A stretch of 31,208 nt of DNA from a virus. Positions 1 through 31,208 of this stretch are shown here, piece by piece; the stretch's first letter is position 1; every line of letters begins with the position of its first letter. Location of the stretch: IMG/VR virus record IMGVR_UViG_3300046692_000159, positions 1 to 31,208 of that record. One strand, written 5' to 3'. The notes beneath the pieces are model-generated. The model worked only from the letters and a program-made list of their open reading frames with translations, ran no database searches and was not told where the DNA came from. A program made the position numbers and the translations under genes.

Positions 1-209
1 AATATATAATATTGAACGCGTTAGCGCGTCCTGGCCAATCCGGCTCACCCATAGTTCGAAAAGACACCGGAGAAGTTGTCGCGATTTTATGTGGGGCGTA
101 CAATCCTAATTCTCAAGGTTGGGTAGAAGTCGGCGGGATTAATCCAGCTGTCCTACATCAAACCACACATGCAGTTTCTGCCGAATATCTGAAGGAGATG
201 CTATTATGA
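1..209 (+). CDS. C-terminal part of a trypsin-like serine protease (cut by window edge)
   Basis: The reading frame is open to the left edge of the window, so only the last 65 to 69 residues are seen and the true start lies upstream. The visible part contains PGQSGSPIV, which matches the GxSGSP nucleophile motif of trypsin/chymotrypsin-fold peptidases, followed by short beta-strand-like stretches (EVVAILCGAY, GWVEVGGI) as expected for the second barrel. The catalytic His and Asp would be upstream and cannot be checked. The stop codon overlaps the start of the next gene (ATGA type), so the two are probably translated together. Stand-alone trypsin-like domains beside small helper proteins occur in bacterial conflict systems, but substrate and role are unknown here. 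Base composition is lower in GC than the phage genes to the right. It may be host DNA or an accessory cargo gene. Confidence 0.7.
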   Translation, partial: YIILNALARPGQSGSPIVRKDTGEVVAILCGAYNPNSQGWVEVGGINPAVLHQTTHAVSAEYLKEMLL

Positions 210-643
210 GCGATGTAACTGATGATTTTTTTACTGACGATTCGCAAGAATGGATCTCTACTCTGCCAGCTTTTCAACAGAAAAGCATAAATGCATTAAT
301 CGCCCAAGGTATTAGCTTAGAAGACATAGCAATCCAATGGGTATCTGCATCTGCTGCAACGACCGCCCCATTTTCAGCAGGAGCACCTGCGCCATCCGGG
401 AAAGATTTCTTGGAGAAATTAAAATTGGAGATACGTGCTTTTATTTGTGGCGACAAAAAATACGAAAAAGACCGTGAGGAAATTAGTAAGGCAAAACAAA
501 GCTTGCAGCTCGCCTTCGTAACCAGCGTCTCTGCAGCGGTCGCGCCTCATATAGGGGCAAATGCAACGGTTATACTTCCCATTGCAGCATTAGTCCTTGC
601 CAACATAGGGAAAATTTCCAAGAATGCATGGTGCAGTACATAA
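206..643 (+). CDS. Small protein with hydrophobic C-terminus, partner of the protease gene
   Basis: This 145-residue protein starts at an ATG overlapping the protease stop by four bases. Residues 1 to 45 are acidic and probably helical; residues 46 to 68 form a low-complexity Ala/Pro/Ser linker; residues about 69 to 105 are charged and helical (FLEKLKLEIRAF, then KKYEKDREEISKAK); residues 106 to 136 are strongly hydrophobic (alternating Ala, Val, Ile, Leu), ending in a short basic KISKNAW tail. This looks like a membrane-anchoring or pore-like hairpin behind a cytosolic helical part. I do not recognise a named family with certainty; similar tails occur in uncharacterised proteins encoded next to trypsin-like peptidases. 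The overlap suggests a two-gene module in which the protease might act on, or be tethered by, this protein. That is inference only. Confidence 0.65.
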   Translation: MSDVTDDFFTDDSQEWISTLPAFQQKSINALIAQGISLEDIAIQWVSASAATTAPFSAGAPAPSGKDFLEKLKLEIRAFICGDKKYEKDREEISKAKQSLQLAFVTSVSAAVAPHIGANATVILPIAALVLANIGKISKNAWCST

Positions 644-875
644 ATGACTTACTTCAGATTCTAACTCGTGCCAGCCATATAGGCTCTATGCCGTTCCGCG
701 TGAAACTTGACGTTAGGCCGAAAGGCGTATGACGTCACCTGACATAGGCTATGAACCTCGCAGGCCCGGCAACCTAGGGAAGTCAGGGGGCGCGCTTCCT
801 AAGCATCACCCTGCGCTCCAACCCCTGATTGCCCCTCCAATCCCATCGCTTAGCCCCGGAATTAGCCCCAGCTAT

Positions 876-2036
876 CTACCGCCCCACTTCCGGCCGTTCT
901 CTGAACGCTCCAGACCGCACATTCGTTTCCGCTTCAAACCGGAGGGGAGCAAACCAACTGGGAGCATACTGTCGCGCTATGCCTTGGAAGCGGATTTCGA
1001 TAAATCGGTAAGAGAGTTCTGCCGAAATGGTGATTAGAATAATTAAGGTAATTAATGCAATGGCGACATTTCTCACCGAAACGTCGAGCCCGCATGTCCG
1101 CGACATTATTTCCCTAGTCACCAATATTAATGGCAGGTGACATAAGTACACCGAGTAAGAGCGCTCGCCGATCCAAACTAACGGTTTCGACGCCTTAAAT
1201 TTAGAGAAAATGTTTTCACCCAATGTCGATGCTAGGCACAGCCACGCGCCCACAGCGATTGCAGGAAGCGAAAAGGGTTGCGGCAGAGAAGTGGGCGCAC
1301 TCACACAAATCAATACACCGCAAACGAATAGTATTAATGAAATTCCTTGATGTTGAGAACGCTTCATTAGCGGGGTTGTCTTTTCCAACGCTAAACCGGT
1401 CAATGCACCTAGCGTAAACGCTTGAAGGCGAAACGCCCAAACATAAGAAAAGCTTGGTCCTGGCAGAAATGCCATAAACAAGCCCACAGCTAGCATTACC
1501 GCTAATGCCCGGTGCCTACCAACAATACAGATCAGCGTCGTGAGAAGGGCGTAAAGTTGCCATTCGAGTGACAATGACCAAGTGACACCATTGAAGTCAG
1601 CGCTGCCACAGGCCCCAAATCCAGCCTGAACGCAGTTTACCCAGTAAGCGTTAGATATCCCCAAAAAAGCAGTGGCCGCACCGATAGCGACCTTCGTGGG
1701 ATCTGCGCCTTGCACGGAGCTAGTGAAAAATGAAACTCCGATTGAAAAAATCCCCCAAAAGACCAACGCTGGGAAGAGTCTCGCTACTCGTCGCGCCCAA
1801 AATCCAGAGACTGCATGTTTTATGGAACTAGTGCCGAGATCCCGCAGGAATGTCCGGTAGATTAAGAACCCAGATATTGCGAAAAATATATCAACCCCAG
1901 GCCAAAAAGAGAAATGTTCAAAAAGCCTCGCATAAGATTCTGGGGTCGGCAGCCTTGATCGGTAGTGCTGCATTAGCACGAGTAGGATCGCAACAGCACG
2001 CAGGCATTGTATGTCGTTATTTTTTTTAGAAACCAT
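876..2036 (-). CDS. Acyltransferase family 3 (OafA/YrhL-like) integral membrane protein
   Basis: A 386-residue polytopic protein. The N-terminus has the family hallmark: an Arg in QCLRAVAI followed by a hydrophobic helix ending in LMQHYRS, the R-x10-H active-site signature, then FWPGVDIFFAISGFLIY, the second conserved segment. About ten hydrophobic helices follow to near residue 350. Family members transfer acetyl or similar groups onto surface sugars such as O-antigen or other glycans. It lies on the same strand as, and just after, the phage lysis genes, is lower in GC than them, and has a possible promoter of its own at 2068 to 2073. This fits a lysogenic-conversion gene that changes the host surface and could block superinfection. 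The 3' end reaches the unassigned region near the left end. The exact sugar acceptor cannot be inferred. Confidence 0.88.
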   Translation of the reverse strand: MVSKKNNDIQCLRAVAILLVLMQHYRSRLPTPESYARLFEHFSFWPGVDIFFAISGFLIYRTFLRDLGTSSIKHAVSGFWARRVARLFPALVFWGIFSIGVSFFTSSVQGADPTKVAIGAATAFLGISNAYWVNCVQAGFGACGSADFNGVTWSLSLEWQLYALLTTLICIVGRHRALAVMLAVGLFMAFLPGPSFSYVWAFRLQAFTLGALTGLALEKTTPLMKRSQHQGISLILFVCGVLICVSAPTSLPQPFSLPAIAVGAWLCLASTLGENIFSKFKASKPLVWIGERSYSVYLCHLPLILVTREIMSRTCGLDVSVRNVAIALITLIILITISAELSYRFIEIRFQGIARQYAPSWFAPLRFEAETNVRSGAFRERPEVGR

Positions 2037-2067
2037 GTCATGTTGATCAGTGGAAATGTGACTCGCG

Positions 2068-2073
2068 ATTCTA
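2068..2073 (-). promoter_or_regulatory. Possible extended -10 element for the acyltransferase gene
   Basis: On the minus strand TGTTAGAAT gives a TGn-extended -10 (TAGAAT) about 31 bases upstream of the acyltransferase ATG, placing a start site near 2061. No convincing -35 is visible at 16 to 18 bases, so the assignment is weak. It would allow expression in the lysogen independently of the late phage transcript. Confidence 0.3.
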
Positions 2074-2164
2074 ACATCGCCCTACTAGCTTCAGGACGAT
2101 CATGCGCTCAAATTTTGCAAAACCGCCGGCAACTCGGGCCAACGCAGCATTAGTTCTATTCGAG

Positions 2165-2198
2165 GCCGGCCGTGGCTGTTAACGCAGTCACGACCGGC
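2165..2198. repeat. Ten-base-pair inverted repeat after the lysozyme gene
   Basis: GCCGGCCGTG at 2165 to 2174 pairs with CACGACCGGC at 2189 to 2198 (nine Watson-Crick pairs and one G-T) around a 14-base loop. It sits between the end of the late operon and the acyltransferase gene. There is no U-tract directly after it on the minus strand, so it is not a canonical terminator, though it might still stall or protect the late transcript. Confidence 0.4.
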
Positions 2199-2212
2199 GC
2201 TCTGTCTTTTTG

Positions 2213-2230
2213 TGTGCAGACGTCTGCACA
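2213..2230. repeat. Perfect 18-bp palindrome TGTGCAGACGTCTGCACA, copy 1
   Basis: A perfect palindrome just downstream of the lysozyme stop. An identical 18-mer occurs at 21867 to 21884 inside the large terminase gene, and a 16/18 relative at 6808 to 6825 inside the gene after the tail-tip protein. A repeated perfect palindrome of this length is unlikely by chance and suggests a protein-binding site or a highly iterated genomic word. Confidence 0.75.
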
Positions 2231-2239
2231 GTTCTTTTC

Positions 2240-2692
2240 CTACCTGTCAGCCGCAAGGTAAGCAGCACGTTCGTGCTGCCGGCGAATCACCAAGCCCGCT
2301 ATCACTCGCCCACCGGCTCGAATCCAAAGCAGGAAGCGCTCGGCGGCCCCCGCGAACTCCTGCCGCATAGTCAATCGGCACACCGAGCTGGCGCCGAACG
2401 CGCCGACCCCGATGTTGTACGCCAGGCTGACGCAGGCGGCAACCCGCTCAGGTGGCTCCAGGTGCAATGCAGGGCAACGAGCCAGGGTGGCCAGTAAGAA
2501 CTGGCCAACCCGGTGCAGCAGTACCGCGTCAGCCTGCTCTTGCGTCCAAATCATGCCTTCCTTGATACCTAACGTTTCACCCCAGCCTATTGTCCAGACG
2601 CCAGCGACATCCTGATACGCCTGCAGGCGGCAGCCCTCAAAGGCCTTGATCATCGCAATGGCAAGGACCAGGGCATCCGACATCGGCGTCAT
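2240..2692 (-). CDS. Endolysin, T4-type lysozyme (GH24)
   Basis: This 150-residue enzyme cleaves the glycan strands of peptidoglycan at the end of infection. The catalytic triad is visible with T4-lysozyme spacing: Glu19 in KAFEG, Asp28 in YQDVAG and Thr34 in TIGWG. Family length is about 145 to 170 residues, so it is complete. There is no cleavable signal peptide; the N-terminus (residues 7 to 15) is short and hydrophobic but lies directly against the catalytic Glu, so export as a signal-anchor endolysin is doubtful and a holin is expected to release it. The start overlaps the stop of the upstream holin-like gene by four bases, indicating coupled translation in a lysis cassette. It is the last gene of the late minus-strand series. 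Confidence 0.92.
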   Translation of the reverse strand: MTPMSDALVLAIAMIKAFEGCRLQAYQDVAGVWTIGWGETLGIKEGMIWTQEQADAVLLHRVGQFLLATLARCPALHLEPPERVAACVSLAYNIGVGAFGASSVCRLTMRQEFAGAAERFLLWIRAGGRVIAGLVIRRQHERAAYLAADR

Positions 2693-3162
2693 TTGCGCTT
2701 GTCCACAACGCGCCCGACGAAATAGAAGGACAGGATGCCGGTCAGGATGGCACGGTCTTCACTGTCGTAGACTTGCAGGGACGCGCCCCAGATGTCGCCT
2801 CCGGCATGCAATGCGGTCATGAACAGCGCCACCTTGGCCACGCCGTACAACGCCAGGACGTAATAGGTCGTCAGCGGACGCACCAGGAAGTTCATCGCAT
2901 CGACCCACCAGATGCCCAACGGCTGCATTTGTCCTTGCAGCGCTGTTTTCTGCGCATCGAGCAGGGCCAGCGTCTGGTCCACGCCGCCCTGGTATTCCAC
3001 GGTTGCCTGACGGCTGGCCGCGCGTGTTTGCTCCAGCTGGAACTGCCGGTCAAGCATGGCCAGCTCGTGGGTGTTGTCGGTCGTCTTGTTCAGGAAGGCC
3101 AACAGCTCGGGCAGCAGGCGCATCAGGCCGCCTCCCATCATGGTCAACAGAGAGAGAATCAT
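2689..3162 (-). CDS. Putative phage holin (3TM-holin-like)
   Basis: A 157-residue protein. Residues 1 to 24 form a hydrophobic or amphipathic N-terminal helix; residues 25 to 80 are polar and helical (NKTTDNTHELAML, many Gln); then come a hydrophobic segment containing LVRPLTTYYVLALYG and a last one at ILTGILSFYFVGRVV, with a basic VDKRK end. The RPLT-plus-hydrophobic arrangement resembles the holin-of-3TMs family of gene-transfer-agent and phage lysis modules. It is translationally coupled to the lysozyme gene downstream. It probably forms membrane lesions that let the lysozyme reach the cell wall. A second membrane protein is encoded just upstream, so one of the two could be an antiholin. 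Confidence 0.7.
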   Translation of the reverse strand: MILSLLTMMGGGLMRLLPELLAFLNKTTDNTHELAMLDRQFQLEQTRAASRQATVEYQGGVDQTLALLDAQKTALQGQMQPLGIWWVDAMNFLVRPLTTYYVLALYGVAKVALFMTALHAGGDIWGASLQVYDSEDRAILTGILSFYFVGRVVDKRK

Positions 3163-3280
3163 TTAAATCCTTTCAGCGCCCCGCAGGATGCAGTACTGGT
3201 TATGGCGGCCGCCAGCGGCCTCATGAAGACATCGATGCGGTCAGTGGCCAGCGGCATGAGCGCCAACAGTTGAGGCGCCC

Positions 3281-3724
3281 TCACAGCGCGCCTCGCACAT
3301 CCTTGACGGCCCCGGCCGCGTCCTGCACCAGCTCGCCGATGTCCTTGTCCTTGCGCTTGTCGAACCAGCGAACAATGCCGCCGATGATCCACCAGGCGGG
3401 CAGGCCGGCGACGACCATCAACGGGCCAGCGATAAAAAGAAAGCCGAGCGCCGGGTCGCTGCCGTACATGACGGCCACGTCGCGCGCGGCATCGAACAGC
3501 GAGGGCCACCAGCTGCGCATCATGACGACCAGAACAGGGCCGAGAATACTGGACGACAGGATGGTGCATAGGAAGCGCACGAACGCCTCCTTGACGGTCT
3601 TGGGCCACATGAACATGAAGGCCAGGGAGGTGGCGATGGCGCCGGCTGCGACCGGCACCCCGAAATATTTGAGGAGGGCGCCGCCGGCGGCGGCAGTGGT
3701 TTCGATTGGCATAGGTACTTTCAT
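3281..3724 (-). CDS. Small three-helix membrane protein, candidate holin or antiholin
   Basis: A 147-residue protein with three clear hydrophobic segments: roughly residues 18 to 41, 47 to 68 and 92 to 116, the last ending before the charged RWFDKRKDKD stretch and an amphipathic C-terminal tail. That topology is typical of class I holins. It lies between the fibre-assembly gene and the other holin candidate, and its ATG (3724) follows only four bases after the U-tract of a terminator-like hairpin. The Shine-Dalgarno signal is weak; an alternative ATG at 3712 gives a protein four residues shorter. I do not recognise a named family. Its place in the lysis cassette is the main argument for function. 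Confidence 0.6.
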   Translation of the reverse strand: MKVPMPIETTAAAGGALLKYFGVPVAAGAIATSLAFMFMWPKTVKEAFVRFLCTILSSSILGPVLVVMMRSWWPSLFDAARDVAVMYGSDPALGFLFIAGPLMVVAGLPAWWIIGGIVRWFDKRKDKDIGELVQDAAGAVKDVRGAL

Positions 3725-3727
3725 AAT

Positions 3728-3750
3728 AAAAAAACCCGCACGCGGCGGGT
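3728..3750 (-). terminator. Intrinsic terminator after the tail-fibre assembly gene
   Basis: On the minus strand ACCCGC pairs with GCGGGT around a five-base loop and is followed by seven T residues. It separates the fibre genes from the lysis genes and ends four bases before the next start codon. Confidence 0.75.
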
Positions 3751-3775
3751 AGTGGTTGTAAAAGCTTTACGTGGA

Positions 3776-4231
3776 TTAGTCCGGCCAGGTAAATGGCGGC
3801 ATCATGGCCACCGCCTCTTCCGGGCTTGGCATTGGCGCCTCGCCCTTCGCCACCAGGTCGAGGTACTGATAGGCCTTGGCCCAGGTCTGCGCCATCCATT
3901 GCTGTAGGGCGTTGCCCTCGATGCGGAAACGCTCGCAGCGCTGAAACAGGGGCGACCCATCGTCAACAACCGGAGCAGGGCTTGCATAGGCGCAGGCGCT
4001 CTTGATGTCATCGTAGCCCCGCGTGCGCGCCATTTCATCCATTGCCCTCTGAATGGCTACTTCGCCCAACTTCAGCAGCGCGGCCGGGTCCGGCGCCTCT
4101 GGTGGCGTCGGTGTGTTACCAGCAGCCAGCCAAGCCAGATACTCTGCGTAGTCGGTATTGCCATCAGCGAAGGGAATGCATGCACCATCTCCAGTACGGA
4201 TGACCGAGTTTGAGTTTGTAAGTGTGTACAT
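3776..4231 (-). CDS. Putative tail-fibre assembly chaperone
   Basis: A 151-residue protein starting directly after the stop codon of the tail-fibre gene (TAA then ATG), so the two are coupled. The N-terminal part contains a phrase typical of tail-fibre assembly proteins, DYAEYLAWLAAGNTP, followed by an acidic Pro-rich hinge and an Ala/Glu-rich helical region (LGEVAIQRAMDEMARTRGYDD). Such proteins help fold or attach the fibre encoded just upstream and are usually exchanged together with the receptor-binding end of that fibre. Homology is judged only from pattern and position. A terminator hairpin follows the gene. Confidence 0.65.
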   Translation of the reverse strand: MYTLTNSNSVIRTGDGACIPFADGNTDYAEYLAWLAAGNTPTPPEAPDPAALLKLGEVAIQRAMDEMARTRGYDDIKSACAYASPAPVVDDGSPLFQRCERFRIEGNALQQWMAQTWAKAYQYLDLVAKGEAPMPSPEEAVAMMPPFTWPD

Positions 4232-6070
4232 TTATAGCCCCGCTGTCAGTAGGTCAACACGATCTAGTACGTAGCAATCTCCTGCCGCGGTCTTAACCCC
4301 CTCAGCCCTAAACCCATAGACCCCAGGAAAAATATTTAGACCGCTCATGCCGACTACCGTACCCGGAGCTAAATTGATAGCAGTCGGTGTAACTCGCATG
4401 GGTACGACGTATGTCTGGGTCACTGTCAGCCGCGCGGTTGCATTTGCGGTGTCATCCCTAACTGCCCACGTAACTTTTTGCGCGTATCGCTGACACAGCA
4501 TCGTCTCAAACCCGATTGGGCGTTTGTCGAATAGTGTGGCGACAGAGCCAATCTCAAATTGAGCGTCTGTGATGGTAATCGCGCTTGTCGAACGCACTGT
4601 AAAGCTGACGCCACACTCCACGTAACTCCCAGCGCCGACAGTCTTTCCGACGATACTCGGCATAGCAAAATTCCCCGAATATCTTGATATGGTGTTATTT
4701 GGGGTAAAGCCCACAGGGGTTTGAGAAACTGCGGCAGACCCGCCAGAGCCAAAGTTTTGAAGCGTATAAATAGTCGAGACAAGCGCCGCCTCGGCAGTAG
4801 CTACATGGAAGGACGCTGTGGCGGTCTGTCCGGCGAGAGTGTCAGCGCCCTCAACGCGCTGCGCAACAAAAACAGCCCCTGTTGTGGGTGCTATAGCAAA
4901 ACTCACGCGCATACGCCTATGCACATCCGAGCCATCAAAGGTTGTCGCTGTTTGCTGGACAGTGACAGTCTGGTTGGTAGAATTGATGATCAGCCAGCAG
5001 TCTAAAACGTAGGCACTTGCGCCGGCAGCGATATTGACGCTGCCCCCGTTGTTTCTTTGATCAATGCTCATGTTGCCATTGATGAGCTTATTGTTCAGCC
5101 CCACCACCGGGCCACCATTCAGGCTGGCCACCGCGAAATTCTGCGTGCTGTCGCCGTTGCGCGCCGCCTTTTTTGTGTCCAGCTCGTTGATTGCGCCCTG
5201 CTGCGTCGTCGCAGTAACACCGCCTGCCGGCGTATTGCCAACCTGCCCGCCCCCGCCTGGGGCAGCGAGACCGGCAGCCGACAGATTGGGAACGTACCAG
5301 ATCGTGCCGTTGAATGTGCGCTCCTCCTTGGCGACGCTGTTGTAATAGCGGTCGCCCGCTTGACGGGCCGATGCGTCCGGACGTGTCGCCGGATCAGAAG
5401 CATAGCTGCCGTAGTACGCGTTGCGTGCGGTCGCCAAATTGGCCGCCGCCGCCGTCGCGCTGCCGGCCGCCGATGTCTGCGACGTCAGTGCTGTTGCCGC
5501 GCTGTTGGAAGCGGTCAGCGCAGACGCAGCTGCTGCAACCTTGGCCGCCTGCGCATCAACGGCCGCCTGCAACGTGAGCGGGTTGGCGTCGCCAACATCG
5601 CCTTTCGGCCCCTGAATGGAACCGGACTGCCAGGCGCCCTTCGCCCAGACGTACAGCACCGCCGCGATCATGTAGGCGTCGCCTTCGCTGTTGCCCGTCG
5701 CCGGCAGCTGCGCCGGCGATGCGAGAATGCCTTTCAGCTCCAGGCCGGCGCCGACCAGGTTGCCGGCGAGGTAGTCGTCCCTGAATCCGGAGAACGTCCC
5801 CAGCAGCGACGCCACTTGCTGCGCCAGCGCGACGATATAGGCTTGCGTGGGCGCCACGGAATAGGCAGCGTTGTTTGCTGCTGCACCGGCGTAAGACGTT
5901 ACCAGCGACATGCTGCCCGCCGCTGTGATCGTGTCCACCTCATAGGCCCGGCCGTCCGGGCCGAAGAAGATGGCGCCCGGCGTGACGTAGGTGATGAAGT
6001 CCGTCCCGGTCCCTGCTACTACCTTGCTGCCGGCGACCACCGATACCGTGCCGCTTCGATACCAACTCAT
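4232..6070 (-). CDS. Tail fibre / receptor-binding protein
   Basis: A 612-residue protein. Residues 1 to about 75 (MSWYRSGTVSVVAGSKVV onward) form a compact beta-rich head typical of the part that joins the fibre to the tail. A short collagen-like GPKGDVGD motif lies near residue 155, followed by an Ala-rich coiled-coil-like stem at 165 to 215 (probably trimeric) and a GNTPAGGVTATT linker near 280. From about residue 325 the protein becomes a beta-rich C-terminal domain opening with LINGNMSIDQR and YVLDCWL, a pattern seen in many receptor-binding tips. The DNA for this C-terminal part (about 4235 to 5090) is clearly richer in AT than the N-terminal half, a sign of module exchange. The gene is preceded by a terminator-like hairpin and a GAGGG ribosome site. 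Confidence 0.85.
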   Translation of the reverse strand: MSWYRSGTVSVVAGSKVVAGTGTDFITYVTPGAIFFGPDGRAYEVDTITAAGSMSLVTSYAGAAANNAAYSVAPTQAYIVALAQQVASLLGTFSGFRDDYLAGNLVGAGLELKGILASPAQLPATGNSEGDAYMIAAVLYVWAKGAWQSGSIQGPKGDVGDANPLTLQAAVDAQAAKVAAAASALTASNSAATALTSQTSAAGSATAAAANLATARNAYYGSYASDPATRPDASARQAGDRYYNSVAKEERTFNGTIWYVPNLSAAGLAAPGGGGQVGNTPAGGVTATTQQGAINELDTKKAARNGDSTQNFAVASLNGGPVVGLNNKLINGNMSIDQRNNGGSVNIAAGASAYVLDCWLIINSTNQTVTVQQTATTFDGSDVHRRMRVSFAIAPTTGAVFVAQRVEGADTLAGQTATASFHVATAEAALVSTIYTLQNFGSGGSAAVSQTPVGFTPNNTISRYSGNFAMPSIVGKTVGAGSYVECGVSFTVRSTSAITITDAQFEIGSVATLFDKRPIGFETMLCQRYAQKVTWAVRDDTANATARLTVTQTYVVPMRVTPTAINLAPGTVVGMSGLNIFPGVYGFRAEGVKTAAGDCYVLDRVDLLTAGL

Positions 6071-6083
6071 ATGATGTATCCCT

Positions 6084-6113
6084 CAAAAGAAAAGGCCGCC
6101 CAACTGGGCGGCC
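6084..6113 (-). terminator. Intrinsic terminator upstream of the tail-fibre gene
   Basis: On the minus strand GGCCGCCC pairs with GGGCGGCC around a four-base loop, followed by TTTTCTTTT. It lies between the stop of the accessory tail gene at 6138 and the tail-fibre start, so it marks a boundary between late transcription modules. Confidence 0.75.
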
Positions 6114-6137
6114 CTCGTATCCGTCAGTGCGCGGCAA

Positions 6138-6551
6138 TCAACCCGCCGCGCACCGTCCAATTTCTGCGATGACGTCCCGCGTCACCCTGACCGCCTGCGC
6201 GACCGTGGTGGCGGCGGCAAGCCGATCCTTCCCGACAACACGCACCGCCTCGATGGCAGGGCCAGCGCGGCGCGCGGCGTCGCCGCGTGCCTTGACCCGC
6301 GTGGCCACTTCGTTCAGCGAACTGCCTGAACGGCCTGCCTCTGCCTCGATCCACAGGTAGACGCCCGGTGGTGGGCTGTCGAATGCCAGCACAGCGCAGG
6401 CCTCCCAATACTTGTCGTTGTAAATAGCCGCCTGCCCGGCAAGGCTGGTCGCGAACCGCTCGCGCGCCTGCAGGGCCGCCTGGTCGATTTCACGGCGCCC
6501 CCACGCCACCGCATCACCGAGGCCCTCGAATGGGTGAAGGACAAGCCGCAT
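6138..6551 (-). CDS. Unknown phage protein between tail-tip and tail-fibre genes
   Basis: The probable start is the ATG at 6551 (MRLVLHPFEGLGDA), giving 137 residues; a longer in-frame ORF upstream lacks support. It overlaps the preceding gene by 38 bases. The N-terminal half is compact, with aromatic residues (YNDKYWEACAVLAF and PPPGVYLWIEAEAG); the second half is Ala/Arg-rich and helical (NEVATRVKARGDAARRAG). I do not recognise a family. Position between the central tail-tip protein and the fibre suggests a tail baseplate accessory or assembly factor, but this is by context alone. Confidence 0.6.
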   Translation of the reverse strand: MRLVLHPFEGLGDAVAWGRREIDQAALQARERFATSLAGQAAIYNDKYWEACAVLAFDSPPPGVYLWIEAEAGRSGSSLNEVATRVKARGDAARRAGPAIEAVRVVGKDRLAAATTVAQAVRVTRDVIAEIGRCAAG

Positions 6552-6942
6552 CGACAGTGACCTCCAGATCTCGGTATGGGAACGACTCGACGCGCACCAG
6601 GTAAGCACCAGGCCGTGCGAAGGTCAGGCAAATATCCGTCCCGTCCGCGATGTCTGACAGCGATACAGGCCCCGTCACCGCGACTTTCGACCCGGCAGGC
6701 ACGCCTGCGATCACGACCTCGTCCGTTCCGTCCGCAGCAGCAGCCATCGCGGAGAACACCGCCGGATTGACCGGCCGGGACACAAGCGCGCCGTTGACCA
6801 CGTACTGTGTGCGGACGTCTGCACTTCCCTCCAGAACAAAGCGCCCTTGCGCCTCCTCCTGCTGTAACTCGAACATGGATTCAGGAATGCGCCCGGTCTG
6901 CAGGATGCGCCCCTCGTTGTTGTGGATGATGTAATCCCTCAC
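6514..6942 (-). CDS. Unknown tail-associated protein after the tail-tip gene
   Basis: A 142-residue protein beginning at a GTG codon that overlaps the stop of the tail-tip gene (GTGA), which argues for translational coupling. The first 30 residues (MRDYIIHNNEGRILQTGRIP) resemble the start of small fibre-associated proteins. The centre (QYVVNGALVSRPVNPAVFSA) and the C-terminal part (residues 70 to 130, with a PAGSKVAVTGP turn and alternating hydrophobic residues) suggest an immunoglobulin-like or other beta sandwich. No enzyme motif is seen. A variant of the 18-bp palindrome lies within the gene at 6808 to 6825. Function is not assigned. Confidence 0.6.
   Translation of the reverse strand: MRDYIIHNNEGRILQTGRIPESMFELQQEEAQGRFVLEGSADVRTQYVVNGALVSRPVNPAVFSAMAAAADGTDEVVIAGVPAGSKVAVTGPVSLSDIADGTDICLTFARPGAYLVRVESFPYRDLEVTVDAACPSPIRGPR
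6808..6825. repeat. Variant (16/18) of the 18-bp palindrome
   Basis: Differs from the perfect copies at 2213 and 21867 at positions 6 and 18 only. It lies within coding sequence. Confidence 0.5.
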
Positions 6943-9900
6943 CGCCTTGTCTCCAAAATTGCCGCGTTAATTTGTCCCGATCTCGCATATCCTGCGTTGT
7001 CGGCGCTCACTATGAATGTGTACGTGTGCGTGCCGGCGCCGGGATAATCGATGTGCACGCATGTTGCGCTTTGCGACCTCTCCACTCCTGAATTGTTTAA
7101 TCCCGTCGTTGAAATCGAATTAATCGCGGTACCATCACGAAAAATTGTCAAACCGGTGGTGCCGGAAAAAGCGTCTCCAGTCGGACTCCAAAAAATACCC
7201 ACCCCTGTCACCGCCAAGTAGATCGGCGCACCATACGCATTGAACGTGACCGACGCGCTGCCGATACCGGACGCCGATGCCATCGTGGTGACGGCATTGC
7301 CGGCAATGGTCAGCGTGTCCACGGCCGCGTTCTGGATGTGCGCAGCCTTGATCCATGCATCACCGATGAAGGCCTGGTTGATGAACACCTGGCCGTTCTG
7401 CACCACGAACGGAGTGATGATTCCACCGTTGGCTTCGCTCACGACCGCCAAGCGATCCGCGCTCAACAGGATCTGCGATTCGACCGCCGGCCCGTCGACC
7501 TCCACGCCCACCGCGATGCCGGCCAGATAGCGCCGCCCGCCCTGTGTCACCTGCGTTTTCAGCGTGTACTGCGCCGCCAGCTTGCCATCGGTCTGCGCGA
7601 GCGCCTGGGAGGTCTGCTGGACCGCCGCGCTCGCATCGTTGGCCTTCGCCTGCGCCGTATCGATGCGCTGGCCCAGGGCGCCGTCCGCGTTCACACGAGC
7701 GGTCTGCTCGCTCTGTACTGCGGCCGCCGTCTGGCCGGCCTGCGCCACGACCGTATCGATACGCTGGCCCAGCGCGCCGTCCGCGTTCACACGCGCGGTC
7801 TGCTCGCTCACAATCGCCGCAGCGTTCTGGCCGACAGCCGCGCCGACCAGGTCGACCTGCTGGGCCAGCGCGGCGGTGTCGGATTTGCTCTCGGCGCGCA
7901 CGGTCTCAATTCGCGTGCCGACCTTCTGTGTCGTGTCGGTCAGTGCCTTGTCGCCGTTGATCATGGCGAGCAGCTGATTCGCGGCCAGCTCGTCCGTAGC
8001 CTTGCCATTGAGCAGTTCATTCACCCGGTCCACCATCGGCCCGATGACCTCCTCCGCGTCCTCGATCGGCTTTAGCAGATCCTGCGCCAGCTGCGTCTTG
8101 CCGATCACGCCGCCCAGGTAGCTCAAAATGGACGCCGCGTCCGTGCTGGTCTGGCCAGCCACGCCCGCGCCCGCCGGATAGAACGCGCCGGCATTGCCCA
8201 TGCGGTCCACCAGCCGCACCCAGAAGTAGCGCGTCTCCCCCGCATTCAGGCCGCCCAGCACAAACGAACTCTGCGGCGCCGCGAGGGAATCCACCAGGAC
8301 GGCCGTGCTGCGGTCGGCACTGGTCGACTGCCACAGCTCCGTACCGCGCAGGTAGTCCAGGTCGCCCGGCGGCAGGGACCAGCTGACGCCGATCCCAAAC
8401 GGCCGGGGCGACGTCACCAGCCCGACCACCGCCGAGACGGTCGCACCGTGCAGCACGCGCTGGTACGCCGGCACTGTGGAAATGTCCTGCCGCGCACCGC
8501 CGAACGAATTGAAGCTGACGAACTTGAACCACATCGTCTTGCCAACCCATTCGCTGGGGAATGTCCAGCGAAACAGGGCGTTATCCAGCAGCGCGAACGA
8601 CGCGCCGGCCGCGTGGTCAACGATGGCCGGGCCATACGCACCGCGCACCAGGTAGGACAGGTCATACTTGCCCACCGCCTGCAGCACGGCCGCCGAATAG
8701 GCGATGTACTCGCCGTCGACGTAGCATGTGCTGACCAGGCTATCCGCGTTCGATTGACTGACCGGGGTGAGCGTGCCGCCGGCGGCCGCGACGTCGACCG
8801 ACAAGGTGTGCGCGACATCGAGCGCACCACCAGCCGCAAGCGTCGCCGTCAGCACGCCATGCACGGCCTTACTGCGCACAGTTCCGACCCGCTGGTAGCT
8901 GGTGCCGTCCGCCGACACCCACACCTCGCAGCCGCCCCAATCCACACCGCCAGACAGCGCCATCCAAACCTGCGACGCCCCATCCGTGAGACGAGCCGGC
9001 GGCTCGAACAGCACCGGCACGTTCACATTGCCGGGTGGGACCGCGTAGTTCGGCGCACTGTTGCCGATGTCCGGCACCGGCTGCTGCGCACGGTTGCTGC
9101 CCAGCGGGTAGTCTTCCGCCTTGATCACCAGCTGGTCGTCGCCCTCCTCCGAAATTTCCGTGATGAGGACCGGCGTGCCGGCAAGGAACTTGCGCGCGTA
9201 ATTCAGTGTGACGACATCCATCGGCTCCAGCCGCGCATACTTCCACGGCAGGCGGAACTCATAGGTGTTCAGAATGTACAGCGAGCGGTGCAGCAGGAAG
9301 TTTGCGGCCGCCTGCGCGACGGCCGCGTCCGCGATCTCCCGCATGTCGACCACGTCCATCGAGCGCAGTCCGTTCAGCTCGATGTCCGCATCATCCTTGG
9401 CCTCGGCGATGTTGTCGTTGTAGTCGTTCGCCCGGTCAGGGAACTTCACGCGCACATGGTTGTAGGACTGCTCAGTCGACTTCTGGAAAACCTTGACGGC
9501 GTCGCCGCCCTGGTCGTACAGAAAGTCATCCTCGTCCAGGTCATAGACCGGCGCGATGGTCGGCGTGTAGATGGCCAGGCTGCTCGATGCGGCGCGGTCC
9601 GAATACGGGACGATCTTGAACTGGCCGTCCGAATACACGCAATCGGCAAAGCCGATCGTCAGCAGCGTCTTGATGTAGTCGAAGGCGCCGCGCTGCTCGG
9701 TGTAGGCCGGGCTGACCCACAAGCCATTGGCGAGGCAATAAGCGCGGAACTGCGCCATGTCGCCCAGGCCCGATGGATCAATGCCGACACCCTGCTCCAC
9801 GTCCGTCAGGATCGCCGTGATCACATCCGCGATCTCCGCGTCCGGCACCGCCACGCCGTACCTGCTGCCCACGCTGCCGGGCGCCTGCACCTCGAACGTG

Positions 9901-10373
9901 TGATTGCCCATGCCTGCGGACGAGCCCAGGTCGTAGGCGCCGCTGGCGACGTACGCAATGCCACGATAGGCCAGCGCGCGATCCGGATGCGTGGTCAAGA
10001 AGTACGGATACGGCGTCTGCGTGTTGCTGCCGTTGTAGAAGTCGAGCCGCAGCTCGCCGAGGGAGCTTTTCTCTTTGTCCTTCCAGACCCGTCCGATGCC
10101 CTGCAGCGGCCCTGCTCCGAGCGCCATGGCCGCCGCCACGGTGTACGTGTAATCGGTGGTACCACCGCCACCAGAGCCGCCCTTGCCGGTGCGCTGGCTC
10201 GACTTGTGCGGAATGGACTTGAAGTCCTCGTACTGGATCAGGTTCGGCGCCACGCGCTGCTGTCCGAACACCCATGGGATGGGCCGGCCGTAGCTCGATG
10301 TTTGCAGCTGCAGCGACGAGATTACCGGCGCGCTGCTGCTGACGCTGCCGCCACTCTTGAACAATCCACCCAT
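6939..10373 (-). CDS. Tail-tip / host-specificity protein (gpJ-like)
   Basis: At 1144 residues this is the largest protein of the phage and forms the central tail fibre or tail tip that contacts the host. The N-terminus is Gly/Ser-rich (MGGLFKSGGSVSSSAPV) and leads into GRPIPWVFGQQRVAPN, characteristic of tail-tip proteins encoded after an NlpC/P60 gene. A putative-phage-tail-protein domain covers residues about 200 to 420; fibronectin-like beta modules follow to about 740; then a long Gln/Ala-rich coiled coil (about 760 to 960) containing two near-identical copies of a 19-residue unit, and a C-terminal domain around VEVDGPAVESQILLSADRL like the lambda gpJ-associated end. It starts right after the peptidase gene and is coupled to the next gene by a GTGA overlap. 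Confidence 0.9.
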   Translation of the reverse strand: MGGLFKSGGSVSSSAPVISSLQLQTSSYGRPIPWVFGQQRVAPNLIQYEDFKSIPHKSSQRTGKGGSGGGGTTDYTYTVAAAMALGAGPLQGIGRVWKDKEKSSLGELRLDFYNGSNTQTPYPYFLTTHPDRALAYRGIAYVASGAYDLGSSAGMGNHTFEVQAPGSVGSRYGVAVPDAEIADVITAILTDVEQGVGIDPSGLGDMAQFRAYCLANGLWVSPAYTEQRGAFDYIKTLLTIGFADCVYSDGQFKIVPYSDRAASSSLAIYTPTIAPVYDLDEDDFLYDQGGDAVKVFQKSTEQSYNHVRVKFPDRANDYNDNIAEAKDDADIELNGLRSMDVVDMREIADAAVAQAAANFLLHRSLYILNTYEFRLPWKYARLEPMDVVTLNYARKFLAGTPVLITEISEEGDDQLVIKAEDYPLGSNRAQQPVPDIGNSAPNYAVPPGNVNVPVLFEPPARLTDGASQVWMALSGGVDWGGCEVWVSADGTSYQRVGTVRSKAVHGVLTATLAAGGALDVAHTLSVDVAAAGGTLTPVSQSNADSLVSTCYVDGEYIAYSAAVLQAVGKYDLSYLVRGAYGPAIVDHAAGASFALLDNALFRWTFPSEWVGKTMWFKFVSFNSFGGARQDISTVPAYQRVLHGATVSAVVGLVTSPRPFGIGVSWSLPPGDLDYLRGTELWQSTSADRSTAVLVDSLAAPQSSFVLGGLNAGETRYFWVRLVDRMGNAGAFYPAGAGVAGQTSTDAASILSYLGGVIGKTQLAQDLLKPIEDAEEVIGPMVDRVNELLNGKATDELAANQLLAMINGDKALTDTTQKVGTRIETVRAESKSDTAALAQQVDLVGAAVGQNAAAIVSEQTARVNADGALGQRIDTVVAQAGQTAAAVQSEQTARVNADGALGQRIDTAQAKANDASAAVQQTSQALAQTDGKLAAQYTLKTQVTQGGRRYLAGIAVGVEVDGPAVESQILLSADRLAVVSEANGGIITPFVVQNGQVFINQAFIGDAWIKAAHIQNAAVDTLTIAGNAVTTMASASGIGSASVTFNAYGAPIYLAVTGVGIFWSPTGDAFSGTTGLTIFRDGTAINSISTTGLNNSGVERSQSATCVHIDYPGAGTHTYTFIVSADNAGYARSGQINAAILETRR
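7656..7712. repeat. Direct repeat A in tail-tip coiled coil
   Basis: A 57-base unit that recurs at 7752 to 7808 with 54 of 57 identical bases, offset by 96 bases (32 codons). It encodes SEQTARVNADGALGQRIDT, a unit of the coiled-coil stalk. Confidence 0.85.
7752..7808. repeat. Direct repeat B in tail-tip coiled coil
   Basis: Second copy of the 57-base unit at 7656 to 7712, in the same reading frame. Its multiple-of-three offset allows stalk length to change by recombination without frameshift. Confidence 0.85.
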
Positions 10374-10374
10374 G

Positions 10375-10806
10375 CTACTCCTTCAATGAATAAAAGCCGC
10401 GCAGACGCTTCTGCAGCTCCGCGCTCTTGCTGACGTCCGTGAGCACCACCGCACCATGTTCGATGTATGCGTGCAGCACCAGCGGCCATTCGATGACCAA
10501 CGCGCCGTGGCTGACGCACCGGCCGAACTGGAACAGGGCGATGTCGCCCGGCAGCGGCGTCTCCACAGACTCGGCCAGCGCCTCCACGCCGCCGAGATAA
10601 ATCTCGTCGCTGCGGTGCATGTGCCAGTCGTGTGGATAGGGGCGCGGATCGACGTCCGTCCCAATCAGTCCGCATGCGCCGTAGACCCGCACCATCAACA
10701 TGACGCAATCGACGCCAGCGCCCTTGACGTCGGCGTGATGGTGGTACGGCGTGTTGAGCCAGCTGATCGCCTCCCTGACGACGTTCTGGCGCGTTTCCGG
10801 GGTCAT
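10375..10806 (-). CDS. NlpC/P60-family tail-associated peptidase
   Basis: The start is the ATG at 10806 (MTPETRQN), which overlaps the stop of the DUF2163 gene in an ATGA; the frame continues upstream but that part is a shadow. The 143-residue product has the NlpC/P60 pattern: nucleophile Cys34 in GVDCVML, His100 in VSHGALV, and a third polar residue around His112 in LHAYIEHG. Such enzymes cleave peptide cross-links in peptidoglycan and sit in the tail tip, easing local wall penetration during DNA entry. The gene order DUF2460, DUF2163, NlpC/P60, tail-tip matches the distal-tail block of gene-transfer agents and many siphoviruses, which supports the call. Confidence 0.88.
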   Translation of the reverse strand: MTPETRQNVVREAISWLNTPYHHHADVKGAGVDCVMLMVRVYGACGLIGTDVDPRPYPHDWHMHRSDEIYLGGVEALAESVETPLPGDIALFQFGRCVSHGALVIEWPLVLHAYIEHGAVVLTDVSKSAELQKRLRGFYSLKE

Positions 10807-11654
10807 ACCGCCACCTCCGGAGGGGGAATGAATGGCGTGCCCTTGAAATTGCTCAGGTTCGCGAACTTCGCACAGCCATTCGGGCCGCGTGTCCGGTCGC
10901 AGCCGGCGCGCACAAAGAACGTGTCGCCGGGCGCCAAGTCGAACACCAGCGGGTAGGACAGCTCGAACACGCCACCCAGGAACGACTTCACGGAACGGCG
11001 CACGCCCGCGTTGGCGCCGCCGGTGAAGACCAGCTCGCCCAACTCGAAGAACTGATCGGGCTGGCCCAGGTTCGCGGAAAACGAATAACGGTTCGGCGCG
11101 TCCAGCACGGCTGCGCTCGATGTGTATGCGGCCTTGGAAACCGTACAGCCCGCGTCGTACAGGGTGCGTATACAGCCCGCCTGGAACAGCGGGCGCGGCA
11201 CCGCGGTGTTGAGCCGATTGCTGTCCGACACGACGGTCAGCGAGACTTCCTGCTCGCCGTCGTGGCTCTCGCTCACATAGCCGCGAAACACGCTCATCGT
11301 CTCGGCCGTGTCGCCCCAGGCCTGCATGAACGCCTTTTCGACCAGCACCTCGGCATTGCGAAGCGCACCGGAGCGCGCGGCCAGGAACCACGGCACGCCG
11401 GCGACCAGGTCAGTGGGCTTGACCAACACGGCCAGCTCAAGCGTGCTGACCTGCATGCCGCGCACCAGGCTGTACTGCGCGCCGGAAAAGCTCGGCCCAC
11501 TGGATGCGTACACCTGGCCACCAGCGACGATATCCACGTCGGCGTCAGTCCAGTGGTACATCTGGCCGGTGGCCAGCGTCATCGTGAACAGGTTGCACTT
11601 GCAGAACGATCCGCTGGCCAGGATCGCCTGCAGGCGGGGAGTAGCATTTCTCAT
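10803..11654 (-). CDS. DUF2163 / BR0599-family distal tail (hub) protein
   Basis: The start is the ATG at 11654 (MRNATPRLQA), which overlaps the DUF2460 stop by four bases; a longer upstream extension is not needed. The 283-residue protein follows the DUF2163 pattern: N-terminal CKCNLFTMTLATG and YHWTDADVDI, central VSLTVVSDSNRLN, and a C-terminal cysteine-containing part with YDAGC and AGCDRTRGPNGCAKFANL, typical of the family, where the cysteines may bind an iron-sulphur cluster as in gene-transfer-agent hub proteins. It would form part of the baseplate hub between distal tail ring and tail-tip protein. Confidence 0.85.
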   Translation of the reverse strand: MRNATPRLQAILASGSFCKCNLFTMTLATGQMYHWTDADVDIVAGGQVYASSGPSFSGAQYSLVRGMQVSTLELAVLVKPTDLVAGVPWFLAARSGALRNAEVLVEKAFMQAWGDTAETMSVFRGYVSESHDGEQEVSLTVVSDSNRLNTAVPRPLFQAGCIRTLYDAGCTVSKAAYTSSAAVLDAPNRYSFSANLGQPDQFFELGELVFTGGANAGVRRSVKSFLGGVFELSYPLVFDLAPGDTFFVRAGCDRTRGPNGCAKFANLSNFKGTPFIPPPEVAV

Positions 11655-12253
11655 ATTCTCATTCCTAAACTGCCGATCAGCTTCACCGTGCCGGCCTTCC
11701 ACAGGTTTTGCATGAAGCGGTCGAAATCCTGCTCGTCATCGGCGAAACGGGTGCGGTAGAAGTAGCCACCTGACCAGGTGATCGCGCCGGCGCCGGGGGC
11801 CACAGCGAACGTCAACAAGCCGGTTGGCGACACGGTGTAGCCGGCCGCCGCGCGGAGCACGCCCGCCACCTTCACGTCGCGGACAATCTCGATGTTCTGC
11901 ACCGGCTCGACCGCCCCTTGGCCGAACTCGCGCACGAGTTGGAACGACCGCGTAACGCCGTCGCCGGCACCGATCTGCTGATCGGTCACGGAGCAGTCGT
12001 CGTCGAGCTTGTACAGAAAACTCTCGAAGGAACCGCGCCGCGCCATGAAGAAGCCGGCAAGCTGCCGCAGCTCCTGCTTGGCGCCGTGCCGCAGGAACTC
12101 CACTTTCAGCTGCAGGCTGTACAGCGGGTTGGCCATCAGCGACGTGCGGTATTCCTTGCCGCTGACGGCCGACTGCACTTTCGTGCGAAACATCGGCGTC
12201 CAGGTGACGTCCCACGTCAGGCCAGGCAATGTCGGAAAAATTGGATCGCTCAT
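11651..12253 (-). CDS. DUF2460 distal tail protein
   Basis: A 200-residue protein that opens with IFPTLPGLTWDVTWTP and has FESFLYKLDDD near the middle and YFYRTRFADDEQDFDRF near the end, all typical of the DUF2460 family found directly after tape-measure genes in siphoviruses and gene-transfer agents. Members form the ring that joins the tail tube to the hub. Its ATG overlaps the tape-measure stop (ATGA) and its stop overlaps the start of the DUF2163 gene. Length matches the family. Confidence 0.88.
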   Translation of the reverse strand: MSDPIFPTLPGLTWDVTWTPMFRTKVQSAVSGKEYRTSLMANPLYSLQLKVEFLRHGAKQELRQLAGFFMARRGSFESFLYKLDDDCSVTDQQIGAGDGVTRSFQLVREFGQGAVEPVQNIEIVRDVKVAGVLRAAAGYTVSPTGLLTFAVAPGAGAITWSGGYFYRTRFADDEQDFDRFMQNLWKAGTVKLIGSLGMRI

Positions 12254-14886
12254 TTTTTCGCGTGGTCCTTCAAAGCGGTCGCGATCACACCGACATTGCG
12301 GCGAATTTCCGCCGCCGACAGCCTGCCCGAGTGATCGTGATAGTTGATCGTGTGTCCAGAGCCGCCATCGCCGTCAGCCAGGCCACGCACAACATCGGCC
12401 TGCGCTGCCGGCAGCACCATTTCCTTCTCGTGGAGCTGGGTGATCGGGTTCAGGCCGGCCGGAATGTCGAAGCCGTTGCGGGCGGATGCCAAGGGCATGA
12501 ACGACATGGCGGCCGCCGACGCGGCCAGACCCGCTTCCGGCGCCATGGCCCAGCCATAAAACGGGATGGCGGCGGCGGAGGCCGTTGCCGCCGCGCCGGC
12601 CACGCCGGCATTCGCCGAGATCTGACCAACGGCGGTCAACTTGGATGCGCTCTTGGCCAGCACCATATTCATCAAAAATTCCGATGCGGTCTTCGCGCCC
12701 ATGTCGATCACCGCGCCAACCACGGTGCGCAGCATCGACTGCATGGCTTGCCCCATGGTCATCGTGCCTTTCGCGGTGCTGGCGATGACGTTGGCCAGAC
12801 CAGACTGCGCCGCGTTGGCCACGGACTGCGAGGTCTGCCTGTCCTGCAGGGCCGCCTTGTTCTTGATCTGGCCCAGCTTGAGCTGATGCTGCTGCTCCAG
12901 CGCCTCGATCTGCGCGTGCACTTGCGCCAGCGCCACCGGATCCGAATCGGGGTTCTTCAGCGTGGCTTGCTGTTCGAGCAGCGCCTGCATCCTGATCTGG
13001 TAGCGCCTGGCCTCGAACTGCGCTTCCATCTCCAGCAGCCGCTCCACCGTGATCTGGCGCGTGGCCAGCTGCTGCTGCGCGTCCTGCTCGGCCGCCTCGA
13101 TCCCCGCCAGCTCGGCATTGCGCCGCGCCTCGACCACCACCTTGTTCGTCGCCATCTGCTGGTCGGCGTAGGCGCGCTGTTCTTTATAGACCTCGGCCAG
13201 CGCCGCCTTTGCCTCCTTCGACTCCATGCCGAAGCGCGCCACGTTTTCCTCGTAGATGCGATTGGCGATTGTCAGTCGCTCCAGGTGATTGTTCTTGAAG
13301 GCGTCCAGCTTGAGCTTCTCGCCGGCGATCTCCGTCTCGAACTCCTCTTTGCGGATCGCGGCCATGATGCTGTAATACTTGCGCTCGACCTGCGCCCGCT
13401 CCTCTTTGGACAAGCCTGCGGTGGATAGCACGCCCTTCCAGTAGTCGCGCTCCATGGTCAAGCTGTATTCCATGGCGGTGCCGGCCATGGCCTGCTGCTT
13501 CGCGTAGCCGTCCTTGTCGGCCGCCAGCTTCGCGTCCCACTCGTGCACCCGACTCTGGCCCTTCTCCTCCTTGTCCTTGCTGAAGTCGTAGGTGGGCCCT
13601 CCCTTGATCTGCTTATCCTTGATCTCCGGTTGTTTCGCAGGCTCACGCATGATGACCTGGTCGATCTTGTCCTTGCCATCGGAAGCGATCTTGACCATCT
13701 TGTCGAAGTGCTTGCGGTGCGACTCCTCCAACTGCGCCGTGCCCTCTTGCCACGCCTTCTTGGCCCCGCTGAAATCCATGTGCAGGGCGCGCTCCGCTGT
13801 CGTCGCCATGCGCATGACGGCGATCACGGTATGCTCGATGTAGCCTATAACAGCCTCGATCACCAGCTGGACCGCAATCTTGAATCCGATGAAGGCCACC
13901 TCGACCACCTTCAGGGCATTGGCGAAAATTTGCATGCCGCTCGGCGCGCTATGCCCCATGACTTCCGCGATCATGTCGTTGACCAGGGACAGCCCGCTGG
14001 TGATTAGGTCCCACAACTGGCTGACCACCTCTCCCACTGTGGAGAAGATCGACGCCAGCGATTCCAGCACCATGCCCATCGCCTTGCCGGCGGTCGGGCC
14101 TATACCGCTCAACCAGGAACCCAGGCGCACGAACGTGGGCAGCAGCGCGTTACCAGCCTGCACCTCCAGCGACGTGATGATCAGCTTCATGTCGTTGAGC
14201 GCTTCCTTGTATTTCTTGGCGTTGGCCACGCCCTCATCCCCAACCACCAGGCCGAGATCTTTGGTCTTCTGCTCGGCGGCCTTGATCTCTTCGGTGGTCA
14301 ACCGCAGCGTGCCGCGCACGTCGTTCCACGACTTGCCGTAGATCTGCGTGCCGGCGATGTTCTGCTCGATGGGGTTCTTGATGTCCTTCAGCTTGGCGTT
14401 GACCTCCCCCATGATGTCCAGGGTGGGACGGTACTGCCCGGCCGAGTCTTTGACGCTCACGCCAAGCTTCTCGAACGCCTGGCCGTTGGTGGCGATCTGC
14501 TTGGCCATCTTGCCGGCGGCCATCGTCACCGTGTCGGAGTCGATGCCGAGGTGGCGCATCGCCACCATCATCACGCTGGCCCGCTCGGTGGTGACGCCCA
14601 GCTGGCCGGCCAGCTTCTTGGCTTCGCCGGTCCATTCGTTCGACTTTCCGATGACTTCCTTGAACGCGGCGCCGCCGGCCACGATGGCCGTGAGCGTGCC
14701 AAACACCCGCGTCACCGACGCCAACGCGCCGGACAGCGAACTCATGTGCCCCTGAATGGCCTGCAGGCTGGACTGGATGTCGCGCGCGGCCGCGCGGGCA
14801 GCATCCGCCGCCTTCTCCATGCCCGCGTTGAAAGCGGTCGGATCGGCGCTGATCGCATAGTCGCTTGTGGCTCGTGAATCGCCCAT
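12250..14886 (-). CDS. Tail tape-measure protein
   Basis: An 878-residue protein that sets tail length and is ejected with the DNA. The N-terminus (YAISADPTAFNAGMEKAADAARA) is the usual tape-measure opening, followed by an Ala-rich helical domain with TAIVAGGAAFKE and a region to about 230 (VTTERASVMMVAM and KYKEALNDM) matching the lambda-family N-terminal domain. Hydrophobic segments occur around 260 to 360. Residues about 430 to 690 are a Glu/Gln/Lys/Ala-rich coiled coil (EAEQDAQQQLATRQ, LEQQATL), and a Gly/Ala-rich C-terminal hydrophobic part with MSFMPLASARNGFDIPAG follows. It is preceded by a terminator hairpin and a GGAGG ribosome site, and is coupled to the next gene. Confidence 0.95.
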   Translation of the reverse strand: MGDSRATSDYAISADPTAFNAGMEKAADAARAAARDIQSSLQAIQGHMSSLSGALASVTRVFGTLTAIVAGGAAFKEVIGKSNEWTGEAKKLAGQLGVTTERASVMMVAMRHLGIDSDTVTMAAGKMAKQIATNGQAFEKLGVSVKDSAGQYRPTLDIMGEVNAKLKDIKNPIEQNIAGTQIYGKSWNDVRGTLRLTTEEIKAAEQKTKDLGLVVGDEGVANAKKYKEALNDMKLIITSLEVQAGNALLPTFVRLGSWLSGIGPTAGKAMGMVLESLASIFSTVGEVVSQLWDLITSGLSLVNDMIAEVMGHSAPSGMQIFANALKVVEVAFIGFKIAVQLVIEAVIGYIEHTVIAVMRMATTAERALHMDFSGAKKAWQEGTAQLEESHRKHFDKMVKIASDGKDKIDQVIMREPAKQPEIKDKQIKGGPTYDFSKDKEEKGQSRVHEWDAKLAADKDGYAKQQAMAGTAMEYSLTMERDYWKGVLSTAGLSKEERAQVERKYYSIMAAIRKEEFETEIAGEKLKLDAFKNNHLERLTIANRIYEENVARFGMESKEAKAALAEVYKEQRAYADQQMATNKVVVEARRNAELAGIEAAEQDAQQQLATRQITVERLLEMEAQFEARRYQIRMQALLEQQATLKNPDSDPVALAQVHAQIEALEQQHQLKLGQIKNKAALQDRQTSQSVANAAQSGLANVIASTAKGTMTMGQAMQSMLRTVVGAVIDMGAKTASEFLMNMVLAKSASKLTAVGQISANAGVAGAAATASAAAIPFYGWAMAPEAGLAASAAAMSFMPLASARNGFDIPAGLNPITQLHEKEMVLPAAQADVVRGLADGDGGSGHTINYHDHSGRLSAAEIRRNVGVIATALKDHAKK

Positions 14887-14900
14887 ATGGCGCCTCCATT

Positions 14901-14930
14901 AAAAAAATGCCCACCGGCTCAGGTGGGCAT
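14901..14930 (-). terminator. Intrinsic terminator before the tape-measure gene
   Basis: On the minus strand ATGCCCACC pairs with GGTGGGCAT around a six-base loop and runs into seven T residues. The stop codon of the T-frame of the tail chaperone lies inside the hairpin. It separates the head/tail-tube block from the tape-measure block. Confidence 0.8.
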
Positions 14931-15233
14931 GGGGAACATCGCCAGTAGATCTTCGGCGCCTAGTGCGCTATCGTCTTCCGGTTCCGGAGCCTGATAGCCG
15001 ACCTGCGCCGCGACCAATAAATGCATTGGCGGATGCAGCCGCCAATATTCCTGTTGCGCGGTCATTGAGGGAATGTCCCACTCCGACCACGCTTGCTGCG
15101 GCGTGCAGCCGGTGCTCGCCACGATGTGGGAGATCAGGGCGTCAAGCCCGTCCCTTCCATCTCGCTCTGCACCCGCCGCACCATCTCCTTTGCCTGCGCC
15201 ACCAGGCCGGAAATGTTCAGCAGCACTTCCCAC
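14919..15233 (-). CDS. T-frame of the tail assembly chaperone (possible frameshift product)
   Basis: This ORF overlaps the 3' end of the G-like gene by 100 bases in the -1 frame and ends just before the tape measure, exactly where lambda encodes T as the second half of a G-T fusion. The only start inside the listed span is a GTG deep in the G coding region; the frame also stays open further upstream. The part unique to T (after 15134) reads LISHIVASTGCTPQQAWSEWD and EYWRLHPPMHLLVAAQVGY, with the conserved aromatic and basic spacing of small chaperone C-terminal domains. It is probably made by -1 frameshifting or reinitiation rather than from its own start. I found no canonical X XXY YYZ heptamer; GCA AAG GAG in the overlap is the nearest candidate. 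Confidence 0.6.
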   Translation of the reverse strand: MGSAAEHFRPGGAGKGDGAAGAERDGRDGLDALISHIVASTGCTPQQAWSEWDIPSMTAQQEYWRLHPPMHLLVAAQVGYQAPEPEDDSALGAEDLLAMFPMPT

Positions 15234-15619
15234 ACTTCGAAGTAGTTCTGGTAGTCGATGATCTCCTCGACCATCGCCTCCGTCATGGCGGGGTAGTTGC
15301 GCCGCAGGCTGGACAGTGCGAGCTTCGCCACCAGCTCGATGTCCGGCAGGCCACCGACGAACACGGCTTTGATCTGGTCGCGGTACAGCTTCACAGCGGC
15401 GGCATTCAGGGGCGCGATCACGTACGCCTTGCCGCCCAGCGTGAGTTCCTTGCCCGGGACGAGGACGGTGCCGCCGGCGCGGTGATCAATTTCGGCTGCA
15501 CCGACGGCCGCCTGCGTCTGAGCAGCTTCTGGCGCCGGCGGTGCTGGCTTGTGGATGGCTGGCTCGCGCGTCGCGGGTTCGAAGACGCCGAGCATCCATT
15601 TCAAAAATTTGATGATCAT
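15134..15619 (-). CDS. Tail assembly chaperone, gpG-like
   Basis: The start is the ATG at 15619 (MIIKFLKWMLG), overlapping the tail-tube stop in an ATGA; the frame extends slightly upstream as a shadow. The product is 161 residues: a short hydrophobic start, a Pro/Ala-rich linker (residues 14 to 45), then a folded part with LTLGGKAYVIAPLNAAAVKLYRD and DIELVAKLALSSLRRNYP, a pattern common to tail assembly chaperones that coat the tape measure during tail assembly. Position between tail tube and tape measure fits perfectly. The downstream overlapping frame would extend it as in lambda G-T. Confidence 0.75.
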   Translation of the reverse strand: MIIKFLKWMLGVFEPATREPAIHKPAPPAPEAAQTQAAVGAAEIDHRAGGTVLVPGKELTLGGKAYVIAPLNAAAVKLYRDQIKAVFVGGLPDIELVAKLALSSLRRNYPAMTEAMVEEIIDYQNYFEVWEVLLNISGLVAQAKEMVRRVQSEMEGTGLTP

Positions 15620-16368
15620 TCGGATGCGCTCCATTTCCATACCACGCCGTTGTCGTCGGCCAGAGCGCTCATATCCAGCTCCGGAATCATGAAGTCTTCC
15701 TGCTTGGTCGACATCGCCAGCTTCGAGCTGGTGACTTTCGGCCAGGTCAGCGTCAGTACCTTGCCGTTACGCGCCATGGACATATCCAGACGGAAGGTTG
15801 GAGTCAGGCCCATCGGCAGGTTCGTTACCGTCAGCAGCTTCCCAGCAGCGGCCGTCAGGTGCTGGTAGTCGATAAAGATGGTTTTTCCAACATCGGCCGC
15901 CGCGAATGTATAGGCACCATTGCCGTCCGTGGTGTACTGGCCGGTGGCCGGCGCCGTGGCGACGCGGATCATCGGCGTACCGTTGGCATCGCTGCGCACG
16001 CCAAGATTGGCGAAGTAGGTCGCGCCGGCCGGCGGCGCGATGGTGACGTTCGCGCTGGCCAGCTGGCCCACGTCGTCTTTCACCGAGGTGATCAGTCCGC
16101 TCACTGCGGACTGACCGAAGAACGCCGCCGTGAACGGCAGGATGTTGATGTTGGCGAATTTCGCCTTCAAGCCGATCTTGCCTTTACCTCGGCCACTGTC
16201 GACCGGGAAGGAGTTGGAGCCGTACAGCAGCTTCTCCTCGAACGAGGCATCGATGCCGATGTCCTGCAGGATGCCGAACTGGAACGGGGTTGGACTTGCA
16301 TATGCGGCGCCCAGGGCGTCCTGCACAGGCGTCGCCCACAGGACGCCAGAGCCAAAATGTCGAGCCAT
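15616..16368 (-). CDS. Major tail tube protein
   Basis: A 250-residue beta-rich protein with few charged clusters. It contains FQFGILQDIGIDASFEEKLLYGSNSFPVDSG split over residues 29 to 59, a central Gly/Thr-rich domain (VGQLASANVTIAPPAG) and a C-terminal TLTWPKVTSSKLAMSTKQEDF, all common in tail tube proteins of lambda-like siphoviruses. It forms stacked hexameric rings through which DNA passes. It lies directly after the U-like tail terminator gene, and its stop overlaps the start of the chaperone gene. Confidence 0.85.
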   Translation of the reverse strand: MARHFGSGVLWATPVQDALGAAYASPTPFQFGILQDIGIDASFEEKLLYGSNSFPVDSGRGKGKIGLKAKFANINILPFTAAFFGQSAVSGLITSVKDDVGQLASANVTIAPPAGATYFANLGVRSDANGTPMIRVATAPATGQYTTDGNGAYTFAAADVGKTIFIDYQHLTAAAGKLLTVTNLPMGLTPTFRLDMSMARNGKVLTLTWPKVTSSKLAMSTKQEDFMIPELDMSALADDNGVVWKWSASE

Positions 16369-16386
16369 AGTGTTGATTCTTTCAGG

Positions 16387-16824
16387 TTAAAAAGTTGAGG
16401 CCATGTCGTTCGACAGGGTCAGGTAGGTGAAGCGATAGGTGAGCGAGTCGCTGCCGGCGGTCTGGTCCGCGTCCTCGCCCTGCCAACGGCGGCCCTGCTT
16501 GCGGATGTTGTCGACCAGCGTCTGGAGCACCGGATCGCTCATTACGATGCGATGTGCCGCGACGGCAATCCGGTCGGTCTGCTCGCGCCAGTCCTCGCCC
16601 CGAGCCAGCACCTCAAGGGAGATGAGCGCGGTATTCTGATCCACCCCCTCAGCAAAAGATTGGGTGTCCTCAGAATCTGGCGGCGTGAAGAAAATGCACG
16701 GCGTTTCGCCGCGCTCAATAGCCACTTCACGGCTATCGAACACGCGGTCTGCGGCCTCCGTCGCGCCAACCAGGGCGACTGCCAGACGGTCCAGCAGCCG
16801 CTTGCATACAGAGGATGTGGTCAT
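16387..16824 (-). CDS. Tail terminator / minor tail protein U-like
   Basis: A 145-residue protein with the general plan of lambda gpU: an N-terminal helix (SSVCKRLLDRLAVAL), a beta-rich core (RGETPCIFFTPP, ISLEVLARG) and the C-terminal SLTYRFTYLTLSNDM strand pair. gpU caps the tail tube and joins it to the head completion proteins. Its ATG overlaps the stop of the FII-like gene (ATGA) and the tail tube gene follows 18 bases later, which is the order seen in lambda-like phages. Sequence similarity in this family is low, so position carries much of the argument. Confidence 0.75.
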   Translation of the reverse strand: MTTSSVCKRLLDRLAVALVGATEAADRVFDSREVAIERGETPCIFFTPPDSEDTQSFAEGVDQNTALISLEVLARGEDWREQTDRIAVAAHRIVMSDPVLQTLVDNIRKQGRRWQGEDADQTAGSDSLTYRFTYLTLSNDMASTF

Positions 16825-17105
16825 GGTTTCGTCAGGCTGAATTGCGTGAACGCGCCATCGTCCAGTTGGAGCGGATGGCGCGCGATGTAGTCCACTCCGG
16901 CCACCGTGATGCGCGTGCCGTTCCGAAGCGGGGCCTGGACGACGACGGAGGACTTGACCGTCAGCGCGTACATCGTGGACGTGGTGCTGGCCTTGCCCAG
17001 GTCCACATCCACATCGGGCTGGTCCAGGATGCCGAGGAAATCGGTGGTGCCGGCGAGGCAGGGCTTGCCGTGGTCCTCAAGAAAGGCGTCCAGGTCTTCG
17101 TCCAT
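16821..17105 (-). CDS. Head-tail joining protein, FII-like
   Basis: The supported start is the ATG at 17105 (MDEDLDAFLEDHGKPC), giving 94 residues; the frame extends far upstream but as an Arg-rich shadow of the neighbouring gene. The pattern of a short acidic helix followed by a small beta barrel (YALTVKSSVVVQAPLRNGTRITVAGVDY, residues spread over 50 to 77) fits the FII/phage-attachment family that binds the portal-completion ring and the tail. It begins six bases after the preceding gene ends and is coupled to the U-like gene. Confidence 0.72.
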   Translation of the reverse strand: MDEDLDAFLEDHGKPCLAGTTDFLGILDQPDVDVDLGKASTTSTMYALTVKSSVVVQAPLRNGTRITVAGVDYIARHPLQLDDGAFTQFSLTKP

Positions 17106-17110
17106 GCGTC

Positions 17111-17398
17111 TTACTCGCTCGCGCCGGTAGCGGGCGCCGGATCGTCCTGGGCGCTCTCGGGCTCGTCGCTGGCTACGCCCAGCACCGGCGCCGGCTCCAA
17201 TGCCGAAGTGTCGGATGCGGTAGGCTTCTGCGTCTTCGGCGTCGCGCGCTTGGACGTCGTCGCCGGCAAAGCTTCGAGCTTGTGCAAGTGCAGCTGGGCG
17301 ACATCGTCGGCCAGTTCGATCACTGCGCCGCCAGTGTGCACCGCGTTCTTGTCGTCCACAAAGCTGAAGCCGTGGCGGATCTGGTATTGCTTGGTCAT
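17111..17398 (-). CDS. Small protein downstream of the capsid gene, unknown
   Basis: A 95-residue protein with a ribosome site (CAGGAAAAAC before ATG). The first 42 residues look folded (YQIRHGFSFVDDKNAVHTGG then AVIELADDVAQLHLHKLEAL), possibly a small beta barrel; the rest is a disordered Thr/Pro/Ala/Asp tail. Short proteins of this design often follow the capsid gene and act as capsid-decoration or connector-accessory proteins, but no family is recognised with confidence. It is preceded by a strong GC-rich palindrome at 17423 to 17442. Confidence 0.65.
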   Translation of the reverse strand: MTKQYQIRHGFSFVDDKNAVHTGGAVIELADDVAQLHLHKLEALPATTSKRATPKTQKPTASDTSALEPAPVLGVASDEPESAQDDPAPATGASE

Positions 17399-17422
17399 GT
17401 TTTTCCTGAAGGAGTTGTTGGC

Positions 17423-17442
17423 GCGGCGCCGGCCGGCGCCGC
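17423..17442. repeat. Perfect 20-bp GC palindrome after the capsid gene
   Basis: GCGGCGCCGGCCGGCGCCGC is self-complementary over 20 bases and overlaps a second palindrome, GCCGCATGCGGC, at 17438 to 17449. It lies between the capsid stop and the next gene. With no U-tract it is unlikely to terminate, but as RNA it could protect the 3' end of the abundant capsid message or reduce downstream expression. Confidence 0.6.
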
Positions 17443-17458
17443 ATGCGGCAGTGCCGGC

Positions 17459-19483
17459 TTAGTTGGTGATGGCGTCGCTCATCACGGAGAACGCTTGCGG
17501 ATGACGCACAGCGATGTCCAGCGTCTGCAGAATGCGCAGCTCGATGCCGCCGGCCTCATACAGGCCTGCCGCATATGGATTCGGCAGAATTTCGACCACG
17601 CCCCATTCGCCCACCAGCACTTGCGACCAGTCGCCGAAGAAGACTTCGGACAAGTTGGTGCCGGTGCCCTTGGTCAGGTTTTTGCGCACCTGGTTCGTAC
17701 GGGCCACGGTGTAGCCGTTGATCTCGCCCGGGGTTCCGCTGCGCTGTCCCATCGGCGAGTTCGACCACAGGTATTCACCGTTCGCGCTTTTCAGCTTCTT
17801 CAATGCGCCGACCGTGCGGGCATTCGCCAGGTAGGCCATGCTATCGCTGTCGGCGTTCGAATCGGCGACGCCCGTTTCCATGTCGATCAGGTGATCGATG
17901 GTGATAGCCGCGCCGTTCACGCCACCGATCACCTGGTTGATGCCCGCCTGATTCGCGACGCCCAGCGGCTGGTTGTTGGCGCCAGTGCCGGACAGCGTCG
18001 CCAGGTCGATGCCCAACGCCAGGGTGCTGAGCAGATCCGCGCGCGCCAGCATGTCCACGTCCGGCGTCGATTGCTGCAGCATGTTGCGGGTGATCACCGA
18101 CAGTGCGCCGATGTGCTTTGGCGACAGGCTTACCTTGTCGAACTGCGCGCCGGTCTGGCTGAGCGTACCGCCCTCGCCCACCCAGTAGCTTTGGCCGGCG
18201 GCCTTCTGGCGCGGGATGTCGATATTGCCCACCAGCCCGGAGAGCATTTGCGCGCCCAGCCCGAAGACACGGGCCTTGTTACGCAGCAGCTCGATCATGC
18301 TGCCGGCCATCAGGTTGGTGGCTACCAGGTTCGAGCCGCCGGAGGTGCCGGACAGGCCCGCGCCAGTGCCGACGCTGTAATCGGCATTGCGCGCTGCGAA
18401 CTGCAGGTTGGTTGGGACGTAGATGCCGGCGGTCATCTTGCCAGAGCGCTGGCCGATAGCCTGCGATACTTCGCGCTCGAAACCCGCGTCCTTCCAGGGA
18501 TTGCTCTCGCCCAAGCGTTCCTTCACCGCTGCGTTGATGGCACGCAGCATGCTGTACTTCGCCTTTTCGCGCTCGGTCATGTCGGGGTTGGTGCTGTTGC
18601 CCAGCGAGGCAACGCCACGGCCGCGCGCCAGGACTTCGTTCAGCACGATGCCGCGCGCCTGTTCGATAGGCGTCCGCAGGTTCACCATCAGCGTACGGGT
18701 CTCGTCGCCGACCTGGTGCGTGCGGCACATCGCCTCGATCTCGTTGACGCGCGCATGTTCCACTGCGGCCGGGTCAACGGCTGGCGCCGGGGCCGGGGCC
18801 GGAGCTGCTGGGGCGCCTGCAGTGCGCTGACCGTCCATAACATTCTGCATGCGTTGTTTGCGTTTGATCATTTCTTCTTCCTCGATGGTGTCGGCGGATG
18901 CCGGGTTGGTTTGCTTTTCGTGGATCGCCACGTCGTATTCATCGCCGGCGGCGGAGCGCCCCACGCCGACACTCGCGTCGGCCGGGACAGTCACCAGCGA
19001 AATTTCGTAGGGCTCCCAATCGAGCGCCGTGTAGGTGTCGGTGTCCATATCCGACTGGTAGGAATAGACGCGATACCAGAAGGACACGTTTTGCAAGATG
19101 CGGTCGTCAACCTGGTTCATTGCCCATTCGCCGCGCTCGTCGGAGCCGAAGCGCACGGTGCAATAGCCACGGCGGTCGGTGCCGATCCATGCCTTCTCGA
19201 CCACGCCCAGCAGGTCGTTCATATCGTGGTTGAACAGGAGCGGGCCGCCCGCGTTGATGCGCTGCATGCGCGCCGCGCCGGAGTGATGGCTGAGCACCTC
19301 CTGGCCATCCCAGAACGGGCAAGGCGTCTCGCTCGAGAACGAGAACGTGACAGTGCGCGACTCGCGATCTACTACGCCGACAGGCACTTCCGTTGCGCCG
19401 CCTGCGTCCGACAGCAGCCGCGCATAGCGCTTGTGCGGCCCCAGCTTCGCCTTGCCCGGCGCCAGCTTTGGTTTTTTGTCCAT
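17459..19483 (-). CDS. Prohead protease fused to HK97-type major capsid protein
   Basis: The start chosen is the ATG at 19483 (MDKKPKLAPG), preceded by GGAACC; the longer frame runs back through a terminator and the portal gene and is not credible. The 674-residue product has two parts. Residues about 30 to 190 are an HK97-type maturation protease: LLFNHDMNDLLG gives the catalytic His86, QNVSFWYRV the Ser134 nucleophile, and EISLVTVPAD the conserved third motif. Residues 200 to 300 form an acidic and helical scaffold-like delta region with a PAPAPAPA hinge. Residues 300 to 674 are the capsid: YVPTNLQFAARN, DIPRQKAAGQSYWVGEGG and the C-terminal YEAGGIELRILQTLDIAVRHPQAF. Self-cleavage would free the shell protein during maturation. 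Protease/capsid fusions are known in other phages. Confidence 0.93.
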   Translation of the reverse strand: MDKKPKLAPGKAKLGPHKRYARLLSDAGGATEVPVGVVDRESRTVTFSFSSETPCPFWDGQEVLSHHSGAARMQRINAGGPLLFNHDMNDLLGVVEKAWIGTDRRGYCTVRFGSDERGEWAMNQVDDRILQNVSFWYRVYSYQSDMDTDTYTALDWEPYEISLVTVPADASVGVGRSAAGDEYDVAIHEKQTNPASADTIEEEEMIKRKQRMQNVMDGQRTAGAPAAPAPAPAPAVDPAAVEHARVNEIEAMCRTHQVGDETRTLMVNLRTPIEQARGIVLNEVLARGRGVASLGNSTNPDMTEREKAKYSMLRAINAAVKERLGESNPWKDAGFEREVSQAIGQRSGKMTAGIYVPTNLQFAARNADYSVGTGAGLSGTSGGSNLVATNLMAGSMIELLRNKARVFGLGAQMLSGLVGNIDIPRQKAAGQSYWVGEGGTLSQTGAQFDKVSLSPKHIGALSVITRNMLQQSTPDVDMLARADLLSTLALGIDLATLSGTGANNQPLGVANQAGINQVIGGVNGAAITIDHLIDMETGVADSNADSDSMAYLANARTVGALKKLKSANGEYLWSNSPMGQRSGTPGEINGYTVARTNQVRKNLTKGTGTNLSEVFFGDWSQVLVGEWGVVEILPNPYAAGLYEAGGIELRILQTLDIAVRHPQAFSVMSDAITN

Positions 19484-19497
19484 ACAGGTTCCAAAAC

Positions 19498-19529
19498 AAA
19501 AAGCCCGCGCGGCGAACCGGGCGGGCTTT
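19498..19529 (-). terminator. Intrinsic terminator between portal and capsid genes
   Basis: On the minus strand AAAGCCCGC pairs with GCGGGCTTT across a 14-base loop and continues into TTTTTGTTTT-like sequence just before the capsid ribosome site. It would stop or attenuate transcription between the portal and capsid genes unless antiterminated. Confidence 0.7.
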
Positions 19530-19544
19530 GTGGGGTTAAAAAAA

Positions 19545-21206
19545 CTACTCTGCTGCGACTGCTTCTTCGACAGGCTCATCGTCCTGCCGCTCTGGTGCGT
19601 CCACCTCCTCTCCGGTCGAATGATCGCCAGCGGCATCGCCCTCCGGCGGGAGCGCGTTTGCCTGCGCGGCCCCTTTCAAATCGGTCTGGCCCGGGTCGGT
19701 ATCGAACACCAGGTCATGCTCGGCCATCATGTCCAGCTCGCGGCGGCGCTCCTTGAACACGTCCTCCGCGTCCGCATGCTCCGACGTCAGGCTGATCACA
19801 TCGGAAACCGTCATAAAGCCGGCCCGCACCGCAGTCTTGTAGGCAATCACCTCTTTCGTCGGATCGATCCACGACCAGCCGCGCGGCTTGAAGCGCACCT
19901 GCCAGTATTTTTTCTGGTTGGTGTAGTAGTCCATGAAGGACAACTCGCCTGCCAGCACGGCCGCCTCCATCCAGTCGCGGTGCACCTCGCGCCGGAAGTT
20001 GCGGATGAACCAGCCCTGCAGCACGCGCCACAGATCCCGGTCATCCAGCAGCGCCAGGCGCGAACTGCTGTAGTTGCTCTGCGAGTAGTCGCTCGACAAG
20101 CTGGCGTACGAGACGCCCACGCCGGTGGCGACGGCGCGCAGCATGAAGCGCATGAACGGGTCCATCGCCTGGTTCGGGCGGCTCGGGTTGAAGCCAGTGA
20201 ACTTCTCGCCAGGTCCGAGCTGCTGGAAGGTTCCCGGTTCCATGGTCAGCGTCGGGCCATGCCGCGCCTCCTCGCCGTCGCCGATCAAATCGTCACCGTC
20301 AGGGACCAGCCCGTCCGGAGACTCGATAATCCCGACGATGGACGCCGCAGCTCTGGCTGCGACAATCTCAGCCTCCTCGTATCCCTGCATGTTCCGCAAG
20401 CGCTTGATGATGACGTGGAACCACGGCACGCCGCGCGTCTGGCCGATGCGCTCGGGAATGTACAGGTGGAACATGTCGCTCGCCGGCACCCGCACCAGCG
20501 CACTTTCAACAAAGGATGAGAACTGGTAGTCCCCAGGGTGCGTCGGGTAAAGCCAGTAAGCTACTGGCCGGTTCCAGCGGTCCTGCTCCACGCCCATGCG
20601 AATCGTATTTCCGTTCTGCGCACGCACAGTGCTCCACTGGTCAACCAGGCGGTCCGCTTCGATCAGTTCCAGGGCGTAGGGTATCCGGCCCCGCCCGAAG
20701 GGCTGGCGGATCTTGCGGGCTAGGACCTCGCCATTCTCAACCAGGGAGCCGAGAATCAAGCGCTCCATGTCCGCCAGGCACAACTTGCCGGCCGGATCGC
20801 ACGTGTCCTTGTCGGTCCACTCCTCGAATTCCTCTTCGATCCGGTCGTTGATCCGGCCAACCAGCTTGCCACTGCTGGTCTTGACCTGCGCCTGCATTCC
20901 TATGCCAGTGCCGATCACGTTGTTCTTGATGATGCGCACCGCCGCCTTGGCGTACTCGTTGTCGCGGCACAGCTCGCGGGAGCGCGCGCGCAGCACGCGC
21001 AGGCTGGTGATGATCTCGCTGTCTGCGGACGTGTTCAGCGCAGTCCAGTCGGAACCGAGCCGTCCCATCGCAGCACCGGCGTACTGGCGCTTGCGGTCCT
21101 GCGCCTTGGCCAACGTTGCTCGCGCGGCGCTCCGCTTCGCGTTCCACTCCCGCAGCACAACCGATCCGGGCTGCGACACGCGCTGCTCGTTATAGAACTT
21201 GCTCAT
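19545..21206 (-). CDS. Portal protein, lambda gpB family
   Basis: A 553-residue protein forming the dodecameric ring at the capsid vertex through which DNA is packaged. Family features run in order: an N-terminal SADSEIITSLRVLRARSRELCRDN, the AKAAVRIIKNNVIGTGI motif around residue 90, LGSLVENGEVLARKI near 150, LELIEADRLV near 180 and FHLYIPERIGQTRGVPWF around 245 to 262, all typical of lambda-type portals. The C-terminal 60 residues are acidic and probably disordered. The start overlaps the stop of the gpW-like gene by one base (TGATG). Length matches lambda gpB (533 residues). Confidence 0.95.
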   Translation of the reverse strand: MSKFYNEQRVSQPGSVVLREWNAKRSAARATLAKAQDRKRQYAGAAMGRLGSDWTALNTSADSEIITSLRVLRARSRELCRDNEYAKAAVRIIKNNVIGTGIGMQAQVKTSSGKLVGRINDRIEEEFEEWTDKDTCDPAGKLCLADMERLILGSLVENGEVLARKIRQPFGRGRIPYALELIEADRLVDQWSTVRAQNGNTIRMGVEQDRWNRPVAYWLYPTHPGDYQFSSFVESALVRVPASDMFHLYIPERIGQTRGVPWFHVIIKRLRNMQGYEEAEIVAARAAASIVGIIESPDGLVPDGDDLIGDGEEARHGPTLTMEPGTFQQLGPGEKFTGFNPSRPNQAMDPFMRFMLRAVATGVGVSYASLSSDYSQSNYSSSRLALLDDRDLWRVLQGWFIRNFRREVHRDWMEAAVLAGELSFMDYYTNQKKYWQVRFKPRGWSWIDPTKEVIAYKTAVRAGFMTVSDVISLTSEHADAEDVFKERRRELDMMAEHDLVFDTDPGQTDLKGAAQANALPPEGDAAGDHSTGEEVDAPERQDDEPVEEAVAAE

Positions 21207-21757
21207 CAGAACCTCACCAGTAGCGCGCGCGGGTTGCGACGGCCCGTCGCCTTCGCACGTTCGTTGTTGACTTTGCGCTGCCAGAAATCTCGCAGCGCCA
21301 TCAGCTCGGCCAAGCTGTGGAACTCCGTTGTACGGGTTCCGATGGTGTAGCTCTTGACCTTGCCGTTCGACGACTTGAAGCTGGCCAGGGCGGCCTCGCA
21401 GTCGGTAAGCGCCTTCTCCGCCACGCTGCGCGCATCGATGGCGTCAGTGATCGCGGCTGGGTCCGCGAGAATTGTTACCCGCCCCCGCCCGATAGTGAGG
21501 CGGTCGTCCGGGCGCGTCAGCTGCGCCACCATTGCGTACTCGCCCGGAGCCAGGCCGGCGCTCTGTCCGGGTTCGATCCTGGTGCGCCAGCCGTCACCTT
21601 CAGGGGCGCCAGTCAGCGTGAGCTGCGAGGGTCCGCGCAGCTGGTAGGTCAGCGTCCAATCAGCCGAGGTCAGCGGCGCCGCACGCTGGTGGTGCTTGTG
21701 CGGCAGGTCGAACCAGTCGCTGGAATCGCCCGCTGTCAGTGTCAAAAAAATGTTCAT
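21206..21757 (-). CDS. Two-domain protein with C-terminal gpW-like head-tail joining domain
   Basis: A 183-residue protein between terminase and portal, the normal place of the 68-residue lambda gpW. Residues about 108 to 183 follow the gpW pattern: a helix (AEKALTDCEAALASF), a beta hairpin ending in TRTTEFHSLAELM and a second helix with an RKVNNERAKA end and a basic C-terminus. Residues 1 to 98 are an added beta-rich domain (FLTLTAGDSSDWFDLP, ADWTLTYQLRG, GEYAMVAQLTRPDD), like an immunoglobulin- or BppU-like sandwich. gpW plugs the portal and binds FII; what the extra domain does is unknown, perhaps decorating the vertex. The gene starts three bases after the terminase stop and is coupled to portal. 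Confidence 0.7.
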   Translation of the reverse strand: MNIFLTLTAGDSSDWFDLPHKHHQRAAPLTSADWTLTYQLRGPSQLTLTGAPEGDGWRTRIEPGQSAGLAPGEYAMVAQLTRPDDRLTIGRGRVTILADPAAITDAIDARSVAEKALTDCEAALASFKSSNGKVKSYTIGTRTTEFHSLAELMALRDFWQRKVNNERAKATGRRNPRALLVRF

Positions 21758-21760
21758 GGT

Positions 21761-23917
21761 CTACCAATTCTTCGCTGAGTAGCCGCCGACGCGGCTACGG
21801 GTTCTCGCCCTTGCCGCAGGCTTGGGCGCTGGCGGCGCCGGTGGGGGCGCCGGTGGGGCTGGGGTTTGTGCAGACGTCTGCACACGGTTGATGGCCTCGC
21901 GGATGAGGTCCGGGGTGAGCACCTCCACCAGGTCGCTGCCCGCCTCGGAGGCCAGCTCCACCATCGCATCGGCTACCTGCTCCGGAACGGATGGTGCTGC
22001 CGGAGCCGCAAAGATATCGCTCTGGCGTAGATGCAGTTCCATCGAGTCCCAGGTGGCCGGCTTGAGCAAGTGCAGCTTCAGCGAGATCGCCGCGTGCAGC
22101 GCATACACTTCGCAGTCGAGCGCTTCGTTTCGCACGCCCGCGCGCTTCTGCCACACCTTCCGGTTCTTCACCGTCTTGTGCGGGGCCTTCACTTCGCTGG
22201 TGATCTGCTCCCAATAGTCGGGCCGCACCGACTTGTACCAGTGCAGCCGGCCGGGGCCGCTGCCGGTCAGCCGCAGCCGCCCCTCGATCATCAGATCCTT
22301 GGCACGCTGCGTGCCGACGATGTAAGGGGTGACGCCCGACGGATGCGGCTTGTGCTTCTTGCTCATGTCCACCGACGTGGCCGGCTTGGTGAAGATTTCC
22401 TTCGACGCGCCGCCCTGCTCGGAGGCGCCCTTGATTGCCATGTAGCCGCGCGCCTGGCGCTTGCGCACATAGGCATACACCGCATCGGTGGTCGTGCCGT
22501 CCGACGAGTCCACCGACACCGCGCGCGGCACCAGCCTGTTGCCGCTGGCGTGGATGAACTCTCCGTCGAGCAGCATGTCCAGCTCTTTCCATGCGCCCTC
22601 ATTGGGAATCAGGGTTTGGCCGGGGATCTCGCCCCAGTACACCAGCCAGGACTCCATCCCACGGCCCCACGCCCGCACAATGATTGCCAGTCGGTCGTGC
22701 TGAACGTCGACGCCAGCCGTCAGCACCATGCCGCCCCATGGGATCGTCTTCTCGTCGTAGTCCTCCGCGCGCTCGGAGAGCGTGTCCGCCTTCGGCAGGT
22801 CGCTCTTGTACGCGTACGGCAGGCCCTCGGTGCTGTTCCGGAACGCACGCATCTTCGTGTCGTCCCCCTGGGCCAGCAGGTGCTGCGCGGTCAGGTACTT
22901 GTCCAGCAGCAGGTTCATCGCGCTGCCGGGGAAGCTGGAGTACAGTTCGTTGATGTAGAAGCCAGCCGTACCGTGAAACGACGCCGTCGCAACCGGGTAA
23001 AGCTTCTGCACGTTCTGCCGCTTCTGCTCGTCCGTCCACAGGCTGGCGCAGTGCGGGCATGCGTAGCGGGCCGACTTCATGTCAACCTTGCCGAACACTT
23101 CATGGCTCAGCGACTCGCTCTCCGTCCACTTGACGTTGTCCCACGTCAGCACATGGCTCTCGCCGCACTCGTGGCACGGGACCATGAAGACGCGCTTGTC
23201 GCTGGCGTAGTAGGCGGCCGCGATCCGCGACACGCCCTCGATGGTTGGCGTGCCGCCGAAGATGACTTTGCTGCGCGCCCAGGTCTTGACGCGCTCCTCC
23301 AGCAGCGTGATGGTGTCGCCCTGGTCGCGCACGTTGTCGTTGCAGTCGTCGGGCTCCTCAACGGCTACGACCGGCGCCGGCGTGGACTTCACCGAGCTAG
23401 GCGAGTTGGAGCCGACCAGTTTGAGGAACCCACCGGGGAAGCCCTTGTTGTCCCAGGTGTTGTCCTTGTCCTTGCGGCGCCCGGTCTGCATCTTGGCCGC
23501 GACGCGCGGCGTGACCTCCACCATCGGCAGCAGCTTCTCGGTGTTGAATTCCTTGGCCGCCTTCTCCTTCGAGAACATGATGATCATCGGCGTCGGATCG
23601 ACGTCTACCTTCTTGCCGATGTAGTTCAGCAGCACGCCGTCAGTCCACGCGATCTGCGCCGACTTCATGGCCACCAACTTCTTCACGCTGGGATCGTCCA
23701 GCGCCTCATGCATGAACTTGATCCAGGGTGTCAGGTCCGGGTTGTACCGGCCCGGCATCGCGGAGGCCTTCGCCGAAAGGCGGCGGTGCTGGCGCGACCA
23801 GTCGGTCAGGCCAATCCGTTCAGGCGGCCGCAGGCTCCCCGCCAGGCGGGACACCAGCAGGCGGTTCGCCTGGGTCGTATCGAGCGAGGTGTGAGAGGGC
23901 TGCATAGGTATGGTCAT
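21761..23917 (-). CDS. terL: Terminase large subunit, lambda gpA family
   Basis: A 718-residue packaging motor and nuclease. The N-terminus SLRPPERIGLTDWSRQHRRL is typical of gpA. The ATPase has a deviant Walker A (MKSAQIAWTDG, residues 84 to 94) and Walker B VVAVEEPDD (183 to 191). A zinc-ribbon-like pair of motifs, CHECG near 248 and CPHC near 287, lies between. The nuclease domain shows Asp404 in AGVDVQHD and Asp470 in AVSVDSSDG. The last 60 residues are Pro/Ala-rich then basic (APPAPPPAPPAPKP), a likely portal-binding tail. It overlaps the small-subunit gene by about 98 bases; a start at Met5 (23905) is also possible. gpA-type enzymes cut at cos, so the phage probably packages from cos ends. 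A perfect palindrome lies in the tail-coding part. Confidence 0.95.
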   Translation of the reverse strand: MTIPMQPSHTSLDTTQANRLLVSRLAGSLRPPERIGLTDWSRQHRRLSAKASAMPGRYNPDLTPWIKFMHEALDDPSVKKLVAMKSAQIAWTDGVLLNYIGKKVDVDPTPMIIMFSKEKAAKEFNTEKLLPMVEVTPRVAAKMQTGRRKDKDNTWDNKGFPGGFLKLVGSNSPSSVKSTPAPVVAVEEPDDCNDNVRDQGDTITLLEERVKTWARSKVIFGGTPTIEGVSRIAAAYYASDKRVFMVPCHECGESHVLTWDNVKWTESESLSHEVFGKVDMKSARYACPHCASLWTDEQKRQNVQKLYPVATASFHGTAGFYINELYSSFPGSAMNLLLDKYLTAQHLLAQGDDTKMRAFRNSTEGLPYAYKSDLPKADTLSERAEDYDEKTIPWGGMVLTAGVDVQHDRLAIIVRAWGRGMESWLVYWGEIPGQTLIPNEGAWKELDMLLDGEFIHASGNRLVPRAVSVDSSDGTTTDAVYAYVRKRQARGYMAIKGASEQGGASKEIFTKPATSVDMSKKHKPHPSGVTPYIVGTQRAKDLMIEGRLRLTGSGPGRLHWYKSVRPDYWEQITSEVKAPHKTVKNRKVWQKRAGVRNEALDCEVYALHAAISLKLHLLKPATWDSMELHLRQSDIFAAPAAPSVPEQVADAMVELASEAGSDLVEVLTPDLIREAINRVQTSAQTPAPPAPPPAPPAPKPAARARTRSRVGGYSAKNW
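21867..21884. repeat. Perfect 18-bp palindrome TGTGCAGACGTCTGCACA, copy 2
   Basis: Identical to the copy at 2213 to 2230, here inside the coding sequence for the terminase C-terminal tail (reads VQTSAQT), where the sequence is poorly constrained and can tolerate such an element. Confidence 0.75.
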
Positions 23918-24314
23918 TCAAGAGGTGGACATCGAGGTCGATGCCGTACTGCGTGTCGATGGCCATTTTCAGTTTGTCGTCGCGACCGATCAGCTCGGCC
24001 CTGAACGCGCCGACCATCTGCATCAGCTCCGGCTCCAGCTGGTCGACACTCACCAGCGCCCCCTTCTTCTCCGCGAGTGTGAACAGCTTGATCTCGCGGT
24101 CCACACGCTCGGTCAGCACGCGCTCGCGCACCAGGTCGTCCCCGTCATCGGTACGGTGGCCGGCGGCGTTGCCGCGCAGCTTGCGGATATACCGGACGCG
24201 GATGTCGTCCAGCGGCACGTCGCGCCAGTCGATGCCCTGCTCCTTCAGGAACTTGCTCACCTCCGCCTGGGACAGGTCGAGGTGGCCAGCGATTTCTTGC
24301 TGGGTGATGGTCAT
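23820..24314 (-). CDS. terS: Terminase small subunit, Nu1-like
   Basis: A 164-residue DNA-binding packaging protein. Residues 4 to 26 (QQEIAGHLDLSQAEVSKFLKEQ) are a clear winged-helix or helix-turn-helix recognition unit like lambda Nu1, and the centre (RERVLTERVDREIKLFTLAEKKGALV) matches Nu1 partners, including the LAEKKG phrase and the following VDQLEPELMQMVGAFRAEL helix. It would bind near cos and recruit the large subunit. The C-terminal tail (PGEPPAGVPPGGEP) is Pro-rich and overlaps the terL start. The 89 bases upstream are the expected place for cos. Confidence 0.88.
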   Translation of the reverse strand: MTITQQEIAGHLDLSQAEVSKFLKEQGIDWRDVPLDDIRVRYIRKLRGNAAGHRTDDGDDLVRERVLTERVDREIKLFTLAEKKGALVSVDQLEPELMQMVGAFRAELIGRDDKLKMAIDTQYGIDLDVHLLNDHTYAALSHLARYDPGEPPAGVPPGGEPAAA

Positions 24315-24403
24315 TTATAGCCCCCTAGGGATTTTCGTAACTAGCGAAATTTCGGGGTCGTGGCACCCGCGTGTTCCCAACGCCAGTAAGGACCCGAGAA
24401 TTT
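24315..24403. other. Intergenic region upstream of terS: candidate cos/packaging site
   Basis: An 89-base non-coding gap in an otherwise tightly packed series. It holds an inverted repeat (ATTTTCG, seven bases, CGAAATT) and a GC-rich stretch GGGGTCGTGGCACCCGCG. In lambda-type phages cos lies directly before the small terminase gene, and both terminase subunits here are of the lambda cos-cutting type. No cleavage site can be assigned from sequence alone. Confidence 0.35.
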
Positions 24404-25003
24404 TCAGCGGGACAGGTACTTGATCTCGTGTGCCAGCCGCTCGTAGAACTTCGTGCCGATGAACTCGACCATCACACGCTGCACCTTATCGTTGGCATAG
24501 GCGCCGCCCACACTGGGGCCGTACAGCTTGCGGGCTGGCAGGCTATGCCAGCCGCCTCGGCTGCCCTTCTTGTATTCCTTCTGCCGCCGCAGGATGATCT
24601 TGCCCGCGCTCTTGTCCTCGATGAAGACGCCGGCCTTGCCGTTGAGCCGCTGGGCAATGAAGGCACCCTTGATCAGCTTGGCCTGGCCGTGGATGCGCAC
24701 GGTGACGCCCGCCTTGCTCTCGCGCGGGTTGAACTCCATCAGGCTCTTGGTCTTGCGGCGCACCTTGATGGTGGCCACCAGACTGGACGCGGTCGCCTTG
24801 CGCTGGTCCATCGCATCCTTGATCTCGGACGCCTTGAAGTTGTAGCCGTCCGCGCGCAGCTCACGCGACGCCTGGGTGATGGCCATGGCTCCGGTGCGGT
24901 TGAGTGCACGTGGAATGGCCTTATCGACCACCTCGCGCTTCACGCGTCCTAGATCGGAGATGATCGCATCCATGCCACCGCGGACATTTAACACCAGAGC
25001 CAT
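24404..25003 (-). CDS. Prophage minor tail protein Z (gpZ-like)
   Basis: The ATG at 25003 (MALVLNVRGGMDAI) is chosen, giving 199 residues; a TTG four codons upstream plus a run of G would add Gly residues and is less likely. The N-terminal helical region (VDKAIPRALNRTGAMAITQASRELRADGYNFKASEI, spread over residues about 26 to 62) and the basic central part (KVRRKTKSLMEFNP, GVTVRIHGQAKLIKGAFIA) match gpZ of lambda-type tails, which joins the tail to the head and marks the tail end. In lambda Z lies after the FII gene; here it is displaced to before the small terminase gene. Its leader contains nine G residues next to the terminator U-tract. Confidence 0.82.
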   Translation of the reverse strand: MALVLNVRGGMDAIISDLGRVKREVVDKAIPRALNRTGAMAITQASRELRADGYNFKASEIKDAMDQRKATASSLVATIKVRRKTKSLMEFNPRESKAGVTVRIHGQAKLIKGAFIAQRLNGKAGVFIEDKSAGKIILRRQKEYKKGSRGGWHSLPARKLYGPSVGGAYANDKVQRVMVEFIGTKFYERLAHEIKYLSR

Positions 25004-25007
25004 CTCG

Positions 25008-25016
25008 CCCCCCCCC
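25008..25016. repeat. Homopolymeric run of nine C (G on coding strand) next to eight A
   Basis: On the minus strand T8 is followed by G9 immediately upstream of the gpZ start. The run lies in the ribosome-binding region, so a length change would alter spacing, and it is also prone to sequencing error. Confidence 0.7.
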
Positions 25017-25044
25017 AAAAAAAAGGGCCAGCATATGCTGGCCC
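25017..25044 (-). terminator. Strong intrinsic terminator between moron-like gene and gpZ
   Basis: GGGCCAGCATATGCTGGCCC at 25025 to 25044 is a perfect 20-base palindrome followed on the minus strand by eight T residues. It ends transcription of the gene at 25067 to 25519 and would block read-through into the late genes unless antiterminated. Confidence 0.85.
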
Positions 25045-25066
25045 CAACGAATTACGCTAACAGATT

Positions 25067-25519
25067 TCAGTACTGCTTATAGAACTCCGAAAAAGCCGCT
25101 TCGATCCCCGGCTGAACAAGTCCGAAAGCGCTCGTAAACGCTCCCTCCATCCTTTCCACATAAGGAACAGTCACCATTGCACCGGTGTGATCGGAAGTGA
25201 TCTCATATGCGTCCTGGGCAATCGAGAATTGGATATTCAACTTCGCGGTTGGATAAAAAATGAATCCTTCCATCGTCTTAAACTTTAACTGCACGTCGAA
25301 ATCGATGCCACCGTTACGAGCGATGAAAAATTCGCCCGGTACGAATTCGCCAATTTTCTGTGTACCAACCAGCACATTTTGGCCTACGATCCCGAGATGC
25401 GAGTTCAGTTGTTCTCCAAACGACACAATGGCCGCCTTAAGAAGCCCCCTTCGAGCATCCACAGCCTTGACCTTTGTAGCGAGCTCGTTACGCATCTTGA
25501 AATACACTGTTGTGTCCAT
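25067..25519 (-). CDS. Unknown protein, moron-like insertion before the late genes
   Basis: The start is the ATG at 25519 (MDTTVYFKMRN) with AAGGATC as ribosome site; the longer frame is a shadow. The product has 150 residues and no family I recognise. It begins with a helical part (residues 4 to 42, with VKAVDARRGLLKAAIVSFGEQ) followed by a beta-rich domain (GEFVPGEFFIARNGG, FDVQLKFKTMEGFIFYPTAKL) and a helical end (FTSAFGLVQPGIEAAFSEF). Codon use and base composition are less GC-rich than in the neighbours, and the gene has its own possible -10 upstream and a strong terminator downstream. These are marks of a moron, an extra gene that may be expressed in the lysogen, for example in phage exclusion. 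Confidence 0.7.
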   Translation of the reverse strand: MDTTVYFKMRNELATKVKAVDARRGLLKAAIVSFGEQLNSHLGIVGQNVLVGTQKIGEFVPGEFFIARNGGIDFDVQLKFKTMEGFIFYPTAKLNIQFSIAQDAYEITSDHTGAMVTVPYVERMEGAFTSAFGLVQPGIEAAFSEFYKQY

Positions 25520-25542
25520 GTAGATCCTTTTTGAAAAAAAGA

Positions 25543-25548
25543 ATTGTA
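25543..25548 (-). promoter_or_regulatory. Possible -10 element for the moron-like gene
   Basis: TACAAT on the minus strand lies 23 bases upstream of the ATG, with a start site expected near 25536. No good -35 is seen at the usual distance inside the end of the Q-like gene. It could serve the gene itself or be part of the late promoter. Confidence 0.28.
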
Positions 25549-25550
25549 AC

Positions 25551-26054
25551 TCAGCCGTCCACCTTACCGTCGAGCCAATGCCTCCCATCGGGAAGCGTCA
25601 ATTCGACAGTAGGCACGGGACACCCCGGCAGACAAGTTGTAGAGCGGATGTTATCTGCGTCCTGCAATCTTTTCAAGATGGCTCGCAGATTCTTTTCCGC
25701 GCGCGCTATCACCAGCGACACGTGCGGACCGCGTACGCCCTTCAAGTGGCGCCGTATTTGATCGGCCGGCCACTGGTGGACATGGATGAACTTGAGGGCC
25801 TGTCGGTCGTTGAAGTCGCCCAAGTGGCGCCACGCCGCCTCAATGATCCAGCCGTCCAGGTGATCGGCCGCCACCAGGGGGCGCACAGGCTTGGTCCGCT
25901 CCTCCAGTTGCTCCTTTGCCGGCGCTGGCTCGGACAGGCGCAGGGCCACGTACCAACGCGCCCAGGTAGCGCAGCAACCCGCCGTTGCGCTCTCGCCGCG
26001 TCCACCGCGCACCACGCGCCGCCAGTTGTCCATCCGTGCTTCAAACTCTTTCAT
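25551..26054 (-). CDS. Putative late antiterminator, Q-like
   Basis: The start is the ATG at 26054 (MKEFEARMDNWRR), seven bases after an AAGGA ribosome site and overlapping the stop of the preceding small ORF in an ATGA. The 167-residue product opens with a MDNWRRVVRGG helix, then CCATWARWYVAL, and its core (residues 65 to 130, with DGWIIEAAWRHLGDF, QALKFIHVHQWPADQIRRHL and VSLVIARAEKNLRAIL) follows the pattern of phage Q-type antiterminators and other sigma-region-4-like regulators: a helix-turn-helix-like part and a final helix of the RAEKNLR type. It lies after the replication gene and before the late genes, as Q does in lambda, and the late genes are split by several terminators. Direct homology cannot be confirmed here. 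Confidence 0.5.
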   Translation of the reverse strand: MKEFEARMDNWRRVVRGGRGESATAGCCATWARWYVALRLSEPAPAKEQLEERTKPVRPLVAADHLDGWIIEAAWRHLGDFNDRQALKFIHVHQWPADQIRRHLKGVRGPHVSLVIARAEKNLRAILKRLQDADNIRSTTCLPGCPVPTVELTLPDGRHWLDGKVDG

Positions 26055-26464
26055 CGATATTCCTTGGTTCGTCCAACCCGGAAAAGGTTGGTCAGAAGGT
26101 TGGACGTCTGGAACCCGCATGGTTGCTGGGTTTGCCAACCTCCTAACCTACCCAACCTATTTTCAAGTTTTATAGAAAACGGAAAACAAGAAAACGCTGC
26201 ACTCGCGCACGTATACGTGTGCGTGCGCGCCGCACGCGGGCGGGCGTTTTGGTTGGCGAGGTTGGGAGGTTGGCGGAGCCTGTAACCATGCGGGTTACAG
26301 CCGTCCAACCTAAATAATTGAAGGTTGGACGAGTTGGCCAACCTGGTCGGTTTTGCAGCACGACGAACTGACGATGCAGCCTTTTCCGCCCGCGCATTCT
26401 GCGCACACGATCCCTGGCCGATCCCCAGCAGTATGCCGGTGAAACTATTAATTTGGAAGGCCAT
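26051..26464 (-). CDS. Small ORF containing the candidate origin repeats
   Basis: The ATG at 26464 (MAFQINSFTGILLGIGQG) stands five bases after a perfect AAGGAGG Shine-Dalgarno inside the 3' end of the primase-helicase gene, and the stop overlaps the start of the Q-like gene (ATGA). Both facts argue for translation of this 137-residue ORF. Residues 1 to 45 look like an ordinary small protein (AQNARAEKAASSVRRAAKPTRL). From about residue 48 the sequence mirrors the two 60-bp inverted repeats and is of odd composition (DGCNPHGYRLRQPPNLANQ, later RLGRLGGWQTQQP), so the coding sequence seems to have been extended by, or lives within, a repeat element. No function is recognised. It may simply couple translation through the region to the downstream regulator. 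Confidence 0.5.
   Translation of the reverse strand: MAFQINSFTGILLGIGQGSCAQNARAEKAASSVRRAAKPTRLANSSNLQLFRLDGCNPHGYRLRQPPNLANQNARPRAARTHTYTCASAAFSCFPFSIKLENRLGRLGGWQTQQPCGFQTSNLLTNLFRVGRTKEYR
26098..26157 (+). repeat. Left arm of a 60-bp imperfect inverted repeat (candidate origin)
   Basis: Begins with GGTTGGACG and ends with CCAACC. It matches the reverse complement of 26251 to 26310 without gaps at about 50 of 60 positions; the best block is AACCCGCATGGTT. It is also rich in GGTTGG/CCAACC hexamers. Confidence 0.85.
26171..26234. other. AT-rich tract followed by alternating GC palindrome between the repeat arms
   Basis: The spacer between the two 60-bp arms holds an A-rich stretch (AGAAAACGGAAAACAAGAAAA) region at about 26174 to 26194 and then CACGTATACGTG, a perfect 12-base palindrome at about 26209 to 26220, extended by near-symmetric GCGC sequence. 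An AT-rich tract flanked by repeats is a usual origin layout. Confidence 0.45.
26251..26310 (-). repeat. Right arm of the 60-bp imperfect inverted repeat
   Basis: Reads, on the minus strand, the same 60-base unit as 26098 to 26157 with about 83 percent identity and no gaps. Additional GGTTGG/CCAACC hexamers continue to about 26343, directly downstream of the primase-helicase gene. Confidence 0.85.
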
Positions 26465-29051
26465 CGCTGCCTCCTTGTGAGGATGCCGCCGGGAGGGGCT
26501 CCGGACGCGTGTAGAAGCGCTCACGCGCGCCTCCCGTCTCGCGGTCCTTAATCCACCCCAACTTGCGCATAATCGCCGATATGCGCATCGTCTCGTTCCT
26601 GGCCGGCCCGAGCTTGGACATTTCATAGTGCAAGCACTTGACCAGCAACTCCCGCGCCGTGACGCGGTTGATCTTGCCCGCGATGACGGGCTTCCCGTCC
26701 GAGTCCAGCCCCTGCAGATACTCATAGATGCGGCCGTGCCACACGTCAGGGATCTCACGATCTTCCTGCTGCGAATCGATCAGGCGGCGCTGTTGCTCCG
26801 GGGTTGGCCACCACTTGACGCCAGCCTTCCAAAGCGCGACTGCCTCGCCGAACAGTTGGTCGCGGTCCCGCTCCAGGGCGGCGATATCGATGCGTCCAGT
26901 CACGACGGGCCAGAATCGCCTGTTGCCGGTCGTATCCTTGAAGTACTCGCCCTCGTTGGTGGTTGCGCTGAAGGCGCAGCGGCGCGGCACGTTCTTCATG
27001 CGGCGGCCGTACGGCTCGCGATACCGGTCAACGGTGCTGGACATAAACGCCTTGACGGCCGTCACCTCGGAGCGATTGAACTGCTCCAGCTCCGCGATCT
27101 CGTACAGCAGCACGCCCTGGATCGCGAGGAAGCCGTCCTTCTCGCCCATGCGGAAAGGAGTGTCTGCGAACCAGTCGCCCGCCAGGACTTTCAGCGCGGT
27201 GGACTTGCCCTGTCCCTGGCCACCCTCGAACACAGGCGCGTAGTCATGCTTGACGCCGGGGCGATAACCGCGCACGACCATGCCGGTGAAGAACATGGTG
27301 GCCACCAGTCTTAGGTATTCGGAATCCTCGCAGCCCCAGTAGGTAGACAGGGCAGTCGCCACGCGCGACTGGCCGTCCCACTCCGCGGCGCAGCGGTCCA
27401 TGTAATCCGTCACCGGATTGAACGCATGCATGCGGGCCGCTTGCGCCACGCCACGCTCGATATCGCCAATCGCTGCCAGAAGCAGACTGTGGTTCTGGGA
27501 CATGTAGACGCCCAGGCTGAAGTCGTCCGCCTCGGTCCACTCGCCCGACTCACTAGCCCACGGCAGCGGCTTGCGCTTGATCTGCAAGCCTGAGAACAGG
27601 TCGAGCCCGACCGCGCCAATCAGACGCTCGTCGTGCTGCATGACCGTGAAGACGTTCTCACGACATCCCTTGATGCCTCCATTGGAGGTTTGGATCAGCT
27701 TACTGCGTAAGTTGCGGCCATTCCCGCCACCGGCGCCAGCCCCACGTGGGATTGAAGCACTGGACGAGTCCTCCGGGTCTGGCACGTCCAGCCATGCCGG
27801 TATGTCGTCTTGGCCGGTTGCATCCGCCTCTGCGGCCATTGGGACCACAGCCGACTCGGCCTCGGACGGCTCGACCCGCAGGTGCGACAACCACGCAAGT
27901 ACGTCGGCGCTGGTCCCACCGCTCTGGATCAGATCCGCGACGTCCCATCCGTCAGGTACTTCGCCTGGCGCCGGAATGTCCACGAAGTAGACCGTGCAGC
28001 CTTGCGCGCGCAGGATCGCAGCCACCTTCTGCATGGCGTTCATGCCGGGCTGTTCGGCCTCGGGCATCAGCTCTCCCGATCGTTCGTGATTTTCCTTGTA
28101 GACCTTGCTATCGGCGTCGGCCCACAGAATTACTTCGCGGTCCCGTATCGCCGTCCAGTTGGCCTTGTCCACGGCTTTGCCTCCGCCCGGCCAGGAAACG
28201 AATTCCACTTCATCACCCAACAACTCATGGGCCGAATCGGTGCATTTCTCACCCTCCACGACGACAAGCGGGACCTGCAGACGATGCGGGCCGCGCAGGT
28301 ACAGTGGCCGTGGTTCAGGGAAGGCCATCCACCGCCAGTCGCGCGTGCCGGTTTCCGGGTTCTCGGCGTAGACGCACGGAAGTACTTCCTTGCCTTTGCC
28401 ATCCGAGCGCACGAAGCGGTAGATGACGCCTAGGAGCTTACCGTCAACGTCCCGGTATTCCCACGACGCCTCCGGCTTCCCACGCATCAGATGGGCCTTG
28501 GGATATGGCCCCGCATCATCGGGGACCGGCAGCATGGGCTTCCACGGCGTCCGAGTTTTTTTGTTGGCTGGTGCTTCTACCCCTTTGCCGGCTTGCGCAT
28601 GCGCAGGGTTTATGGGAGTTTTTGGCAAAAGCATGTCGGCGGCCGCCGCCTTTCCCCCTTCTCCGGCTTGCGCCGGCGCGCGGCCTGACGCCGCTTTAGG
28701 CATTGGGTGCGCGGGTTGGCGGGGAATCGGTGCAGAACGATCGGATTTGGTCAGCTCGGTGCCGAGCTGTTCTGCTAGGGCCGCGCAGGCGCGGCCAGGG
28801 GAAAGACCATGAATAAAACCGTAGAGCGAAATCAGATCACCGCCGGCTTCGCCGTCGGAAGAAAAATCGGACCAAACCCCGGCCTTGTCACCGGTCAAGC
28901 GCACGCGTAACGACTGGCCCGCTTCGCCATGCCGCGAGCCGACGCAGAATTCCACGCCGGATCGCACACCGTTCGGCAGCCACGCGCCAAGCAGAGTTTC
29001 TATGGAATCGAGTGCAGCTTTATTGACTCGTACGAAGTCGTCCAACGTCAC
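26448..29051 (-). CDS. Phage primase-helicase (TOPRIM plus VapE-type ATPase)
   Basis: An 867-residue replication protein. Residues 1 to 100 are a primase-like N-terminal domain (GVWSDFSSDGEAGGDLISLY). Residues 101 to 190 form a Pro/Ala/Lys linker. A TOPRIM-like domain spans about 260 to 375, with VVVEGEKCTD giving the conserved Glu and ILWADADS the DxD motif. Residues 400 to 450 are a second linker. The C-terminal VapE/superfamily-3-like ATPase covers 470 to 800: Walker A FEGGQGQGKST (Lys616), Walker B LLYEIAELE near 650 and the downstream CAFSATTNEGEYFKD sensor motif, then GNRRFWPV. The protein would prime and unwind DNA at a phage origin, probably the repeats just downstream. Its ATG overlaps the upstream gene stop (ATGA). 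Confidence 0.9.
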   Translation of the reverse strand: MTLDDFVRVNKAALDSIETLLGAWLPNGVRSGVEFCVGSRHGEAGQSLRVRLTGDKAGVWSDFSSDGEAGGDLISLYGFIHGLSPGRACAALAEQLGTELTKSDRSAPIPRQPAHPMPKAASGRAPAQAGEGGKAAAADMLLPKTPINPAHAQAGKGVEAPANKKTRTPWKPMLPVPDDAGPYPKAHLMRGKPEASWEYRDVDGKLLGVIYRFVRSDGKGKEVLPCVYAENPETGTRDWRWMAFPEPRPLYLRGPHRLQVPLVVVEGEKCTDSAHELLGDEVEFVSWPGGGKAVDKANWTAIRDREVILWADADSKVYKENHERSGELMPEAEQPGMNAMQKVAAILRAQGCTVYFVDIPAPGEVPDGWDVADLIQSGGTSADVLAWLSHLRVEPSEAESAVVPMAAEADATGQDDIPAWLDVPDPEDSSSASIPRGAGAGGGNGRNLRSKLIQTSNGGIKGCRENVFTVMQHDERLIGAVGLDLFSGLQIKRKPLPWASESGEWTEADDFSLGVYMSQNHSLLLAAIGDIERGVAQAARMHAFNPVTDYMDRCAAEWDGQSRVATALSTYWGCEDSEYLRLVATMFFTGMVVRGYRPGVKHDYAPVFEGGQGQGKSTALKVLAGDWFADTPFRMGEKDGFLAIQGVLLYEIAELEQFNRSEVTAVKAFMSSTVDRYREPYGRRMKNVPRRCAFSATTNEGEYFKDTTGNRRFWPVVTGRIDIAALERDRDQLFGEAVALWKAGVKWWPTPEQQRRLIDSQQEDREIPDVWHGRIYEYLQGLDSDGKPVIAGKINRVTARELLVKCLHYEMSKLGPARNETMRISAIMRKLGWIKDRETGGARERFYTRPEPLPAASSQGGSDGLPN

Positions 29052-29470
29052 GCAACAGACTCCGAACGATAAGGGACCCGCTCGCTGCCCATCACCGATG
29101 GGAAATTACGATAGTCCATGCTGCCCTCACGGATGACGCGCGCTGGACGATGGCGAGCGATATCCAGCGTACGCATAGGCGCCGCGTAACGGGGACCAGC
29201 GGGAGCGGCAGACGCCTCAGCTTCACCCTCGATCTTGACGCCCAGGTATTTGTACCCGGCATTGGTGATAATGAAGCGCTCTCCCTCCAGGATCACCAGT
29301 TGTGCGCGCATCAGACGATCCACAACATCCGAAAAGAACAGGGCGCGAGACGCACGCCAACCATTGGCACGCAGCCAGGCGTCGACCGTGGCCATGCCGC
29401 CCATACCTTGGAGCGTGATCAAGCCGGTAGCAGCGGCGCTGCCACGGCGCGGCAATTCGTGGTTAGACAT
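29048..29470 (-). CDS. Unknown early protein before the primase-helicase
   Basis: A 140-residue protein overlapping the CII-like gene by eight bases and the primase gene by four, so it is part of the early operon. Residues 18 to 75 are compact and helical then beta (MATVDAWLRANGWRASRALFFSDVVDRLMRAQLVI, ITNAGYKYLGV), in the manner of a winged-helix domain. The remaining 60 residues are basic and probably disordered (MRTLDIARHRPARVIREGS). Location beside replication and regulatory genes suggests a small DNA-binding or helicase-loading protein, but I recognise no family. Confidence 0.65.
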   Translation of the reverse strand: MSNHELPRRGSAAATGLITLQGMGGMATVDAWLRANGWRASRALFFSDVVDRLMRAQLVILEGERFIITNAGYKYLGVKIEGEAEASAAPAGPRYAAPMRTLDIARHRPARVIREGSMDYRNFPSVMGSERVPYRSESVA

Positions 29471-29951
29471 TGGCCACCTCGCGGCGTGGTTCGAGCTTGA
29501 CGGTGTTGGTATGGCGGCAGTACACGCTGAACATCAACGCAAGCAGCGTTTCCGTCTTGCGGTGCAACTGCTCGCCCTGCGCCTGCAGCAGGGCGCGCTC
29601 GGTGTCGTCAATCTCGCCGTCAGCGATGGCTGCGGTGAAGGTCGCGAACAAAGCGCCCAGGTCGGCATAGTTCTGGTTGAACATCGCCTGGATCGAGTCG
29701 TTTTCCACTTGGTCAGCACTAGGTAGCTTGACGAAGGTTCCGCCGCTTTCAGTAGCCACGGCCTCAGCGAACTGCGTGGTGCCCGCCAGTTGCTGCAGGG
29801 TCAGGGCGTCGCGCGTCGACAGCGACTGGCCCTTCAATTCGTATGCCCGGTTACGCAGCGAGACTTCCGACATGCCGAGGAAATTTGCCGCGACGGACCA
29901 GCCTCCCGGCACAGAGGAGATGACTTTTAGAACTGCCTTGCGAACGTCCAT
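29463..29951 (-). CDS. CII / YmfL-type phage regulatory protein
   Basis: A 162-residue protein with AGGAGTTGT before its ATG. The N-terminal VLKVISSVPGGWSVAANFLGMSEVSLRNRAYELKGQ (residues 7 to 42, quoted in pieces: PGGWSVAANFLGM, SLRNRAYELKG) is the helix-turn-helix of the YmfL/CII (CP76) family, followed by the family phrase LQQLAGTTQFAEAVA and SGGTFVKLP. A helical C-terminal half with an acidic DGEIDDTERALL segment follows. In lambda-like phages CII-type proteins push the decision to lysogeny by activating repressor and integrase promoters. It is the second gene of the leftward early transcript after the cro-like gene. Confidence 0.8.
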   Translation of the reverse strand: MDVRKAVLKVISSVPGGWSVAANFLGMSEVSLRNRAYELKGQSLSTRDALTLQQLAGTTQFAEAVATESGGTFVKLPSADQVENDSIQAMFNQNYADLGALFATFTAAIADGEIDDTERALLQAQGEQLHRKTETLLALMFSVYCRHTNTVKLEPRREVANV

Positions 29952-30062
29952 ACAACTCCTAAAAAATTATGGTTTTGCAATCAACTGAAATGAACTATTC
30001 TCTTGCTCGTCAACCACCACTTCGGTAGTTGTCGCTGCAAAATGAGGCCTACTGCCAGCCAG

Positions 30063-30311
30063 CTATTCAGCGGAGCGCCTCGGATTACTGCCAGGGAGTC
30101 GCATGTACTCCCAGAAGTCGGCTTTATCCGGACGGAGCTCTTCGCACGTGATGGCCACATCAGTAGCTTCTTCAATTTGTGCGCAGCGCTCTATTGGAAT
30201 GAGGCGTTTTCCCTTGCGCCACTCGCTGATGGCTTGAGGGGAAACGCTGAGTAATCGAGCGAGCTTGGCGGCGCCTACGAGGTCGCAGGCTTTTTCGAAT
30301 GGAGTAGTCAT
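30063..30311 (-). CDS. Cro / YdaS-like helix-turn-helix repressor
   Basis: The ATG at 30311 (MTTPFEKACDLVGAAKLARLL) is preferred, giving 82 residues; the frame runs 24 codons further up but through the promoter and operators. Residues 11 to 32 (LVGAAKLARLLSVSPQAISEW) are a helix-turn-helix of the YdaS/Cro type, followed by RKGKRLIPIERCAQIEEATDV, the usual recognition-helix end and dimer helix. A short acidic then basic tail (DKADFWEYMRLPGSNPRRS) ends the protein. It faces the S24 repressor gene and should oppose it. The promoter -10 ends about eight bases before the ATG, so the message would have almost no leader. Confidence 0.85.
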   Translation of the reverse strand: MTTPFEKACDLVGAAKLARLLSVSPQAISEWRKGKRLIPIERCAQIEEATDVAITCEELRPDKADFWEYMRLPGSNPRRSAE

Positions 30312-30318
30312 GGCGACG

Positions 30319-30347
30319 ATAGTAAGGCAACGCCTTACCATGGTCAA
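30319..30347 (-). promoter_or_regulatory. Promoter of the cro-like gene
   Basis: On the minus strand TTGACC (30342 to 30347) and TACTAT (30319 to 30324) are separated by 17 bases, a good sigma-70 promoter. The start site should fall near 30312, one base before the ATG. The second operator-like palindrome covers the -35 and the third covers the spacer and -10. Confidence 0.65.
30322..30338. promoter_or_regulatory. Candidate operator 3 (palindrome GTAAGGCAACGCCTTAC)
   Basis: A perfect inverted repeat with seven-base arms and a three-base centre, overlapping the cro promoter -10 and spacer. It shares 10 of 15 core positions with the site at 30380 to 30394. Confidence 0.65.
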
Positions 30348-30358
30348 GTATTGATTGA
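30344..30358. promoter_or_regulatory. Candidate operator 2 (TCAAGTATTGATTGA)
   Basis: Matches the 30380 to 30394 site at 12 of 15 positions, in the same dyad layout, and covers the -35 of the cro promoter and the TTGACG that may be the repressor -35. Confidence 0.6.
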
Positions 30359-30383
30359 CGCAAACCAGACAGCGGACAATCAA
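30355..30383 (+). promoter_or_regulatory. Possible promoter of the repressor gene
   Basis: TTGACG at 30355 to 30360 and a poor AATCAA at 30378 to 30383 are 17 bases apart. The weak -10 lies at the edge of operator 1, as expected for a maintenance promoter needing activation or subject to autorepression. Confidence 0.35.
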
Positions 30384-30396
30384 GCAATGCTTGATT
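30378..30396. promoter_or_regulatory. Candidate operator 1 (perfect 19-bp palindrome)
   Basis: AATCAAGCAATGCTTGATT is a perfect dyad with nine-base arms about a central A, located between the two divergent genes just upstream of the repressor start. It is the likely strongest binding site for the repressor and Cro-like protein. Confidence 0.7.
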
Positions 30397-30417
30397 TTCT
30401 AATTGGATACCCACTTT

Positions 30418-31134
30418 ATGACGGCTCTTCCTCTCATCCCTCTTTCTGCGAAGATTCGCGAAGCTATCAAAAAGAGCGGTCGGACCAAAGCTGATATCGC
30501 CCGAGAACTGGGCGTTACCAAGCAATCAATAACGGGCTGGGTCGAGTCCGGCCGCATCAGTAAAGGCAACTTACTGAAGCTGGCAGAGCTATTGCAAGTG
30601 GACATAAACTGGCTGATGGATGATGCTTCAGAGCAAAATCCGTTGAGATATGGTAAATTGCAGCTCGTTCCAAACACGCCTCCGGCGACCATATCCAACG
30701 TATCGCCAGTAGCTTTAGGCAAAAGAGCAATACCCGTGATATCAGCAATACAAGCAGGCGCACTCAAGGAAATAGCCCAGCCATATGAAGCTGGCGACGG
30801 TTACGCGACCGTGTTTGCTGATGATGAATATTCCAAGTGGGCGTTCGCCCTTGAAATAGAAGGCGAATCAATGCTGCCCGAGTTCCGACCGGGGGACATT
30901 GTGATCATTGAACCGGAATGGCAACCACGCCCTGGGGAGTATGTCGCCGCGAAAAACGGGCATGAAGAAGCCACTTTCAAGAAGTACAGGCCCCGAGGCA
31001 CCGCGCAGAATGGCGACATGATCTTCGAACTTTCTCCATTGAATGATGATTATCCAACAATGCGAAGTGATATCACACCGTTGAAAATAATCGGAGTTAT
31101 GGCCGAGCACCGCCGCAAAGCGCGCCGACGCTAA
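30418..31134 (+). CDS. Phage repressor, LexA/CI-like with S24 self-cleavage domain
   Basis: The ATG at 30418 (MTALPLIPLSAKIREAI) is preferred over an in-frame TTG at 30403, giving 238 residues. Residues 10 to 68 are an XRE-type helix-turn-helix (TKADIARELGVTKQSITGWVESG, quoted as TKADIARELGV and KQSITGWVESG). The C-terminal S24 domain has the Ala113-Gly114 cleavage bond in SAIQAG, Ser151 in GESMLPEF and Lys188 in ATFKKY, all in their usual positions. The protein keeps the lysogen quiet by binding the operators beside it; RecA after DNA damage would trigger its self-cleavage and induction. The gene ends 18 bases before a clear terminator. It is the only phage gene on the plus strand. Confidence 0.93.
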   Translation: MTALPLIPLSAKIREAIKKSGRTKADIARELGVTKQSITGWVESGRISKGNLLKLAELLQVDINWLMDDASEQNPLRYGKLQLVPNTPPATISNVSPVALGKRAIPVISAIQAGALKEIAQPYEAGDGYATVFADDEYSKWAFALEIEGESMLPEFRPGDIVIIEPEWQPRPGEYVAAKNGHEEATFKKYRPRGTAQNGDMIFELSPLNDDYPTMRSDITPLKIIGVMAEHRRKARRR

Positions 31135-31151
31135 GCATGATTCCTACTAGT

Positions 31152-31176
31152 GCCCGCGAAATGCGGGCTTTTTTTT
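31152..31176 (+). terminator. Intrinsic terminator of the repressor gene
   Basis: GCCCGC pairs with GCGGGC around GAAAT and is followed by eight T residues, 17 bases after the repressor stop. Confidence 0.88.
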
Positions 31177-31208
31177 CGCCTCGATTTTTGCCACGCGCCC
31201 ACAAGTCA

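Follow-up and report, generated by a model that had tools for sequence, protein, structure and literature searches.

A candidate PICI/SaPI-type replication origin within a conserved open frame behind vapE in a temperate phage

Does the repeat array directly behind a phage primase-helicase gene act as a replication origin, and why does an open reading frame run through the whole of it? The question is raised by a virus record of 31,208 nt (IMG/VR record IMGVR_UViG_3300046692_000159, positions 1 to 31,208), referred to here over its full length as the window. Terminase, portal, major capsid, tape-measure and tail genes are encoded (PHROGs), and a gene for a CII-like regulator is also present. 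The window is a temperate phage and not a satellite, since the genes for its structure and packaging are all its own; a PICI element itself would be without such a set. Near one terminus (876-2036, minus strand), a gene for a putative O-antigen acetyltransferase (phrog_3333, phrog_6705) is likely a surface-modifying accessory gene.

The explanation favoured here, at a probability of roughly 0.6, is that the element behind the primase-helicase gene is a replication origin of the PICI/SaPI type, carried by a temperate phage and kept within a stop-free frame that is coupled to its neighbours. The new part of this is the frame and not the origin type. The features on which the argument draws are as follows.

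26448-29051, minus strand: gene for a primase-helicase of the VapE type (867 aa), the presumed initiator that binds the origin (PF05272, E 7e-74; phrog_1313 helicase; PriRep1, 7pds, as best structural match)
26470-26476, minus strand: Shine–Dalgarno sequence AAGGAGG of the open frame, read from the sequence; a Shine–Dalgarno sequence precedes the start in most relatives
26051-26464, minus strand: open frame of 137 codons (the "corridor"), overlapping the end of vapE and the start of the next gene; open in relatives, with no amino-acid constraint
26408-26417, minus strand: leader block CCAGGGATCG, from the alignment of relatives
26338-26343, plus strand: outer iteron CCAACC on the vapE-proximal side, from the hexamer count
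26323-26328, plus strand: outer iteron GGTTGG on the vapE-proximal side, from the hexamer count
26251-26311, minus strand: vapE-proximal arm with iterons GGTTGGACGG, GCCAACC, CCAACC and GCCAACC and the AACCCGCATGG block, from the inverted-repeat search and arm comparison
26286-26296, minus strand: replicase-independent motif AACCCGCATGG, copy 1, from the arm comparison and IMG/VR search
26158-26250, no strand: central spacer with a palindrome around CACGTATACGTG and, at about 26151-26190, an AT-rich tract, from the repeat search, relatives and composition
26097-26157, plus strand: distal arm, an inverted copy of the vapE-proximal arm, from the inverted-repeat search and arm comparison
26112-26122, plus strand: replicase-independent motif AACCCGCATGG, copy 2, inverted, from the arm comparison and IMG/VR search
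26073-26091, plus strand: outer distal iterons CCAACC (26073-26078) and GGTTGG (26086-26091), from the hexamer count
26051-26054, minus strand: ATGA overlap of the corridor stop TGA and the ATG of the next gene, from the sequence and relatives
25551-26054, minus strand: downstream gene, 167 aa, phrog_19609 (a PHROG of unknown function)

The iteron array and its tie to vapE

The two arms of the element (26097-26157 and 26251-26311) form an inverted repeat of 61 nt that is 84% complementary, with 93 nt between them. The best ungapped 60-nt inverted repeat within 26051-26464 matches at 50 of 60 positions, while 300 dinucleotide shuffles reach at most 34 of 60. The hexamer GGTTGG/CCAACC is present in 11 copies in 26073-26343 (shuffle maximum 3) and in 38 copies in the whole window. 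A preliminary description of this DNA had reported a 60-base inverted repeat of about 50 identities, some eleven hexamers and a palindrome in the spacer, and all three are upheld; the palindrome is CACGTATACGTG, and its core is retained by nearly all close relatives. The AT-rich tract reported between the arms is present but modest, with 68% AT at 26151-26190. Two iteron sets flank this AT-rich region as near-mirror images around 26158-26250. Within the spacer, an alternating purine/pyrimidine palindrome around CACGTATACG (26199-26228) is kept in nearly all close relatives with varying flanking bases, and is a possible melting or bending element. The CCAGGGATCG block, located directly behind the vapE stop, is not an iteron and is conserved into the distant relatives L012, L015 and L023.

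The inverted repeat is single-copy in the window, and a Janthinobacterium genome of 6.1 Mb with a relative in it likewise has it at a single site. A repeat dispersed away from replication genes, named in the preliminary description as an outcome that would speak against an origin, was thus not encountered in the one host genome checked, and the dispersed-repeat reading was rejected.

Relatives were gathered by protein search and by DNA motif, and the end of vapE was placed in 127 loci by tblastn. An array was scored where the commonest 7-mer occurred at least five times in the 480 nt behind vapE and no more than one of 60 shuffles equalled it. By this measure, an iteron array lies immediately 3′ of the initiator gene in 72 of 123 usable loci, as it does in the window. 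When the test was repeated along the flanks between -3400 and +2400 nt, 71 of 122 loci (58%) scored directly behind vapE and 0-2% at every other position. The array is therefore conserved next to vapE in other phages, a comparison which the preliminary description had proposed, and its placing of a candidate origin right after the primase-helicase gene is supported. The iterons vary by lineage (AGGTTGG, TATGGAA, GTTAGGA, CGTCCAA, ATGACCA and others), and distant VapE loci have a like layout built from unrelated iterons. A vapE match accompanies 22 of the 24 GGTTGGACGGCTGNAACCCGCATG loci; the two exceptions, L113 and L124, begin or end near the motif. In L018 and L020, homologs of the downstream gene reside behind another replication gene and the repeats there differ, so that the array follows the replication gene.

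The initiator belongs to the PriRep/VapE family. The AF2 model of the window VapE has a mean pLDDT of 79, and a Foldseek search with the whole model returns PriRep1 with dsDNA (7pds) as the top match (E 3e-29). The sequence profile of the protein also retrieves 7pds (E 2.5e-85). A winged-helix-like unit is predicted in the C-terminal part; Foldseek with this domain alone gave no significant match, and a comparison of iteron type with the C-terminal residues returned lineage-specific blocks and no clear code.

By analogy and from its conservation, the element at 26051-26464 is very probably a phage replication origin read by VapE. GC skew has no switch at the element and is uninformative as origin evidence. 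An array of this kind might instead be bound by another protein, as an operator of the late switch, a site for partition, or a cos/pac site that the terminase recognises for packaging. Iterons of inverted symmetry also serve these roles, and in the window the terminase genes are located approximately 2 kb downstream of the array. Such a reading is nevertheless improbable, as the array stays tied to the 3′ end of vapE despite differing downstream genes, its iteron type switches with the replication gene, and its layout matches published pri-rep origins. Very unlikely, too, is the proposal that the working part is a structured RNA or a cruciform built from both arms. The single-strand fold of the arms is very stable (z -11.8), but this is a consequence of the inverted iterons, and the variable positions of the arms hardly track each other (0.59 within, 0.47 between members). 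The structured-RNA reading was rejected, since the Rfam search gave no family match and the arms are without hairpin-like covariation. The conserved blocks of the arms are the hexamers and AACCCGCATGG, the middle of the arm varies without pairing, and CCAACC stands opposite CTAACC in some arms. For these reasons a role in protein binding, as judged from their conservation, suits the arms better than a hairpin does.

The open frame across the array

The preliminary description had also recognised an ORF with an AAGGAGG site and ATGA coupling to the next gene. It stands as a frame of 137 aa from 26464 to 26051, which starts with AAGGAGG-N5-ATG inside the last vapE codons. Among ten close relatives, the window included, no stop interrupts this frame between its overlap with vapE and the gene that follows, and the other two frames each hold several stops. 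Translation shows the corridor frame to be open also in L011, L012, L014, L015, L023 and L024, which have other iterons or other flanking DNA. Across 27 family members, distinct stop columns number 36, 3 and 40 in frames 0, 1 and 2, the corridor being the frame with 3. All three of these columns come from two members, L118 and L122, in which a different frame relative to vapE (frame 2) is used; it starts at an ATG that overlaps with the stop of vapE and is free of stops. In L118 the leader block is duplicated ahead of the origin, within about 200 nt of the vapE stop, and the corridor is still open.

Among 25 relatives of the GGTTGG family, no stop-making single-base change was observed in the corridor frame against 304 expected, the pairs not being independent. 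For the other two frames, the same non-independent pairs yield 261 against 211 expected and 444 against 263 expected. Of 14 origin families that have no detectable similarity in DNA to one another, 6 have the frame open, where 0.93 are expected from shuffles (P 3e-5); the antisense frames of these families are open in 2 against about 2.6 expected, with no excess. Beyond the large GGTTGG-linked family, 5 of 13 small families are open in the corridor frame. Of 51 dereplicated iteron loci, 34 have the corridor frame open, and each of the other five frames is open in 4 to 8. The stop forms ATGA or GTGA in 27 of 38 open cases, as against 68 of 343 stops of other frames.

The open frame is not universal. 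It is missing from 13 of the 51 dereplicated loci, including L013, L033, L040 and the Pseudomonas group, in which the origin is closed and sits behind a second small gene. All frames of the gap behind vapE contain stops in APSE-7 and in six Gram-positive records; for APSE-7 (L144), whose flank includes an annotated toxin cassette, the analysis covered the gap from vapE to the Q gene. On the VapE tree, open and closed states are clustered, with 9 changes. These closed origins indicate that translation is not required for this origin type, and the comparison presents the corridor as a lineage feature. In a sister VapE lineage (L027, Acidovorax phage Aval; L029, Variovorax phage VarioGold), an ORF of approximately 45-55 codons ending in HAPMT precedes the iterons, and its last residues, CGAVAG-S-HAPMT, look conserved.

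The conservation of the frame does not extend to the peptide. In the ORF, the differences at the three codon positions amount to 0.195/0.182/0.212; in the same phages they are 0.122/0.079/0.401 in vapE and 0.267/0.245/0.484 in the downstream gene. The excess at third positions is absent from the pre-iteron part of the ORF too. The dN/dS-like ratio of the ORF is 0.82, single-base gaps that offset one another displace the frame inside the spacer when the window is compared with other relatives, and the peptide has no family model match in PHROGs or Pfam. From this equal change at codon positions, the ratio, the spacer shifts and the missing family match, it is concluded on comparative grounds that conservation applies to the frame and not to the peptide. 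The GC content by codon position (0.51/0.54/0.57) had first suggested plain non-coding DNA, a reading that was overturned by the comparison with relatives.

Two other accounts of the frame have to be considered. The ORF could be the gene of a small protein with a function of its own, such as an accessory factor in replication or a regulator, and the iterons would merely overlap that gene, as in lambda gene O. It has a good Shine–Dalgarno sequence and start, overlaps both neighbours and is conserved as a frame in dozens of relatives, so that the start signals and conserved open frame of a small gene are in place. The purifying selection on amino acids that marks such a gene is not, as seen in the codon positions and the ratio of 0.82. 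The want of any family match, the spacer shifts, the frame switch in L118 and L122, and the unrelated peptides specified by the corridor in families with other iterons also count against a protein product, which is accordingly unlikely. A frame left open by chance or common descent, without selection, is very improbable. The DNA is GC-rich, which favours open frames, many of the loci are related, and 13 of 51 are closed; the shuffles correct for composition. Against this stand the 0 in-register stop-making changes where 304 were expected, the open frames in 6 of 14 unrelated families and the enrichment of ATGA/GTGA overlaps. Selection on a coupled open frame is preferred over both accounts.

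The ORF of the preliminary description is supported as an open frame under selection, without constraint on its amino acids. The further proposal of a small gene linking replication to late control is not established: the ORF shows no amino-acid constraint, the downstream phrog_19609 has no assigned function, and a Q-like antiterminator (phrog_79) is found behind the ORF in only one relative family, L083. The product of 25551-26054 is possibly a late regulator.

Proposed translation of the origin and a second motif

Translation of the corridor is itself deduced from its start signals and open frame, and it is probable from the sequence comparison that selection acts on translation as such. As the origin is positioned mid-operon, the early transcript would have to cross approximately 400 nt to reach the next gene, and this need to be crossed is proposed as the cause of the origin being kept inside a stop-free frame. 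Ribosomes would re-initiate at the end of vapE, traverse the iterons and pass to the next gene at the ATGA overlap. No promoter-like or terminator-like site was detected in a scan of 25900-26600.

RNA that is C-rich and G-poor is a property of Rho-utilisation sites. Owing to its CCAACC runs, the corridor RNA is of this kind, with a 78-nt mRNA window in which C minus G is 27%, within the top 0.03% of window positions. If untranslated, this RNA would be a likely Rho terminator. The most likely reason for the frame may be that ribosomes shield the rut-like iteron RNA from Rho and also link translation of the downstream gene to that of vapE; the Rho shield taken specifically is rated at a little under even odds. 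Ribosomes might also clear or time the origin. Transcription through the lambda origin activates that origin (PMC3985674), and passage across the window element might likewise affect initiation.

The arms hold a second type of sequence besides the hexamers. The motif AAACCCGCATGGATACTGG recurs within iteron arrays of unrelated sequence. Its 16-mer form AAACCCGCATGGATAC has at least 120 matches in IMG/VR, against 6 for the reversed 16-mer. Among the matches listed, a significant iteron array is present in 22 of 65 unrelated AAACCCGCATGGATAC flanks, the iterons being of many kinds, and the consensus extends to AAACCCGCATGGATACTGGGTTT. Arrays with AAACCCGCATGGATACTGGGTTT include those of L152, L154, L159, L174, L192, L197, L206, L207, L208 and L214, among others. 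Some motif flanks (L192, L214 and L208) follow genes for what would seem, on visual inspection, to be other replication proteins. AAACCCGCATGGATACTGGGTTT is a possible binding site of a shared factor. A literature search for AAACCCGCATGGATAC found none, which is weak evidence of novelty as most subscription journals were outside its scope. Taken as one proposal, an origin crossed by a frame that stays open and coupled at both ends through repeated iteron replacement, as a "ribosome corridor" kept for translation and not for its product, together with two AAACCCGCATGGATACTGG-like copies that would point to a shared factor, is somewhat favoured.

Meaning and comparison with known origins

The case separates two selections that are usually confounded, the frame being conserved, it would appear, as a path for ribosomes while the peptide drifts freely. 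It offers a clean and testable instance in which translation would bear on operon polarity or on an origin of replication, and it is a caution that conserved ORFs need not encode functional proteins. The position of the array also provides a simple rule for locating origins in VapE phages. A literature search for VapE with iterons found none; with most subscription journals outside its scope, this too is weak evidence of novelty.

The alpha protein of phage P4 is a primase-helicase initiator that reads iterons (ori1/crr), and the preliminary description had likened the placement to that of P4-like systems. An origin-like array after the primase-helicase gene is indeed present, but its close published parallel is the PICI/SaPI origin instead. 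In that origin, two sets of iterons surround an AT-rich centre directly 3′ of the initiator gene (PMC6092414, PMC7581432), and SaPI Rep recognises it through its C-terminal domain, apparently as two hexamers (PMC7581432). By inference from SaPI Rep, the window initiator would bind the GGTTGG iterons via its C-terminal domain, probably as two opposed hexamers, the spacer would be opened and replication would start. The iteron layout 3′ of the initiator is the same in both, and the initiators are of the same structural family (PriRep1, 7pds). The layout has been said to be unique to phage satellites and is found here in full phages; the window element differs in its stop-free coupled frame and in belonging to a phage that is complete, with genes for terminase, portal, capsid and tail.

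The lambda origin also has its iterons in translated DNA of the early operon (PMC7466680, PMC3985674), and the window element resembles lambda gene O in having iterons within translatable DNA of an early operon. The frame in lambda is the initiator itself, whereas in the window the iterons start past the vapE stop and the overlapping frame is separate, behind the initiator gene and without amino-acid constraint. The Cch2 helicase of SCCmec binds direct repeats downstream of its own gene via its C-terminal domain (PMC7581432); the position of the repeats is alike, but that origin is intergenic, with only three iterons and a helicase of a different subfamily. The VapE phages of Gram-positive hosts and APSE-7 share the order of vapE followed by repeats in an intergenic gap, and differ in that the gap is stopped in every frame, as an ordinary untranslated origin.
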